Source: Acidimicrobiales bacterium
GTDB lineage: Bacteria; Actinomycetota; Acidimicrobiia; Acidimicrobiales; JAHWLA01
Direction: 5' to 3'
NCBI GenBank assembly: GCA_035536915.1
Contig: DATLNE010000014.1
Span: 1 to 64,000, forward strand
DNA length: 64,000 bases
Under the pieces are notes generated by a model, which saw nothing but the letters and a program-made list of their open reading frames with translations, did no database searches and was not told where the DNA came from. Shown here one piece after another: positions 1 through 64,000 of this stretch; within the stretch, counting starts at the first letter, position 1; every line of letters begins with the position of its first letter. The position numbers and the translations under genes are program-made.

Positions 1-58
1 GCCGTTTTACAGCGCGATTTCGACGCAACTTCGCCACGGCGGGCCTGCGCCTCCAAGC

Positions 59-403
59 CTACGAGCGGCGTGCCGCGCACGACGTGCACGAAACGGCGTC
101 GGGCAACACCGCCAGGCGTTCGGCCGGGATCGGCACGCCGCAGGAACTGCACACGCCGTAGGTACCGGCGTCGAGCCGGGCAAGCGCCTCGTCGAACGCC
201 GCCAACCGGCTGCGGGCACGCTCCAGCAGGGCGGCGACCCGAGCCCGTTCGAAGCCCACCGTCGAGCCGTCGGGGTCGTGCTCGTCGTCGAGGGCCACGC
301 CCTCGGACGCCGACACGACGGCCGCCAGTTCCTCGGCCAACTCGGCCGCTTGGGCCGCGACGCGCACCCGTTCGGATTCGAGGTGCCGCCGTGCCTCCTC
401 CAC
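59..403 (-). CDS. DksA/TraR-type C4 zinc-finger protein
   Basis: A 114-residue protein with the layout of small DksA/TraR-family regulators: an N-terminal helical hairpin rich in Glu, Arg and Ala, then a C-terminal four-cysteine zinc finger (CSSC near residues 85-88 and CTSC near 106-109, with PIPAERL between them). Family members act on RNA polymerase or as small transcription regulators; the exact role here is inferred only from the fold. I chose the GTG at 403, which begins 10 bp after the stop of the upstream methyltransferase gene, suggesting one transcript. A longer in-frame extension upstream is a shadow of that methyltransferase. The 58 bp before its stop hold no gene that I can see. 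Confidence 0.8.
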   Translation of the reverse strand: MEEARRHLESERVRVAAQAAELAEELAAVVSASEGVALDDEHDPDGSTVGFERARVAALLERARSRLAAFDEALARLDAGTYGVCSSCGVPIPAERLAVLPDAVSCTSCAARRS

Positions 404-413
404 CCCGCCGAGC

Positions 414-1124
414 CTACGAGCGGCGCAGCACGTACTGGGCGAAGACGGCGTCGTCGGAGTACGTCGCCTCCTCGACAACGAAGCCCGCCCGTTGGGCCAT
501 GGGCTCCAGCAGCCACGTGAACGTGGAGTGCTCGTCGCGCACGTGCTCTTCCAGTTCGACCCGGCTCCACTCCTCGGCGCCGTCGCCGTCGGCGGTGGCG
601 CACCACTGCTCGATGCGCCGCTCTGCGTCGGCGGGCTCGAAGCTGTAGACGACGTCCCACAACCGCAGCACCCCGCCGGGCCGCAGCAGGTCGCGGATGC
701 GCCGTAAGGCGACGCCCTTCCAGAAGTCCGGCAGGTGGTGGAGCGCGTAGCGGGAGTAGACGAGGTCGGCGGGCGGTCCCTGGTGCTCGTAGGTGAGGAA
801 CCCGGCCTCCACGACCTCCACGTTGGCAGCGCCCGCTTCACCGACCTTGGTGCGCAGCCGCTGGAGCATGACCGGCGACACGTCGACGGCCACGACACGA
901 GCGCACCACGAGGCGACGGCCAGGGTGAACTGCCCGGTACCCGCGCCGAACTCGACCACGGTGGCCTCCGGGGTGAGCCCCCACTGCCGGCAGCGCGCCA
1001 CCTCGGCGGCGGCGTCGGCGTCTTCCTTGGTGTCGTACTGCGACACATGGAGCTGGTCGAGGTTCTCTCGACCGGCACTCGCCACCTCGTCGAGCAGCCA
1101 CCCCGGTCGGCGGTCGGCAGGCAC
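414..1124 (-). CDS. Class I SAM-dependent methyltransferase
   Basis: A 236-residue methyltransferase. Motif I for SAM binding is VVEFGAGTGQ, followed by the acidic strand VVAVDVSP and the motif-IV/V stretch DLVYSRYALHHL. The fold is the standard class I Rossmann methyltransferase; the substrate cannot be read from the sequence. The start is the GTG at 1124, because GAGAGGA lies seven bases upstream of it. Longer starts up to 1208 would run into the divergent helicase gene. The DksA-like gene follows 10 bp downstream and is probably co-transcribed. Confidence 0.8.
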   Translation of the reverse strand: MPADRRPGWLLDEVASAGRENLDQLHVSQYDTKEDADAAAEVARCRQWGLTPEATVVEFGAGTGQFTLAVASWCARVVAVDVSPVMLQRLRTKVGEAGAANVEVVEAGFLTYEHQGPPADLVYSRYALHHLPDFWKGVALRRIRDLLRPGGVLRLWDVVYSFEPADAERRIEQWCATADGDGAEEWSRVELEEHVRDEHSTFTWLLEPMAQRAGFVVEEATYSDDAVFAQYVLRRS

Positions 1125-1182
1125 ATGAGCATCCTCTCGCGATTCCGAGGACCGGAAGGCGTCATGGCATAGTCGCCTCATC

Positions 1183-2862
1183 ATGACTTCCGATGCACCC
1201 GACGGCATTGCCGCGTTCGCGCACCTGGCGCTGCGCCCCGAACTCCTCCAAGCCCTGAGCGAGCTCGGCTACGAAGAGCCCACCCCGATCCAGCGCGAGA
1301 CGATCCCTCCTCTCGTCGAAGGCCGCGACGTACTGGGCCAAGCGGCCACCGGCACCGGCAAGACGGCGGCCTTCGCCCTGCCCATCCTCGAGCGATTGGT
1401 GCCCGGCGGCGCCGACCCTCAGGCACTCGTCCTGGTGCCGACGCGGGAACTGGCCGTACAGGTGTCGGAAGCCGTGCACCGCTACGGCGCCCGCCTCGGC
1501 GTGCGGGTGCTGCCCATCTACGGCGGCCAGCCCATCAACCGCCAGCTCCGTGCCCTCGAACGCGGCATCGACGTGGTGGTGGCCACCCCCGGCCGCGCCG
1601 TCGACCACATCGCCCGCAAGACCTTGCGCCTGGGCAACCTCACCACCGTGGTGCTCGACGAAGCCGACGAGATGCTCGACATGGGCTTCGCCGACGACAT
1701 CGAGGCGATCTTCGCCGAGACGCCGGAGAACCGGCAGACCGTGCTGTTCTCGGCCACCCTCCCCCATCGCATCGACGCCATGGCGCGACGCCACCTGCGC
1801 AACCCGGTACGCGTGCAGCTCGACCGCCAGGCCTCGCAGTCGGACGGGCCGTCGCTGGTGCGCCAGAGCGCCTACGTCGTGCCCCGAGCCCACAAGCCCG
1901 CCGCCCTCGGGCGCATCCTCGACGTGGAGGCGCCCGCCGCGGCCATCGTCTTCTGCCGCACCCGCGACGAAGTCGACCAGCTGACCGAGACACTCAACGG
2001 CCGCGGCTACCGGGCCGAGGCGCTGCACGGCGGCATGAACCAGGAACAGCGCGACCGGGTGATGAACCGCCTGCGGGCCGGGACCGCCGAACTGCTCGTC
2101 GCCACCGACGTGGCCGCCCGCGGCCTCGACATCGACCAGCTCACCCACGTCGTCAACTACGACGTGCCGTCGGCGCCCGACTCCTACACGCACCGCATCG
2201 GCCGCGTGGGGCGGGCAGGCCGTGAAGGCGTGGCCATCACGTTGGCCGAGCCGCGCGAGCACCGCATGCTCAAGACCATCGAGCGGGTGACCAAGCAGCG
2301 CATCACCGTGGAGAAGCTGCCGACCATCGCCGACCTCCACGCCCGCCGGTTGGAGATGACCCGCGCCGCGCTGCACGAAAGCCTGGTGGAGGACGACTTC
2401 GAGCGCTTCCGGGTCGTGGTCGAGACGCTGACCGACGAGTTCGACGTGATGGAGGTCGCCCTCGCCGCCGTGAAGCTGGCCCACGAGGCGGGCAACGCGG
2501 CAGGCGACGACGAGGAGATCCCCGAGTTCACGCCCCGCGCCGACGGCGGCGACACCCGTGGGCCGCGCAAGCCGCAGCCCCGTGGGCCGCGCGGCCCGTC
2601 GGTGGGCACGACGCGCGTGTTCGTGGGTGCGGGCCGCAACGCGGGCGTGCGCCCGCAGGACCTGGTCGGCGCCATCACCGGCGAGTCGAGCCTCAGCGGA
2701 CGCGACATCGGGGCCATCGAGATCTCCGACCGCTTCGCCCTGGTCGAGGTGCCCGAAGCGGCGGCCGACGAGGTCATCGCCGCCCTGCGCACAACCACCA
2801 TCAAGGGCAAGCGCCCCCCGGTGCGCCGCGAGCGCTTCGAGCAGCCCGGGGGGCGGGCTTAA
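1183..2862 (+). CDS. deaD: DEAD-box ATP-dependent RNA helicase (DeaD/CsdA type)
   Basis: A 559-residue DEAD-box helicase. Visible motifs in order are the Q motif (PTPIQ), Walker A (ATGTGKT), PTRELA, TPGR, VLDEAD, SAT, and the C-terminal-domain motifs ARGLDI and HRIGRVGRAGR. Residues about 480-555 form a DbpA/CsdA-like RNA-binding domain (RVFVGAGRNAGVRPQDLVGA), which assigns it to the DeaD group that remodels structured RNA in ribosome assembly, mRNA decay and cold adaptation. The last bases TTAA are shared with the stop codon of the convergent GNAT gene. Confidence 0.93.
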   Translation: MTSDAPDGIAAFAHLALRPELLQALSELGYEEPTPIQRETIPPLVEGRDVLGQAATGTGKTAAFALPILERLVPGGADPQALVLVPTRELAVQVSEAVHRYGARLGVRVLPIYGGQPINRQLRALERGIDVVVATPGRAVDHIARKTLRLGNLTTVVLDEADEMLDMGFADDIEAIFAETPENRQTVLFSATLPHRIDAMARRHLRNPVRVQLDRQASQSDGPSLVRQSAYVVPRAHKPAALGRILDVEAPAAAIVFCRTRDEVDQLTETLNGRGYRAEALHGGMNQEQRDRVMNRLRAGTAELLVATDVAARGLDIDQLTHVVNYDVPSAPDSYTHRIGRVGRAGREGVAITLAEPREHRMLKTIERVTKQRITVEKLPTIADLHARRLEMTRAALHESLVEDDFERFRVVVETLTDEFDVMEVALAAVKLAHEAGNAAGDDEEIPEFTPRADGGDTRGPRKPQPRGPRGPSVGTTRVFVGAGRNAGVRPQDLVGAITGESSLSGRDIGAIEISDRFALVEVPEAAADEVIAALRTTTIKGKRPPVRRERFEQPGGRA

Positions 2863-3683
2863 CCGAAGCGGTAGCGCAGGCACTCTCCCGCGGCGCGGTA
2901 GCCCATGCGCCGGTAGATGGAGTTCGACACCGGGTTGCCCAAGTCGGTGTAGAGCATGGGGCGGTGGCCTTCGTCGAGCAGGCGCTGCGACAGGGCAGCG
3001 ACGCACCCACTGGCGTAGCCGGTGCCCCGCCGTTCGGGCGGCGTGTAGACGAAGGCGATGCGCGACACGCCGTCGAGCGGCGTCGATGCCGCGGCGATCG
3101 ACACCGCCTCGCCGGTGTCCCAGACCCACATCTCCCCCGCGGCCGTGCGCCGCGCCACGAGCGCCTCGATGTCCAACGTCGGCCCGTCGCCCACTTCCAC
3201 CTGGAAGGCGGTCACCCACTCCACGAGCAGGTCGTGCTCCGCGGGCGTCGCGACGCGCAGCCGGCCTTCCACGCTCGGCAGCACGACCGTGTGCAACTCG
3301 TACACACGCATCCCCGAGGTCGGGAATGCCCCGACGCCGACCATCTCCGTCCACTGCCCTGCGAAGCGCGCCGCGGTGGCGGCGTCGCCGTGGATGCCGG
3401 GGAGGCGCACCCCGCTGTCGGCGATTGCGGTCACGACAGCGGCGACGGCCTCGGCGGGCATGGGAGTCATGGTGGCGGCGAAGTCGAGCGGCGAGAGGAA
3501 CACGACGCCCACGACGTCGTCGCCGGCTCGCACCATCCAGTAGCGACCGGGCTCCGGGGCGGCGACGCGGGCGGCAAGCAGCGTCCGAACCAGGTTGTGC
3601 ATCACCGGGTCGGAGGCGAGGAACGCATCCGCCTTCTCCACGACCTCGTTCGCGTCGTCCGTCGCCTCCACCGTCAGGTCCAT
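2859..3683 (-). CDS. GNAT family N-acetyltransferase
   Basis: A 274-residue protein whose last 100 residues form a GNAT domain, with the acetyl-CoA pyrophosphate-binding segment PPERRGTGYASGCVAALSQR and the typical end segment YTDLGNPVSNSIYRRMGYRA. The N-terminal half is probably a degenerate GNAT-like domain. The acceptor substrate is unknown. The ATG at 3683 is the natural start; the upstream in-frame extension has the Arg/Ser-rich composition of antisense sequence. It is convergent with the helicase gene and their stops overlap by four bases. Confidence 0.8.
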   Translation of the reverse strand: MDLTVEATDDANEVVEKADAFLASDPVMHNLVRTLLAARVAAPEPGRYWMVRAGDDVVGVVFLSPLDFAATMTPMPAEAVAAVVTAIADSGVRLPGIHGDAATAARFAGQWTEMVGVGAFPTSGMRVYELHTVVLPSVEGRLRVATPAEHDLLVEWVTAFQVEVGDGPTLDIEALVARRTAAGEMWVWDTGEAVSIAAASTPLDGVSRIAFVYTPPERRGTGYASGCVAALSQRLLDEGHRPMLYTDLGNPVSNSIYRRMGYRAAGECLRYRFG

Positions 3684-3723
3684 GCGGCCATGATGGCCGC
3701 GCCGTCCACCGGCCCCGACGGAA

Positions 3724-5115
3724 TTAGCCGGCGCCGACCAAAGCCAACATCTCGTCGCGCGACGGGCCGGGCGCCGGGCGCGGCGTCGCCCGCATCGCCG
3801 CGAACGTCTCCTCGATGCGGCGCTGGAGCTCGACGTCGTCGTCGAGCACGGCCGTGCTGTCGAGCAGGCCGATACGCCGCACGTACATGCGGAACACCTC
3901 GGCATCGGCCATGGCGACGGCGCCGCCTGCCACCAGGCTGAACAGTGCGTAGTCGCCGTCGTGGTGGGCGAAGTCGACCGGCTCGCCCAGCCACATGCGA
4001 CGGCGCTGCTCGTCGAGGGCGGTGGCGAGGTCGTAGCGCTCCCGCAAGGCAGGCATCACCGCCGCTGCGTACGCGCTCGACGCGTCGACCACATCGGAGT
4101 GGTCGCGCAAGGCCGCGGCCAACGCCGTCGCGTGCACGAAGGCAAAGGCCACGCCGTGCGCCAGCACCGGGTCTGTGTGGCAGAGGGCGTCGCCCACGGG
4201 CACCAGGCCCACCGCCGTGGTTGGGCCGTAGTGCCGCAAGGTGTTGCGCAGCCCGGCCATCGGCATCATGTCGGTGATGGGCTCGACCTTCTCCGGGTCG
4301 ACCCACAGCCGCAGCATGGGGATGCGATCGGCGGCCGCTTCGAAAGCTGCGGCATCGCCGAAGGCCCGCCACTCAGGCACGCCGCTCGGCACCGCCAGCA
4401 GGGCGGCGAAGGTGTCGTTGTCGCCGGGGAAGGTGGCGAACCCGAGGTACCCCAGGTCGCCACGCGGACTGAGCAGCCAGGGGCCGTCGGGCAGCTCGAA
4501 CCCGGGCCGCACCCGGTAGTAACGGTTGTAGTACACGACACCGCAGTCGCTGCTCTCCGCGGGATCGGATTCGACGCCCGCGTCGCGCAGCCACGCCGTC
4601 GTCGGGGCCCGCCGTCCCAGGGCGTCGACCACCAGGTCGCCGTCGAGGTCGCCGCCGTCGGTGCGCACTCCCGTCACCCGGCCGCCGTCGAGCACCAAGC
4701 CGGTGACTTCGGTGGTTGCTCGCACGTCGATCCGCGGCTCGGCGTCGACGGCGCGGCGCAGGGCCCACTCGATGACGGGACGGCGCACGGCCAAGTAGCG
4801 GAGGTCGTCGTCTCCCGGTCGAGGACCGCCGGGCGCCCGGGCGGCGACGTCGACGTCACCGGCCCCGGCCGCCAACAGGTCGGCGAACACGTCGGGCAGG
4901 CTGTCGCGCAGTTCCGCTCTCCCGCGCGGCCCGATGGCATGGGGCTGGAGGAAGTGCGGCACGCCGCGGCGCTCCCAGCCGATCGACTCCTGTGACGGCC
5001 CGACGTCGAAACCGTCGCGCTCGACCACCGTCACCCGATGGCCGTCACGGGCCAGCCGAAGCGCCGTCGCCAACCCGGCCAGGCTGCCCCCCAAGACCAG
5101 CACGGTCGCGCTCAT
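3724..5115 (-). CDS. FAD-dependent oxidoreductase/monooxygenase
   Basis: A 463-residue flavoprotein. The N-terminal dinucleotide-binding motif is VLGGSLAGLATALRLARDGH followed by VVERD. A second FAD-contact region (DALGRRAP near residue 160) and a GDALCHTDPVLAHGVAFAF segment near residue 330 correspond to the GD motif of the PHBH/UbiH-like fold. The substrate is not identifiable. The start at 5115 puts the glycine motif at the N-terminus as usual. It is divergent from the epimerase gene, with only 28 bp between the two starts, so both promoters must overlap. Confidence 0.8.
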   Translation of the reverse strand: MSATVLVLGGSLAGLATALRLARDGHRVTVVERDGFDVGPSQESIGWERRGVPHFLQPHAIGPRGRAELRDSLPDVFADLLAAGAGDVDVAARAPGGPRPGDDDLRYLAVRRPVIEWALRRAVDAEPRIDVRATTEVTGLVLDGGRVTGVRTDGGDLDGDLVVDALGRRAPTTAWLRDAGVESDPAESSDCGVVYYNRYYRVRPGFELPDGPWLLSPRGDLGYLGFATFPGDNDTFAALLAVPSGVPEWRAFGDAAAFEAAADRIPMLRLWVDPEKVEPITDMMPMAGLRNTLRHYGPTTAVGLVPVGDALCHTDPVLAHGVAFAFVHATALAAALRDHSDVVDASSAYAAAVMPALRERYDLATALDEQRRRMWLGEPVDFAHHDGDYALFSLVAGGAVAMADAEVFRMYVRRIGLLDSTAVLDDDVELQRRIEETFAAMRATPRPAPGPSRDEMLALVGAG

Positions 5116-5143
5116 GCCGCGCAGGCTAATAGCGTCGCCTTTC

Positions 5144-6124
5144 ATGCGACTGCTGGTGCTGGGAGGAACGTCGTTCGTCGGGCGGCACATCGTGGAGGCT
5201 GCCCTCGACGGCGGCCACGACGTGACCTTGTTCAACCGGGGCCAGACGAACCCCGGGCTGTTCGACGGATGCGAGCAGCGCCACGGCGACCGCGACAAGG
5301 GCGACTACGCGTCGCTCGCCGACGGCACGTGGGACGCCGTGCTCGACGTCAACGCCTACATCCCCCGCGTGGTTCGTGAGGTGGCCGCGGCCCTCGACGG
5401 ACGGGTCGGGCACTACACGTTCGTCTCCACCGTGTCGGTGTACGTGGTGTCGGGCGACGATTCCGTCGACGAGTCGACGGAGCTGGCGACGCTCGACGAT
5501 CCCACCACCGAGGTGGTCGACAACGAGACGTACGGCGGCCTGAAGGTGTTGTGCGAACGGGAGGTCACCGCCGCCTTCCGGGGCCGGTCGACGATCGTGC
5601 GGCCTGGCATCGTGGCCGGCCCCTTCGACCCCACCGACCGCTTCACCTACTGGGTACGGCGGGCGGCGCGAGGCGGCATTGTGGCCGCCCCCGCCCGGCC
5701 CGATCAGCCGGTGCAAGTGGTGCACGCGCGAGACCTGGCCGACTTCACGGTGGGCGCCACCGCCGAGGGCCTCGAAGGCCCCTTCAACGCCGTCGGTCCC
5801 ACCGAGCCGATGACGCTCGCGGGCCTCATCGAGGCATGTGCCGCGGCGGCGCGCAGCGACGTCGAAGTCGAGTGGGTCGACGAAAGCTTCCTGCGCGAGC
5901 AGCGCGTGCGCATGCCGTTGTACGTGCCGTCACACGCGCAACTCGACGGCGTGTTCCGATGCTCGCCCGCCAAGGCGCTGGCGGCCGGCCTTCACAACCG
6001 GCCGGTCACCGAGACGGCGGCCGACACGTTGGCGTGGGACCGCACCCGCGGCGACACGGCCATGGAAGGTGCGCCGACGCCCGAGCAGGAGGCCGCCCTG
6101 CTCGAGGCGTGGCGCACCCAGTGA
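5144..6124 (+). CDS. NAD-dependent epimerase/dehydratase (extended SDR)
   Basis: A 326-residue Rossmann protein starting MRLLVLGGTSFVGRHIVEAA, with the GGTSFVG cofactor motif at the extreme N-terminus. This variant is found in atypical extended SDRs related to RNA-binding/isoflavone-reductase-like epimerases. The usual catalytic YxxxK is not in the standard form (the region reads VVDNETYGGLKVLCE, giving a possible YGGLK), so activity on a nucleotide sugar is uncertain. The gene overlaps the next one by GTGA, so translation is probably coupled. Confidence 0.75.
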   Translation: MRLLVLGGTSFVGRHIVEAALDGGHDVTLFNRGQTNPGLFDGCEQRHGDRDKGDYASLADGTWDAVLDVNAYIPRVVREVAAALDGRVGHYTFVSTVSVYVVSGDDSVDESTELATLDDPTTEVVDNETYGGLKVLCEREVTAAFRGRSTIVRPGIVAGPFDPTDRFTYWVRRAARGGIVAAPARPDQPVQVVHARDLADFTVGATAEGLEGPFNAVGPTEPMTLAGLIEACAAAARSDVEVEWVDESFLREQRVRMPLYVPSHAQLDGVFRCSPAKALAAGLHNRPVTETAADTLAWDRTRGDTAMEGAPTPEQEAALLEAWRTQ

Positions 6125-6558
6125 AGCGGGGCTACCTGGCCTCGGTCGTCGGGGCCTTGCTCGGCGCCGCCGCCTTGGGACTGACAGGCGTCTTCGTGGC
6201 CTTGGTCCTGGCGGGCAACGCCACACAGGACAACGACGGCGACGCCTTCGGCGAGCTCTTCGGCGACCTGTTGGGCATCGTCGTGGTGGGCATCCTGTTG
6301 GCCATGGCGGGCCTGTGGATCGGCGCCGCCCTGGGCTGCTGGTTGGGCCTGAAGGTGGCGGGCCATCCCCGCCAGGCCCGCACCGGGGTGGTGCTCGGCG
6401 TGCTGCTGCCGCCGTGGGTGATCGGCTTGGCCGTGGCCCTGGGGGCGGCGTTCGGGGAGGTGCCCGACCTGGTTGTCGGCGCCGCGTCGGCCGCCACCGT
6501 CGTCGGCGCGCCGGTCGCCGCCCGTTCGCTGGCGATGCGCGGCAGCGAGGTCAGCTGA
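6121..6558 (+). CDS. Small integral membrane protein of unknown function
   Basis: A 145-residue protein with four hydrophobic stretches (about residues 5-30, 48-75, 90-112 and 115-135) and little else. The GTG start overlaps the stop of the upstream epimerase gene (GTGA), so it probably depends on that transcript. I do not recognise a family. Its 3' end overlaps the convergent gene at 6551 by eight bases. Confidence 0.6.
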   Translation: MKRGYLASVVGALLGAAALGLTGVFVALVLAGNATQDNDGDAFGELFGDLLGIVVVGILLAMAGLWIGAALGCWLGLKVAGHPRQARTGVVLGVLLPPWVIGLAVALGAAFGEVPDLVVGAASAATVVGAPVAARSLAMRGSEVS

Positions 6559-7486
6559 AGCGTTCGGAAGGCTGCGTGTCGAACGTCAGCAGCACTTCCC
6601 AACGCCCGTCGCCCCGCCGCTGCGGGCCGCGCATGCGCTCGCGCAACTCGTCGGCCGGCCCTTCGATGCGGATGCCGTTGGCCGACAACACCCGCTTGGT
6701 CGGCACCGCGTCGGGGTCGAGGGCGACGGCAGGCCGGCGCTGCGCCCGCAGCTCGCTCTCCACCTCGTCGCGGTAGGGCGAGAAGTCGGGCACGTCCTCG
6801 GCGATCCAGTCGAGGGCTTCGTCGACCTGCGTGGGCCGGCGCCGGGCCAGCGACTCGGCCACCTCCTCGGCGGCGTCGGGCAGGCGCGAGGTGACGGCCG
6901 TGACCATGGCGGCCACTGCCCGCTTGGGCGCCTGGTCCTGGCGCAGGCCCAGCGCGGTGAGGAAGTAGAGGGCGCCCACGTCGAGCTGGTCGCCCACCAC
7001 CACGTCGCTCTCGGCCCGCGGGTCGGGGAACAGCGCCCCCTTCTGCAGGCGGCCCGGCGCGTCGAGGGCGTCCTGCACGGCGCCCAGCCGGGCCCGGCCC
7101 TGCGTGCGTTGCAGGTAGCCGAGCCGTTCGGCGGTGACCTGCAACTTGAGCACGGCAGCCATGGCCTGGCCGTCCTCGTCGACGCCGTGCAGCGCCACCA
7201 ACAGGCCCGCGGGCGTGCGGAAGTCCATGCCATCCAAGAGAGTTGCCGCCAGTTGGTTGGCCGAGGCCAGGAACTGCTGCTCGCTCCCCGTCCGCAAGGC
7301 CTCGAACCGCTCCTGCGCCGTGTCGTCGACGAACGACGTGGGCGGGCTCTTGGCCGCCAGCGCGGCCAGCGTGTCGAGGTGGGCGTCGAGGTACTCGGCC
7401 GTGGTGGCGTCGACCTCTTCCAGCGCGAGGGGATCGAGGGACCGACCGACCTCGACCAACCCGTAGGCAACGCGCAGGATCGCCAT
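6551..7486 (-). CDS. NdpA-like (nucleoid-associated protein family) protein
   Basis: A 311-residue soluble protein. The segments AVLKLQVTAERLGYLQR, APGRLQKGALFPDP and VGALYFLTALGL resemble the 37-kDa nucleoid-associated protein (NdpA/YejK) family. That assignment is by memory of the pattern and not certain. The C-terminal part (VPTKRVLSANGIRIEGPADE) looks like a separate small domain. The start overlaps the DoxX gene stop by one base (TGATG), so the two genes are one transcription unit. Confidence 0.55.
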   Translation of the reverse strand: MAILRVAYGLVEVGRSLDPLALEEVDATTAEYLDAHLDTLAALAAKSPPTSFVDDTAQERFEALRTGSEQQFLASANQLAATLLDGMDFRTPAGLLVALHGVDEDGQAMAAVLKLQVTAERLGYLQRTQGRARLGAVQDALDAPGRLQKGALFPDPRAESDVVVGDQLDVGALYFLTALGLRQDQAPKRAVAAMVTAVTSRLPDAAEEVAESLARRRPTQVDEALDWIAEDVPDFSPYRDEVESELRAQRRPAVALDPDAVPTKRVLSANGIRIEGPADELRERMRGPQRRGDGRWEVLLTFDTQPSERFS

Positions 7487-7995
7487 CAGGCGGGGCGCCG
7501 CCAGAAGGCGAGCAGGTAGGCGGCCGTTCCGCCGATGCCGACCACGGCGGCGACCAGCAGGGCCTGGCCGGGGTCGAAGGCGAACGACACGTCGAGGGCG
7601 TCGTCGAGCGACCACTCCCCCGGGCCGAAGGTGGCCAGCGCCAGGCCGAGCACGGCGAGGGTCATGACGTACTCCCACCCCTCGGTAGGCCGGGCGGTGA
7701 TGAAGAAGCCCTTGTCGCGGTGGTTGGTGAGATAGGCCACGAGCATGAGCGACACCACCACGCCGTAGGCGGCGGGCGTGAGCAGCCCGAGGGCCAGGAC
7801 GGGCGCGATGCCCACCTCGCTCCACGTCAGCAGTTGCGCTTGTAGGCCGCCGTACTTCAGGCCCAGGCTCTCCAACCAGTTGGCCATGCCGGGGCCCGAT
7901 CGCAGGGCCTTCACGTGCTTCCACCCGTGGGCGAACATCACGAGGGCGATCCAGACGCGCGCCAGCAGCAATGAGAAGTTCACGGCGTTCGACAT
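7486..7995 (-). CDS. DoxX family membrane protein
   Basis: A 169-residue membrane protein with four predicted helices. The first segment (LLLARVWIALVMFAHGWKHV) and the following GMANWLESLGL and PVLALGLLTPAAYG stretches are characteristic of the DoxX/TQO-small-subunit family. Such proteins are linked to redox and quinone metabolism, but the precise role here is unknown. The start at 7995 puts the first helix close to the N-terminus. Confidence 0.75.
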   Translation of the reverse strand: MSNAVNFSLLLARVWIALVMFAHGWKHVKALRSGPGMANWLESLGLKYGGLQAQLLTWSEVGIAPVLALGLLTPAAYGVVVSLMLVAYLTNHRDKGFFITARPTEGWEYVMTLAVLGLALATFGPGEWSLDDALDVSFAFDPGQALLVAAVVGIGGTAAYLLAFWRRPA

Positions 7996-8006
7996 CGCGG
8001 GCGACC

Positions 8007-8147
8007 CTATCCGTGGCGGAAGGTGATGCTGATCCTCGGGCCTGCCGACGCCACCTTGGGCACCGTGTGCTCCCACGTGCGCTGCAGGGTGCCGCCGGTG
8101 ACCAGCAGGTCGCCGTGGCGCAGGTCGAGCAGGCGGCTGCGGCTACG
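8007..8147 (-). pseudogene. Orphan C-terminus of an AlkB-type dioxygenase
   Basis: This is a remnant of about 46 codons ending at TAG (8007-8009). It reads LRHGDLLVTGGTLQRTWEHT and then GPRISITFRH, the distal-histidine and 2-oxoglutarate-binding arginine region that ends AlkB-family DNA repair dioxygenases. No N-terminal AlkB part (HxD) is present in front of it. The remnant lies in the same reading frame as the oxygenase gene upstream, separated only by that gene's TGA at 8148-8150. A deletion that joined the two is the simplest explanation (inference). Confidence 0.7.
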
Positions 8148-9134
8148 TCAGGCGGTTACGGGTGCAGGGAAGTGCACGTAGTGCTCGATCAACAGCTTGC
8201 CCAGGTCGCCGTCCGACAGGGCCGCGTCGACGCCGCCGAGGTCGGCCTTCAACGTGTCGAGGATGACCTCCAGGGTGAGGTCGTCGCGGTGATCCGCCCA
8301 TGCGGCGCGCTCGGCCTCGTCGGCGAAGCAGTACGCCTTCCACGACACCGAGTACCGCAGGTCGTCGGTGGCGTACTCGGCGATGCGCTCGTCGCCGTCG
8401 CGCACCGACCACCGGTCGCCGCCGTCGTGGTGCAGGCGCATGCCCGGCTTGATGCGCGGGAGGGCGCTGTCGTCACCCAGCACCCGGTCGACTCCGTGGA
8501 ACACGGTGTCGGTGTCGAGCATGGCGGCGGTGTTGTGGCAAGGGGCGTAGGTGGCGGCGGGGCCTGCGGCGCCCTCGGGGTAGTAGGCGAGCTCGCCGCC
8601 CCGCCCGCCGCCGAAGTAGGCGATGCCGGTGGCGATCGGCATGCGCCACCGCTCGAACAGCCCCGAGTGGCGAGCCACCACCAGGAGCCACTGGGGCACC
8701 ACCTTGCGGTTGGCGCCGCGGAACTCGGGCACGTCGGTGTGCACGGCCAGTTCCTGGCCGGGCAGCAACAGGTTGGCGTAGACGATGGCGGGCACCACGA
8801 CCGGCCTGCCGTGCAGTTCCCGGGCCGCCTCGGCCAGGCGCTCGCTCTGCCACAGCACCTCGACGCCCTCGGCGTAGACGTCGTCGCCGTAGGCGTAGGT
8901 CTCGCGGAAGTAGTTGGTGCGCGCCGCCCGCACGGCGAGCGGTTCGTCGGTGCGGCCGAAGCGGCCGCCGGTGCGCACGAAGTTCACGGCGGCGTCGTAG
9001 CGCTGGGCCAGGTCGGGAGCGAACGAGGTCTCGAAGCCCTCGTTGGAGTACAGGCCGTAGCTGCCGAAGCGGAACCAGAGGTCGACGACCGCCTCGGCCT
9101 CGTCGGGCGACAGCAGCGGGTCGAGGACGATCAT
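8148..9134 (-). CDS. Putative 2OG-Fe(II)-like oxygenase (HxD...H)
   Basis: A 328-residue protein with a candidate facial triad: ELAVHTDVPEF supplies HxD and DTVFHGVDRV supplies the distal histidine. A PGMRLHH segment may add the 2-oxoglutarate anchor. I do not recognise the specific family or substrate. The ATG start at 9134 lies 9 bp after the stop of the DUF5995 gene, so the two are likely co-transcribed. Its stop codon is followed in frame by an AlkB tail (see 8007-8147), which may mean the 3' end has been rearranged. Confidence 0.6.
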   Translation of the reverse strand: MIVLDPLLSPDEAEAVVDLWFRFGSYGLYSNEGFETSFAPDLAQRYDAAVNFVRTGGRFGRTDEPLAVRAARTNYFRETYAYGDDVYAEGVEVLWQSERLAEAARELHGRPVVVPAIVYANLLLPGQELAVHTDVPEFRGANRKVVPQWLLVVARHSGLFERWRMPIATGIAYFGGGRGGELAYYPEGAAGPAATYAPCHNTAAMLDTDTVFHGVDRVLGDDSALPRIKPGMRLHHDGGDRWSVRDGDERIAEYATDDLRYSVSWKAYCFADEAERAAWADHRDDLTLEVILDTLKADLGGVDAALSDGDLGKLLIEHYVHFPAPVTA

Positions 9135-9143
9135 GGCGTGACG

Positions 9144-9848
9144 CTAGGCCAGCGGGCCGAGCAGTGCTCGGGTGACCTTGACCGGGTCGTGCTGCTCGAA
9201 GCGGCGCAGCAACGGCACGGCCAGCGAAGCGGGGAAGGCGGGCTGGGTGACGAGGTAGGCGAGCACCGTCACCAAGCGGTCGAGCTCGGCGGCGTAGGAG
9301 GTGCGGCCCGCGGCGTCGAGGGGCAGCATGCGGCGCGAGGCGTCCCACGCCTGGTCGCGAGCGACCCGCAGGGAGAAGTTGAACAGGCGCCCGCCGCCCA
9401 GCCGGGCCGCCTCGTTGGTCCAGCGCGACACGCGGTCGAGGTCGCGCAACACGACCGTGTAGGTCGAGGCCAGCACGGCGTTGACGGCCAGGAAGTCGGC
9501 ACGGGCGGCGTTCACGTCGACCACCGCCAACGGGAGGTCGTGGTTGACGTGGGCATTGATGCCGAGCAGCAGGTGCTGCACGATCAGCAGGCGCTCGTCG
9601 CCCGCCACGTCCCACGAAGCCCGCCAACAGGCGGGCGCCGCCGCCCGGTCGGAGAAGGCCGTGAGGTAGTAGCCCGCAAAGGTGGTGGCGAAGGCTGTCA
9701 TGCGCTCGCCGTCCTCGAACGTGCCCCCGGCCGCGGCCCGGGCGATCTCGGTGGTCACGCGTGCGTACAACGCCGGGAAGTAGCCGGTGGCGTCGGTCGC
9801 CTGCAGTGCGATCCCCCGCAGGTCGGCCACGGTCTGGTCGAGCCCCAT
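9144..9848 (-). CDS. DUF5995 family protein
   Basis: A 234-residue, mostly helical protein with the signature LLLGINAHVNHDLPLAVVD, which I associate with DUF5995. The conserved His/Asn/Asp residues in that segment hint at a metal site, but no function is established. The start at 9848 was chosen because the upstream in-frame extension is antisense to msrA. The msrA gene diverges 42 bp away. Confidence 0.7.
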   Translation of the reverse strand: MGLDQTVADLRGIALQATDATGYFPALYARVTTEIARAAAGGTFEDGERMTAFATTFAGYYLTAFSDRAAAPACWRASWDVAGDERLLIVQHLLLGINAHVNHDLPLAVVDVNAARADFLAVNAVLASTYTVVLRDLDRVSRWTNEAARLGGGRLFNFSLRVARDQAWDASRRMLPLDAAGRTSYAAELDRLVTVLAYLVTQPAFPASLAVPLLRRFEQHDPVKVTRALLGPLA

Positions 9849-9890
9849 GGCGCGGCAGCGTAGGGAATGGAGGTCACTAGCGTGGAAGCC

Positions 9891-10541
9891 ATGTCGTTCT
9901 TCCGTCGCCCGCTGTCGATGCCTGGTCCCGACGAGGCGCTGCCCGGCCGCGGCGAACGGATGCCGGTGGCCGAGCGCCACCTCGTCCTCGGCACGCCGAT
10001 GGCGCGGCCGTTCCCCGACGGCATCGAGACGGCGGTGTTCGGCATGGGGTGCTTCTGGGGAGCCGAGCGCTTGTTCTGGCAGGTGGAGGGCGTGTTCACC
10101 ACCGCGGTGGGCTACGCGGGCGGCCTCACGCCCAACCCCACGTACCAAGAGGCGTGCAGCGGCATGACCGGCCACACCGAGGTGGTGCTGGTGGCCTACG
10201 ACCCCACCGCGGTCGGCTTCGAGGAGCTGCTGCGGGTGTTCTGGGAGGGCCACGACCCCACGCAGGGCATGCGGCAGGGCAACGACGTGGGCACCCAGTA
10301 CCGATCGGCGCTCTACACGACGACCGACGTGCAGCGGAAAGCGGCCGAGGCGTCGCGGGTGGCCTATCAAGAGCGGCTGCACGCCGCGGGCCACGGCGAC
10401 ATCACCACCGAGGTGCGCGAGGCGCCGGAGTTCTTCTACGCCGAGGACTACCACCAGCAGTACCTGGCCAAGAACCCGGGCGGTTACTGCGGCATCGGGG
10501 GCACCGGGGTGGCCTGCCCCGTCGGACTCGCCACCGACTGA
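9891..10541 (+). CDS. msrA: Peptide-methionine (S)-S-oxide reductase
   Basis: A 216-residue MsrA. The catalytic motif GMGCFWGAE is near residue 52, followed by VGYAGG, GHTEVV and YRSALY as in the family. C-terminal cysteines in [14 protein letters not shown] are placed to act as resolving residues. The enzyme repairs methionine sulfoxide in proteins with thioredoxin. I start at ATG 9891; an in-frame ATG at 9867 is possible but adds only eight unsupported residues. The carbonic anhydrase gene follows 23 bp later. Confidence 0.93.
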
Positions 10542-10564
10542 CCGGATTCGCCAGGATTGGCGGC

Positions 10565-11107
10565 GTGACCGCCTTCGACGACCTCCTTGCCGCCAACGAC
10601 GATCACGTGGCCCGGTTCACCACCGGGATGCTGCCCGCCCCGCCCGCCCGGGCGCTGGCCGTGCTCACGTGCATGGACGCCCGCATCCTGCCCTTGGACG
10701 CGATGGGCCTCGCCGTCGGCGACGCCCACGTGGTGCGCAACGCGGGCGGGCGCGTGACCGACGACGCCCTGCGGTCGCTGCTCGTCAGCGCGCACGCCAT
10801 GGGCGTGCGCAAGATCGCCGTCATCCACCACACCGAGTGCGGCGTGGCGAAATCGACCGACGAGGAGTTCCGGCAGTTGGTGCTCGACGCCACCGGCCAC
10901 GACCCCGACCCCATCCGCCTGCTCGCCATCGCCGATCCCGACCAGGCCTTGGCCGACGACGTGCGCACCTTGGCCACCTCCCCCCTCCTGCCCGAGGGCA
11001 CCGAGGTCGCGGGCTTCCGCTACGACATCCGCACCGGCCGCCTCCACCTCGTTTCTGGTCCGGGAATCCCGCGCCAGAGCGCGGGATTCCCGGACCAGAA
11101 CCACTGA
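10565..11107 (+). CDS. Beta-class carbonic anhydrase
   Basis: A 180-residue beta-carbonic anhydrase of the short actinobacterial type. The zinc ligands are visible as CMDAR (Cys, with the Asp/Arg dyad) and HHTECG (His and Cys). It interconverts CO2 and bicarbonate in the cytosol. The start is a GTG at 10565. The last 17 codons ([17 protein letters not shown]) are encoded by a 48-bp hairpin, so the C-terminal tail is likely a by-product of that DNA element and not conserved protein. Confidence 0.85.
11053..11100. terminator. 22-bp perfect hairpin at convergent gene ends
   Basis: Bases 11053-11074 pair perfectly with 11079-11100 around a four-base CAGA loop. It lies inside the last codons of the carbonic anhydrase gene and 11 bp before the stop of the convergent lipid kinase gene. 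No T-run follows on either strand. A bidirectional U-tract-less terminator is the likely role (inference); a mobile palindromic element is the alternative. Confidence 0.6.
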
Positions 11108-11111
11108 GCAG

Positions 11112-11960
11112 CTACGGCACCAACACGGTCAAGGCGCCGGGCAGCACCTCGTAGCGGAGCGGGTTCTCCAGGCGGACCACTTCGCCGTCGAGGGCCACGT
11201 CGACGAACGACCGGTTGAGCACGTCGATGTCGATGGTGTCGACCAGGCGCTGCACCAACAGCGGTGACCGGCCCAGGCGGCTGAACAGCAACGCGGCCAC
11301 GGCCCGGGTGCGCGCCAGGGGCCGGTCGGCCCGCATGACCCGCACGTCGAGCGTCTGCTCGTCGAGGGCGTCGCGGGTGAGGTCGTCGCCGTAGCGGCCG
11401 TTGCCCACGAACACCAGCCACGCCCGGTACGTCACGCCGCCCACCCGCACCCGGAAGCGATGGCCCTTGCGGGCCTGCGCCCAGGCGGCGGACAGGTCGG
11501 CCATGGCCCGCGGCAGCCGCGACGACCGCCGCCGCCGCTCCCGCACCAACGCGGCGTAGAAGCCGATGCTGGAGTTGTTGACGAACACCCGGCCGTTCAC
11601 CTGGCCCAGGTCGACCGTCGACAGGTTCGACGCCGCCGCGGCGTCGGCCAGCGTCTCGATCCCCAGGTGGCGGGCGAAGTGGTTGCGGGTGCCCGCGGGC
11701 ACGGCCAGCAGCGGCACCCCGGTGCCCGCCAGCACGGCGGCGGCGGCCCCGATGCTGCCGTCGCCTCCGGCCACCCCGACGAAACCTGCGCCGTCGGCCA
11801 GCGCCTGTTCGACCGAGGCGCGCAGGCCCTCACCCTCGCATTCCACCAGTCGGTGGCCGGCAAAGCAGCGGGCCAGTTCGTCGCCCACATCGCCACGGCC
11901 CGACTGCGGGTTCACGAACACCACTCCGGGCCGCATCTGGGAATCCTGCCACGGCGTCAT
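11112..11960 (-). CDS. Diacylglycerol kinase family lipid kinase
   Basis: A 282-residue protein of the DAGK/YegS catalytic fold: VVFVNPQSGRGD at the N-terminus, the nucleotide-binding GVAGGDGSIG and the PAGTRNHFARHLGI segment. It likely phosphorylates a lipid at the membrane face; the exact lipid is unknown. ATG 11960 has GAGG six bases upstream, better than the ATG 24 bp further in. It ends next to the 22-bp hairpin shared with the carbonic anhydrase gene. Confidence 0.85.
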   Translation of the reverse strand: MTPWQDSQMRPGVVFVNPQSGRGDVGDELARCFAGHRLVECEGEGLRASVEQALADGAGFVGVAGGDGSIGAAAAVLAGTGVPLLAVPAGTRNHFARHLGIETLADAAAASNLSTVDLGQVNGRVFVNNSSIGFYAALVRERRRRSSRLPRAMADLSAAWAQARKGHRFRVRVGGVTYRAWLVFVGNGRYGDDLTRDALDEQTLDVRVMRADRPLARTRAVAALLFSRLGRSPLLVQRLVDTIDIDVLNRSFVDVALDGEVVRLENPLRYEVLPGALTVLVP

Positions 11961-12018
11961 CACGCACCTCGTCGGGTAAGTAGGGTCAAGACCTTCAGCG
12001 GAGAGGGGAGAGCGCTCT

Positions 12019-12555
12019 ATGGGGAGAGTCGCATTCGTCCTGGCCGACGACTTCGAGGACAGCGAGTTCCGTGTCCCGTACGACCGGCTGATCGAAGAGG
12101 GCCACGTGGTCACCGTGGTCGGGCGCACAGCGGGCAAGGCGGTGACAGGTAAACGCGGGAAGGAAACCGTCACGCCCACCGCGTCGGCCGACACGGTGAG
12201 CGCGGCCGACTTCGACGCCCTCGTCATCCCCGGGGGGTACTCCCCCGACAAGCTGCGCATGGACGAGGGCATCGTGAAGTTCGTCAAGGGCTTCTTCGGC
12301 AGCGACAAGCCCGTCGCCGCCATCTGCCACGGCGGCAGCCTGTTGGTGGAAGCCGATGCCGTGGAAGGCCGCACGGTGACGTCGTGGCCCTCGGTGCGCA
12401 CCGACCTGGTCAACGCCGGGGCCGAGTGGGTCGACGAGGAGGTCGTGGTCGACGGCAGCCTGGTCACCTCTCGCCAGCCCGAAGACCTGCCCGCCTTCAC
12501 CGAGGCCATCCTCGACAAGCTCGACGCCACCCGGCGCATGCCCGCCGACGTGTAG
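12019..12555 (+). CDS. DJ-1/PfpI family protein
   Basis: A 178-residue PfpI/YhbO-type protein. The nucleophile elbow is AAICHGG (Cys near residue 104), with FEDSEF near the N-terminus carrying the usual acidic residue and LVIPGGYSPD preceding the elbow. Family members act as glyoxalases, deglycases or chaperone-like stress proteins. A purine-rich GGAGAGGGGAGAG precedes the ATG. It is divergent from the lipid kinase gene. Confidence 0.85.
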   Translation: MGRVAFVLADDFEDSEFRVPYDRLIEEGHVVTVVGRTAGKAVTGKRGKETVTPTASADTVSAADFDALVIPGGYSPDKLRMDEGIVKFVKGFFGSDKPVAAICHGGSLLVEADAVEGRTVTSWPSVRTDLVNAGAEWVDEEVVVDGSLVTSRQPEDLPAFTEAILDKLDATRRMPADV

Positions 12556-12585
12556 CGGGCCGATGTGCAGGGGTACCGGTGCCAC

Positions 12586-12786
12586 ATGACCGAGCACACG
12601 AAGCCCAACGAGGAGACCCGCCAGGCCGACCGCGACGCGCTCAACGCCGAGCACACGGCCGGGCAGGAGCCCACGCCGGAAGAGGAGCAGGCCGCCGAGC
12701 GCAACACGGTCAGCCCCGAGACGCCTGAGCACTACCAGGAGATGACCGAACGGGGCGCCAACCAGCAGGGCGAAGGCCGTATCTGA
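12586..12786 (+). CDS. Small hydrophilic protein, unknown
   Basis: A 66-residue, highly charged protein rich in Glu, Gln, Thr and Asn, with no hydrophobic core and probably disordered. Similar short acidic proteins are scattered in this window (17625, 28154). The ATG at 12586 was preferred to one at 12565 because the shorter form begins at the hydrophilic stretch; an AGGGG lies 11 bases upstream. No family recognised. Confidence 0.5.
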   Translation: MTEHTKPNEETRQADRDALNAEHTAGQEPTPEEEQAAERNTVSPETPEHYQEMTERGANQQGEGRI

Positions 12787-12791
12787 TCGTT

Positions 12792-12843
12792 CGAAAGGTG
12801 CGGGGCTTCGGCTCGATTACGAGCCGGCGCCCCGCACGTTTCG
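12792..12843. terminator. Long imperfect hairpin between convergent genes
   Basis: Paired blocks of 5, 9 and 7 bp (12792-12796/12839-12843, 12798-12806/12829-12837, 12809-12815/12820-12826) close on an ATTA loop. The TAA stop of the GGDEF gene (12817-12819) sits in the loop. It is positioned to terminate both convergent transcripts. There is no T-run. Confidence 0.6.
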
Positions 12844-14043
12844 CGTCTTGCCTGCGAGCATGCGGACGTCGGCGGCGGCCAGCAGCACGTCGATGTCGTC
12901 GCCGTCGTCGGGGAACGTGGCCGCCCCCCACGTGAACGAGGGGGCACCTGCCTGGGCCACGCGGGCCAGCGCCGTCTCCGTGGTGCCCTCGGCCGATTCC
13001 GGCAGCAGCACCACGAACTCGTCGCCGCCGATGCGGTAGGCGGCGTCGCCCACCCGCAGCGAGCGCTCCAACGCCACCCCCAACGACCGGAGGCGGGCGT
13101 CGCCTGCGGCGTGGCCGTCGCGGTCGTTGACCAGCTTGAGCCCGTCGAGGTCGGCCAGCACCACCGTGAACCGGCGCCGGTGCCGGGTAGCCCGGCCGAT
13201 CTCCCGGCGCAGGTCGCGCTCCAGCGCCCGCCGGTTCAACAGCCCCGTCAAGGGATCGACGTAGGCCTGCGTCTCCAGCCGTTGGGCGATGCGCGACACG
13301 GCCACGCCCATGCCCCGGTCGACGATCATGTTGAGCCGGTCGAACGTCTCGGTCTCCTCCCCCGGCGGCAGCGCCCCCGCCAGCCGCCGCCGCAGCGCCT
13401 CGCGCAGGCAGACGAACTGGCCGACGGCCGATTCCACCGAGCTCACCGACATGGCGAAGACCTCGGCCACCTTCTCGATCTCGGGGTCGGGCCCCCATCC
13501 CAGCGGCTGGGGCCTGCGCAGGGCGTCGGCCACCGCCCGCACGATGGCCTCGGCGATGGGTGGCTCGGCCTCGGGGCCGAGCAACGGGTCCCACCGGCAT
13601 AGCTCCTGCCACGCCTGCACGACGGCGGCGACAGCGCCCTCCAGTAGCTCGACGGCTGCGGGCGGTGCCTCTTCGTCGACCTCCGTGGGCAGGTGCAAGG
13701 CGCTGATGACGGCCTCCACGTCGCCCCGCACGACGTGGGCCCCCACACAGACTGCCTCGTCGTCGGGCGCCACGGTGACCACCACGGGCACCTCGGGCAG
13801 CAGCCGGTCGAGGTCGTCGCACACAGCCGCTGCACCGCCCTCGGGCAGGTCGCCCGCTACCACCACGCCGTAGACGGTGCGGGCGCCTTGTTCGTCGGCC
13901 AGCAGCCGCCGCGCCTGTTCCGGCGACGACGACTCCAGCACCCGCGCACCGTCGACCTCCAGCCCCAGCCGGAGCAGCCGGCGCATGGCGGGATCAGGGT
14001 CGACCACGAGGACGGTGGGGCGCGCGGTGGTATCGGAACTCAT
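12817..14043 (-). CDS. Diguanylate cyclase with degenerate receiver domain
   Basis: A 408-residue protein. Residues 8-120 look like a response-regulator receiver (TVLVVDPDPAMRRLLRLGL), but the expected phospho-acceptor position reads VVVAGDLP, with Ala where Asp is usual, so it is probably a pseudo-receiver (inference). A helical linker follows, then a GGDEF domain at about 245-400 with DPLTGLLNRRAL and an intact RIGGDEFVVLL active site, so c-di-GMP synthesis is expected. AGGAG lies seven bases before ATG 14043. It is divergent from the SpoIIE-type phosphatase gene 47 bp away, suggesting shared signalling. Confidence 0.85.
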   Translation of the reverse strand: MSSDTTARPTVLVVDPDPAMRRLLRLGLEVDGARVLESSSPEQARRLLADEQGARTVYGVVVAGDLPEGGAAAVCDDLDRLLPEVPVVVTVAPDDEAVCVGAHVVRGDVEAVISALHLPTEVDEEAPPAAVELLEGAVAAVVQAWQELCRWDPLLGPEAEPPIAEAIVRAVADALRRPQPLGWGPDPEIEKVAEVFAMSVSSVESAVGQFVCLREALRRRLAGALPPGEETETFDRLNMIVDRGMGVAVSRIAQRLETQAYVDPLTGLLNRRALERDLRREIGRATRHRRRFTVVLADLDGLKLVNDRDGHAAGDARLRSLGVALERSLRVGDAAYRIGGDEFVVLLPESAEGTTETALARVAQAGAPSFTWGAATFPDDGDDIDVLLAAADVRMLAGKTRNVRGAGS

Positions 14044-14090
14044 CTGGTCTCCTGTGTTCCCCGACAAGGCACAGTAGATTCGGGTTTGTC

Positions 14091-15791
14091 ATGCATCCTG
14101 CTGTCGACCACCCGACGCGGGGCGCCCGAGACACGTTTTCCGTCCTCGCCAGAGCCGCTCGGGCCCTCTACGCCGAGCGCGACCGTGACCGGCTCATGGG
14201 GTGGGCCACCACGGCCACCCGCGACCTCACCGGCGCCTCGGCCGCCGCCCTGTTCCTCGGCGGCCCTGACGGCACGTCGGAGTGGGCGGTCGACGGCCCG
14301 CCCGACCTCTCCGCCCTGGTCGACCCTCGCTCCCACACGGCGCTGCGCCGGGCTTGGCAGGGCGACGCCACCGTGCGCTGCGACGACGTGCCCGAGGCCA
14401 TGGAGACGGCCTCCATCGCCCGCTGCATGCCCGACCTGCGCTCCCTGGCCGCCGTCCCCGTCGTGCGCACCGACGGCACCCCGTGCGGCGTCCTGCTCAT
14501 CGGCGACTACGAACCGGGCGCCTTCGACGACGACGACGTGGCTGCCGCCGAGGTCATGGCCGCCCACCTGGGCGTCGCCCTCGACAACCACGCCCAGCTC
14601 AAGGCCCTCGACGAGGCTCGCAGCGTCCAGCGCCAGGTGGTCGAGCAGCTGCAGGAAGCGGTGCGCCCCCCGATGCCGTCGCTCCCCGACACCGAGCTCG
14701 GCGTCTCCTACCGGCCCGCCGACCCCGGCGCACCCACGGGCGGCGACCTCTACGACTGGGTGCTGCTGCCCGACGGCCGCCTGCACATCGCCGTCGTCGA
14801 CGTCATGGGCAAAGGCGTGGGCGCCACCAAGGACGCCGTGGCCGTCACCCACGTGCTGCGCCTGCTCGTGCTCGACGGCTGCCCCCTCGAAGACGTGGTG
14901 GCCCGGGCCGACAGCATCGTCACCGCCCAGAACCCCGAGTTGGTGGCCACGCTCATCCTGGCCCACTACGACCCCCGCTCCCGCGAGCTGGTGCTGGCGG
15001 GAGCGGGCCACCCGCCCGCCCTGCTCGTCTCCAACGGCGTCGCCCGCGAACTGCCGGCCCACGGCGTGCCCATCGGCTGGCCCGGCGCAGGCACCGACGA
15101 GTTGGTGCGGGTGACCCTTGAGCGGGGCGACACCGTCGTCCTCTACACCGACGGCCTCATCGAAGCGACCAAGGACATCCTCGCGGGCTTGGAGGACCTG
15201 GCCCGCTACGGGGTGGAGACGGCCACGTACCCGGCCGCCCAGCAGGCCCGGGTGCTGGTGGAACGCGCCCTCACCGGGGCCGCCCGCCGCGACGATTCCC
15301 TTGCCGTCGTCCTGCGCTGCCGCCCTGCGCCAGTGGCCACCACCATCGCCCTCGGCCCCTTCGAGCACCACCTCTCCCCCAGCCCGGCCACCGTTTCCTT
15401 GGCCCGCAACCTGCTGCGGGAGTGGCTGGTGCGGGTGCCGGTGGAAGACGACGCCGTGCACGACCTCCTGCTGGTGGCCACCGAGTTGTGCGCCAACGCC
15501 GTCGAGCACGCCCGCTGGGACAACGGCGGCGTGGCCTTGCGGGCCGAAGTCGACGGCCCCGACATCGTGCTGGAAGTGGTCGACGACGGTGGCGGGCTGA
15601 GTTGGCCGCACGTCGACGTGGAGCCGCCCGACGCCGAGGCCGAACAGGGCCGAGGCCTGTGGCTGGTGCACACGCTGGCCGACGAGGTGGTGCCCGACTT
15701 CGAGGGGGCGCACACCACGGTGCGGGCCCGCCTGCGCAACGTCAGCTCTGCTCGTCGTCCGCCAGTCGCTCCCGCTCCTCCGCCGGCCTGA
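14091..15791 (+). CDS. GAF-PP2C(SpoIIE)-HATPase serine phosphatase/kinase
   Basis: A 566-residue multidomain regulator. A GAF sensor domain spans about residues 15-165, a SpoIIE/RsbU-type PP2C phosphatase about 195-405 (GGDLYDW and VVDVMGKGVGA carry the metal-binding Asp residues, and GAGHPPALL follows), and an RsbW-like ATPase about 415-545 (N box ELCANAVEHA, then VVDDGGG and GRGLWLVHTLAD). Such proteins control sigma-factor partner switching by phosphorylating and dephosphorylating anti-anti-sigma factors. The 3' end overlaps the small convergent ORF at 15742 by 50 bp. Confidence 0.88.
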   Translation: MHPAVDHPTRGARDTFSVLARAARALYAERDRDRLMGWATTATRDLTGASAAALFLGGPDGTSEWAVDGPPDLSALVDPRSHTALRRAWQGDATVRCDDVPEAMETASIARCMPDLRSLAAVPVVRTDGTPCGVLLIGDYEPGAFDDDDVAAAEVMAAHLGVALDNHAQLKALDEARSVQRQVVEQLQEAVRPPMPSLPDTELGVSYRPADPGAPTGGDLYDWVLLPDGRLHIAVVDVMGKGVGATKDAVAVTHVLRLLVLDGCPLEDVVARADSIVTAQNPELVATLILAHYDPRSRELVLAGAGHPPALLVSNGVARELPAHGVPIGWPGAGTDELVRVTLERGDTVVLYTDGLIEATKDILAGLEDLARYGVETATYPAAQQARVLVERALTGAARRDDSLAVVLRCRPAPVATTIALGPFEHHLSPSPATVSLARNLLREWLVRVPVEDDAVHDLLLVATELCANAVEHARWDNGGVALRAEVDGPDIVLEVVDDGGGLSWPHVDVEPPDAEAEQGRGLWLVHTLADEVVPDFEGAHTTVRARLRNVSSARRPPVAPAPPPA

Positions 15792-15876
15792 GCTCGTCGC
15801 CCAGTTCGGCCACGCGGCGCTCGCGCTCGTCGTCGGGAACCGGGGCCAGCGGCGCTTCCTTGTCGCCGCCGCTCAC
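15742..15876 (-). CDS. Small acidic ORF coupled to metallophosphoesterase
   Basis: A 44-residue, charged, probably disordered protein (DDERERRVAELGDELRPAEE). Its GTG start overlaps the metallophosphoesterase stop as GTGA, repeating the overlap style of the three genes upstream, which is the main reason to call it. Its 3' half overlaps the end of the convergent phosphatase gene. It could be a chance ORF. Confidence 0.4.
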   Translation of the reverse strand: MSGGDKEAPLAPVPDDERERRVAELGDELRPAEERERLADDEQS

Positions 15877-16637
15877 GCGTGCGCTCCCGCCGGGGTGCCG
15901 CAGCTGACCTCGCCGCCACGGTCGAGGCAGTAGACCGAGTACGCCTTGCGCAGCACGGGCTGGGCCACGTTGCGCACGGTGATGCCCCCGGGGGTCACGC
16001 CCTTTTCCGAGCCGCCGTGGGCATGGCCGTGCAGGGCCAGGTCGGCCCCCGCCCGGTCGACGGCCTCGGCCAAGTAGTAGCTGCCGAGGAACGGGTAGAT
16101 CTCCAAACGCTCGCCGCGCAGGGTCGACTCGACGGGGGCGTAGTGCATGAGGGCGATGCGCACGTCGGCGTCGCGGATCTCCTGCAAGGCCTTCTCCAGC
16201 CTGGCCGCGGTGTCGATGGAATGGCGGACGAACGCCTTGGCCGCGGGCTCGCCGAACTCGGAGGCGCAAGCACCGGCGAAGCCGCCACCGAAGCCCTTGG
16301 CCCCGGCCACGCCCACGGACACGCCGTCGACTCCGACGACGGCAGCGTCGCCTTCGAGCACCTGCACGCCGATGCCCGCCAACGACTTCACCACGTAGTC
16401 CTCGCAGTCGGACTCGTAGTCGTGGTTGCCGAGCACGGCGAAGGTGGGCACCTCGTCGGGCAACCCCCGCAGTTCGTCGCACAACACGTCGGCCTCCTCA
16501 GGCAGGCCCCGCTTGGTGAGGTCGCCCGCCAACAGGAAGACGTCGGCCCGCTCGGGCAGGTGCTCGAGGTGACAGCGCACGCGGCCCACCGAGTCGGCGC
16601 CGACGTGTACGTCGCCCACCGCCGCCACCCGGATCAC
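15873..16637 (-). CDS. Calcineurin-like metallophosphoesterase
   Basis: A 254-residue metallophosphoesterase with all family motifs in order: GDVH near residue 8, LAGDLT near 36, VLGNHDYE near 68, a His in LMHYAPVES near 164 and HGHAHGG near 203. It binds two metal ions; the substrate is unknown. The start overlaps the stop of the BON gene by four bases, and the gene is the third of a tightly coupled operon. Confidence 0.88.
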   Translation of the reverse strand: MIRVAAVGDVHVGADSVGRVRCHLEHLPERADVFLLAGDLTKRGLPEEADVLCDELRGLPDEVPTFAVLGNHDYESDCEDYVVKSLAGIGVQVLEGDAAVVGVDGVSVGVAGAKGFGGGFAGACASEFGEPAAKAFVRHSIDTAARLEKALQEIRDADVRIALMHYAPVESTLRGERLEIYPFLGSYYLAEAVDRAGADLALHGHAHGGSEKGVTPGGITVRNVAQPVLRKAYSVYCLDRGGEVSCGTPAGAHA

Positions 16638-16897
16638 GACAGGTGCTCCTCGTCGGACATCTCGTCGTACTCCGCCACCGTGGCCTCGTTGTGCAACTCG
16701 TAGTCGGGCAGCAGTTCGCCCACCACGTCGGCCACGGCGGCGTACCGCTCCCGGGTCGACACGGTGCCGGTGACGAAGACCTTGCCGCCCGCGATGGTGA
16801 GGTGCAGCCCTTGTTCGCTCACCCGTGGATCGCAGGCCAGCGCCTCTTCGACGTGGCCCACCAGGTAGTCGACGGGGCTGTTCTGTTCGAGGGTCAT
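16634..16897 (-). CDS. BON-domain protein
   Basis: An 87-residue protein made of one BON domain (VEEALACDPRVSEQGLHLTI, then GGKVFVTGTVSTRERYAAV). BON domains bind phospholipids or other envelope components. Here there is no signal peptide, so the location is probably cytosolic or peripheral. The start and stop both overlap neighbouring genes by ATGA, so it is translated within the operon. Confidence 0.8.
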   Translation of the reverse strand: MTLEQNSPVDYLVGHVEEALACDPRVSEQGLHLTIAGGKVFVTGTVSTRERYAAVADVVGELLPDYELHNEATVAEYDEMSDEEHLS

Positions 16898-17568
16898 GAG
16901 GCGTCGGGGTCGTCGATGAGGCGGAACAGTTCCCGCACCGGCTTCCAGGGCACGACGAGGTCGTTGGACTGGGCGTACAGCAACAGGCTCAGCACCCGCC
17001 GCACGCCCTTGCGGGCCCGGCGCACGAGGTAGTCCCAGTCGAGCTCTTCGCAGGTAGCCAGCAGGCCCAGGGCGTCGTACCAGTGCCGCGGCATGTGCTC
17101 GCCGTGCACGACGGCCTTGATGACCAACAGGTCCTCGGGCGGGATGATGAAGAGCTGGCGCCCCCGGAACTCGCGGCGCTGGGCTCGGGCCAGCATCTCG
17201 TCGTCGACGTAGATGTCGCCGGTGGAGCGGAAGATGATGTCGATGAGCTGGCCGTGCTTGGAGGCCTTGAACAGCCAGTCGGGGAAGGTCTCTTCTGTCT
17301 CGAAGCCCCGCAGGGCCAAGGCATCGAGGACCCGCCTGGCGTCCTGGGGCTTCACGAACAGGTCGATGTCGTGCGTCCAGCGGGGGCGGCCCCAGCACGC
17401 CGAGGCGATGCCGCCCATGAGGACGTAGGGGACCTCGTCGGCGTCGAGGGCGTCGACCGTCTCGTCGAGGGCGGCCAGGAACTCGGCCTCGTCGGCCGCA
17501 GCGGCCGCCACCGTGTCGCGGACCCGTTGTTCGTCCTCGGAGATCTGCTCGGCTGCAAGACTCGCCAT
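16894..17568 (-). CDS. Nucleotidyltransferase-superfamily protein
   Basis: A 224-residue protein with a nucleotidyltransferase-like signature: VLMGGIASACWGRPRWTHDIDLFV carries the GG and the DxD metal-binding pair. Downstream strands (IDIIFR, LFIIPPEDLLVIKAVV) match the MNT/AbiEii-like fold. Such proteins modify small molecules, tRNA or toxins; which applies here is unknown. It is the first gene of the operon running to 15742. The promoter region holds a 14-bp GGGGGTACCCCC-centred palindrome (17576-17589). Confidence 0.75.
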   Translation of the reverse strand: MASLAAEQISEDEQRVRDTVAAAAADEAEFLAALDETVDALDADEVPYVLMGGIASACWGRPRWTHDIDLFVKPQDARRVLDALALRGFETEETFPDWLFKASKHGQLIDIIFRSTGDIYVDDEMLARAQRREFRGRQLFIIPPEDLLVIKAVVHGEHMPRHWYDALGLLATCEELDWDYLVRRARKGVRRVLSLLLYAQSNDLVVPWKPVRELFRLIDDPDAS

Positions 17569-17575
17569 CGCGTCT

Positions 17576-17589
17576 AGGGGGTACCCCCT
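17576..17589. promoter_or_regulatory. 14-bp perfect palindrome in a divergent promoter region
   Basis: AGGGGGTACCCCCT lies 8 bp upstream of the nucleotidyltransferase-like gene (minus) and 36 bp upstream of the small acidic gene (plus). Its position suggests an operator for a dimeric repressor. The protein that binds it is unknown. Confidence 0.45.
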
Positions 17590-17624
17590 TGCCAGGAGCA
17601 GGCAAACGGTCAGGAGGCCACGCC

Positions 17625-17813
17625 ATGTCCGACGACATCGTCCCCGCTGCCAACGAAGCGGACGCCATGGAGCAGGAGCAGTTGCTGCAGGACCCGCTCG
17701 CCGAGGGCGCCGTCGACGTCGACCTCGGCATCGTGCCCGACGCCAACGAGGCCGACCTCATCGAGCAGGCCCAGCCCGGCCCGCTGCTCGACGAGGACGA
17801 AGCCCGGGAGTAA
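17625..17813 (+). CDS. Small acidic protein with an internal repeat
   Basis: A 62-residue acidic protein with two copies of an IVPxANEADxxEQ motif (IVPAANEADAMEQEQ near residue 5 and IVPDANEADLIEQAQ near 34). A canonical AGGAGG precedes ATG 17625 by seven bases, which supports expression. No family or function recognised. The repeat suggests a short binding peptide or a disordered stress protein. Confidence 0.7.
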   Translation: MSDDIVPAANEADAMEQEQLLQDPLAEGAVDVDLGIVPDANEADLIEQAQPGPLLDEDEARE

Positions 17814-17864
17814 GCCGGGGCCGCACAGGTGTCGCCCTCGTCGCGGGAGGGAACGCCTGGGGCG

Positions 17865-18908
17865 ATGCCCCGCCTCCGCCGAGTCGACTGTTCCATGCCC
17901 GGGATCCGGCGCCGGCGCGCCGGGCGCGGGTTCACCTACGTCGATGCCTTCGGCCAGAAGGTGAGCGAGCCGGCGGTGATCGACCGCATCCGCGCCTTGG
18001 CCATCCCGCCCGCCTGGACCGACGTGTGGGTGTGCCCGTTGGCCAACGGCCACATCCAGGCCACCGGGGTGGATGCCCGGGGCAGGCGCCAGTACCGCTA
18101 CCACGACGCCTGGCGGCTGCGGCGGGACCAGGAGAAGTTCGACCACATGATCGCCTTCGGCCGGGCCTTGCCCGCCATGCGCAAGGCCATCTGCGCCGAC
18201 CTGGCTCGCGACGACCTGTGCCGGGAGCGGGTGCTGGCCTGTGCCACCCGGCTGCTCGACCTCGGCTTCTTCCGAATCGGCACCGAGGGCTACGCCGAGC
18301 AGAACCAGACCTACGGGCTGGCCACCATCCGCAAGGAACACGTGACGGTCGGCCCCGGCGACCTGGTGTCGTTCGACTACATCGCCAAGTCGGGCAAGCG
18401 CCGGCTGCAGTCGATCGTCGACCCCGACGTGGCCGAGGTCATCCGCACGCTGAAGCGGCGCCGGGCGGGCGGGCCTGAGCTGCTGGCCTACCGGCGCGAC
18501 GGCGGCGGGTGGGCCGACGTGCGCTCGGCCGACATCAACACCTACGTGAAGGCGGTGACCGGCGGGGAGTTCACGGCCAAGGACTTCCGCACCTGGAACG
18601 CCACCGTGCTGGCCGCCGTGGGCCTGGCCGTGTCGACCACCGTGACCTCGGCGACCGGCCGCAAGCGGGCCGTGGCCCGGGCGGTCAAGGAGGTGGCGTA
18701 TTACCTGGGCAACACGCCCGCAGTGTGCCGGGCCTCCTACATCGACCCCCGGGTCATCGACCACTACCAAGCGGGCACCACCGTCGCCGACGTGCTGCAC
18801 CGGCTGGGCCAGGACGCCGAGTTCGGCCAGTTGTCGACCCAGGGCGACATCGAGCGGGCCGTGCTCGACCTGCTCGACGAACCGGCCGCCGACGCCGCCG
18901 CCGCCTGA
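17865..18908 (+). CDS. Eukaryotic-type DNA topoisomerase IB
   Basis: A 347-residue bacterial topoisomerase IB. RGFTYVDAFGQKV starts the DNA-binding N-domain. The catalytic domain carries RIGTEGYAEQNQTYGLATI (catalytic Arg and Lys region), KDFRTWNATV and the active-site tyrosine in RASYIDPRVIDHY. It relaxes supercoils by nicking one strand. I favour ATG 17865; a GTG at 17829 would add twelve residues. The stop is followed by a 325-bp gene-free region with a hairpin. Confidence 0.88.
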   Translation: MPRLRRVDCSMPGIRRRRAGRGFTYVDAFGQKVSEPAVIDRIRALAIPPAWTDVWVCPLANGHIQATGVDARGRRQYRYHDAWRLRRDQEKFDHMIAFGRALPAMRKAICADLARDDLCRERVLACATRLLDLGFFRIGTEGYAEQNQTYGLATIRKEHVTVGPGDLVSFDYIAKSGKRRLQSIVDPDVAEVIRTLKRRRAGGPELLAYRRDGGGWADVRSADINTYVKAVTGGEFTAKDFRTWNATVLAAVGLAVSTTVTSATGRKRAVARAVKEVAYYLGNTPAVCRASYIDPRVIDHYQAGTTVADVLHRLGQDAEFGQLSTQGDIERAVLDLLDEPAADAAAA

Positions 18909-18982
18909 GCTTCGAGCTCCTCGCGAGTTTCCGCCCGAGACGCGCAGAAGCCGCCAACCCGTGAGGGCCAGCGGCTTTTGCT

Positions 18983-19025
18983 CACACACTGGGGGGGCCG
19001 ATCGATACGGCGCCCCCAGTGTGTG
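18983..19025. terminator. Hairpin downstream of topoisomerase IB
   Basis: Bases 18983-18995 pair perfectly with 19013-19025 (13 bp, CACACACTGGGGG arm), with an inner CCG/CGG pairing (18998-19000/19008-19010). There is no T-run. It is probably a transcription terminator or barrier for the convergent genes. Confidence 0.5.
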
Positions 19026-19082
19026 GGGCTCCCGGGGGGCGGGACAACAACTTTCTGCCCCAGCTTGGCGACCGCAAAACCA

Positions 19083-19107
19083 GATTTTCGAAAATTTCTC
19101 GAAAATC
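19083..19107. repeat. AT-rich 9-bp inverted repeat
   Basis: GATTTTCGA (19083-19091) and TCGAAAATC (19099-19107) flank a seven-base spacer. This AT-rich patch stands out in a GC-rich chromosome and could bind a regulator or nucleoid protein. Confidence 0.5.
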
Positions 19108-19233
19108 GTCAGGAGCCGAGCCGAAGGCGAGGCGACCAATGAGCACAGCGCCCGTCTCGGCGGCCGTAGGCCGTCGAGAACCACCTGCGGCGCGCGGCGG
19201 GTGAGCTGGCCGCACAACTCCTAAAAGCCCTGG

Positions 19234-20349
19234 TCAGCCGGGTGGAGCAATGGTGTTGTCGACGGGTTCGCCCTCGTCGAGGTGCCCCTGCTGGATGAAG
19301 GTGTGCTCGTCGCCACCCTCGGTTCGGGTGCGGATGCCGTCGATCTCGTCCCCGAGCTCGTCGAGGCGGGCGGCGGCGGGCCGTTCGGCATCTTGGTGCT
19401 GGGTCATAGGCCCCTCGTACCCCGGCACCGCCCCCTCCCATCCCGGCCGCAGCCCGCCCTCGCCCCGCAGCGACTGGGCGCAGGCCACCCCGGCCATGGT
19501 GCCCTTGGCGGCGGCCACCTGCACCAGTTGGAGCCCGGGGGTCATGTCGCCCGCGGCGTAGACGCCGGGCACGTCGGTGGCGCCTTGGTGGTCGACGCCC
19601 GTGCAGCCCTCGTCGGAGCGACGGCAGCCCAGTTGCAGGTCGAGGTCGGATGACGGCACGTGGGCGATGGAGAAGAAGGCCAGCCGGCAGGGCACCACGG
19701 CGCCGCTGCGCATGCGAACGCCCTGCAGGTCGCCGCGGGTGCCCAGCAGCTCGACGGCGTCGTCCTCCAGCACCCGCACCCCTTGGGCGGCCAACCGCTC
19801 CCGGTGCCAGGCGTCGCCTTCGAAGCGGCGGCCGTCGGTGACCACGGTGACCGACGCCGCCCAGCCCAGGAGGGTCAGGGTGAAGCCCACCACCTGCTCG
19901 CTCCAGCCGAAGGCCACCACCGTCTGGTTGCGGGACTCGTAGCCGTCGCAAGTCGGGCAGTGGAAGACCGAGGCGCCGTAGTGCTCGAAGAAGTTCTCCA
20001 CCTCGGGGAACACGTCGCGCACGCCGGTGGCCAGCACCACCCGCTTGGCCCGCAACGGCTCGCCGTCCTCCAGGTCGAGGGTGAAGGTGCCGTCGTCCTC
20101 CCGCCGGGCCGAGGTGGCACGGGCGGCGCAGACCTCGGCCTCGGGGTAGCGCAACAGGTCCTCACGGGCCTGCTCCAGGAAGTGCGCGGGGTTCATGGGG
20201 TCGGAGCCCAGGTAGCCGTGGGCGTCGTCGACCCAGCGGTTGCGGTGCTCGCCGCTGTCGAGCACGACGACGTGGCGCTGGTAGCGGGCCAGCCACAGTC
20301 CGGCACTCAGGCCCGCGGGCCCGCCGCCCACCACAACGGCGTCGTGCAC
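19234..20349 (-). CDS. Thioredoxin-reductase-like FAD/NAD(P) oxidoreductase
   Basis: A 371-residue pyridine nucleotide-disulfide oxidoreductase. DAVVVGGGPAGLSAGLWLAR binds FAD, FHCPTCDGYE holds the redox CxxC near residue 136, and GVYAAGDM is the C-terminal FAD motif. Residues from about 315 (MTQHQDAERPAAARLDELGD) form a hydrophilic tail not found in the family, perhaps a fused small protein. The GTG start at 20349 follows the SRPBCC stop by five bases. The electron acceptor is unknown. Confidence 0.83.
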   Translation of the reverse strand: MHDAVVVGGGPAGLSAGLWLARYQRHVVVLDSGEHRNRWVDDAHGYLGSDPMNPAHFLEQAREDLLRYPEAEVCAARATSARREDDGTFTLDLEDGEPLRAKRVVLATGVRDVFPEVENFFEHYGASVFHCPTCDGYESRNQTVVAFGWSEQVVGFTLTLLGWAASVTVVTDGRRFEGDAWHRERLAAQGVRVLEDDAVELLGTRGDLQGVRMRSGAVVPCRLAFFSIAHVPSSDLDLQLGCRRSDEGCTGVDHQGATDVPGVYAAGDMTPGLQLVQVAAAKGTMAGVACAQSLRGEGGLRPGWEGAVPGYEGPMTQHQDAERPAAARLDELGDEIDGIRTRTEGGDEHTFIQQGHLDEGEPVDNTIAPPG

Positions 20350-20354
20350 GGGGC

Positions 20355-20816
20355 TCAGGTGGGGCGAGCGTCGGCTGCCCGGCGCTCGTCGACGAGCTTG
20401 CGCAACCGCCGCAACGACTCGGCGTTGCGGGCCTTGGTCAGGACGTCCATGACCGGCGTGGGCACCAGCTTGGCGGGCCCGGCAACAACCTCTTCCAGCA
20501 GCACCACGTGCGTGCCCTCGGCGCCCCGGTCCTCCAGCAGGATCGTCACCGCGGCCACGCCCGCCGGGCGGGCCCGGGCCTCGAGCACCAGGCGGGTGGG
20601 CTCGACGATCTCCCGGACCTTGGTGTTGTCCTTGACGCGCAGCGGCCATGCCCCCACCTCGTGGTGGAAAGCGGTGCCCGGTTGGGGCCAGCCGTCGTCG
20701 ACGGCGCGGATGCGACGGGCGCCGACCACCCAGCCCGGGTAGGCGTGGGGGTCGGTGATGACCGCCCACACGTCCTGCGGGGTGGCGCCTTCGAAGTCGG
20801 ATTCGTTGCGGGCCAT
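20355..20816 (-). CDS. SRPBCC (polyketide cyclase/START-like) protein
   Basis: A 153-residue START-like protein with the N-terminal TPQDVWAVITDPHAYPGWVVG signature of polyketide cyclase/SRPBCC proteins and the strand pattern of a ligand-binding cavity. The ligand is unknown. It starts directly after the DUF5709 gene stop and belongs to the same transcript as the trehalose genes upstream. Confidence 0.75.
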   Translation of the reverse strand: MARNESDFEGATPQDVWAVITDPHAYPGWVVGARRIRAVDDGWPQPGTAFHHEVGAWPLRVKDNTKVREIVEPTRLVLEARARPAGVAAVTILLEDRGAEGTHVVLLEEVVAGPAKLVPTPVMDVLTKARNAESLRRLRKLVDERRAADARPT

Positions 20817-21191
20817 CTACGGCAGGTCGGTGATGTGCATGGCGGCCTCTTCGGCCGACAGGGCGTCGGTGTCGCCGAACGCCTCGGAAGCGATGGCGTC
20901 GCGCTCGGAGTCGAGGCCGGCCACGCCTTGGTCGGGCTCGACGAGCCGGCCCACCGAATCGTCGTCGAGGGTGTCGGCCATCACGTCGGGCTCCTCCCGC
21001 AGCACCCGTTCGGCCAGCGGCTCTTGGAGGCGCTCCTCCTCGGCGGTGATGCCGAACTCTTCGGCGGCCACAGGGTGGTCGCGGGGCGGCATCATGCCCT
21101 CGAACTGGTTGTAGTCGTCCTCCAGGCCGGGGGGCGCGTCCTCGATGGCAGGGATGCCCTCGGCTTCCAGGTCGAGATCGTCGTTCGACAT
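20817..21191 (-). CDS. DUF5709 family protein
   Basis: A 124-residue acidic protein. RDHPVAAEEFGITAEEERLQ, GRLVEPDQG and LSAEEAAMHI match my memory of DUF5709, an actinobacterial family of unknown function. AAGGAGG sits five bases before the ATG. It lies 9 bp after treZ, so it is probably expressed with the trehalose operon. Confidence 0.72.
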   Translation of the reverse strand: MSNDDLDLEAEGIPAIEDAPPGLEDDYNQFEGMMPPRDHPVAAEEFGITAEEERLQEPLAERVLREEPDVMADTLDDDSVGRLVEPDQGVAGLDSERDAIASEAFGDTDALSAEEAAMHITDLP

Positions 21192-21200
21192 GGCGCCTCC

Positions 21201-22910
21201 TTACCCGTGAACCAGAATTGCCACGCTGTCGGGCGGCAGGTGGACGGTGCCGTCTCCCGCCTTCACCTCGCCCGCGCTGAGCACCACGTCGCCGGCAGCG
21301 GCCACGTCGACGGCGGAGTCGCCCACGTTGCAGGCCACCGTCACGCCGGGACGGCGCAGCACCAACCAGCGGGCAACCTCGTCGTAGTCGACGTCCACGG
21401 CATCGAGGCGGTAGTCGAGCAGGCCGGGAACGCTTCGCCGCAGGGCGATGAGGCCGCGGTGCCAGTCGAGCAGGTCGTCGTCGGCTGTCGACCAGTCGAG
21501 CTTGGAGCGTTGGAAGGTGGCGGGGTCCTGGGGGTCGGGAACGTCGTCGGGCTTCCAGCCGAACGAGGCGAACTCCGAGCGCCGCCCTTCGCTCACGGCG
21601 GCGCCGAGGTCGGCGTCGTCGTGGTCGGTGAAGTAGAGGAACGGCGTGGTCGCGCCCCACTCCTCGCCTTGGAACAGCATCGGCACGAACGGGGCCGTGA
21701 GCACCAGCGCGGCCGCCACTTTTAGCCGCTCCGGGGGCATGAGCATCGACGACCGCTCCCCTAGGGCTCGGTTGCCCACTTGGTCGTGGTTCTGGAGGTA
21801 GCCGAGGAAGCGGTGGCCGGGCAGGCGGGGGTCGAGGCGGCCGTGGCGGCGGTTGCGGTGCTCGGAGTGGGTGCCCGCATAGACGAAGGCCTGGCGCAGG
21901 GCGGTGGCCAACTGGGCCATCGAGCCGAACTCGCTGTAGTAGCCCGAGCGCTCGCCGGTGAGCACGGTGTGCAGGGCGTGGTGGAAGTCGTCGCTCCACT
22001 GGGCGTCGATGCCGTAGCCGCCCGCCTCGCGGCGCTGCACCACTCGGGGGTCGTTGAGGTCGCTCTCGGCGATGAGGAACAGGGGGCGGCCCAGGCGGGT
22101 CGACAGGGCTTCGACGGCCAGGGCCATCTCCTCCAGCAGGTGCATGGCCGAGGTGTCGAGCAAGGCGTGCACGGCGTCGATGCGCAGGGCGTCGAAGTGG
22201 TAGTCGCGCAGCAACATGAGGGCGTTGTCGACGAAGAAGGTGCGCACCTCGTCGGAGCCCGCGCCGTCGAGGTTCACGGCGTCGCCCCACGGGGTGTTGT
22301 AGCGATCGGTGAAGTAGGGGCCGAATGTGCCGAGGAAGTTCCCGGCCGGGCCGAGGTGGTTGTAGACGACGTCGACGATGACGCCCAGGCCTCGGTGGTG
22401 GCAGGCGTCGACCAGCAGCTTGAGCCCCTCGGGGCCGCCGTAGTGGTGGTGGGGGGCGTAGAGGTCGACGCCGTCGTAGCCCCAGCCTCGTGTGCCGGAG
22501 AACTCGTTGACGGGCAGGAGCTCGACGGCGGTGACGCCCAGTTCGACCAGGTGGTCGAGCTTCTCGATGACGGCCTCGAAGGTGCCCTCCGAGGTGAAGG
22601 TGCCGACGTGCAGCTCGTAGACCACCGCGCTGGGCAGGTGGATGCCCCGCCAGCCTGTGTCGGTCCAGGGGAAGGCGTCGTGGTCGACGATCACCGACGG
22701 GCCGAACACGCCCTCGGGCTGCGACGGCGAGCGGGGGTCGGGCACCGGCTCCGCGCCGTCGACGGAGAACGCGTAGGCCACGCCCGGCCCGGCGTCGTCG
22801 ACCTCGGCCGCGAACCAGCCGCCCGCCTGCGGCTCCATCGGCACCCGCCGACCGCCGACTTCGACATCCACCCGCGTCGCCGCCGGTGCCCACACCTCGA
22901 ACCGATGCAT
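21201..22910 (-). CDS. treZ: Malto-oligosyltrehalose trehalohydrolase
   Basis: A 569-residue GH13 enzyme. An N-terminal carbohydrate-binding E-set domain (FEVWAPAATRVDVEVGG) is followed by the catalytic barrel with VYELHVGTF, GVIVDVVYNH, DALRIDAVHAL (nucleophile Asp) and FLIAESDLNDPR (acid/base Glu). It releases trehalose from maltooligosyl-trehalose made by TreY. The start has GGAGG six bases upstream. It is the third gene of treX-treY-treZ, with a strong hairpin between treY and treZ. Confidence 0.93.
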   Translation of the reverse strand: MHRFEVWAPAATRVDVEVGGRRVPMEPQAGGWFAAEVDDAGPGVAYAFSVDGAEPVPDPRSPSQPEGVFGPSVIVDHDAFPWTDTGWRGIHLPSAVVYELHVGTFTSEGTFEAVIEKLDHLVELGVTAVELLPVNEFSGTRGWGYDGVDLYAPHHHYGGPEGLKLLVDACHHRGLGVIVDVVYNHLGPAGNFLGTFGPYFTDRYNTPWGDAVNLDGAGSDEVRTFFVDNALMLLRDYHFDALRIDAVHALLDTSAMHLLEEMALAVEALSTRLGRPLFLIAESDLNDPRVVQRREAGGYGIDAQWSDDFHHALHTVLTGERSGYYSEFGSMAQLATALRQAFVYAGTHSEHRNRRHGRLDPRLPGHRFLGYLQNHDQVGNRALGERSSMLMPPERLKVAAALVLTAPFVPMLFQGEEWGATTPFLYFTDHDDADLGAAVSEGRRSEFASFGWKPDDVPDPQDPATFQRSKLDWSTADDDLLDWHRGLIALRRSVPGLLDYRLDAVDVDYDEVARWLVLRRPGVTVACNVGDSAVDVAAAGDVVLSAGEVKAGDGTVHLPPDSVAILVHG

Positions 22911-22920
22911 ACCACCTCCG

Positions 22921-22967
22921 GTCCCGAGTACATAGCCGGCGAAAATCGCCGGCTATGTACTCGGGAC
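22921..22967. terminator. 22-bp perfect hairpin between treY and treZ
   Basis: Bases 22921-22942 pair perfectly with 22946-22967 around a three-base AAA loop. The TAG stop of treY (22953-22955) lies in one arm, so the arm encodes its last residues. With no T-run it may attenuate treZ relative to treY or protect the treXY mRNA 3' end (inference). Confidence 0.55.
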
Positions 22968-25566
22968 GTGCTCCAGTAGGGCCACGGGGAAAGAGCGGAG
23001 CAGGTCGGCCAGCTCGACCGGCCCGCCCGAGTGCTCCTCACCCGTGAACACGTTCGTCCAGCGGCCGTCGGGAAGCTCGACCGCAGTCTCTGCCCATTGC
23101 CCGTCGAGCCGCAGCACCAAACGGGGCGCCACCGTCACCGCCTCGTCACCGCGTGCGAAGGCCACCGCGTGCTCGGCCTTGTCGCCACCGACGGGCAGCG
23201 GGCGATAGGTCGACTGGCGTCCGAAGGCGTCGGGCCGCCGCGCCCGCAACGCCAGCGCCTCCTTGACCACGAGCAGCTTGGGCAGCCCGTCGTCGCTGCG
23301 CCCGATCACCTCGTCGACCTTGAGGTCGTCGAGCTCGGCCAGGAGGCGGCGGCGCTGCTCGTAGTCGACCGGCCTGCGGTTGTCGGGGTCGACCAGGCTG
23401 AGGTCCCACAGCTCCTGGCCCTGGTAGATGTCGGGCACGCCGGGGGCCGTCAGCTTGATCAGCGTCTGGGCCAGCGACGTCACCCGCCCGATTTCGACCA
23501 GCGGCGCAACGAAGGCGGCCAGCTCGCCCTGGAAGCGCTCGTCGGCCAGCAGTTCGCGCACGTGGCGTGTGAGCGCCTCGTCGTAGGCGGGGTCGGGATC
23601 GATCCACGACGTGTGCTCCTTGGCCTCCTTCGACGCCTTCTCCATGTAGGCCACGGCCCGGTCGGGGTCGAGGGGCCAAGCCCCCACCAGCACCTGGAGC
23701 AACAGGTACTGGGCGTTGGCGTCGACGGGGCCGTCCTTCACCCAGCGCACGGCGAAGCCCGCCCACTCGTCGGGGATCTCGGAGAGCAGCGAGATGCGCG
23801 ACCGCACGTCCTCGCTGCGTTTGGTGTCGTGGGTGGAGGTGGCCAGCATGGCGGCAGGCCACTGCCGCTGCGCCTCCGTGCAGGCGGCGTGAAACTCCTC
23901 GACCGACGTGCCGAAGTGGCCGGGGTCGCCGCCCACCTCATTAAGGGAGACCAGGCGGTTGTACGTGTAGAACGCCGTGTCCTCCACGCCCTTGGCCATG
24001 ACCGGCCCGGTCAACTGTTGGAAGCGGGCCACCAGCTCGCGCTCGGCCTCGCCGTCCATCTCGCCCAGCAACAGGCGGCGTACGAAGTCGAGCAAGTCGG
24101 CGTCGATGTCGGGCCGGCGGCGAGCCACGTCGGCGGCTGCCGTCTCGATGAAGCGCCGGTCGTCGTCGCCCGCAGGGGGCACGTAGGTGCGGTAGACGGG
24201 GAAGGAGGCGGCCACCTCCCGCAACACGTCGTGCAGCTCGTTGCGGGTGTAGTCGCGGTAGCGCCGGTGGCGTTCGCACACGGCCACGAGCAGGTTGGTG
24301 AGGCGGATGACGTCGGCGGCCAGCACGTCACGCAGCACCAGCAGCTTCTTGTCGACCACGATGCCCGGCCAGTCGGTGGGCTGTCCGGTGAGCTCCTCGT
24401 ACAAGCCGGTCAGCGCCCGCTCCCCCGCCGGGTCGACGAACAGGCCGCCGAGCAGGTTCAAGAAGTCGTAGCCGGTGGTGCCCGCGGTCGCCCACGCCGA
24501 GGGCAGGCGCTCGCCGTGCTCGAGGATCTTCTCGACCACCACCCACACGCCGCCGGTGGCCTCGGCCAGGCGGTCGAGGTAGCCGGACGGGTCGCGCAGC
24601 CCGTCGGGGTGGTCGATGCGCAGGCCGTCGACTACGCCCTCGTGCACCCATTCGAGGATGCGCTGGTGGGTGTCGGCGAAGACGTCGGGGTCCTCGATGC
24701 GCAACCCGATGAGGGTGTTGATGTCGAAGAAGCGGCGGTAGTCGAGCTCGCGCCCCGCGGTGCGCCAGAAGGCCAGCCGGTAGTTCTGCCGGTCGAGCAA
24801 GGCGTCAAGGGCGTCGGGGTCGCCGTTCGCCTCGGCCACGACGACATCGACGGCGGCCGCCACCTCGGGCTGTTCCTCGCACAACTGCGCCAGGCGCGAC
24901 CGCAGCACCTCCTTGTCGCGATGGCGCTCGCGCACGCTGTCGGGATCGGTCGACGCCGCGTGGGGCAGGCGGCCCAGGGCGGCGGCGATCGACTCCAGTT
25001 CGTCGCTCTCGCACCGCTCGGCTGCAGTCGCCAGCAGCGTGTCGAGCGAGCGGGGCGCCACCGGCCAAAGGTTGTCGTAATAGTGGACGGTGAACGAGCC
25101 GCCTTCACGCCGCAGCGCCAGCTCCCCCGCCTCCAAGACGCGGCCGTAGTGGTCGCCCAGCACCGGGAGCAGGACGGTGTTGCGCAGCTTCGACTCCGGC
25201 GGGTCCCAGTCGACGTCGAAGTAGGAGGCGTAGACGCTCGACGGGCCGTTCTCCAGCACGTCCCACCACCAGCCGTTCTCGGGGGTGCCGATGGCCATGT
25301 GGTTGGGCACGATGTCGAGTACCTGGCCCAGGCCGGCCCGGCGCAGGGCCGCGCACAGCCGGGCGTGCCCTTCCTCGCCGCCCAGCTCGCCGTTGGCCCG
25401 GTGGTGGTCGACCACGTCGTAGCCGTGGGTACTGCCGGGAGCAGCCTGCAGGTAGGGCGAGGCGTAGAGGTGGCTGACCCCCAGCGCGGCGAGGTAGTCG
25501 GCCACCGCGGCGGCGGCGTCGAAGGTGAACTCCGGCGTGAACTGCAGCCGGTAGGTGGCCCGGGGG

Positions 25567-25577
<11 letters not shown>
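22953..25577 (-). CDS. treY: Malto-oligosyltrehalose synthase
   Basis: An 874-residue GH13 enzyme beginning [20 protein letters not shown], the TreY signature. Other family motifs are [26 protein letters not shown] (nucleophile), [11 protein letters not shown] (acid/base Glu) and [14 protein letters not shown]. It converts the reducing end of maltodextrins to an alpha,alpha-1,1 linkage. The GTG start overlaps the treX stop by 11 bp, indicating coupled translation. Confidence 0.94.
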
Positions 25578-27666
<2,089 letters not shown>

Positions 27667-27679
27667 GCAGCACGGTCTA

Positions 27680-27719
27680 CCCGAGCGGGAGGCCGCGCAT
27701 ACTTTTGTTCCCGCTCGGG
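27680..27719. promoter_or_regulatory. Spaced 11-bp inverted repeat upstream of treX
   Basis: CCCGAGCGGGA (27680-27690) and TCCCGCTCGGG (27709-27719) are perfect inverted copies separated by 18 bp. They sit between the divergent treX and RsbW-like genes. Position and symmetry suggest an operator or 5'-UTR hairpin controlling the trehalose operon. Confidence 0.45.
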
Positions 27720-27759
27720 GAGGAGGGAGTCGGAGGCCAGGCTGCCTGCCCGGACGCTT

Positions 27760-28137
27760 GTGGACGAGGTACTGCAGGACCGCACGACGTTGCGCGCCGA
27801 CGCGTCGAGCGCGCGCGCCGCTCGTCGGTTCCTCCGGGACGTGCTCGAGGACTGGCGCTGCGACGAGGTGGTCGAGGTCGTCCTGCTGGCCGCCAACGAG
27901 CTGGTGACCAACGCCATCCTGCACGCCCGCACCGACTTCGAGCTGATCGTGCGCCTGGCGCGGGGCGTGGTGCGCATCGAGGTGATCGACTTCGACGAAC
28001 GGCTGCCCGTGCACCGCGACGCCCGCGACGACGCATTGGGTGGGCGCGGGATGGGCGTGCTCAACGCCGTCGCCGACCGGTGGGGGGTCGACCCCGTGCT
28101 CGGCGGCAAGAAGGTGTGGTTCGAGGTGCCCGCCTAG
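27760..28137 (+). CDS. RsbW-like anti-sigma/HATPase_c_2 protein
   Basis: A 125-residue GHKL ATPase of the anti-sigma kinase type: N box [10 protein letters not shown], then [14 protein letters not shown] where the usual DxGxG is degenerate, and [16 protein letters not shown] at the ATP lid. Proteins of this type hold or phosphorylate anti-sigma antagonists. The degenerate second motif leaves kinase activity in doubt. The GTG at 27760 has no close Shine-Dalgarno; the start could lie slightly upstream after the AGGAGGGAG at 27720. Confidence 0.7.
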
Positions 28138-28153
28138 CGGGGACGATGGCTGC

Positions 28154-28519
28154 ATGCCCGACGACGACGTGAACGAAGTCGACCTGGAGCAACAGCCGGT
28201 TGGGCCCGGCGGCGAGGCGGGCGGCGGCGAGTGGCCCGACCCCGATGCGCCCCCGACCGGCCCGGCGCCCGGCGAGTCCCCCCGCTCGGATGCGCCCGCC
28301 GACCCCGTGGGCGGCGACGGCACCGACACCCAGGCCGAGGTGCAGCAGGACGGCTCCACCGGCGGCGACCGAGGCGAGGCCCGCCTCGGCGAAGGCCCTG
28401 CGGGGTTCAAGGACGTGCTGGAAGCCGACCCCGTGCGTGGCGGCTCCGCCTCCACACCCCACGACGACATCCCCGAAGACCGCGAGTCCTCCCCCGACCC
28501 CAGCGCCGGCGGCCCCTGA
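28154..28519 (+). CDS. Low-complexity acidic protein, unknown
   Basis: A 121-residue protein made almost entirely of Asp, Glu, Gly, Pro and Ser, hence disordered. No family recognised. It follows the anti-sigma-like gene by 16 bp and is probably co-transcribed. It ends six bases before a strong hairpin. Confidence 0.5.
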
Positions 28520-28524
28520 CTCTC

Positions 28525-28574
28525 ACTGAACTGCCAGTTGTGCACACCAGGGTGCGCACAACTGGCAGTTCAGT
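28525..28574. terminator. Hairpin between convergent genes
   Basis: A 19-bp perfect stem (28525-28543/28556-28574) continues with one A-C mismatch and four more pairs toward a two-base loop. It exactly fills the gap between the stop of the acidic protein and the stop of the GGDEF-EAL gene. There is no T-run. Confidence 0.6.
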
Positions 28575-31526
28575 TCAGGCGGTGAGCGACGAGCCTGCTG
28601 CCGTCGACGCCACGGCGGCAGCCAGGGCATCGGCCGCCATGGGGCGGCCCAGCAGGTAGCCCTGCGCCAGTTCGCAGCCGTGGCGGCGCAGGAAGGAAAG
28701 CTGCTCCTCCGTCTCCACGCCTTCGGCCACCACTCGCAACCCGAGCGAGTGGGCCATGGCGATGGTGGCCGCCACGATGGGCGCCTCGTCGTCGGCGTGG
28801 GCGATCTCGTTGACGAACGACCGGTCGATCTTGAGCGTGTCGAGCGGGAACTGCCGCAGCCGGCTCAGCATGGAGTAGCCGGTGCCGAAGTCGTCGATGG
28901 CCACCGACACCCCGAGCCCCCGCAGCCCGTCGAGCTTCTCCCGGGTGTCGCCCACCTCATCGACGGCCACGCTCTCCGTCACTTCCAGCTCCAGCCGCGA
29001 CGGGTCGAGCCCCGCCGCCCGCATGGCCTCGATCACCGTCACCGCCATGCGCGGGTGCTGGAGGTGGCGGCCCGACATGTTGACGGAGATGCGCAGCGAC
29101 GGCAGGCCCTCGCGCTCCCACGCCTGCGCCTGCAAGCACGCCGTTTGCAGCACCCACGTGTCGACGGCAACCACCAAGCCGACCTCTTCGGCCAGCGGGA
29201 TGAACTCGTCGGGGCGGATGATGCCGAGCGAATGGTGCTGCCACCGCACCAGCGCCTCGACGCCGACTACGGCGCCCGACGTCAACTCGACGATGGGCTG
29301 GTACGCCACCCGCAGCTCGTCGTGCTCGATGGCGTTGTGGAGGTCGGCCTCCAACGCCAAGCGGGGGTACGCACCGTCGCCCGCCCGCGGCCCGTACAGC
29401 TCGTAGCTGTTACCGCCCCGAGCCTTGGCCCGGTACATGGCGATGTCGGCGTGCTTCAGCAACGTCTCGTAGCGCAGCCCGTCGCTGGGGTACAGGGCGA
29501 TGCCCACCGACGGGGTCATGAACAGTTCGTTCTCCCCCACCGTGAACGGCATGCGAAACCCTTCGAGGATCTTGCCCGCGATGATCGTGGCGTCCTCGTC
29601 ACGATGGATGCCGGGCAGCAACAAGGTGAACTCGTCGCCGCCCATGCGGGCCACGGTGTCGCCCTTGCGCACGGCGCCGAGCATGCGCCCCGACACCTGC
29701 TTGAGCAGTTCGTTGCCGAAGTCGTGGCCCAGCGAGTCGTTGACCTTCTTGAACCGGTCGAGGTCGATGAACAGGACGGCCACCCGCTCGCCCGACCGTC
29801 CGCTCTGGGCCAGCGCTTGCGCCACCCGGTCCTCGAACAGCAACTGGTTGGGCAGCCCGGTCAGTGCGTCGTGCATGGCCTGGTGGCGCACCTGCTCCAA
29901 CAGCCGCACGTTGGCCAGCCCGATGCCGGCCTGCGCCGCCAACAGCTCCAAGCACTCGATCTCGTGGTGGCCCACCGGCTCGATGCTGCGCGACGACACG
30001 ACCAGCGCAGCGACCACCTCGTCGCTCACCCGGATGGGCGTCGCCACCGTGGCCCGGAACCCCGCCGCCCGGCAGTCGGCCAGCCCGCCCTCCCACGACG
30101 AGTAGTCGTCGATCACGACGGTCTCGCGGCGAGCCCGCATGGCCCCGGCCAGCCCGGCGGCGATGGGCTGGCGTTCGGTGCCCACTGCCTCGGGCAGCCC
30201 TCGTCGCCGCGTGCTGAACCACGTCGAGGTGGGCTCGTCGAATACGCAGAGCTCGACCCCGTCGAAGCCCAAGGCCAATGAAGCGTCGACCACCGAGTCG
30301 AGCAACCGGTCGGCTTCCAGCGAGCCCATGGCCCGGCCCGCGGCGGCCACCAACTGCAGCAATCCCGCCCGGTGCTCCGACTCGGCCCGTGCCTGGCGGT
30401 GCTGCTCGGCGTGGGTGGCGTAGCTGCGGGCCAGGTGACCCGTCGTCAGGGCGACCAGCAGGACGATGCCGAGCCGGTACGTCCACGACTCGACCATCAC
30501 CGACTGGCCTTCGTAGGTCGCCGCCCCCCACACGTCACGCAGGATGTAGGCCACGCTCGTGGCCGCCCACGTGATGAGCGCACCGCGCAGCTGCGCACGG
30601 ATGGCCCCTTCCATGGCGGGGATGACCAATAAGGCCCACAAGGCCGAGGTGGTGTCGAAGGTGAACAGCCACACGAGCGACATCACCACGGCGGCGTCCA
30701 CCACCAAGCCGACCGTGCCCAACCGCACCAAGGTGCGCGGCGAAGACGATTTCTCGAAGCGAAGCGATACCAGGTTCATGGCCACCAGCAGGCCCATGAC
30801 GGCAGCGGCGGCGGGGAACTTGGGGAACGGCACCGACACGCCGGGCGGCGGCACATACAGGACGAACTGGACGGCGCTGAACAACACGCCGACCCACCGG
30901 GCCAAGCGCATGGCCGCTTCCCGCTCCCGCAACGAACGCGTGGCGTCCACGCCTTCGTCGGCGGGCGACGTCGATTCGTCCACCCGGAGCATCGGCTCGG
31001 CCCGCGGCCCACCCGTCGACCCGTCGTCGTCGGCCATGAGCTCGGCCACGTCGACGGCGGGCAAGGGATGCACTGGTTGCGGCTCCGGGCGGGCGCCCGC
31101 CCGCCACGGGGGGCACAGCTCGGCCAGCACGGTGGTCATCTCGCTGAAGGTGGCACCCTTCTCCAGGTACACATGGGCGCCGCGGGCGATGGCGTCGTGG
31201 GCCATGTGCTCGGCTTCGAAGCCCGACAGCACCACGATCTTGGTAGCAGGCGAGGCCTGGAGGATGCCGGAAATCGCCTGCAACCCGTCCATAACGGGCA
31301 TAGCGAGGTCAAGGACCACGGCATCGGGCTTCTCGCTGGCCACCATGGCGATGGCCTCCAACCCGTCGGCCGCTTGGCCGACCACTTGGAAACGGCCGTC
31401 GAGCTCGAGGGTGTAGCGCAACAGGGCGCGCACGTCCGCAGTGTCGTCGGCGATGACAACCCGCGTCTTGCTCGGGGCGTCGACCCCTGCGGTCAGCATG
31501 CCGACAGGGCCCGCTGCGCGCGCCAT
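28575..31526 (-). CDS. REC-membrane-GAF-GGDEF-EAL c-di-GMP protein
   Basis: A 983-residue signalling protein. Residues 20-140 are a receiver with an intact site (VVIADDTADVRALL, AVVLDLAMPVMDG). About 215-375 holds several membrane helices (FVLYVPPPGVSVPF, LGIVLLVALTTGHLA). GAF spans about 390-545, GGDEF about 560-720 (RMGGDEFTLL) and EAL about 735-975 (VVGVEALVRW, DDFGTGYSMLSRL, LKIDRSFV). Both cyclase and phosphodiesterase sites look intact. A soluble receiver fused before a membrane sensor is unusual. GAGACGGG precedes ATG 31526. It is divergent from the membrane/REC-kinase operon. Confidence 0.88.
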   Translation of the reverse strand: MARAAGPVGMLTAGVDAPSKTRVVIADDTADVRALLRYTLELDGRFQVVGQAADGLEAIAMVASEKPDAVVLDLAMPVMDGLQAISGILQASPATKIVVLSGFEAEHMAHDAIARGAHVYLEKGATFSEMTTVLAELCPPWRAGARPEPQPVHPLPAVDVAELMADDDGSTGGPRAEPMLRVDESTSPADEGVDATRSLREREAAMRLARWVGVLFSAVQFVLYVPPPGVSVPFPKFPAAAAVMGLLVAMNLVSLRFEKSSSPRTLVRLGTVGLVVDAAVVMSLVWLFTFDTTSALWALLVIPAMEGAIRAQLRGALITWAATSVAYILRDVWGAATYEGQSVMVESWTYRLGIVLLVALTTGHLARSYATHAEQHRQARAESEHRAGLLQLVAAAGRAMGSLEADRLLDSVVDASLALGFDGVELCVFDEPTSTWFSTRRRGLPEAVGTERQPIAAGLAGAMRARRETVVIDDYSSWEGGLADCRAAGFRATVATPIRVSDEVVAALVVSSRSIEPVGHHEIECLELLAAQAGIGLANVRLLEQVRHQAMHDALTGLPNQLLFEDRVAQALAQSGRSGERVAVLFIDLDRFKKVNDSLGHDFGNELLKQVSGRMLGAVRKGDTVARMGGDEFTLLLPGIHRDEDATIIAGKILEGFRMPFTVGENELFMTPSVGIALYPSDGLRYETLLKHADIAMYRAKARGGNSYELYGPRAGDGAYPRLALEADLHNAIEHDELRVAYQPIVELTSGAVVGVEALVRWQHHSLGIIRPDEFIPLAEEVGLVVAVDTWVLQTACLQAQAWEREGLPSLRISVNMSGRHLQHPRMAVTVIEAMRAAGLDPSRLELEVTESVAVDEVGDTREKLDGLRGLGVSVAIDDFGTGYSMLSRLRQFPLDTLKIDRSFVNEIAHADDEAPIVAATIAMAHSLGLRVVAEGVETEEQLSFLRRHGCELAQGYLLGRPMAADALAAAVASTAAGSSLTA

Positions 31527-31662
31527 CCCGTCTCAGCCATCGGGGACTACATCGGCTGCAAAGGGGCGCAACGTGACCCGTTTCCTGATGATTCTGCGCT
31601 GCGCTCATCTTCGACACGCGCCTGCCGAAGCAGTAAGTGCAGGAGGCGGAAGGAGCTTGGCT

Positions 31663-32250
31663 GTGTGGTGGCAGATCGGCGTGGCGGCGAACGCAGTGGT
31701 GGCGGTCTCCTACGTCGGGATCGCGCTCGCCCTGCTGATCCCCCTGTTGCGCACCCGCCAGGTGCCCTCCAACCGGCTCGGCACGGCCACCGTCGCCATT
31801 TTCTTCACCTGCGCCGTGCACCACGGCGGCCACAGCCTGCACATGCTCCTGCCCGCCCTCGGCATGGAGGCGCACCACGGCCTCTCGCTGCGTGACGCCT
31901 TCGACTGGCACCAAGCGAGTTGGGACGTGCTGAGCGCCTTCGTCGGCATCTGGTACTGGTCGCTGCGCTCGACCTACGGCCCGCTCATGCGCGGCGCCGC
32001 CCTGTTCGACGACATGAAGGAACGGCAACGCCGTGCCTTGGAGATCAACGACGAGATCGTGCAGGGCCTGTCGGTGGCCAAGCTGGCGCTCGAGCTCGAC
32101 GAACGGGGCCGCTCGGCCGAGGCACTGGAACAAGCGCTGGCGTCGGCCCGCACCATCATCTCCGACCTGTTGGGCGACACGGAAGAGGAGTTCCGACTCG
32201 GGCCGGGCGACCTTCGGCGCCGGGCTCCGGCGCACGTGGGCAAGTCGTGA
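31663..32250 (+). CDS. Membrane protein paired with REC-histidine kinase
   Basis: A 195-residue protein with about three N-terminal membrane helices (VAVSYVGIALALLIPLL, LGTATVAIFFTCAVHHGGH and a third near 95) and a helical cytosolic tail (RALEINDEIVQGLSVAKLAL) resembling a histidine-kinase dimerisation helix, but no ATPase domain follows. AAGGAG lies seven bases before the GTG at 31663. The stop overlaps the next gene as GTGA, so it may act as the membrane sensor partner of that kinase (inference). Confidence 0.65.
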   Translation: MWWQIGVAANAVVAVSYVGIALALLIPLLRTRQVPSNRLGTATVAIFFTCAVHHGGHSLHMLLPALGMEAHHGLSLRDAFDWHQASWDVLSAFVGIWYWSLRSTYGPLMRGAALFDDMKERQRRALEINDEIVQGLSVAKLALELDERGRSAEALEQALASARTIISDLLGDTEEEFRLGPGDLRRRAPAHVGKS

Positions 32251-33365
32251 TCGACGCCATGGCCTCGACGATGGCGGCGCGGGTGCTGCTGGCCGACGAC
32301 ACGCCCGACATCCGCACGTTGCTGCGCTTGGTGCTGTCGCGCCACGACGACTTCGAGGTGGTGGCCGAAGCGGGCAACGGCAGCGAAGCCATCGAGATGG
32401 CGAGCCTCCATCGCCCTGACGTCGTGCTGCTCGACCTGGCCATGCCGGTCATGGACGGGCTCGAAGCCCTCCCCGGCCTGCGAACCGCCGTCCCCCACGC
32501 CAAGATCGTCGTGCTCTCGGGGTTCAACGCCAGCCAGATGGCCGACGAGGCGTTACGAGCGGGTGCCGACGCGTACCTGGAGAAGGGCACCCCGCCCGGG
32601 CAGTTGGTCAGCGAGCTACGTCGCATCTGCGGCTTCCGGGAGACGCCCGCCGACGTCCCGACCGTCGTCGACGACCCTGCGCCTGGCGAGCAGGCGCCAC
32701 CGATGTGGGGCCCGGAAGAGCTGGCCCTGGTGAACCATGAACTGCTCAGCCCGCTGGCCGTCATCGAGGGCCTTGCCTCGTTGCTCGAACGCAAGCCCGA
32801 GGTCTTCCGCCCCGAGCAGATCCGCGAGCACGCGGCCAGCATCAGGCGCAGCACCCGCCACCTCGGGGCGCTGCTGCAGACGGTCACAGACGCCCGCCGG
32901 CTGGAGGCCGACGCGCTGGCGTTGGAGCGCTCTGCCATCGACCTCGTCGTCCTCGTACGCGATGCCGTGCAGGACCTGGCCGTGGTCACGGACGGCCATC
33001 CGGTGCGAGTGGAAGCACCGGCGTCGATGGTGGTGTCGATCGACCCGGTGCGAGTGCGCCAGATCGTCACGAACCTCGTCACCAACGCCGCCAAGTTCTC
33101 GCCCCACGACGGGCTGATAACCGTGCGGGTAGCCGCCAACGACACCTCCGTCGAGGTGAGCGTGCGCGACGAAGGCCCCGGGGTGGCGCCCGAACGCCGC
33201 TCCGAGCTGTTCCACCGCTTCAGCCGCCTCGACGCCGGTGCCAAAGGCATGGGCCTCGGCCTCTACATCTCACGCGGCCTGGCCCGTGCCCACGGCGGCG
33301 ACGTCGTGCTGCTCGACGACGGCCCGCCCGGCGCCACCTTCGTGCTGCGCCTGCCTCGCCGCTAG
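32247..33365 (+). CDS. Hybrid receiver-histidine kinase
   Basis: A 372-residue protein with the receiver first (RVLLADDTPDIRTLL, VVLLDLAMPVMDG) and then a kinase. The H box is ALVNHELLSPLAVIEG, the N box QIVTNLVTNAAKFS, followed by DEGPGVAPE and GMGLGLYISRGLA. No membrane segment is present; sensing may come from the membrane protein encoded just upstream, with which it overlaps by GTGA. The receiver closely resembles that of the divergent GGDEF-EAL protein, suggesting a common origin. The stop is shared with the convergent acyl-CoA ligase gene (CTAG). Confidence 0.88.
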   Translation: MIDAMASTMAARVLLADDTPDIRTLLRLVLSRHDDFEVVAEAGNGSEAIEMASLHRPDVVLLDLAMPVMDGLEALPGLRTAVPHAKIVVLSGFNASQMADEALRAGADAYLEKGTPPGQLVSELRRICGFRETPADVPTVVDDPAPGEQAPPMWGPEELALVNHELLSPLAVIEGLASLLERKPEVFRPEQIREHAASIRRSTRHLGALLQTVTDARRLEADALALERSAIDLVVLVRDAVQDLAVVTDGHPVRVEAPASMVVSIDPVRVRQIVTNLVTNAAKFSPHDGLITVRVAANDTSVEVSVRDEGPGVAPERRSELFHRFSRLDAGAKGMGLGLYISRGLARAHGGDVVLLDDGPPGATFVLRLPRR

Positions 33366-35014
33366 ACGAAGCTGTCGCGCAGCTCGCGCTTGAGGATCTT
33401 GCCCGCCGGGTTGCGCGGCAGTTGCTCGTTGCGCACCTGCACGCGGGTGGGGACCTTGAACGGCGCCAAACGAGCCCGCACGTGCTCCTGCAACTCTTCC
33501 GCAGTGAGTTCGTGGCCGGGACGCACATAGACGACGGCGGCCACCTCTTCGCCCAAGCGTTCGTGCGGCACGCCGAGCACGGCCGCTTCGTAGACCGCCG
33601 GGTGCTCGTAGATGGCGGCTTCGACCTCGGCGCAGTACACGTTCTCGCCGCCGCGCAGCACCATGTCCTTGGCCCGGTCCTCGACGTAGACGAAGCCGTC
33701 GTCGTCGACCCGGCCGATGTCGCCGGTGCGCAACCACCCGTCGACGATGGTCTCGGCCGTGGCCTCGGGCTTGTTCCAATAGCCGCGGATGAGGTTGGGC
33801 CCCTTGAACCAGATCTCGCCGCGCTCGCCCCGGGGCACGGGGCGGCCGTCGGGGTCGCGCACGTCGACTTGGAGGATGGGCGTGACGCGCCCGGTGCTCG
33901 TGGGGTGGCTCACGTAGTCGGCGCCGCCGTTCTGCGGGCCGTAGGCGTTGGTCTCGGTCATGCCGTAGCCGATGCCCGGCCCCGCCTTCTTGAAGCTGCC
34001 CGCCACCCGCTTCACCAACTCGGGCGGCGCAGGGGCGCCCCCGCCGCCCACGCTGACGAGTGACGAGGTGTCGAAGTCGGCAAAACGGGGCGACTCCAGC
34101 AGGTCCCAGCTCTGGGTGGGCACGCCCACGAAGTTGGTGACCCGCTCCCGCTCGATGAGCTCCAAGGCCCGCTCGGGGTCCCACTTGTACATGATCACCA
34201 GCTTCACGCCGGCGGCGAAGCACGACAGCATGACGGCGACGCAACCCGTGACGTGGAACAGCGGCACGATGAGGATGAAGGCCGACGGGTCGCTCGGTGG
34301 CGGCGCGCCGTCGGACTCGCGGCGCAGGCGGTCGACGGCGGCACGACAACCGAAGCCCATGAGGGCCTGGAGCACCGCTCGATGGGTCGAGACCGCGCCC
34401 TTGGGCCGGCCCGTCGTGCCCGAGGTGTAGAGGATGGTGGCGTCGTCGTCGGGGTCGATGTCGACGGCGGGAAGCGGTTGCCCCAGGCGGGGCAGGACCA
34501 CGTCGTCCCAGCGGTCGCCCGACGCGGCGTGGCGCACGCCGAGCACGCGCACGCCGAACCCGGCGGCCCGTTCTGCCCGTTCGGCGTCGGCGACCAACAA
34601 AGAGGCGCCGGAGTCGTCGAGCGCGTAGTGGAGCTCGTCCTCGGTCCACCAAGCGTTGAGCGAGACCACCACGGCGCCCACCGACAGGATCGCCGCGTAG
34701 GCGATGATCCACTCGGGGTAGTTGCGCATGCCGAGGGCAACGCGGTCACCCTTGCCGATGCCGTAGTGCTCGACCAGCGCGGCGCCCACTGCGTCGACAT
34801 GGGCCATGACGTCGGCGAAGCTCCACCGCTCGTCCTCGTAGACGAGAAAGGTGGCGTCGCCCCGCGAGCGCGACAGGTCGAAGATGTCGCGCAGCGATCG
34901 GGGGGCGTGCTTGAACACCGTGCAGGAGATGCCGCCGAGGCCGAGCTCGTCTGTCTCGAACCACTGTCCCGGTCCTGTGACCTGGGCGACGGCGTCGTCG
35001 TAGCCGAGCGTCAT
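33362..35014 (-). CDS. AMP-dependent acyl-CoA synthetase/ligase
   Basis: A 550-residue adenylate-forming enzyme. The P-loop-like A3 motif is ILYTSGTTGRPKGAV, A5 is GYGMTETNAYG, A7 is WLRTGDIG and A8 includes RAKDMVLRGGENVYCAEVE; the catalytic lysine is in NPAGKILKREL. It activates a carboxylic acid, probably a fatty acid, to its CoA thioester. It lies one base after an acyl-CoA dehydrogenase gene, consistent with fatty-acid degradation. Chain length cannot be read. Confidence 0.88.
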   Translation of the reverse strand: MTLGYDDAVAQVTGPGQWFETDELGLGGISCTVFKHAPRSLRDIFDLSRSRGDATFLVYEDERWSFADVMAHVDAVGAALVEHYGIGKGDRVALGMRNYPEWIIAYAAILSVGAVVVSLNAWWTEDELHYALDDSGASLLVADAERAERAAGFGVRVLGVRHAASGDRWDDVVLPRLGQPLPAVDIDPDDDATILYTSGTTGRPKGAVSTHRAVLQALMGFGCRAAVDRLRRESDGAPPPSDPSAFILIVPLFHVTGCVAVMLSCFAAGVKLVIMYKWDPERALELIERERVTNFVGVPTQSWDLLESPRFADFDTSSLVSVGGGGAPAPPELVKRVAGSFKKAGPGIGYGMTETNAYGPQNGGADYVSHPTSTGRVTPILQVDVRDPDGRPVPRGERGEIWFKGPNLIRGYWNKPEATAETIVDGWLRTGDIGRVDDDGFVYVEDRAKDMVLRGGENVYCAEVEAAIYEHPAVYEAAVLGVPHERLGEEVAAVVYVRPGHELTAEELQEHVRARLAPFKVPTRVQVRNEQLPRNPAGKILKRELRDSFV

Positions 35015-35015
35015 G

Positions 35016-36230
35016 TCAGTTCCCGAAGTCCCAGCTCTCGCCCTTGGCGTAGCTGCCGAGCACCGTCTTGGCGATGAGGATCTTGTGCACCTCGTCGGGG
35101 CCGTCGGCCAGCCGCAAGGTGCGGGCGCCGAGGTACATGCCCGCCAGCGGGAGGTCGTTCGACACGCCCGCCGCGCCCCACACCTGGATGGCCCGGTCGA
35201 CCACCCGGTGGTAGGCGGCAGGCACGAACACCTTGATGGCGGAGATGTCGGTGCGAGCGGCCTTGTCGTTCTGGTCGATCTTCTCCGCGGCGTGGATGGT
35301 CATGAGCCGGGCCGCCTGGATGTCGATGTAGCTGTCGGCGATGAAGCCCTGCACGAACTGCTTGTCCTTCAACGGCCCGCCGTGCACCTGGCGCGTCTCG
35401 GCCCGCTCGACCATAAGGTCGAAGGCCCGCCACATCTGCCCCACCGAGTTCATGCAGTGGTAGATGCGCCCCGCGCCCAAGCGGTCCTGGGCCGCTTCGT
35501 GGCCTTGGCCCGCATGGCCCAGCATGTTCTCCACGGGGATGCGCACGTTTGTGTACTTCACCTCGCAGTGGTCGGAGGTGTCGCGGCCCCAGATGCCGAT
35601 GCCCCGCACGATTGTCACGCCCGGCGTGTCGGTGGGGACGATGAACTGCGCCATGGAACCGGTGTCGCTGACCCGGGCCATGACGATGAAGAAGTCGGCC
35701 TCCAATCCGTTGGAGGTGAACCACTTGTGGCCGTTGATCACCCAGGAGTCACCGTCGCTGGTGGCCGAGGTGTCGAGCGAGCGGGGATCGGAGCCGGGGT
35801 TGTGCGGCTCGGTCATGGAAAAGCCCGACTCCATGGTCCCGTCGATGAGCGGCAGCAACCAGCGCTCTTTCTGCTCGTCGGTGCCGTACTTCACGAGGAT
35901 CTTCTGGTTGCCGCTGTTGGGCGCGACCACCCCGAACAACTTCGCCGCGCCGATGGCGTAGGCGAGGATTTCGTTCATGTAGGCATGGGCCAGGAAGTCG
36001 AGGCCCATGCCGCCGTACTCCTGGGGCAGGTGGGGTGCCCACAGGCCTGCTTTCTTGACCTTTTGCTTGATGTCCTCACGCAGCTCGCGGGCGGCCTCGC
36101 GGTCACGACTGCGTCCCCACAGCGCCGCTTCATTGGGGAGGATGTCGTTGTTGACAATCTCCGCCGTGCGCATGCGGATGTCGTTTATGCGCTCGTCGAG
36201 CGTTGCGATCGGCTTGACGTTCATCGCCAT
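35016..36230 (-). CDS. Acyl-CoA dehydrogenase
   Basis: A 404-residue flavoprotein of the ACAD family: LPQEYGGMGLDFLAHAYMNE in the N-domain, FSMTEPHNPGSDP in the beta domain, and a C-terminal helical domain with VWGAAGVSNDLPLAGMY. It oxidises acyl-CoA to the enoyl-CoA. The predicted catalytic base was not assigned. I take ATG 36230; an alternative ATG at 36224 is equally plausible. It precedes the acyl-CoA ligase gene by one base. Confidence 0.88.
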   Translation of the reverse strand: MAMNVKPIATLDERINDIRMRTAEIVNNDILPNEAALWGRSRDREAARELREDIKQKVKKAGLWAPHLPQEYGGMGLDFLAHAYMNEILAYAIGAAKLFGVVAPNSGNQKILVKYGTDEQKERWLLPLIDGTMESGFSMTEPHNPGSDPRSLDTSATSDGDSWVINGHKWFTSNGLEADFFIVMARVSDTGSMAQFIVPTDTPGVTIVRGIGIWGRDTSDHCEVKYTNVRIPVENMLGHAGQGHEAAQDRLGAGRIYHCMNSVGQMWRAFDLMVERAETRQVHGGPLKDKQFVQGFIADSYIDIQAARLMTIHAAEKIDQNDKAARTDISAIKVFVPAAYHRVVDRAIQVWGAAGVSNDLPLAGMYLGARTLRLADGPDEVHKILIAKTVLGSYAKGESWDFGN

Positions 36231-36283
36231 GCCCGCACGATAGGCGGGCCGACTGACATCGGCGTCAGGAGGGAACTTGTGCG

Positions 36284-36751
36284 GTGATGCCTCGTTGGTG
36301 GTGCCGCATGTGGTCTCCTCTTGTGCCCAGCCCGTGGCCCGAAGGCGCATGGCACTGCCCCACGTGCGGCCGCGTGCTCGTCGGCGGCGGACGGCCGGGG
36401 CGCAGCGGGTCGGCGATGTGGGAGGGCATGACCCGGTTGGAGCGGTCGCAGGCGTGCCTGGTCGACGGCACGCCGCTGCCCGAAGCCGAGCGCCGCTCGC
36501 TCTCGCCCGAGCAGGTCAGGGCGCGGGCAATGACCCTGGCGGCGTCCCTCGACCGACGATGGGCCAAGCGCCTGCGCGGCGCGGTGTCGCAGTACGAGCT
36601 GGCCCACTACCTCGTGTGGCTGCGGGCCGACAGGTGCGTGCCGCGCGACATCGCCGAGATCGACCGGCTGCTCTACGCCATCGGGCTGCTGTTGCCCACC
36701 GACGGGCCGCGGGCCCGCCCGCCGCTCGTCTACGGGCCGTGGCGGTGGTAG
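36284..36751 (+). CDS. Hypothetical protein
   Basis: A 155-residue protein with one CPTCGRVLV motif near residue 25 and a helical C-terminal half (RWAKRLRGAVSQYELAHYLVWLR). I do not recognise it. AGGAGGG ten bases before the GTG at 36284 supports this start. It is divergent from the acyl-CoA dehydrogenase gene and ends one base before the convergent propeller gene. Confidence 0.6.
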   Translation: MMPRWWCRMWSPLVPSPWPEGAWHCPTCGRVLVGGGRPGRSGSAMWEGMTRLERSQACLVDGTPLPEAERRSLSPEQVRARAMTLAASLDRRWAKRLRGAVSQYELAHYLVWLRADRCVPRDIAEIDRLLYAIGLLLPTDGPRARPPLVYGPWRW

Positions 36752-36752
36752 C

Positions 36753-38084
36753 TCAGGCCAGCGAGGCGAAGGCGATTGTGGCGCCGGACGGCGACCACGC
36801 CAGCGCCGAGAACGGCGACGCGTTGCCCTTGAATTGCGCCACCCGGCGCGAGCCCACGCCTACCAGGCACAGCGCAGGACGAGCTTCGTTGGCGACCTTG
36901 GCGTAGACGGCCAACGAGCCGCTGTCGGGCGCCCACGTGGGCTGCTGCAGGTCCTTGCCCACCAGTCGTTCCTTGCCGGTCGACAGGTCGGTGGCTGTCA
37001 GCCCCGAGGCCGAGACCCAACCTATCTCCCGCCCGTTCGGTGACATGCCGAAGCTCGACCCGCCGGTGCCGACCGTCCGCAACTCGGCGCCGTCGGGCCT
37101 GGCGGCGGCACCGAGGAAGCGCCCGCCCTGCACGGGCACGAACGCCACGCGGGTGCCGTCCGTCGACCAGGCCAGGGGGAAGCCGGGCGACTCCGAATCG
37201 CCCAGTTCCTTCACCGCCGCGCTCTCGACAGTGAGTACCCCGAACTTCTTGCTGTCCGTGTACGCCACGTGCTTGCCGTCGCCCGACACCGAGATGTTGT
37301 GCACGGCACGGCCGGCGCTCGCGTCGATGAGGTTTCGCCGGTCAGAGCCGTCGGCATCGACCATGGCCAGGGTGCCGCCGTCGGTGAACACGATGGTCCC
37401 GTCGGGCCGCACCTCGAGGTCGCCGACGATCGCGGTGGTGTCGACCACGTCGGTCGCCCCGCCGCCCGCAGCGGGTACGGCGACGATGCGGTCGTGGGTC
37501 GTCTCGGCTCGAACGGCCACCATGAGCGTGCTGCTGTCGGCCGTCCAGTCGAAGTGCCCCGCCGGCAGCGCTTCGTAGACAGTGCGGCTGGCGCCTCCGA
37601 TGTCGAGCACGACGAGGCGGCGGTCGTCCTGCGGCCCGGCCAGGTAGGCAAGGCGCTTGCCGTCGGGTGACCAGGCGAAGCGCTCGATGCCTTCGGCCAC
37701 GACGCGGCGCAGGCGGCCGTCGGCGACATCGACCACCCAGAGCCCCGAACTGTCGATCGTCGATGCCGAGCCCAGGCACGTGGGCTGGGCAAAGGCCGTC
37801 GTGGTGGTGCTCGTCGGCGCCGCAGTGGTGGCGGTGGTCAGCGGTGCTGTCGGGGTTTGCCCGACGAGGGGCCCCACGGTCGAGTCGGTCGTCGGCTCCG
37901 TCGTGTCGTGGGTGAGGTCGGCGGCCGTCGTGGTCGTGGTGCTGTCGGTCGACAGCCGGGTGTTGTCCTTGTCGTGCAATACGGCGGCGAGCAGGCCCGC
38001 CACGAGCAACGTCGCCGTTGCCGCCGCCACGGTGGGCGTTGCATGTCGGGCGCCGACCAGGCGCGTTGCAAAGGTCGTGAGCAA
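36753..38084 (-). CDS. Membrane-anchored TolB/WD40-like beta-propeller protein
   Basis: A 443-residue protein with an N-terminal anchor (about residues 17-38), a Thr-rich linker of about 60 residues (TTTTTAADL) and a beta-propeller made of repeated blades such as RFAWSPDGKRLAYLAG, FDWTADSSTLMVAV and ALAWSPSGATIAFA. The WSPDG signature is that of TolB/PD40 propellers. It is probably exported and surface-tethered; partners are unknown. Confidence 0.75.
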   Translation of the reverse strand: MLTTFATRLVGARHATPTVAAATATLLVAGLLAAVLHDKDNTRLSTDSTTTTTAADLTHDTTEPTTDSTVGPLVGQTPTAPLTTATTAAPTSTTTTAFAQPTCLGSASTIDSSGLWVVDVADGRLRRVVAEGIERFAWSPDGKRLAYLAGPQDDRRLVVLDIGGASRTVYEALPAGHFDWTADSSTLMVAVRAETTHDRIVAVPAAGGGATDVVDTTAIVGDLEVRPDGTIVFTDGGTLAMVDADGSDRRNLIDASAGRAVHNISVSGDGKHVAYTDSKKFGVLTVESAAVKELGDSESPGFPLAWSTDGTRVAFVPVQGGRFLGAAARPDGAELRTVGTGGSSFGMSPNGREIGWVSASGLTATDLSTGKERLVGKDLQQPTWAPDSGSLAVYAKVANEARPALCLVGVGSRRVAQFKGNASPFSALAWSPSGATIAFASLA

Positions 38085-38119
38085 AGTTGTCCCCTTGGTT
38101 GCCCTGGTGCCGATGGTAC

Positions 38120-39355
38120 CTATGAGAACGACGTAACCGTGCCGTCCACGGCCACCAGGCGGTAGCCGCTGCCTGCGGGGGCCATGCCCGCTACCGGCGC
38201 CGTGGGCTGCCCACCGAGCGAGCCCCGGAAGGGCGCGCCGCCGAAGGTGAAGATGCCGCCGTCGGACGCCACCAGCCAGTAGGCGCTCGGCCCGGCGGCG
38301 GCCATGCCGACCACCGGCTTGTTGAGGCGCTGACCGCCCGTGCTGCCCGCGAAGCCCGCGTCACCGAAGGTGAAGATGCCTCCGTCCGATGCCACCAGCC
38401 AGTAGCCGTTGCCGCTGGGCGTCGCCGCCATGCCCACCACCGGCTTGTTGAGCGGCGTGCCGCCCATGCTGCCGAGGAAAGCTGCGTCGCCGAAGGTGAA
38501 GATGCCGCCGTCGGAAGCGACGAGCCAGTAGCCGTTGCCCGTGTTGGTGGAGGCCATGCCGACGATGGGCTGGTTCAACGGCTTGCCGCCCATGCTGCCG
38601 AGGAAGCTGGCATTGCCGTAGGTGAACACGCCGCCGTCACCCGCCACCAAGCGGTAGCCGCCGCCGTCGGGGGTGGGCGCGCCGCCCACCATGAGCCGCT
38701 GCAACGGCAAGCCCTCGGCACCGCCGTGGCCGGTAGCGCCGTCGGCCGCCGTCACCGCACCGAGTCCGGTGACCGACCACCACCCGCCGCCGGGCTTGGT
38801 CATCACCGCCACGATGTCGGCGCGCACGGGGTCGCCGCCCATGACCCCGCCGTCGCCGACCCACTCCCAGTGCCACGCCTCGTCGCAGCCGCTGCCGCCG
38901 GGTCGCGCCCAGCCCGGGTGGTTCCAGCCGTAGTGGGAGGCGTTGGCCTTCAGCCACGCGTAGGCGGGCGACGAGAAGGTGAGGCCGCCGCGCCGGTCAC
39001 GGAAGTCGACGGCCTTGCCCCATCCGTGCATCGACGTCCCCGGCCGCGCCGCGCACGGGCCCCAGGCGGCACGCTCCTCCACTTGGCCGTCGTAGGGCCG
39101 ATAGCACTCGGAGGTGGCGAGGTCGACGCCTTCGTGGCGGGCGGCGGCGAGCAGCAGGTGGAGGCTGGTGGCCGCGGGCCGATAGGCCACGCACCGGGGG
39201 CCGACGGTAATGAGGTCGGTGCTGTGCAACTGCCCGTTGCTGCGGCCCGGCACCGGCGTGGGCCGGTTGTCTGGGTGGACCGCAGGACCGGCGGAGGCGG
39301 GCGCCCCCACGGCAACGAGCACAGCGGTGAGGGCCACGAGCAACGAACGACGCAT
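38120..39355 (-). CDS. Secreted D-Ala-D-Ala carboxypeptidase (VanY/M15-like) with propeller-like repeats
   Basis: A 411-residue exported protein. A signal peptide (residues 1-22, [18 protein letters not shown]) is followed by a peptidase M15B/VanY domain at about 40-185 with His110 and Asp117 in [11 protein letters not shown], Glu159 and His162 in DEAWHWEW. Residues 232-411 hold about four and a half repeats of 39-42 residues with the core [15 protein letters not shown]. The domain would trim peptidoglycan stem peptides; the repeats probably form a binding propeller. A G-rich run precedes ATG 39355. Confidence 0.82.
38123..38662 (-). repeat. Tandem ~126-bp repeats encoding [15 protein letters not shown] modules
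   Basis: Four full copies and one partial copy are in phase (tyrosines at residues 234, 276, 318, 359 and 398 of the VanY-like protein). Copies two and three are nearly identical at protein level, suggesting recent duplication or gene conversion. Confidence 0.75.
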
Positions 39356-39472
39356 CCCCCCAGTGTGGCGGGTAGGAGGGCCAGAGCATGCGGTTTCGGG
39401 ACCAGCGCGACGCGGGGCGACAGTTGGCCGAGCGAGACGAAGAAGTGCTTGACCTCCTGTAGGTTCCGCGTC

Positions 39473-42167
<2,695 letters not shown>

Positions 42168-42184
<17 letters not shown>

Positions 42185-43502
42185 GCCGACGGTACGACCG
42201 CGATGTCCACAGGGCGGCGGTGACGGCCACGCCGAGGAGCCCGGCGAGCGTGAACATCATGGCGATGCCCCGGTCGGGCCCGACGCCGAACCAGCCGCCG
42301 ATGGCGTCCGCTCCACCACCGTCGGTCATCAGCGGCATGAACACCACCTCGGCCAGGGGCGCCATGAGGAACGCCGTCAACGGCGAAGCGGCGTTCTCCA
42401 CCAGCTGCGAGAAGCCGAAGACGCGGCCCTGCCGCTCGTAGGGGATGGCGCGCTGGAGGATGGTGTGCTCGGCGGCTTCCAGCACCGGCACCAAGGCGAG
42501 CCATACGATCATGCCGACGACGAGCATGACGATCGACGACCGCAGCGCTAACACGGAGCACGCGGCCCAGTTCACGAGGTTGCCCCGCAGCAGGACGCGC
42601 AACGGATCGGGTCCCAGCCCGTAGCGCGACACGAACAGTCCGCCTCCGATGAAGGCCAAGCTGATGAAGCCCCACAGCACGCCCCATGCCTCGACCGACA
42701 CCAGGTTCAGCCCGTAGGCATCCATGAGCGCCATGAACACGCCCGCCAACAGGTTGTTGAAGGCCGTCAGGAAGATCAGCATCGACAGCCCGGGTACAGC
42801 ACGGATGGCTTCCAACGCGGCATGCACGTCGACATGGCGGCGCGGCGCACCCGGGGCAACTGGTTCCGGTTCGGGTTCGTCGATGGTGATGGTGAAGAGG
42901 TGGACGAGGGCGACCACGGTGAGCCCGAGCGCCAGGTAGTACGCCCACCCCATGCCGAGCGTGCCGATGACCAGGCCGCTGAACACCGAGGTGATGGCGA
43001 AGGAGGCCCCGGTGATGGTCCCCACCATGCCGTTGGCGCGGTCACGATGCGGCTCGGGGACGAGCAGGGTCACGCACGTCGCCATCACGATGGCGCGCAA
43101 GCCGCCTGCCACCGATCCGAGCAGGGTGGTCAGGGCGAGCAACCAAAACCACGGGCCGCGGAGGCGCAGCAGCTCGTCGCGGTCGACCGTCAGGAACACC
43201 ATGGTGGCCACGGTGAAGCAGGCGGCCGAGGTGGCAGTGGCCAGGACCAGCGCCTGGTGCTTGCGGTGAAAGTCGACGAACGTGCCGAAGAACGGCCCGA
43301 GGATGGCAGACGCGATGGCCGAAGCCCCGCCGATCATCCCGGTGGCCACCACCGAGCGGGTCTCCAGGTAGACCCAGAAGGTCAGGGCGAACCACAGGAA
43401 CGTGCTCGTCACCCCGGCGACGAGCGTGTTCAGAAGCAACCGCCGGAACGCCGGCGGCACCACGGCGAGGACTGCTTCGGGTTCTGCGACGTCTTCGCTC
43501 AT
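42168..43502 (-). CDS. Major facilitator superfamily transporter
   Basis: A 444-residue membrane protein with about twelve helices. [18 protein letters not shown] corresponds to the MFS loop-2/3 motif. Segments [19 protein letters not shown] and [20 protein letters not shown] match MFS_3-type efflux proteins. The substrate is unknown. The start overlaps the SRPBCC gene stop by ATGA. It is the last gene of an ArsR-SRPBCC-MFS operon. Confidence 0.82.
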
Positions 43503-44317
43503 GCCTGTGCCGCTTCGGGTGCGGCGTGCTCGCGGGCGACTCCTTCGAGCCAGGCCTGCCACGCGGGCTGTTCGGCCTTGGCGTAGTCGGACGCGGCGTC
43601 GGAGAAGACGTACCCCTGTACGTGCACGCCGCTGGTCGTCTCCCCCGAGTTGAACGAGTAGAAGTTGAGCAGGCCTGGCACCGGGGATTCCATGCGCACC
43701 AGGAAGTGCCGCGGCACGACGCGCTCGACCTCGCCGAGGACGCCACGTTCGTCGACCTTGTCGCCGACGGCCTCGGCGCCGAGCTTGGCCTGCAAGGCGG
43801 CGATGGTCTCTTCGGGCGTGGCCGGGAAGTCGTCGACGCCGGCCCATATGGCGGAGGCGTGTTGGCCGGGGAAGTGGGTGAGGTAGAGGCGGAGGTTGTC
43901 GAGGATGGCACCCCAGCCGTGTGTCATCTCGTCGAAGAACTCGTTCTCCCAGTCGGCGCCGGTGCCGAAGGCGCTGGTGACCACGGTGACCACGCAGGTG
44001 CCGCCGGAGCGGGCTTCCACCAGGAACTCGGTGGCGAGTGGCGTCACGTCGGCGTCGGGGTGGCCGCTGAACTCGTCCCAGTCCTCTTCGTAGGCGAAGC
44101 GGCGGGCGGGCTCGAAGGCCGTGACCCGCCCGTTCGATGTGACGCCCGGGCCCATGTGGAAGGCCAGGGCACCGCCCTCGCGGGCGTCGAGCTCGGTGGA
44201 CATCATCCACGAGGCGATGCCGTCGGCGGTGGCGATCGCTTCCCACACCTGCTCGGGGGTGCCGGGGACGACGAGGGTCAACTCGAAGCGGTGCGGGACG
44301 TTGCAGTGGTCGGTCAT
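43499..44317 (-). CDS. SRPBCC/AHSA1-like protein
   Basis: A 272-residue protein whose N-terminal 160 residues form an AHSA1-type START domain (FELTLVVPGTPEQVWEAIAT, EFLVEARSGGTCVVTVVTS). The C-terminal 100 residues may be a second, diverged copy. Fusion or pairing of AHSA1-like proteins with ArsR regulators is common in actinobacteria. It overlaps both neighbours by ATGA. Confidence 0.75.
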   Translation of the reverse strand: MTDHCNVPHRFELTLVVPGTPEQVWEAIATADGIASWMMSTELDAREGGALAFHMGPGVTSNGRVTAFEPARRFAYEEDWDEFSGHPDADVTPLATEFLVEARSGGTCVVTVVTSAFGTGADWENEFFDEMTHGWGAILDNLRLYLTHFPGQHASAIWAGVDDFPATPEETIAALQAKLGAEAVGDKVDERGVLGEVERVVPRHFLVRMESPVPGLLNFYSFNSGETTSGVHVQGYVFSDAASDYAKAEQPAWQAWLEGVAREHAAPEAAQA

Positions 44318-44901
44318 CGGGTCTCCTCGACGGCAGGCTTGGGATGGGCGGCGACGACGAGCCGGTGCGGGCGGCCGTGGTCGTGGTGGTAGCGGGCGAC
44401 AAGGTCGAGCACGGAGGCAGTCAGCTCGTCGGCGAAGGCGGCGCGGTCGGCGGCCGAGCGGAAGCGGATCTCGGTGTCGACGGTGAAGGTGGGAAAGCGG
44501 CGGCCCGTGGCATCGGCCTTGCGGGCCAGGCTGCCGACCTCGCGCATGATGCGGCCTGCGAGGGCGATGAGGTAGCGGGCCGACATGCGGTCGGCCACGT
44601 CGTCGGGGCGGGCGCCGTCCTCGGCGATGGCGGCGGGCGAGACGACGTAACTGGCCGCCGTGGCCCGCACCAACCGCTCGGTGATGCCCCCGTGCATGCG
44701 GACCTCGGCCAGTTCCACGAGGCCGTGAGCCTCAAGGGTCTTGAGGTGGTAGTTCACCTGCTGGCGAGAAAGGTCGACGCGGGCCGCGAGGCCCGCAGCC
44801 GACGCGGGCGCGTCGGCCAGTTCGGCCAACAGCCGAGCCCGCACAGGGTCGAGCGCCGCGGCTGCCACCCCCGGGTCCTCGATAACGTCGACGTCTCGCA
44901 C
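44314..44901 (-). CDS. ArsR-family winged-helix regulator
   Basis: A 195-residue regulator with an N-terminal winged helix (LDPVRARLLAELADAPASAA, then RVDLSRQQVNYHLKTLEAHGLVEL). No cysteine metal site is visible, so it is not a classical metal sensor. I take the GTG at 44901; a TTG at 44925 would place the start inside the inverted repeat at 44918-44939, which is likelier its operator. It heads an operon with an AHSA1-like protein and an MFS transporter and probably represses it. Confidence 0.8.
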   Translation of the reverse strand: MRDVDVIEDPGVAAAALDPVRARLLAELADAPASAAGLAARVDLSRQQVNYHLKTLEAHGLVELAEVRMHGGITERLVRATAASYVVSPAAIAEDGARPDDVADRMSARYLIALAGRIMREVGSLARKADATGRRFPTFTVDTEIRFRSAADRAAFADELTASVLDLVARYHHDHGRPHRLVVAAHPKPAVEETR

Positions 44902-44917
44902 TACGGGCAGCTTGCCT

Positions 44918-44939
44918 CTTGACAACTTTTCTTGTCAAG
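44918..44939. promoter_or_regulatory. Probable ArsR operator (TTGACAA-N6-TTGTCAA)
   Basis: CTTGACAA (44918-44925) and TTGTCAAG (44932-44939) are perfect inverted 8-mers separated by CTTTTC. The site lies between the ArsR-like gene and the divergent metallopeptidase. It includes TTGACA on both strands, which resembles a -35 element, so binding would block transcription. Confidence 0.6.
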
Positions 44940-44995
44940 GACGGCTGTGGACCGGCGAGGCTTGCCGCTTCTCCGACAGGGGAAGTAGCGACGTC

Positions 44996-45829
44996 ATGCG
45001 ATTCCGCCGTGACGCCAACCTCGACACCTCTCAGATCGGCGATCGCCGCGGCATGCGCGCGGGCGGGCCGGTGCTGGCTGGTGGTGGGTTGATCGGGCTG
45101 GTGTTCCTCGTCGTGAGCCTCCTGGCCGGCGGGGGCGGCGACGGCTCGGGCTTGCAGTTGGGCAGCGACGAGTCGACGTCGGACCTCTCGGCCCAGTGCC
45201 GCACGGGCGACGACGCCAACCAGCGCGACGACTGCCGCATCGTCGGCGTGGTCAACAGCGTGCAGCGCTTCTGGGAAGGCCAACTGCAGGGGTATCGCCG
45301 AGCCCGCACGGTGTTCTTCGAGGGAGCCACGCAGACGGGCTGCGGGAATGCCACGTCGGCCGTCGGCCCGTTCTACTGCCCCCTCGACCAGACCATCTAC
45401 ATCGACCTCGGGTTCTACGGCGACCTACGCACCCGTTTCGGTGCGCGCGGTGGGCCGTTCGCCGAGGCCTACGTCATCGCCCACGAGTACGGGCACCACG
45501 TCGAGAACCTGCTCGGCGTCCTCGATCGCGCCAAGCGGGGCGACGCGGGTGCCGAGAGCGACAGCGTCAAAGTCGAGCTCATGGCCGACTGCCTGGCGGG
45601 CATGTGGGCGCGCGGTGCGGTCGACACCGGGTACATCGAAGAGCTCACCGACGCCGACATTCGCGACGGCCTCGACGCCGCCGCCGCGGTGGGCGACGAC
45701 CGCATCCAAGAGCGGGCGCAGGGGCGGGTCGATCCAGAGTCTTGGACGCACGGATCGGCCGAGCAGCGCCAGCGGTGGTTCAGCACCGGCTTCCGAACGA
45801 CGAACGTGGAGCAGTGCCGAACTCTCTGA
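44996..45829 (+). CDS. Neutral zinc metallopeptidase (YpfJ family)
   Basis: A 277-residue protein with one N-terminal membrane segment (about 20-42), then a zinc metallopeptidase domain with the HEYGHH motif (HExxH) near residue 163, ELMADCLAGMWA downstream as the third-ligand region and a FYCPLDQTIYIDLGFY segment typical of YpfJ proteins. The active site is expected outside the membrane. Natural substrates are unknown. GGGGAA precedes the ATG. It is divergent from the ArsR-like gene. Confidence 0.88.
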   Translation: MRFRRDANLDTSQIGDRRGMRAGGPVLAGGGLIGLVFLVVSLLAGGGGDGSGLQLGSDESTSDLSAQCRTGDDANQRDDCRIVGVVNSVQRFWEGQLQGYRRARTVFFEGATQTGCGNATSAVGPFYCPLDQTIYIDLGFYGDLRTRFGARGGPFAEAYVIAHEYGHHVENLLGVLDRAKRGDAGAESDSVKVELMADCLAGMWARGAVDTGYIEELTDADIRDGLDAAAAVGDDRIQERAQGRVDPESWTHGSAEQRQRWFSTGFRTTNVEQCRTL

Positions 45830-45867
45830 CGGCAATGTGTCTGCCGCGCAAACTCGCGGCAAGGCTG

Positions 45868-46995
45868 TCACGGGATGCGGACGAATCCCCCGACTTGATC
45901 TGCGCGAGGCCTGCTCGTCGGGACGTCGATACCCGGCCCAGCGAGGCGCCACGACACGCGGAGGTCGCCGGGAAGGGTTTCCGGGGGGATCTCCGCCTCC
46001 ATCCGGAACTCGGCCGTTTTACCCGGGTCGATTGCCTCCACGGGAGTGCAATTGAGCGCGTAGGCGTCCACCCGTGAAACCCCACGGCGACCCCCCACGC
46101 TGTTCTGGCCGAGCTCGATCACAAACGCAGGGCAGGGATCGAGGACGATTGCCACTTCCGTCGGGTTCCGCAGCATCACACGGAAATAAAGAACCTCGCC
46201 CGGCATAGCCGTAGGGGGCAGCCAGATCTCCGCCCCCAGGGATCGGGCGGGAGAGGGCATCGGGGGCGGTGCTTCGTTCAGGCGCTCGAACGACCCCAGC
46301 AAGAGGTGCGAGACGACCTCGTCGGCGGTGCACTCGGGCCGACGCGGTCGGTCAACCGGGGCACCGACGTCGCCGTCGATACCTTTCAAACGCACGACGA
46401 CGCGTTGGCCCTCAAGGGGGACATTGCAACCCGGAGGGGTCCAGTCCACACGCAGGCGGGCGGGACTGCCGCGCTGAATGTCGATGCGAGAGTCCGCAGG
46501 TACCCGCGATTTCCGAGCTTCACCCCGAGACTCGACGCGAACCTCCTCGATGCCCTCGATCCGACAGGAGTCGCTCGACGCCGTTCGTAGCTCCATGAAG
46601 CCGTACACGCCGCCGCCGACCGTCTGTGCGAACCACTCGGGGAAGCGAGCCTCGAGCTCCGAGCGTTGGCAGCTACGCCTTGCCCGTTGGGGTTCGACAG
46701 GAGGCGGCTGCAGCCGCAGGGACTCCGGGGAGACACGACGACCCGTCCACGGAACACTGCCGTCGGCATGGGTGGTGGCGGCGGTCTGTGGCAGTGTCGA
46801 GGGCGACGGTGCCGTGGACCGGTCACCGGACGCGCAGGCAACAAGCAAGGCCAGGGCTCCGGCGAGCCCGACCGCTACGAGTCGTCGTTGCGCTACGACT
46901 CGTCCCCGCCGCCGCGATACACGTTCGGTGGGTCGTCGCAGAAGCGAACCTCTCCGGGCGTTTGCTCGATGTTCTCGTAAAAGCTGAGCTTCCAC
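45868..46995 (-). CDS. Putative lipoprotein, unknown function
   Basis: The protein has a lipoprotein signal (RRLVAVGLAGALALLVAC) and a soluble part with beta-rich segments (EVLYFRVMLRNPTEVAIVLD) resembling an Ig-like or DUF4232-type exported domain. The start is unclear: no ATG, GTG or TTG lies just before the signal, and the nearest in-frame start is the GTG at 46995, which would give a 40-residue n-region overlapping the small ORF at 46893-47075. A frameshift or rare start is possible. No function is assigned. Confidence 0.6.
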   Translation of the reverse strand: MEAQLLREHRANARRGSLLRRPTERVSRRRGRVVAQRRLVAVGLAGALALLVACASGDRSTAPSPSTLPQTAATTHADGSVPWTGRRVSPESLRLQPPPVEPQRARRSCQRSELEARFPEWFAQTVGGGVYGFMELRTASSDSCRIEGIEEVRVESRGEARKSRVPADSRIDIQRGSPARLRVDWTPPGCNVPLEGQRVVVRLKGIDGDVGAPVDRPRRPECTADEVVSHLLLGSFERLNEAPPPMPSPARSLGAEIWLPPTAMPGEVLYFRVMLRNPTEVAIVLDPCPAFVIELGQNSVGGRRGVSRVDAYALNCTPVEAIDPGKTAEFRMEAEIPPETLPGDLRVSWRLAGPGIDVPTSRPRADQVGGFVRIP

Positions 46996-47075
46996 GGGCT
47001 GCCGTTGCGAAGAAGATTCACACTGCGCGGGCGTGGTGGGGCGAAGTCGCACTGATCCCACGGGTTCAGGTCCAC
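46893..47075 (-). CDS. Small ORF upstream of lipoprotein
   Basis: A 60-residue ORF from a GTG (NPWDQCDFAPPRPR, SFYENIEQTPGEVRFCDD) whose composition looks coding. Its end overlaps the presumed start region of the lipoprotein gene in another frame. The upstream part may be missing; it sits 135 bp inside the left boundary of the island at 47210. No family recognised. Confidence 0.4.
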   Translation of the reverse strand: MDLNPWDQCDFAPPRPRSVNLLRNGSPWKLSFYENIEQTPGEVRFCDDPPNVYRGGGDES

Positions 47076-47209
47076 CCCTGCTCTGTGTCGGCGGTGAATG
47101 CCTCCGAAGGGTAATCCGACGGTGGCTCCGAGAGGTGGTAGACCTCGCCGAGGGCGGCACCAGAGCCGGCGCCTCTGCACTGCTTCGCCGCTTTGCGGGC
47201 GCAATCGCT

Positions 47210-47227
47210 GTGTACAGGGCTTTGCAG
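47210..47227. other. Left attachment core (attL-like)
   Basis: GTGTACAGGGCTTTGCAG is identical to 56216-56233 within tRNA-Cys, covering the anticodon-loop/variable-loop side. Similarity continues beyond the core (TGCCT at 47233-47237). The surrounding sequence is not a full tRNA, so this is the displaced copy. Confidence 0.7.
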
Positions 47228-47279
47228 ACCGCTGCCTGACCTTGGGAACTCCCTGGCCAGAGGCAGTTTATCGGTGTGG

Positions 47280-47298
47280 TGGGGAGCGCTTGGGGAGC
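47280..47298. repeat. Arm-type direct repeat, left copy
   Basis: TGGGGAGCGCTTGGGGAGC is identical to 56062-56080 and contains GGGGAGC twice. Placement inside both ends of the island suits integrase arm-binding sites. Confidence 0.6.
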
Positions 47299-47381
47299 AA
47301 GATCGAGGCTCGTGGCGGGCGATCGCGGTGAGCAGCGGTCAATGTGGGCGCGCCGGCCGCCACCGAGCAGTACGTCGGTCG

Positions 47382-47613
47382 TCAGCTGCTCGCGCCGCGG
47401 GACATCCGGACCCACTGCTTGACGGCCTCGGTGTTGCGCCAGTGGGGGTAGTCCTTGGGTCGGAGCAACCCTGCACCTTCTCGGATCGCTGACTCGAGCT
47501 CCAGCCGCTCAAGCCTCTCCCGCGCCGCTTCCTCCAAGAACCGGCCTCGCCCGCGCTGGCCAACCATGGGCGTCCACTTGCTTGACCAACTCGTCATTGA
47601 AAGTCACTCGCAT
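47382..47613 (-). pseudogene. Frameshifted ribbon-helix-helix antitoxin
   Basis: The start MRVTFNDELVKQVDA is in one frame and VGQRGRGRFLEEAARERLER in the next. Together they give the usual RHH antitoxin layout. One extra base in the GGG run at 47568-47570 (plus strand) explains the break. AIREGAGLL and NTEAVKQWVRM form the toxin-binding tail. No toxin gene follows downstream; the island end lies there. It could be a sequencing indel. Confidence 0.55.
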
Positions 47614-47755
47614 CTGCGACATCTGCGTCTGGGCTCGCTCGGCGTGGTCCCGACTATGCCCACTCGGTCAGCGCAGCGCGGCCTAAAAAAGCAAAACCAG
47701 GCCAGCAGCTGAGGCTACTGGCCCGCACCATTGTTGGCCCCCGACGACAGCCCAC

Positions 47756-47824
47756 ACGAGCCTGTCAAGGGGCGCCCGGCGGCTCGTGTCCGGCCTCGGC
47801 TCCGCCGCCCCTTGACCGGCTCGT
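47756..47824. repeat. Imperfect 19-bp inverted repeat, 31-bp loop
   Basis: Bases 47756-47774 pair with 47806-47824 with one mismatch (ACGAGCCTGTCAAGGGGCG against its near-complement). It could form a large stem-loop. Its role is unknown: terminator, recombination site or remnant of a mobile element end. Confidence 0.5.
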
Positions 47825-48158
47825 ACGTGCCAGCGAGGGCTGACAGTCCCACCCACGCGAGGGACGACAGACATCAAACGGAACCCGACGACGACCACGA
47901 TGACGAGGCCGGAACCAGATATTCAGCAGGAGGTCGACTGAGTACTTACGTCACTTGACAGCAAGGCCGATAAAGGCTGCACACACTTTGCACAGCAAGC
48001 TGTGGCCACCCATGTCGCCGCCCGCCACGGGCTGCTGTCAGGTCGCAGCGGTCGTTACGACGACGGCGTGGCAGGCGCACCTCTCCCGAGCCCACTGCGC
48101 GTCAGTCTGCGTGAGGAAGTCGATCACGATCTCTCGTCCGCGATCGCGCCGACCGCGG

Positions 48159-48178
48159 CGTTCGTATGGGTGCGCTCC
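48159..48178 (+). repeat. 20-bp direct repeat, copy A
   Basis: CGTTCGTATGGGTGCGCTCC matches 50271-50290 at 18 of 20 positions in the same orientation. The two copies bracket the TIR/YfbU segment. Confidence 0.45.
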
Positions 48179-48438
48179 ATGCCACCGTGATGAACCTCGG
48201 CACCGCGGGACGACCAGAGCGTTCGCTGGACGCGTCCCGAGCCCGTCAACCGCTGCAGACGCGATAGGTGCTGCCTTCCTGCTCAGCTTGCCGCGTGTAG
48301 TCGAGGCGTCATTCGGAACGGGTTGGGCGACGGTGCGTCAGGTGACCGATCTCGCCGGTGCATTCCTCCTCCGGCCCCGAGGCACGACTAGCCAAACGGA
48401 GACGAGCTTGGGACCGCGATGAGAGGCACCCGTCCCCG

Positions 48439-49161
48439 TCAGTCGCCGCTCTCAGCAGCCGCCGCCGCGGCGACCTTCTTGGCGGCGTCCTGCATCGACA
48501 AACCGTCGCCAATGGTCAGGCCCGACCGCGCTGCGAGCAGCGGACTCACCGCTCGGAGGGCATCGAACGTCGTGCCGTGGGCGACAGGAATCACCCGGTC
48601 AGTGAAGAGCAACGCAGAGAGTTCCTGGTCGGCGACTCCCTGGGCCTCCAAGCTCTTGAGCAGCGCCGGGGTCACGAGCACGATCCCGATGCGGGACATC
48701 GCCAGGCCTCTATCGATCTCGCGCAGGAGCGACTTGCCGAGTCCGACCTCGGTCTCGCTGAACCAGACCGTCGCACCGCTCGCGACCAGCTCGTCGTAAA
48801 GATCCTTCGCTGCTCCCTGCCGGTCATCCCAGGCGTGGCAGAGGAAGAGGTCGCGACGGTCGGGGTAGGTCCGCGCCTGCACCTCGGCAACACGGACGAC
48901 CGGCTCGAACGTACGCCACTCCGTGGGCGAGTACGACACGGTCCCGCCGCCGCGCAGGCGACGCGTGCCACCACCGCCGCCGCCCGACGGGACACCGCTC
49001 GACGACCCGCCGCCGTACGACCCTCTGCCTCCCGTCGGGTATCGCGAGGGAGGGCTGTAGGAGGAGTATAAGGACGATCGGTAACGGCTCCCGCACGCAG
49101 GACAGTTCGCGGCGGCGGCCGCAGATCGGTGCCCTCGAACGGGTGCCGTGCATCGCGCCAT
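48439..49161 (-). CDS. TIR-domain protein, probable defence effector
   Basis: A 240-residue protein. The N-terminus has a CPAC motif (Cys20, Cys23), then a Gly/Ser-rich linker (about 43-74) and a TIR domain at about 102-215: DLFLCHAWDDRQGAAKDLYD, ATVWFSETEVGLGKSL, IDRGLAMSRIGIVLVTPALL, VADQELSALL (Glu180 in the position of the catalytic Glu). Bacterial TIR domains degrade or cyclise NAD+ in anti-phage defence. ATG 49161 is preferred over an upstream TTG. It lies within the island, on the opposite strand to the ATPase-protease pair. Confidence 0.8.
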   Translation of the reverse strand: MARCTAPVRGHRSAAAAANCPACGSRYRSSLYSSYSPPSRYPTGGRGSYGGGSSSGVPSGGGGGGTRRLRGGGTVSYSPTEWRTFEPVVRVAEVQARTYPDRRDLFLCHAWDDRQGAAKDLYDELVASGATVWFSETEVGLGKSLLREIDRGLAMSRIGIVLVTPALLKSLEAQGVADQELSALLFTDRVIPVAHGTTFDALRAVSPLLAARSGLTIGDGLSMQDAAKKVAAAAAAESGD

Positions 49162-49297
49162 GCTCCGAGGATACAAGCGATGGCCACGATCTCATGGAAC
49201 GATCGCAGATCGCGAAACGTGGCGCGAACGTGTGATCGTCAGACCCAAAAGCATCGGCGGCGACCGCGGGCTCTACCCCCGGACGCCCCGGACGTCG

Positions 49298-49878
49298 TCA
49301 GCCCCGACTCTCTGCGATCCGACCCAGTTCGTCGGCGTTCAGATGGCGCATGCTGGCGGCGCGCATCTTCTCCCGCCAGATGGGGTCGTAGACGTCGAGC
49401 ATGGCCTGATACCTGCTGAGCATCAGCGAGTGGCTATTGCCCCCGTCCGCCGCCTTCACGTCGTCGACCAGGTCCCTCCAGCGGCCCGTCGCTTGCAGGT
49501 AATCGACGTAGCTGGCCATCTTGCCCTCCCGCGCATCGTTACCGTCGAAGCCCTGGAAGAACAGGACGTACTTGTGATCGGCCAGCAACGCGGCCCGCTC
49601 GGTCTCATCCAATTCGGCGATGCTCGCCTTCATCACTCGGAACATGTCGAGGATGTCGTAGACGAGGCGGCAGTCGTCATGCGGCAGCTCGGAGTAGGGC
49701 GAGAACACCTTCCCGTACTCGGCCGTGTAGCCCTGCGTGAGGACCTCCTGCATCGCCGGTGATAGTCGGTCTCGCTCTCGTCGAGGTGCGACAGGATCTG
49801 GTGCTGGAGCGCGAGCGTCTGCCGCTCGAAACGGGATAGCGAAGTCGGCGCGCTCAGGTCGTCGTAGTCCGTGCTCAT
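49298..49878 (-). pseudogene. YfbU-like gene with a frameshift
   Basis: From ATG 49878 one frame reads SLSRFERQTLALQHQILSHL. The next frame continues LSPAMQEVLTQGYTAEYGKV, FVMK-type helices, LFFQGFDGNDAREGKMASYV and YQAMLDVYDPIWREKMR. Together these match the YfbU family, a helical family of unknown function. The break lies near 49780-49800, and 581 bp of length implies one missing base. It may be a real pseudogene or an assembly error. It is upstream of the TIR gene on the same strand, 136 bp away. Confidence 0.6.
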
Positions 49879-50270
49879 CGCCTGCCTGTCCGGTGGCTGC
49901 TTGTGTTGTCGGGCGTCGAGATCTTACCGAGGCGCTTTCATTACCTTGTTCGAACGCTGTTCCCCTCCGCACTGAGGTTTCGGTGGCGAGTGCGCACGTT
50001 ACTGAGTCAACACCGGTCATCTGCGCACCGATGGGCGCCACTTCGGACACGTCTCGCACCAGCCGCCGCGGCCTATCCGGCGTTGCGAATGGAAGTCGCA
50101 GTGGTGCACTACGGCCAGCTCGGCCCTAACGAGGGACACGCGCTCGATCGTCGTCAGCCGAAAACAACCGAACGCCGTAGACCCCCAGTCGTGAGGCTCA
50201 TCACGCACGCGCACGAGAGTCGATGTCGACGACAGTTTCGATCGTCAGCGAGCCGCTGCGCGCCGCTCGT

Positions 50271-50290
50271 CGTTCGTATGGCTACGCTCC
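50271..50290 (+). repeat. 20-bp direct repeat, copy B
   Basis: CGTTCGTATGGCTACGCTCC matches 48159-48178 at 18 of 20 bases. The preceding 40 bp are also loosely similar (translated RRSYGYAP against RRSYGCAP). Confidence 0.45.
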
Positions 50291-50780
50291 CCTTGCCGAT
50301 GGCGCGCAGCAGATGGGAACGGATCGCCCGTTCGGGGCCGTGTTCCACTCGTTTCCAGCCCATTGGCTGGCTCGCCGGCCCCTGCTGTGTCCGACAGCGC
50401 CCCAACGCCCCCCAGACGGCCGTGAGCGTGTTGCAGTCGGGCGTACCCGTGCGTCCGTCGTAGACAAGCCGCAGCGCAGGGCGTCGAAGATGCACCGCAG
50501 CACCGCGTCCGGCTCGTCCCGTCAGGTCGTCCAGCCGGGCGATGGGGTCGTCCAGCACCACCGGCTCGTCGTCGTCCCGCGCCCCAACTGGTCGAGAAGT
50601 GCGCCGAGCATGGCCAGCTTCTTCTCGCGCTCGGCGGTCGGCTCCGACAGCCGCTCGGGCATGGCCCGGAATGATGCTGCCGTCCTGGTCGTCACGATCC
50701 TCGAGCTGGTGGACGAGCCGGAAGCCCCACATGATCGCCAGCGTCGGCGAAGAACATGCGTACGCTGAGGGCGTGCGAGG
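50290..50780 (-). pseudogene. Decayed gene remnant in several frames
   Basis: Coding-like segments appear in different frames: LAIMWGFRLVHQLEDRDDQD, then PERLSEPTAEREKKLAMLGA, then DDDEPVVLDDPIARLDDLTG and DAVLRCIFDALR. The pattern is that of one gene with several frameshifts. The family is not identified; a C-terminal part of a recombinase is only a guess. Confidence 0.35.
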
Positions 50781-50785
50781 CGACG

Positions 50786-51778
50786 ATGGCACGGAGTGAC
50801 TTGGTCAAGGCGCTGATGCGGAGCCATCAGCAAGGCGACGATCGCGCCTTCCACTCCGCCGCCGAGGCACTCATCGAGGACGAGCGACGGAAACGGCATG
50901 ATCTCCTCGCTAACGAATTGACGGCGATTCTCCAAGAACCGACGTCAGGCAAGCGGCCGCTGCACGTTTCCTCACTCAAGCCGTTGCCGAAGACCCGAGA
51001 CGACCTCCCCTTGTTGTCGATCTCGCAGCCGTCAGTCACGTTCCAGGATCTCGTGCTCCCGGCCGACGTGAGCTCCGTCTTGGAGTCCGTGGTCGACGAG
51101 TTTCGCCAACGGTCGATGCTGCGAGCGCACGGGGTTCGCCCTCGCTCAACGCTCCTCTTTGTCGGGCCGCCGGGATGCGGAAAATCTGTCAGCGGCGCCG
51201 CGATCGCCGGTGAACTCGGGCTGGCTATCGCCCGAATCCAGCTCGCCACCGTCGTATCGTCGTACCTCGGAGAGACGGCGCGGAACCTCGAACAGATCTT
51301 CACCTTTCTCAACAGCGGTTCGTGGGTGCTTCAGTTCGACGAGTTCGACATGCTCGGCCGCGAGCGATCAGACCGGTCGGACCACGGTGAACTTCGACGC
51401 GTCGTTGCTGCAATGTTGCAGATCATCGATGAAAACAATGCCGACTCTGTGTTTGTTGCCACTTCGAATCATCCGGGACTGCTCGATTCGGCCGTCTGGC
51501 GTCGCTTCGATGAGGTTGTGGAATTCCCGCTTCCAGACGAAGCAGCGCGCGCCGCACTAATTCGGCTAAAACTCCGAGGAGTGCGAGCAGACTTGAAGCC
51601 TACTGAAGAGGCCCGTCGAATGGAGGGGCTCAGCGCAGCCGACATCGAAAGCGTCTGTCTGAACGCTATTAGGCTGATGGTTCGCCGCTTCGACAAGGCG
51701 GTAACCGCCGAGCACATCGCGTACGGAATGGAACGGGAAGAGGCACGGAGACGAGCGATCAACAGCTCCCTGGGATGA
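50786..51778 (+). CDS. ietA: AAA+ ATPase, IetA-like
   Basis: A 330-residue AAA+ ATPase with a helical N-terminal part (1-75). Walker A is GPPGCGKS (127-134), Walker B VLQFDEFD (Asp185, Glu186), sensor 1 VFVATSNHP (Asn228) and an arginine finger AVWRRFD. The C-terminal lid has GLSAADIESVCLNAIR. The stop overlaps the subtilase start by ATGA. This ATPase plus S8-protease pairing is the IetAS arrangement, known as a plasmid stability module and later as an anti-phage candidate. GAGG precedes ATG 50786. Confidence 0.82.
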   Translation: MARSDLVKALMRSHQQGDDRAFHSAAEALIEDERRKRHDLLANELTAILQEPTSGKRPLHVSSLKPLPKTRDDLPLLSISQPSVTFQDLVLPADVSSVLESVVDEFRQRSMLRAHGVRPRSTLLFVGPPGCGKSVSGAAIAGELGLAIARIQLATVVSSYLGETARNLEQIFTFLNSGSWVLQFDEFDMLGRERSDRSDHGELRRVVAAMLQIIDENNADSVFVATSNHPGLLDSAVWRRFDEVVEFPLPDEAARAALIRLKLRGVRADLKPTEEARRMEGLSAADIESVCLNAIRLMVRRFDKAVTAEHIAYGMEREEARRRAINSSLG

Positions 51779-54249
51779 GCGATGGAGCCCAGGGGGGGCT
51801 CCATCTACTTCGGCTGAGGCGGACGCTTGAACCAGGCGGGCGTCGGCCGGGCCGCGGGTTCGGAGGCGGACGCCGCCATGAGGATCTCCCTCGCCACGGT
51901 GGTGAGCTTCAGCAACGTGCCCGGACTATCACCATGGGCCATCTCGCCCGGACCGCCGTTCTTGGCATCGACCCCCGTCTCGTGCTCGTGTTTGAACTCG
52001 GCGCGCCAGTCGAACCGGAGGACTTCCGACGGGCGGGACTACGCGTGCTCGACGCCTCGCACCGCCGTGTCGTCATCGCCTTCGCCGACGACCCGGAGCT
52101 CGCAGCGTTCAATGAGCGCCTGGACGCACTGCAGGGCGGGGCACCGGAGGGCCAGAAGTCGGAGCCGTACGCGGCGTTCTTCGACGCTATCGACAGCCTG
52201 CGGACTCTGGGACCGGATGACCGCGTCACGGAGCGGTTGGCGCAGGTCCTCGCATCCGGCTCAGCCGACGGGATGCTACGGCTGGACGTCGAGTGCTGGC
52301 ACCCCGACGACCGCGACCTCGCCGCGGATTGGCTCGCAGCGCTCTCCGATGCCGTTGATCAAGCCGGCGGGCGCGTGGCGGACCGCTACGTCCATGATGC
52401 AGCAGGGCTTCTGCTCGCACGCGTGTATGCGCCGGCCAAACGGGTACACGAGCTCGCCGAGCTTGACTTCGTAGCACGAATCGACGTACTTCCGACCCCC
52501 GCGCTCACCGTGCCGCAGCTTTTGGGAACGGACGATGCGCGACTCCCTCCGGTTGAGCCGCCCGCGGACGGGGCACCGATCGTCGGGGTGATCGACTCAG
52601 GCGTCCGTTCGGCTCACCCCCTCCTGGCTGGCGCGGTCGTGACCGCGGACGCACTCGGCACGGGCATCGCCGACGGCCAGGACGAACACGGGCACGGGAC
52701 GATGATCGCCGCACTGATTCTTCACGGTCGCGTGGACAGCGCCATCGCCCGCGGGCTGCCCCTTCGGCCGCTCGCGCAGATCGTCTCAGCTCGCGTGCTC
52801 AACTCCGAAAACCAATTCCCGGAGGAAGACCTGTGGGAACGGGACCTCGCGGACGCAGTTGAATGGTGTGTCGATCAGGGCGCTTCGGTAATCAACATCT
52901 CGCTCGGCGACAATCGGGCCGTCCTTTCCGAGGCACGTCAGATGAGCGCCGCCGCCGTCATCGACGCCCTGGCGCGTCGGCACGGGGTCACGATCGTGAT
53001 CTGCACCGGCAACATCGGACCGCTCGACTACATGGACGTGAGCGACGAAGGTGCCGCTGTTGCGTATCCCGCGCCGCTTCTGGACGCCGCCCACGCCCGG
53101 CTCATTGATCCCGCTCCCGCCATGCTCGCTCTCACCGTAGGCGGGATGACCCAGGCGGCCGCCGCGACCGGACTGAGCGGGCGCGAGACGGTCGTCCGAG
53201 TTCCCATGGGACGCCCGGGCTGGCCGTCCCCGTTCACGCGAGTGGGCCCGGGCGTTGGCGGCGCGGTAAAGCCTGAACTGGTCGAGCTGGCAGGAACGCT
53301 GGGGATCGAGTCCGGCCGGCTTGTGGACAATGACGCCGAGTTGAGTGTGATCAGCGCGGGAGCCGCCGTAGACCGGCTCCTTGCTTTCGATGTCGGTACG
53401 AGTTTCGCGGCGCCTCTCGCCACCCGCGTCGCCACGGCTGTCAAGGCCAGATTTCCGGACTTCTCGGCTAATCTGGTTCGCGCCCTGGTGTTGTCATCGG
53501 CTGAGCCACCTGCATTCGGGCAGGAATTGGAAGCCGAGCGCCCGTCAGACCGCGCCGAGGCGGTTCGTCGCCTCTTCGGATACGGGCGACCATCCATCGC
53601 GCGAGCTACTGAGTCGACCACCCACCGTGTCGTCCTCGTAGCCGAGGATCAGATCCCGATCGACGGAATCCACATCTACGAGATTCCTGTTCCCGAAGCG
53701 TTCTTCGCCGCGGGTGGGCAGAGAGGGCTGGACGTTGCGCTTGCATATAGCCCCCGGACGCGCGCGCACAGGCTCGATTACATGGCGAGCCGCATGGAGT
53801 TCCACCTGGTCCGTGGGATGCCTCTCGACGACGTCGCCCGAATATTCGCCCAGTTGGAGGACGAGGCAGATGACGGCGAGAATGCCGATACTGATGTCCA
53901 AGGCGAAGCAGGTGGGCAGGAGCTTGATGCCGAACCGGCTCAGCCCACGTCGCTCCGACAACTCGGCTCCCGCTACTGCGGGATGTCACCGTCGACCACT
54001 GTTCGGTCGCGCGGGGCCAACCAGCTCGGTCGAGTCGTGTTCAGCCAACGCCTGGACCGGGACCGCCACACCCCCATGCACCTTGTTGTTCGGAACCTGA
54101 ACCGGTGGGACGACTCCACGGCGACACAGCCCTACGCCCTGGCGCTGGCGCTTTGGCGGACCGAGTCGCACGGCGAACTCTACGCCGAGCTTGAGGCACG
54201 ACTTGAAACGGTCGTAGAGGTGCCCGTCGAAATCGAGCTTCGGCCTTGA
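51775..54249 (+). CDS. ietS: Subtilisin-like (S8) serine protease, IetS-like
   Basis: An 824-residue protease. Residues 1-260 are a regulatory N-domain without a signal peptide, so it acts in the cytosol. The S8 domain has Asp274 (VGVIDSGVRSAHPLL), His307 (DEHGHGTMIAAL), the oxyanion Asn413 (ICTGNIG) and Ser543 (DVGTSFAAP), all intact. The remainder to the C-terminus is a mixed region that may contact the ATPase or target. The start overlaps the ATPase gene by four bases. The protease is probably held in check by the ATPase and released on infection or loss of the element (inference). Confidence 0.85.
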   Translation: MSDGAQGGLHLLRLRRTLEPGGRRPGRGFGGGRRHEDLPRHGGELQQRARTITMGHLARTAVLGIDPRLVLVFELGAPVEPEDFRRAGLRVLDASHRRVVIAFADDPELAAFNERLDALQGGAPEGQKSEPYAAFFDAIDSLRTLGPDDRVTERLAQVLASGSADGMLRLDVECWHPDDRDLAADWLAALSDAVDQAGGRVADRYVHDAAGLLLARVYAPAKRVHELAELDFVARIDVLPTPALTVPQLLGTDDARLPPVEPPADGAPIVGVIDSGVRSAHPLLAGAVVTADALGTGIADGQDEHGHGTMIAALILHGRVDSAIARGLPLRPLAQIVSARVLNSENQFPEEDLWERDLADAVEWCVDQGASVINISLGDNRAVLSEARQMSAAAVIDALARRHGVTIVICTGNIGPLDYMDVSDEGAAVAYPAPLLDAAHARLIDPAPAMLALTVGGMTQAAAATGLSGRETVVRVPMGRPGWPSPFTRVGPGVGGAVKPELVELAGTLGIESGRLVDNDAELSVISAGAAVDRLLAFDVGTSFAAPLATRVATAVKARFPDFSANLVRALVLSSAEPPAFGQELEAERPSDRAEAVRRLFGYGRPSIARATESTTHRVVLVAEDQIPIDGIHIYEIPVPEAFFAAGGQRGLDVALAYSPRTRAHRLDYMASRMEFHLVRGMPLDDVARIFAQLEDEADDGENADTDVQGEAGGQELDAEPAQPTSLRQLGSRYCGMSPSTTVRSRGANQLGRVVFSQRLDRDRHTPMHLVVRNLNRWDDSTATQPYALALALWRTESHGELYAELEARLETVVEVPVEIELRP

Positions 54250-54633
54250 CGCCAACGCTGGCGGACAACCTCACGGATGCGCCTCTGGGAGCGCCGCGGC
54301 CGCTACCGCTGGCCCACCGCTCGCAGTCGTCCGAGTCGTTACGGTGCCGAGGTCTCTACGTGACCCTTGCCGGACGCTTGCGGCCGTGACCGAATCGGTG
54401 AGCGGCGGGCATCGAAGCCCACGGCGGTCGCTCTCACGGCCGCCGGGGTTTGCTGGCAACGAATGACCGCGGCGAGTTCCCATCAGTGTTCATCCCGCCG
54501 AGGGTTCGGACCCGTGCAGGCGCGAGAAAGCAGGCGAGAGAGCGGGCTCTTCATGCGCTTCATGTTTGCGTCTGAAGTCGGTCAGCGAAGGACGCAAGGG
54601 TTGTAGTCGGCACAGCGGCTGGGAACGCTCTGC
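54250..54633. other. Intergenic region downstream of the subtilase
   Basis: I see no gene in these 384 bp between the convergent subtilase and excisionase. Short ORFs are Arg/Ser-rich shadows. Confidence 0.5.
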
Positions 54634-54828
54634 CTAGCTCGCGCGGCTGCGGTTCCGGTCGAGCCAGGCGGCGATGTCGTCGGGGTCGAAGCGGATGAGG
54701 TGGCCCCACTTGATGAAGGGGATGCGGCGCTCGGCGATGAGGCGTCGGATGTGGCGCTCCTTGACGCCGAGGTGGGCGGCGAGCCCCGGCACGTCGAATA
54801 GCCGGGGCAGCGCCGCCTTGTCGATCAT
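54634..54828 (-). CDS. Excisionase/MerR-like helix-turn-helix protein
   Basis: A 64-residue protein of the excisionase type: LFDVPGLAAHLGVKERHIRR as the helix-turn-helix and RRIPFIKWGHLIRFDPDDIA as the wing, ending AWLDRNRS. It would direct integrase towards excision. It follows the integrase gene on the same strand by about 100 bp. I prefer ATG 54828; a GTG at 54906 would add 26 residues. Confidence 0.8.
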   Translation of the reverse strand: MIDKAALPRLFDVPGLAAHLGVKERHIRRLIAERRIPFIKWGHLIRFDPDDIAAWLDRNRSRAS

Positions 54829-54932
54829 CGGGACTCGGTCAGGCGACGGGCGGTTCTGGTCGTTGATGGCAGTCACGGGCAGCAACGTGCGCCGAGGGAC
54901 TGACACGACCCCTGACCGCTCGCCTGACAGCC

Positions 54933-56045
54933 CTACGCCACCTCGCTGACACCGCCGCCTCGGCGGGCCGTGTCAGTTGCGTTGAACGCCTTGTCGAACG
55001 CCGACGCGATCGCCTCGTCGAGTTCCGGGAACAGGTCGCCGTAGCGGTCGAGCGTGACCGTGATCGACGCATGGCCCATCCGCACCTGGATCGTCTTGGC
55101 GTGGGCACCCGCTCGGATGGCCAGCGCCACGCTCGTGTGGCGCAGGTCGTGGAATCGGCACTTCACGCGGGCGGCGGCCAGCGCGGGCTTGAAGTAGTGC
55201 GTGTGGAAGCTCGACGCGATCAGCGGGTTGCCCGCCTGGTTCACGAACACCAAGCCGTCCGCGCCCGGCGCCGAGAACCGGTCCATGTGCTCGGCCAACA
55301 TCCGCGCCGTGAACGGGGAGATGGCGATGGTCCGCACGCCCGCCTCCGACTTGGGTGGGTGCCAGACCCACTCACCGTTGTCCAGGCGGATCAACTGCTC
55401 GACCACCTCGACCTTGCACGCCTTTCAGGTCCACCCGTGACCGGCGCAGTCCCACCAGCTCGCTCCAGCGCATGCCGCTGTCGACGGCCAGGAAGATCAG
55501 CGCGCGATAACGGTCCGGCAGGCCGTCGGCCAGGTCGAACACCTGCGGCCAGTCGAGGATCGCCATGCGCCGCCTTGGGACGCTCGGCGGCTGGACGCCG
55601 GCGCACGGGTTCGACGCCAACCGCTTGTGCTTGACCGCAACCTCCAGCACGCGGTGCAGCGTCCGGTAGTGGCGGTGCACCGACGACGGCGCCAGGCCGC
55701 TGTCGATCTCGTCCAGCAGCCACTCCTCGATCTCCTCGGCCCGCAGGCGACCGAGGCGGTACGTCCCGAACTTCGGCAACACGTACCGGCCGAGGTCACG
55801 GCGATACGTCTGCTGCGTGGTGTCGGCCAACCGCCGCGCCAGCGACATGAAGCGCTCGCACCACTCCCCCAGCGTCATGTCGGCCGCACGGGGATCGATC
55901 CACGAGCCCCGCTCCAGCGCCACCTCTTCCTCGCGCACCCAGCGCTCGGCGTCGGCCTTCAGGGTGAACGACTTCGACCGCAATCGGCCGCTCGCGTCGC
56001 GGTACCGGCCCCGGTACTTGCCGTGGTGCTCTCGATGAACCCCAT
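54933..56045 (-). pseudogene. Tyrosine integrase with frameshifts
   Basis: The gene encodes a tyrosine recombinase: an arm-binding N-terminus (GRYRDASGRLRSKSF), core-binding helices, then the catalytic Arg (DSGMRWSELVGL), Lys (PKSEAGVRTIAI), HDLRHT, GHASI and Tyr (TVTLDRYGDLFP). It is broken twice: an extra base in the TTT run at 55423-55425, and a likely missing base near 56025 just after the start (MGFIE, then HHGKYRGRYRD). GGAGG precedes ATG 56045. It sits beside tRNA-Cys, as integrases do. Functional loss or assembly indels are both possible. Confidence 0.75.
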
Positions 56046-56061
56046 CTCCAACCTCCGGTCT

Positions 56062-56080
56062 TGGGGAGCGCTTGGGGAGC
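56062..56080. repeat. Arm-type direct repeat, right copy
   Basis: Identical to 47280-47298. It lies just upstream of the integrase start and 135 bp from the tRNA-Cys core, as expected for an integrase arm site. Confidence 0.6.
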
Positions 56081-56129
56081 GCTCGGCCTGAAAACCAGGG
56101 GGTTCGGGGGGTCGACGGCGGTCACTCCC

Positions 56130-56148
56130 GGTCTGTCACGGACAGACC
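56130..56148. terminator. 8-bp hairpin downstream of tRNA-Cys
   Basis: GGTCTGTC and GACAGACC flank an ACG loop. It lies 42 bp past the 3' end of the tRNA-Cys gene on its strand and could end that transcript; the T-run is weak. Confidence 0.4.
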
Positions 56149-56189
56149 GAAAACCGCCCCTGACCTGCCATTATGCACGCAGATCAGGT

Positions 56190-56264
56190 TGGAGGCGGCG
56201 ACCGGAATCGAACCGGTGTACAGGGCTTTGCAGGCCCTTGCCTAAGCCACTCGGCCACGCCGCC
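56190..56264 (-). tRNA. tRNA-Cys (GCA), CCA encoded; island target
   Basis: The 5' end is GGCGGCG at 56264, paired with CGCCGCC before TCCA at 56193-56190. The anticodon stem AGGGC/GCCCT encloses CTGCAAA with anticodon GCA. The discriminator is U, as usual for Cys. The T arm reads CCGGTTCGATTCCGG. The gene is intact although an island is integrated in it. Confidence 0.93.
56216..56233. other. Right attachment core (attR-like) inside tRNA-Cys
   Basis: The 18 bases are identical to 47210-47227 and overlap the anticodon loop and variable region of tRNA-Cys. Integration here keeps the tRNA intact. Confidence 0.7.
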
Positions 56265-56301
56265 AGGAGGTTGCAGTGTAGGTGGCGGCGACCGGCCGTG
56301 C

Positions 56302-58425
56302 TCAGTACGCCAACAACTCCTCGGCGGCGGCGGCGATGTCGTCGATCTGCGGGAGCACGGCGTTTTCCAGCGTGGGCTCGTAGGCCACGTGCGTGTCGAT
56401 GGCCGCCACCCGGCGCACCGGGGCGTCGAGGTGCTCAAAGCAGTTGTCGGCCACCCACGCTGCCACCTCGGCCCCGAACCCGCACGTGACGATGTCCTCG
56501 TGCACCACCAGCACCCGCCCCGTCCGCTTCACGGAGGCGGCGACCAGCTCCTGGTCCCACGGCACGATCGTGCGCAGGTCGATCACCTCGATGTCGCCGA
56601 CCTCGGCATCCGCCAGCCGCTCGGCCGCTCGCAACGACTTCTCCACGGTGGCGCCGTAGGTGACGATGGTGAGGTCGGCCCCCGGCCTGCGCACCTCGCC
56701 CCGCCCGAACGGCAGCACCCAGTCGGACGGCGGGTACGGGTCGCGGGTGTAGGGCTGGCGCAACAGGTGCTTGTGCTCCAGGAACAGCACCGGGTCCTCG
56801 TGCCGGAACGCGGCGCGTAGCAGCCCCGCGGCGTCACGGGCGCGTGACGGAAAGGCGATCAACAACCCGGGCACGTGGGCAAAGATCGACTCTCCGGACT
56901 GGCTGTGCCAGATCGACCCGCCGGTGAGGTAACCGCCGATCGGCACCCGCACGACCATGGGGCAGGTGAACGCCCCGTTTGAGCGCCAGCGGATGGTGGC
57001 CACCTCGCTCTTGAGCTGCTGCATGGCAGGCCAGATGTAGTCGAAGAACTGGATCTCCGGCGCGGGCCGCAACCCTCGGATGGCCTGGCCCACCGCCCGC
57101 CCGATGATGTTGGCCTCGGCCAACGGCGTGTTGTAGCAGCGGGCGATGCCGTACGTCCGCTGCAGCCCGTGGGTGGTGCCGAACACCCCGCCCTTGCCCT
57201 CGACGTTGGCCAGCACCTGCTCCCGGGCGTCGGCCACGTCCTCGCCGAACACCCGGATGCGCTCGTCGGCCGCCATCTGCTCGTGCAGCGTGCGCTTGAT
57301 CGCCTCGCCGAAGGCCACTACGTCGCCGGCGCCCTCGCCTTCAGCGGGCACCTCCCCCGGGTCGGGCAACGAGGGCATGGCCACGACGTGCTCCCGGATC
57401 GTGGCGGGGTCGGGCCGAGCAGCACCCAGCGCTTCTCGCGCCGCGTCGGCCACGATCTGCTTGGCGTCGTCGCGGATGGCTCCGGCCTCTTCCTCCGTCA
57501 GCACACCGCCCCGTACCAGGTTGCGCTCCATCAGCAGGATGGGGTCGTGGTCGGCCTCGTCGGCCAACTCCTCGGTGGAGCGGTACTTGCTCTGGGTGTC
57601 GGCCGCCGAGTGCGAGTACGGCCGGGTCACCGTGGCGTGGATGAGCGCCGGCCCCACGCCGGCCCGCACCTGGGCGATGGCCTTGGCCCCGTTGCGCCGG
57701 GCCGTGAAGTAGTCGCGCCCGTCGAAGCGGTGCACCTCCAACCCACGGAAGCCCCGCACCAACTCCGAGATCGGCGCAGGCGACTGGTCGGACGACGGCA
57801 CCGAGATGGCGAAGCCGTTGTCGGCCACCAGGAACAGCACCGGCAGGTGCAAGGTGGCGGCCGTGTTCAACGACTCCCAGAACTCGCCCTCGGAGGTGGC
57901 CCCCTCCCCCAGCGAGACGTACGTCAGCTCGTCGCCGTGGGCCGAACAGCCCGGCAGTTGCGGGCGCCGGGAGATGTAGCGGGCCGCCTCGGCGCATCCC
58001 ACCGCGGGCAGGCACTGGCTGCCCGTGGGGCTCGACTGGGTGACGATGTTGAGCTCCCGCGACCCCCAGTGCGACGGCATCTGCCGCCCACCCGACGCCG
58101 GGTCGTCGGCCGAGCCGACCGCCTGGAGCAACACCTCTGTGGGCGTCACCCCGAGGCCCAGCACCAAGGCCTGGTCGCGGTAGTACGGGAAGAACCAGTC
58201 GTAGGCGGGCCGCAGCGACCGGGCTAGCCCCAGCAGCAGCGCCTCGTGGCCCGCCCCGGAGATCTGGAAGAACACCTTCGACTGCTTCTGGAGGGCCATC
58301 TCCCGGTCGTCGATTGCCCGCGACACGCACGCCAGGCGGAAGTCGTCGACCAACTCCTCGTGGGGGAACCCGAACAGCGAGCCGCCGCCGCTGGAGCGAT
58401 CGCTCATCGTCGTGGTGGCTGCCAT
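56302..58425 (-). CDS. Fused alpha-beta E1 component of a 2-oxo acid dehydrogenase
   Basis: A 707-residue ThDP enzyme in which the E1 alpha and beta chains are joined. The alpha half has KQSKVFFQISGAGHEALLLG and the ThDP motif YVSLGEGATSEGEFWESLN through VADN. The beta half, from about 370, has VFGEDVADAREQV, NTPLAEANIIGRAVG and a C-terminal RVLVVHEDIVTCGFGAEVA. It most resembles branched-chain or pyruvate dehydrogenase E1. No E2/E3 genes are adjacent. GGGAGG precedes ATG 58425. Confidence 0.88.
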   Translation of the reverse strand: MAATTTMSDRSSGGGSLFGFPHEELVDDFRLACVSRAIDDREMALQKQSKVFFQISGAGHEALLLGLARSLRPAYDWFFPYYRDQALVLGLGVTPTEVLLQAVGSADDPASGGRQMPSHWGSRELNIVTQSSPTGSQCLPAVGCAEAARYISRRPQLPGCSAHGDELTYVSLGEGATSEGEFWESLNTAATLHLPVLFLVADNGFAISVPSSDQSPAPISELVRGFRGLEVHRFDGRDYFTARRNGAKAIAQVRAGVGPALIHATVTRPYSHSAADTQSKYRSTEELADEADHDPILLMERNLVRGGVLTEEEAGAIRDDAKQIVADAAREALGAARPDPATIREHVVAMPSLPDPGEVPAEGEGAGDVVAFGEAIKRTLHEQMAADERIRVFGEDVADAREQVLANVEGKGGVFGTTHGLQRTYGIARCYNTPLAEANIIGRAVGQAIRGLRPAPEIQFFDYIWPAMQQLKSEVATIRWRSNGAFTCPMVVRVPIGGYLTGGSIWHSQSGESIFAHVPGLLIAFPSRARDAAGLLRAAFRHEDPVLFLEHKHLLRQPYTRDPYPPSDWVLPFGRGEVRRPGADLTIVTYGATVEKSLRAAERLADAEVGDIEVIDLRTIVPWDQELVAASVKRTGRVLVVHEDIVTCGFGAEVAAWVADNCFEHLDAPVRRVAAIDTHVAYEPTLENAVLPQIDDIAAAAEELLAY

Positions 58426-58520
58426 CGACCTCCCTCGGTTCCCCACGCAGCGTACCGCCGCCCTTGTCGTTCCCCACGCCAACGTTTTCCTCCCTCCCTC
58501 CGAGGGGTAGCCGCCCTTGC

Positions 58521-59480
58521 ATGGCGGATCGTGTCGTTGTCATCACCGGAGGTTCAGCGGGCGTGGGACGGGCCACGGCCCAGGCCTTCGCCAAACAAGG
58601 CGCCACCGTCGCCGTGCTCGCTCGTGACCCCGACCGCCTGGAGGAGACGGCCAAGGAAATCGAATCCCTCGGCGGACGCGGGATGGCCGTGCCCGTCGAC
58701 ATGGCCGACGCCGCCGGGGTCGACGACGCCGCCGAGCGGGTGGAACGCGAGGCAGGGCCGATCGACGTGTGGGTGAACAACGCCATGACGTCGGTCTTCG
58801 CCCGCTTCCTCGACGTCACGCCCGAGGAGTTCCAACGGGTCACCGAGGTGACCTACCTGGGCTACGTCTACGGCACCCGCGCGGCGCTGACCCGCATGGT
58901 CCCCCGCAACCGCGGCGTGGTGATCCAGGTCGGCTCCGCCCTCGCCTACCGCGGCATCCCCTTGCAGGCGGCCTACTGCGGGGCCAAGCACGCCATCCAG
59001 GGCTTCACCGAATCCGTTCGCACCGAACTGTTGCACGAGGGCAGCGCCGTCGAGCTGTGCCAGGTGCACCTGCCTGCGGTCAACACGCCGCAGTTCGACT
59101 GGGTGCTGTCACGCCTGCCCCGACGGGCCCAGCCCGTCCCTCCGATCTACCAACCGGAGTTGGCCGCCGACGCCGTGGCCTTCGTGGCCGAGCACCCCAC
59201 TCGGGAACTGTGGGTGGGCGGCACCACCGTCGCCACGTTGGCGGCCAACAAGGTGATGCCCGGCGTGCTCGACCACTACCTGGCCCGCACCGGCGTCGAC
59301 GGGCAGCAGACCGACGAACCCACCGACCCCGACCGTCCGTCGAACCTGTGGTCGCCGGTGCCCGGCCCCTTCGGCGCCCACGGCGCCTTCGACGACGAGG
59401 CCACAAGCACGAGCCCCACGCTCGCCCTCACCAAGCTCAAGCACCGGGCCACCTCCGCCCTACGCCGAGCCCGGGGTTAG
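58521..59480 (+). CDS. Short-chain dehydrogenase/reductase
   Basis: A 319-residue classical SDR. TGGSAGVGRATAQAF binds NAD(P); NNAMTSVFARF follows, and the catalytic set is Ser in VQVGSALAY, Tyr in AAYCGAKHA and the next Lys. The C-terminal 80 residues extend beyond the usual length. The substrate is unknown. It shares its stop region with the convergent sigma factor (TTAG). Confidence 0.85.
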   Translation: MADRVVVITGGSAGVGRATAQAFAKQGATVAVLARDPDRLEETAKEIESLGGRGMAVPVDMADAAGVDDAAERVEREAGPIDVWVNNAMTSVFARFLDVTPEEFQRVTEVTYLGYVYGTRAALTRMVPRNRGVVIQVGSALAYRGIPLQAAYCGAKHAIQGFTESVRTELLHEGSAVELCQVHLPAVNTPQFDWVLSRLPRRAQPVPPIYQPELAADAVAFVAEHPTRELWVGGTTVATLAANKVMPGVLDHYLARTGVDGQQTDEPTDPDRPSNLWSPVPGPFGAHGAFDDEATSTSPTLALTKLKHRATSALRRARG

Positions 59481-60238
59481 ACCGCCGGGGCGCCTGCCTG
59501 GGCCGACTGTTCGGCCACCGTGCGCAAGCGGGCCAGGCTGCGCGACAGCAACCGCGACACGTGCATCTGGCTCACCTGCATGTGCACGGCGATCTCCGAC
59601 TGGCTCAGTTCCTCCCAGAAGCGCAGGCGCAGGATGGCCCGTTCCCGTTCGGGCAGGCCTTCGAGCAGGAACGCCACGGTGTTGCGGTCCTCGAGGAACT
59701 GCAAGCCCTTGTCCTCGTGGCCGAACTCGGGCAGCTCGACGGCCTCGTCGCCGAAGCGGCCTGCTTCGAGCGAGCCGAGCCTGTAGTTGCGGCCCACCTC
59801 CATGGCCTCGACGACTGCTTCTTCGGTGATGCCTGCGTACTCGGCGATCTCGGGGATGGTGGGCGACCGGCCCAGCTCCTGGTCGAGGGCGTCGACGGCG
59901 CTGCGCACGTCGAGGTACAGCTCCTGCAACGAGCGAGGGACCCGCAGGCGCCACGTGGTGCGGAAGTGACGCTTCAACTCACCGACGATGGTGGCCTGGG
60001 CGTAAGCGTCGAACGCCGTTCCCCGAGACGGGTCGTAGCGCTCGATGGCTCGCGACAAGGCGATGAGGGCGACCTGCGTCAGCTCGTCAAGGGGCTCGCC
60101 GCGGCCCGCGAAGCGCCGGGCGATGGCACGAGCCAAGGCGGTGTGCTCTCGCACCAGTTCCTCGCGAAGGCGCTCGTCGCGCGTTGCGCAATACCGGTGC
60201 AACCGTTCCGCCGCGTGGTCGGGGGCCGTTGCCGCCAT
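59477..60238 (-). CDS. RNA polymerase sigma factor, SigB/SigF type
   Basis: A 253-residue group 3 sigma factor. Region 2 has DELTQVALIALSRAIERYDP and FDAYAQATIVGELKRHFR, region 3 SLQELYLDVRSAVDALDQEL and region 4 LPERERAILRLRFWEELSQS. The order and lack of region 1 match the SigB/SigF/WhiG class, usually controlled by partner switching; RsbW-like and RsbU-like proteins are encoded elsewhere in this window. Target genes are unknown. Confidence 0.9.
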   Translation of the reverse strand: MAATAPDHAAERLHRYCATRDERLREELVREHTALARAIARRFAGRGEPLDELTQVALIALSRAIERYDPSRGTAFDAYAQATIVGELKRHFRTTWRLRVPRSLQELYLDVRSAVDALDQELGRSPTIPEIAEYAGITEEAVVEAMEVGRNYRLGSLEAGRFGDEAVELPEFGHEDKGLQFLEDRNTVAFLLEGLPERERAILRLRFWEELSQSEIAVHMQVSQMHVSRLLSRSLARLRTVAEQSAQAGAPAV

Positions 60239-60288
60239 GAGAACGGTGTAATTCTGGCAGATCGCACACGAGATCGACAGGAACGACG

Positions 60289-60768
60289 TTGCACGCTTTT
60301 GAGGCCCTCGCCGCCACCCTCGACTACCCCATGTACATCGTGACCACGAGCGCGCAGGACGAGCGCGCCGGGTGCCTCGTCGGCTTCACCACCCAGTGCA
60401 GCATCGACCCGCCGCGGTTTTTGGTCTGCCTCTCCAAAGCCAACCGCACGGAACGGGTGGCGCGGCACGCCGAGGTGCTCGTCGTGCACCTGGTCGACGC
60501 CGAACGCCGTGACCTGGCCGAGTTGTTCGGCGGCGAGACCGGCGACGAGGTCGACAAGTTCGCCGGCGTCCGCTGGGAGCCCGGGCCTGCCGGGGCCCCC
60601 GTGCTCGACGACTGCGCCCGATGGTTCGCGGGCCGCATCCTCGACCGCTTCGACCTGGGCGACCACGTGGGCTACCTGCTCGAACCGGTCGACGGGGCTG
60701 CAGAAGCGGCAGGCCCCTTCTTCACCTTCCAGTCGGCCCGCACCATCGAAGCGGGCCACCCCGCCTGA
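60289..60768 (+). CDS. Flavin reductase domain protein
   Basis: A 159-residue FMN-binding split-barrel protein of the flavin reductase type (YIVTTSAQDERAGCLVGFTT, PPRFLVCLSKANRTERVARH). It probably reduces flavin with NAD(P)H for a partner oxygenase or acts as a small oxidoreductase. The start is a TTG at 60289, with AGGAA nine bases upstream. It ends against the convergent membrane protein gene. Confidence 0.75.
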   Translation: MHAFEALAATLDYPMYIVTTSAQDERAGCLVGFTTQCSIDPPRFLVCLSKANRTERVARHAEVLVVHLVDAERRDLAELFGGETGDEVDKFAGVRWEPGPAGAPVLDDCARWFAGRILDRFDLGDHVGYLLEPVDGAAEAAGPFFTFQSARTIEAGHPA

Positions 60769-62088
60769 CTACCCGCGGGCCAACATGGCGTCGACCAGTC
60801 GAAGGGTTTCGGCGTGGTCAGGGGGCTGCGAGTCAAAGCGGATGACGACCGCTTCCGTGCGACCCCGTGTGCCGTGGACGATGTCGCTCCAGAGGGTGCC
60901 TGTGCCGCCGAATGCATCGCCGTCCAAGCGGATCCGCGAATACCGCACATCGGCGCGGCCGGAGAGTGCACCCCGCTCGGTCACCGTCATGCGCACCCGG
61001 TCGAAAAGACCATCTCCGTCGCCTGCGAACTCCTCCCGAATCCCCTCCGCCGTACACGTCGCGAACTGGGGATGGTCGAACGCCGCACTGCCTGCCTTCG
61101 CGGCCTCGTCGGACAGCCAAACGGCCACGCGGGCCCGCACCGAAGCCAAGCCGCGGGTGAAACCCACGAGGCCGGTGGAACCGGGCGGCTCGACGGCGGG
61201 GACGCTGAGACAGGCCGCAAGATCCGGATCAGTCCAGGGCTTTTTCGTGCCGTTCGAGGCCGCCGGTCGCCACCCCGGTCCCATGTCCGCTGCGGTGAGG
61301 ATCATCGTGGCGGCACGCCGCGCCTGGGGGGAGGGGCCGAAGTCCACGCCGAACGGGGCCATGCAATCGGCGCTTGTGCCCTCGCTGGTGCCGTCGGGCA
61401 CGCCCTTGACGTAGAGGCAGCCAGACCCCGAGGGAGCACGGGCCGCCAGGTAGAAGACGGGCTCGTCGCCCGGCCGCACCCGAGGGGCGTCGACGTAGAC
61501 GGCGCCCGCGCCGTCGGGCGCGAACCCCTTGCGCAACGGCGCCTTGGACGCGGCGGCCCGCAGGTCCAACGGTGCCGCCGTATAGGCACCACGTGACTTG
61601 AAGTGCGCGGCCTGGGCGGCCACCACATCGGCCATGGCTGCCTTGGCCTCGGCGTCGGTGGTCATCGGCAGCCCGGCGTCGGCGATCGCTTCTGTCACCT
61701 CTTCCGACGAACGGCGGCTTACGAAGAGCGCGGCGGCCAGCACCACGACCACCAGTGCGACGACGCTGCCCACCGTCGTCCACGACACGCCCGAGCCTCG
61801 CGGCGTCGGACGCGGCGTCACCGTCGACGAGGGCAGGACGCCGTCGAAGGACAGGCGCCGCTCCACCGGCGGCGGCGGCGTCGGCGTCGGCGCGAACACG
61901 GGCGCGGGGCGCACGGGCACAGGCGAGCCAACCGTGGCGACGAGAACGGGCTCGGGCACGACGACCGGCTCGGCCCCGGCGGCGGCCTCAGGTGCGGACA
62001 GGGCAAAGCACCACGGGCAGAACTGACTGCCGACGTCGCGCTGCTCCCCACACGAATGACACGAAACCACGATTTTGCCGCCCTTCAC
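60769..62088 (-). CDS. Zinc-ribbon, single-pass membrane protein
   Basis: A 439-residue protein with an N-terminal zinc ribbon (CHSCGEQRDVGSQFCPWC), a Pro/Val-rich linker, one membrane helix (about 115-135, VGSVVALVVVVLAAALFVS) and a large C-terminal domain with a weak internal duplication. The ribbon faces the cytosol and the C-domain the outside. No family recognised. I take the GTG at 62088 (GGGGGAA upstream); a GTG at 62070 is an alternative. Confidence 0.65.
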   Translation of the reverse strand: MKGGKIVVSCHSCGEQRDVGSQFCPWCFALSAPEAAAGAEPVVVPEPVLVATVGSPVPVRPAPVFAPTPTPPPPVERRLSFDGVLPSSTVTPRPTPRGSGVSWTTVGSVVALVVVVLAAALFVSRRSSEEVTEAIADAGLPMTTDAEAKAAMADVVAAQAAHFKSRGAYTAAPLDLRAAASKAPLRKGFAPDGAGAVYVDAPRVRPGDEPVFYLAARAPSGSGCLYVKGVPDGTSEGTSADCMAPFGVDFGPSPQARRAATMILTAADMGPGWRPAASNGTKKPWTDPDLAACLSVPAVEPPGSTGLVGFTRGLASVRARVAVWLSDEAAKAGSAAFDHPQFATCTAEGIREEFAGDGDGLFDRVRMTVTERGALSGRADVRYSRIRLDGDAFGGTGTLWSDIVHGTRGRTEAVVIRFDSQPPDHAETLRLVDAMLARG

Positions 62089-62200
62089 CCGGTTCCCCCG
62101 CGTCGGGGCCGCATGGTTCCGTATCGGCCACGCAGCGTGAGATGTGAGGTGTCGGCCCGGATCCCTTCTGCACGGGTGGTTTCGTAGTACGATTGCCGTG

Positions 62201-62437
62201 GTGAACATTCACCCCTCGGCGCTCACACACGGCATCGACGCTGAGGACATCGAGCATGCCGTCCTGAACGCCATGGTGATCGAGGATCTGGATGACGACA
62301 CGAGGCTCTACCTCGGCCCCCGCCACGACGCCGCTCTGCTCGAGGTCGTGTCGTTGCTGCGGACCGATGGATCGGAACTCGTGATCCACGCCATGCCGAT
62401 GCGGGCGAAGTACAAGCGCCTGCTCCCAGGAGGGTGA
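62201..62437 (+). CDS. Toxin-like small protein of an RHH-linked pair
   Basis: A 78-residue protein with the pattern HPSALTHGIDAEDIEHAV, RLYLGPRHDAALLEVVSL and LVIHAMPMRAKYKRLL. I associate this pattern with BrnT/DUF4258-like small proteins encoded before RHH antitoxins. The GTG at 62201 was chosen; one at 62198 is possible. A toxin role is inferred from the pairing, not shown. Confidence 0.6.
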   Translation: MNIHPSALTHGIDAEDIEHAVLNAMVIEDLDDDTRLYLGPRHDAALLEVVSLLRTDGSELVIHAMPMRAKYKRLLPGG

Positions 62438-62439
62438 CG

Positions 62440-62718
62440 ATGGCAAAGAAGACACACGGCCGGACCCGAAGCGGCAAGGCGATCACCGACGCGCTGGTCG
62501 AGGCGGTGGCCAAACAGGCCGAGGAAGGCTTCGACGTCGGCGAGATCCTTCGGCGCCGCGGCGGCCGCCCGCCGATGGGTTCAAGTGCTGCCTCTGTGGA
62601 GTCGGTGCGACTCGACCCGGAGCTAAGCGAAGCCCTGCGACAGAGGGCTGAGGAGGAGGGCCGCACGAGTTCCGACGTGATCCGTGCAGCTCTCCGCCGC
62701 TACCTCAAAGCCGGCTAG
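62440..62718 (+). CDS. CopG-type ribbon-helix-helix antitoxin
   Basis: A 92-residue protein with a Lys/Arg-rich N-terminus, a helical middle and an RHH domain at the end (SVRLDPELSEALRQRAEEEG, then RTSSDVIRAALRRYL). AGGAGGG lies five bases before ATG 62440. It follows the toxin-like gene by two bases and would autoregulate the pair. A hairpin follows 21 bp later. Confidence 0.75.
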   Translation: MAKKTHGRTRSGKAITDALVEAVAKQAEEGFDVGEILRRRGGRPPMGSSAASVESVRLDPELSEALRQRAEEEGRTSSDVIRAALRRYLKAG

Positions 62719-62738
62719 AACTCCAGCCCAAACCACAA

Positions 62739-62764
62739 GTGGGAGGCCCTTCCGGGCCTCCCAC
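62739..62764. terminator. 11-bp hairpin between the toxin-antitoxin pair and tRNA-Gly
   Basis: GTGGGAGGCCC and GGGCCTCCCAC flank a TTCC loop. It can end both the antitoxin transcript and tRNA-Gly. There is no T-run. Confidence 0.6.
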
Positions 62765-62766
62765 AG

Positions 62767-62842
62767 TGGAGCGGACGACGGGATTCGAACCCGCGACCCT
62801 CACCTTGGCAAGGTGATGCTCTACCAGCTGAGCCACGTCCGC
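62767..62842 (-). tRNA. tRNA-Gly (GCC), CCA encoded
   Basis: The acceptor stem GCGGACG pairs with CGTCCGC before TCCA. The anticodon stem CACCT/AGGTG encloses a TTGCCAA loop with anticodon GCC. The D arm starts GCTCAGCTGGTAGAGC and the T arm is GCGGGTTCGAATCCCGT. All arms fold. Confidence 0.95.
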
Positions 62843-62876
62843 AGCGGGGGCAACGATAGCAAACCGGCGCCGCTGC

Positions 62877-63713
62877 TCACTTGCGGGCGTGCTGCCGGAC
62901 ATGGTCGAGCACCAGCGCCGCCAGCCGGTCCGGGGCCTCCTCGGGCACCCAGTGGCTGACCCCTTCGAGCACTTCCAACCGGTAGGGGCCGGTCACGTAG
63001 CGGCCGGTGTCGTAGATGCCCGCCCGGTTGACGAACACCTCCTCGGTGCTCCACACCAACAACGTGGGCACCTCGATGGGCCCGGCCATGTCGCCCGGCC
63101 GCAGGGCTCGGTACCAGTTGAGCGCGGCGGTCAGCGCACCGGGTTGGCGCATGTGCTCGACGTAACGATCGGCCACGTCCTCGGCCAGCCCGGAGCGCAC
63201 CAGGTTCCACCGCAGGAACCGCCCGCCCCCCGCCAGGAACGCCCGCTCGGGCACCCCCGGCACCTGCACGGCGAACATGTACCACGACTGCAGCGCCTGG
63301 CTGCTGCGCGTGAACGCCCGGGCAAACGCACGAGGGTGGGCCACGGACACCGACGTGACCGACAGCAGGCGGTCGGGGTACTGGTCGGCCACGCCCCACG
63401 CCACCTCGGCGCCGAAGTCGTGGCCGACGAGGTGGAACCGGTCGAGCCCCGCGGCGTCGGCCAACGCCAGCACGTCGGCCACCCGCTCCGACTGCCGGTA
63501 GGCAGTCCGGCCCGACGGGCGAGCGCCGGGCGAAAAGCCCCGCTGGTTGGGCGCCAGCGTGCGGTAGCCCGCCTCCGCCAGGTGCGGCACGACGCCGTCC
63601 CAACAGGCGGCCGACGCCGGGAACCCGTGCAACAGCACCACCGCCTCGGCGGCGTCCTCCGGCCCCCGGTCGCGCACGTCGAAGACGAGCGACCCCCGCT
63701 GGAACTGTTCCAT
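62877..63713 (-). CDS. Alpha/beta hydrolase (epoxide hydrolase-like)
   Basis: A 278-residue alpha/beta hydrolase. [16 protein letters not shown] forms the oxyanion region and [15 protein letters not shown] has an Asp nucleophile, as in epoxide hydrolases and haloalkane dehalogenases. The catalytic His is in [10 protein letters not shown] near residue 258. The substrate is unknown. The start overlaps the acyltransferase stop by one base (TGATG), so the two are co-transcribed. Confidence 0.83.
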
Positions 63714-64000
63714 CAGGCCCGGTCCGCCGCCTTCTTCAATTCCTCCAGAGCGTCGCCGAGGTACTGGGCGATGTCCCACACCCGGGGCACGGTCTCCCGG
63801 CATGCCAACAGGCCGAAGTTCATCTGGCCCATGTAGCTCATCACCGTGATGTTGAGGGCGGCGCCGTCGAAGATCGGCCCCATCGGGTACATGGCCACCA
63901 TGCGCGCTCCCGCCGAGTACAGCGGGAAGTTCGGCCCCGGCACGTTGGAGATGGTGAGATTGAACAGCGGCGTGTGCCGGTCGGCCATCCGCATGTTGGA
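63713..64000 (-). CDS. Wax ester synthase/DGAT-type acyltransferase, C-terminal part
   Basis: The gene enters from beyond the window end. The 96 visible residues contain NLTISNVPGPNFPLY and ALNITVMSYMGQMNFGL, which are typical of the C-terminal DUF1298 domain of actinobacterial WS/DGAT enzymes. These make triacylglycerol or wax esters from acyl-CoA. The HHxxxDG active site lies outside the window. Confidence 0.8.
   Translation of the reverse strand, partial: SNMRMADRHTPLFNLTISNVPGPNFPLYSAGARMVAMYPMGPIFDGAALNITVMSYMGQMNFGLLACRETVPRVWDIAQYLGDALEELKKAADRA

Follow-up and report, generated by a model that had tools for sequence, protein, structure and literature searches.

How does the translation of a toxin-like subtilase begin when its reading frame opens inside the gene of the ATPase expected to restrain it? 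The question is raised by the window analyzed here, a stretch of 64,000 nucleotides from an Acidimicrobiales bacterium (GenBank assembly GCA_035536915.1, contig DATLNE010000014.1, positions 1 to 64,000), in which an AAA+ ATPase gene, ietA, is followed by a subtilase gene, ietS, that overlaps it by the tetranucleotide ATGA. The reading preferred here, to which a probability of roughly 0.6 is given as a whole, is that the two genes form an IetAS defense pair, carried as cargo by a decaying element at tRNA-Cys, and that IetS is weakly started at an ACG codon inside ietA.

Identity of the ATPase-Protease Pair

Both genes lie exactly where the earlier note had placed them (Table 1), the overlap falling at positions 51775-51778, and its proposal of an IetAS-like module was borne out by an HMM search, in which the PADLOC IetA and IetS profiles matched far above chance: PDLC02196 covers residues 6-319 of the 330 of IetA, and PDLC02198 covers residues 33-706 of the 824 of IetS. 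Both genes fall in these profiles and not in unrelated families; nor are they carried as separate housekeeping genes, the pair being adjacent in relatives and patchily distributed. The ATPase comes first and the protease next, on the same strand, in the window and in the relatives that have both genes on the contig. The ietA start at 50786 is backed by the N-terminus MARSDLVKAL, which is conserved among relatives.

Regarding the active sites, the Walker motifs announced for the ATPase were found as GPPGCGKS at residue 127 (A) and FDEFD at residues 184-188 (B), accompanied by sensor 1 (ATSN) and the WRRF arginine pair; across 38 of 38 homologues, no variation was seen in the Walker A glycines and lysine, in Asp185-Glu186, in Asn228, or in the RR pair. 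In IetS, the residues Asp274, His307, Asn413, and Ser543 all occur at the positions that had been assigned to them, and none of them varies in the 44 homologues compared. The N-terminus of IetS, as read from the sequence, is arginine-rich and has no hydrophobic stretch, and the protein looks cytosolic. Ten further S8 matches occur elsewhere in the genome.

As for the predicted structures, the AlphaFold model of IetA (pLDDT 84.8) includes an N-terminal helical region, and its core resembles the 26S proteasomal ATPases, PAN, p97, and FtsH. The aromatic residue of pore-loop 1, at position 160, is Tyr in 33, Phe in 2, and Leu in 3 of 38 sequences, and is followed by an invariant LG; on the strength of this YLG pore loop and of the p97/PAN/FtsH-like core, IetA looks like a threading or remodeling ATPase, and the pore loop suggests that its substrate may be IetS itself or a signal protein. 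The model of IetS (pLDDT 82.4) has a subtilisin core at approximately residues 256-622, with an α/β-unit N-domain before it and a C-terminal β domain after it; the alignments of KP-43 and SubHal to this model reach residue 793. Solved structures of IetS and IetA were sought by sequence, and the matches listed were generic subtilisins and p97-type ATPases. The predicted IetA core, with its aromatic pore loop, resembles the ATPase domains of FtsH and other AAA+ proteases, from which the window pair differs in that its protease is the product of a separate subtilase gene, not a fused metalloprotease.

Finally, the NCBIfam IteA/IteS equivalogs NF042959 and NF042956, which describe a narrower group than IetAS, gave scores far below their cut-offs, 205.8 bits where 510 are required and 102.1 bits where 900 are required, respectively. 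The window pair is of the same wider family as IteA/IteS and is not an equivalog of the modeled pair; because both proteins score below these cut-offs, we can only infer its anti-phage activity. As a member of IetAS it is intact and ordinary, and what was not expected lies at the gene junction.

Table 1. Coordinates of the gene pair, its junction, and the surrounding element in the window
Feature	Position	Strand	Description
ietA	50786..51778	+	AAA+ ATPase, 330 aa, antitoxin-like; PADLOC IetA 5.6e-77, Pfam AAA 3.5e-27
ietS read from ATG 51775	51775..54249	+	S8 subtilase, 824 aa, toxin-like; PADLOC IetS 1.2e-109, Pfam Peptidase_S8 1.8e-31
Shine-Dalgarno-like AAGAG inside ietA	51738..51742	+	8 nt before ACG 51751; GGGAG or AGGAG in most relatives
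Candidate ancestral ACG start of ietS	51751..51753	+	SD-like box and ACG in all clade members; second in-frame ACG at 51745
ietS if read from the ancestral ACG	51751..54249	+	832 aa, T/M-S-D-Q-Q-L-P-G-M...; IetS-frame constraint from 21-24 nt before the ietA stop
CTCCCTGGG	51766..51774	+	Leu-Pro-Gly in the IetS frame
Probable attL	47210..47237	.	25/28 match to tRNA-Cys, 18 exact
TIR-domain protein, ThsB1-like	48439..49176	-	PADLOC ThsB1|ThsB 8.6e-85, Pfam TIR_2
YfbU-domain gene, frame-broken	49298..50059	-	Pfam YfbU 2.6e-27, the match beginning only at profile position 32; N-terminal part lies in a different frame
Excisionase-like HTH_17 protein	54634..54906	-	Pfam HTH_17 1.4e-9, PHROG excisionase
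Tyrosine integrase, frameshifted into two overlapping frames	54933..55983	-	Pfam Phage_integrase and Phage_int_M on halves; PHROG integrase on both; three-frame translation
tRNA-Cys, likely attachment gene	56190..56264	-	
Probable attR	56216..56243	.	inside tRNA-Cys

The ietA-ietS Junction

The junction was compared in a clade of 14 sequences, namely 12 close members of the same order as the window, L042 (Chloroflexota), and L043 (another actinobacterium), with a bootstrap support of 100 in the tree. The ATGA overlap described in the earlier note is exact in the window, but it is not the conserved feature of the junction and is common to one close relative only, L034: the other 12 of the 14 clade members have no junction ATG, and when 15 related systems are counted (Acidimicrobiia and two outliers), 13 are without the ATGA start and have no usual start at this place. 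In half of the clade (7/14), the IetS frame is free of ATG, GTG, and TTG over a stretch that begins at its nearest 5' stop and extends to +104 or beyond, counted from the ietA stop. The window and L034 form a three-member subclade with L120, and because L120 and the outer members are without ATGA, the window has probably acquired its overlap later, beside an older start; when a single genome shows an ATGA overlap, this is not necessarily what is conserved in the gene pair. Within the clade the IetS frame is always -1 to that of IetA; outside it, IetS nearly always has a start codon of its own, no more than about 25 nt from the ietA stop, and its frame can be any of the three. An assembly error at the junction was ruled out, the same -1 frame being found in distinct genomes of several genera.

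Codon statistics, computed on 12 sequences, indicated that the stretch without a start is translated. For IetS residues 2-53, pN/pS was 0.51 in the IetS frame, and the remaining frames gave 1.24 and 1.52; between the intervals -90 to -39 and -21 to 0, it rose from 0.53 to 1.20 in the IetA frame and fell from 1.25 to 0.52 in the IetS frame, with protein-level constraint in the latter starting 21-24 nt 5' of the ietA stop. Directly 5' of this stop there is a conserved, almost invariant NTCCCNGGN, which reads Leu/Phe/Ile-Pro-Gly in the IetS frame. Among the 327 codon columns of IetA, a single one varies at the second base while its third base is invariant, and this column lies in NTCCCNGGN.

These data bear on ordinary translational coupling, with a restart at the overlapping ATG in the window and at another site in the relatives, such as Met54 (+155 to +161). 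Coupling would suit the ATGA of the window and L034, as well as the ATG found at +155 to +161 in 10 of the 12 close relatives, which in two cases follows an acceptable Shine-Dalgarno (SD) sequence; it is nevertheless unlikely, since residues 2-53 and the codons before the ietA stop are constrained in the IetS frame, and therefore translated, and since the ATGA appears derived on the tree. The constraint on residues 2-53 also led to the rejection of residue 54 as the sole IetS start, and a CTG start in the LLRL segment was discarded because it is absent in L026.

The Met at IetS residue 54 (51934 in the window) is conserved in 10 of the 12 close relatives and not in the wider family; it may act as a second internal start, and is where gene-calling programs would be inclined to place the beginning of IetS.

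A Candidate ACG Start inside ietA

ACG is the sole near-start codon common to all 14 clade members. It is located at -28 in most of them, at -25 in the window and L120, at -46 in L042, and at -64 in L043, and it stands 5 nt behind an AGGAG, GGGAG, GGAGG, or AAGAG box, except in the window, L120, and L042, where the spacing is 7-8 nt. In all members, the product read from this codon starts with (M)-S/A/P/G-... and arrives at LPG or PG after a few residues; in L043, the box-ACG-LPG block is intact as a unit though the ietA stop is approximately 36-45 nt further downstream.

When the IetA tails were recoded with their own synonymous codons, the SD-ACG element was expected in 2.48 sequences and observed in 14 of 14, with a nominal P of 6e-13 that ignores relatedness and is too favorable because the sequences are related. 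At the outgroup junctions, the element occurred in 4 of 50 when any frame was allowed, and in 1 of 50 in the IetS frame. A fifteenth member, L029 of genome G005, was held out and did not enter the discovery of the motif: its IetS, otherwise frame-broken, has a stop at -46 and then an ACG at -28, 5 nt behind GGAG; this ACG is the only near-start codon between the -46 stop and -1, and an ATA overlaps the ietA stop.

Some points speak against the ACG: with the exception of L029, the motif was found and tested on the same sequences; the conserved Glu-x-Arg-Arg of IetA accounts for part of the SD-ACG pattern; and the window has a weak box, AAGAG, along with an ordinary ATG. In addition, the clade sequences share ancestry and come mostly from metagenome assemblies. 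A further such point is that ACG is a poor start codon in E. coli, where one reporter set had it among the codons working at 0.1-1.5% of ATG (PMC6925171). With these points considered, the most probable start of IetS in this clade is the ACG inside ietA, used weakly.

If this is true, a whole clade of bacterial toxins starts at a conserved ACG inside the antitoxin gene, an arrangement for which no bacterial precedent was found in the literature searched; the same literature, to which the 2009 pTiC58 paper did not belong, gave nothing on ACG starts or frameshifting in IetAS. Such a start would be a simple means of holding a protease toxin far below its keeper, and would mean that automatic gene calling sets the beginning of IetS either too far downstream, at residue 54, or at a wrong codon.

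Possible Frameshifting at the End of ietA

IetS could instead be made by programmed -1 frameshifting of ribosomes that approach the end of ietA, producing an IetA-IetS fusion with the order of FtsH (ATPase and then protease in one chain). This would agree with an IetS frame that is always -1, with the lack of a usual start codon in most members, and with a constraint that moves from the IetA to the IetS frame ahead of the ietA stop. Shifting could be stimulated by the SD-like box, which lies about 10-14 nt 5' of the switch region, and NTCCCNGGN is almost invariant. However, between -46 and 0 there is no conserved slippery motif of the Z_ZZN or X_XXZ_ZZN type measured in PMC4066793, and G_GGN, read against those motifs, is present in only about half of the junction sequences. 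Downstream, hairpins are strong in some members (z of -4.5 in the window and -4.9 in L034) and missing in others, with no consensus RNA structure among them. A frameshift also leaves unexplained the ACG that follows the box, at a distance suited to initiation, in each of the members, and none of the loci examined has a natural one-frame IetA-IetS fusion. Frameshifting is thus judged distinctly unlikely, and initiation at the internal ACG is preferred. Also unlikely is its extension to a defense machine, in which a non-standard -1 recoding would join antitoxin ATPase and toxin protease in one chain and place a few protease-bearing subunits in an otherwise ATPase-only ring, in the manner of FtsH. 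Frameshifting at CTCCCNGG, which was the first reading, was set behind internal initiation because the constraint begins upstream of CTCCCNGG.

The Probable Carrier Element and Its Neighbors

A 28-nt segment of tRNA-Cys recurs at 47210-47237, so that ietAS is probably the cargo of an integrative element at tRNA-Cys, of about 9.0 kb (47210-56243) and lying between the tRNA-Cys repeats. The element carries the TIR, YfbU, IetAS, excisionase, and broken integrase genes, with the integrase and the excisionase-like gene sitting between ietS and tRNA-Cys; one apparent frameshift, due to decay or to assembly error, affects each of the integrase and yfbU, and none affects ietAS. An exact 19-nt repeat, TGGGGAGCGCTTGGGGAGC, is located at 47280-47298 and 56062-56080, near both ends of the element, and possibly corresponds to integrase arm sites.

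As for the ThsB1-like TIR gene, a Thoeris ThsA partner of the SIR2_2 type was searched for in the whole genome, and no PF13289 match was found; with respect to this type of ThsA, it is an orphan TIR beside IetAS.

An IetS homologue was present in 5 of the 59 genomes searched, including that of the window, and several relatives adjoin type I restriction, TIR, or Schlafen genes; those beside L035 and L087 we take to be restriction genes from their sequence alone. No further clade members were found in viral contigs, phages, or plasmids.

The location of the pair inside an integrated element also fits a maintenance module of a mobile element, devoid of any anti-phage role. This agrees with the first description of the family, which dealt with plasmid stability and incompatibility (Yamamoto 2009, as cited in an excerpt of PMC8562856), and with sgiAT, to which an excerpt of PMC5006074 attributes the maintenance of a genomic island. 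The patchy distribution fits defense instead, as does the repeated proximity to restriction-modification, TIR, and Schlafen genes, and the integrase of the element is already broken, whereas ietAS is intact; maintenance as the sole role is therefore possible but doubtful, and a defense pair is preferred.

Proposed Mechanism

In the mechanism proposed for this defense pair, free IetS, as a cytosolic subtilase, would be harmful to the cell, and IetA, an AAA+ ATPase with a pore loop, of the same class as p97, the proteasomal ATPases, and FtsH, would restrain it. Infection, or another insult, would upset the balance between IetA and IetS, and the latter would then digest cell proteins, halting phage growth. 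In the clade, the stoichiometry would be set by translation, through a weak ACG in the -1 frame, placed inside the end of ietA behind an SD-like box and, in most members, 8-9 codons before the ietA stop; given so weak a start, the ATPase would outnumber the protease. We infer the use of the ACG, the stoichiometry, the trigger, the target, and the mode of inhibition, and the toxicity of IetS and its neutralization by IetA are assumed from the literature on homologues.

Known Systems and Other Copies

The IetAS of Agrobacterium pTiC58 and of rhizobial plasmids has the same arrangement, an AAA+ antitoxin gene directly followed by a subtilase toxin gene, and these plasmid and rhizobial homologues share approximately 30-34% (IetS) and 33-42% (IetA) identity with the window proteins, over almost the full length. 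Unlike the clade, the rhizobial homologues sampled have their own ATG, GTG, or TTG a few nt after the ietA stop, and their frames vary.

Toxin and antitoxin roles, with toxicity and neutralization, were demonstrated for the SGI1 pair S025/S026, according to an excerpt of the study (PMC5006074). This system, SgiAT (S026/S025) of Salmonella Genomic Island 1, has the same gene order and roles as proposed here; it differs in belonging to an IncA/C-mobilized island, and the excerpt reports no unusual start (PMC5006074). Toxin and antitoxin roles were shown for the mycoplasma pair T133/A132 as well; this TA132/133 system of Mycoplasma mycoides differs in its distant host, and no ACG start is reported in the corresponding excerpt (PMC8562856).

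A second and divergent IetAS pair (36% identity for IetA and 27% for IetS) is located at 1924-5480 of L030, in genome G009, which also has a close relative of the window pair. Finally, genome G005 has a decayed copy (L029 8592-10365, and L028), in which IetA reads through and IetS is interrupted by a frameshift and by a TAG within the gene, with the pieces on contig ends.
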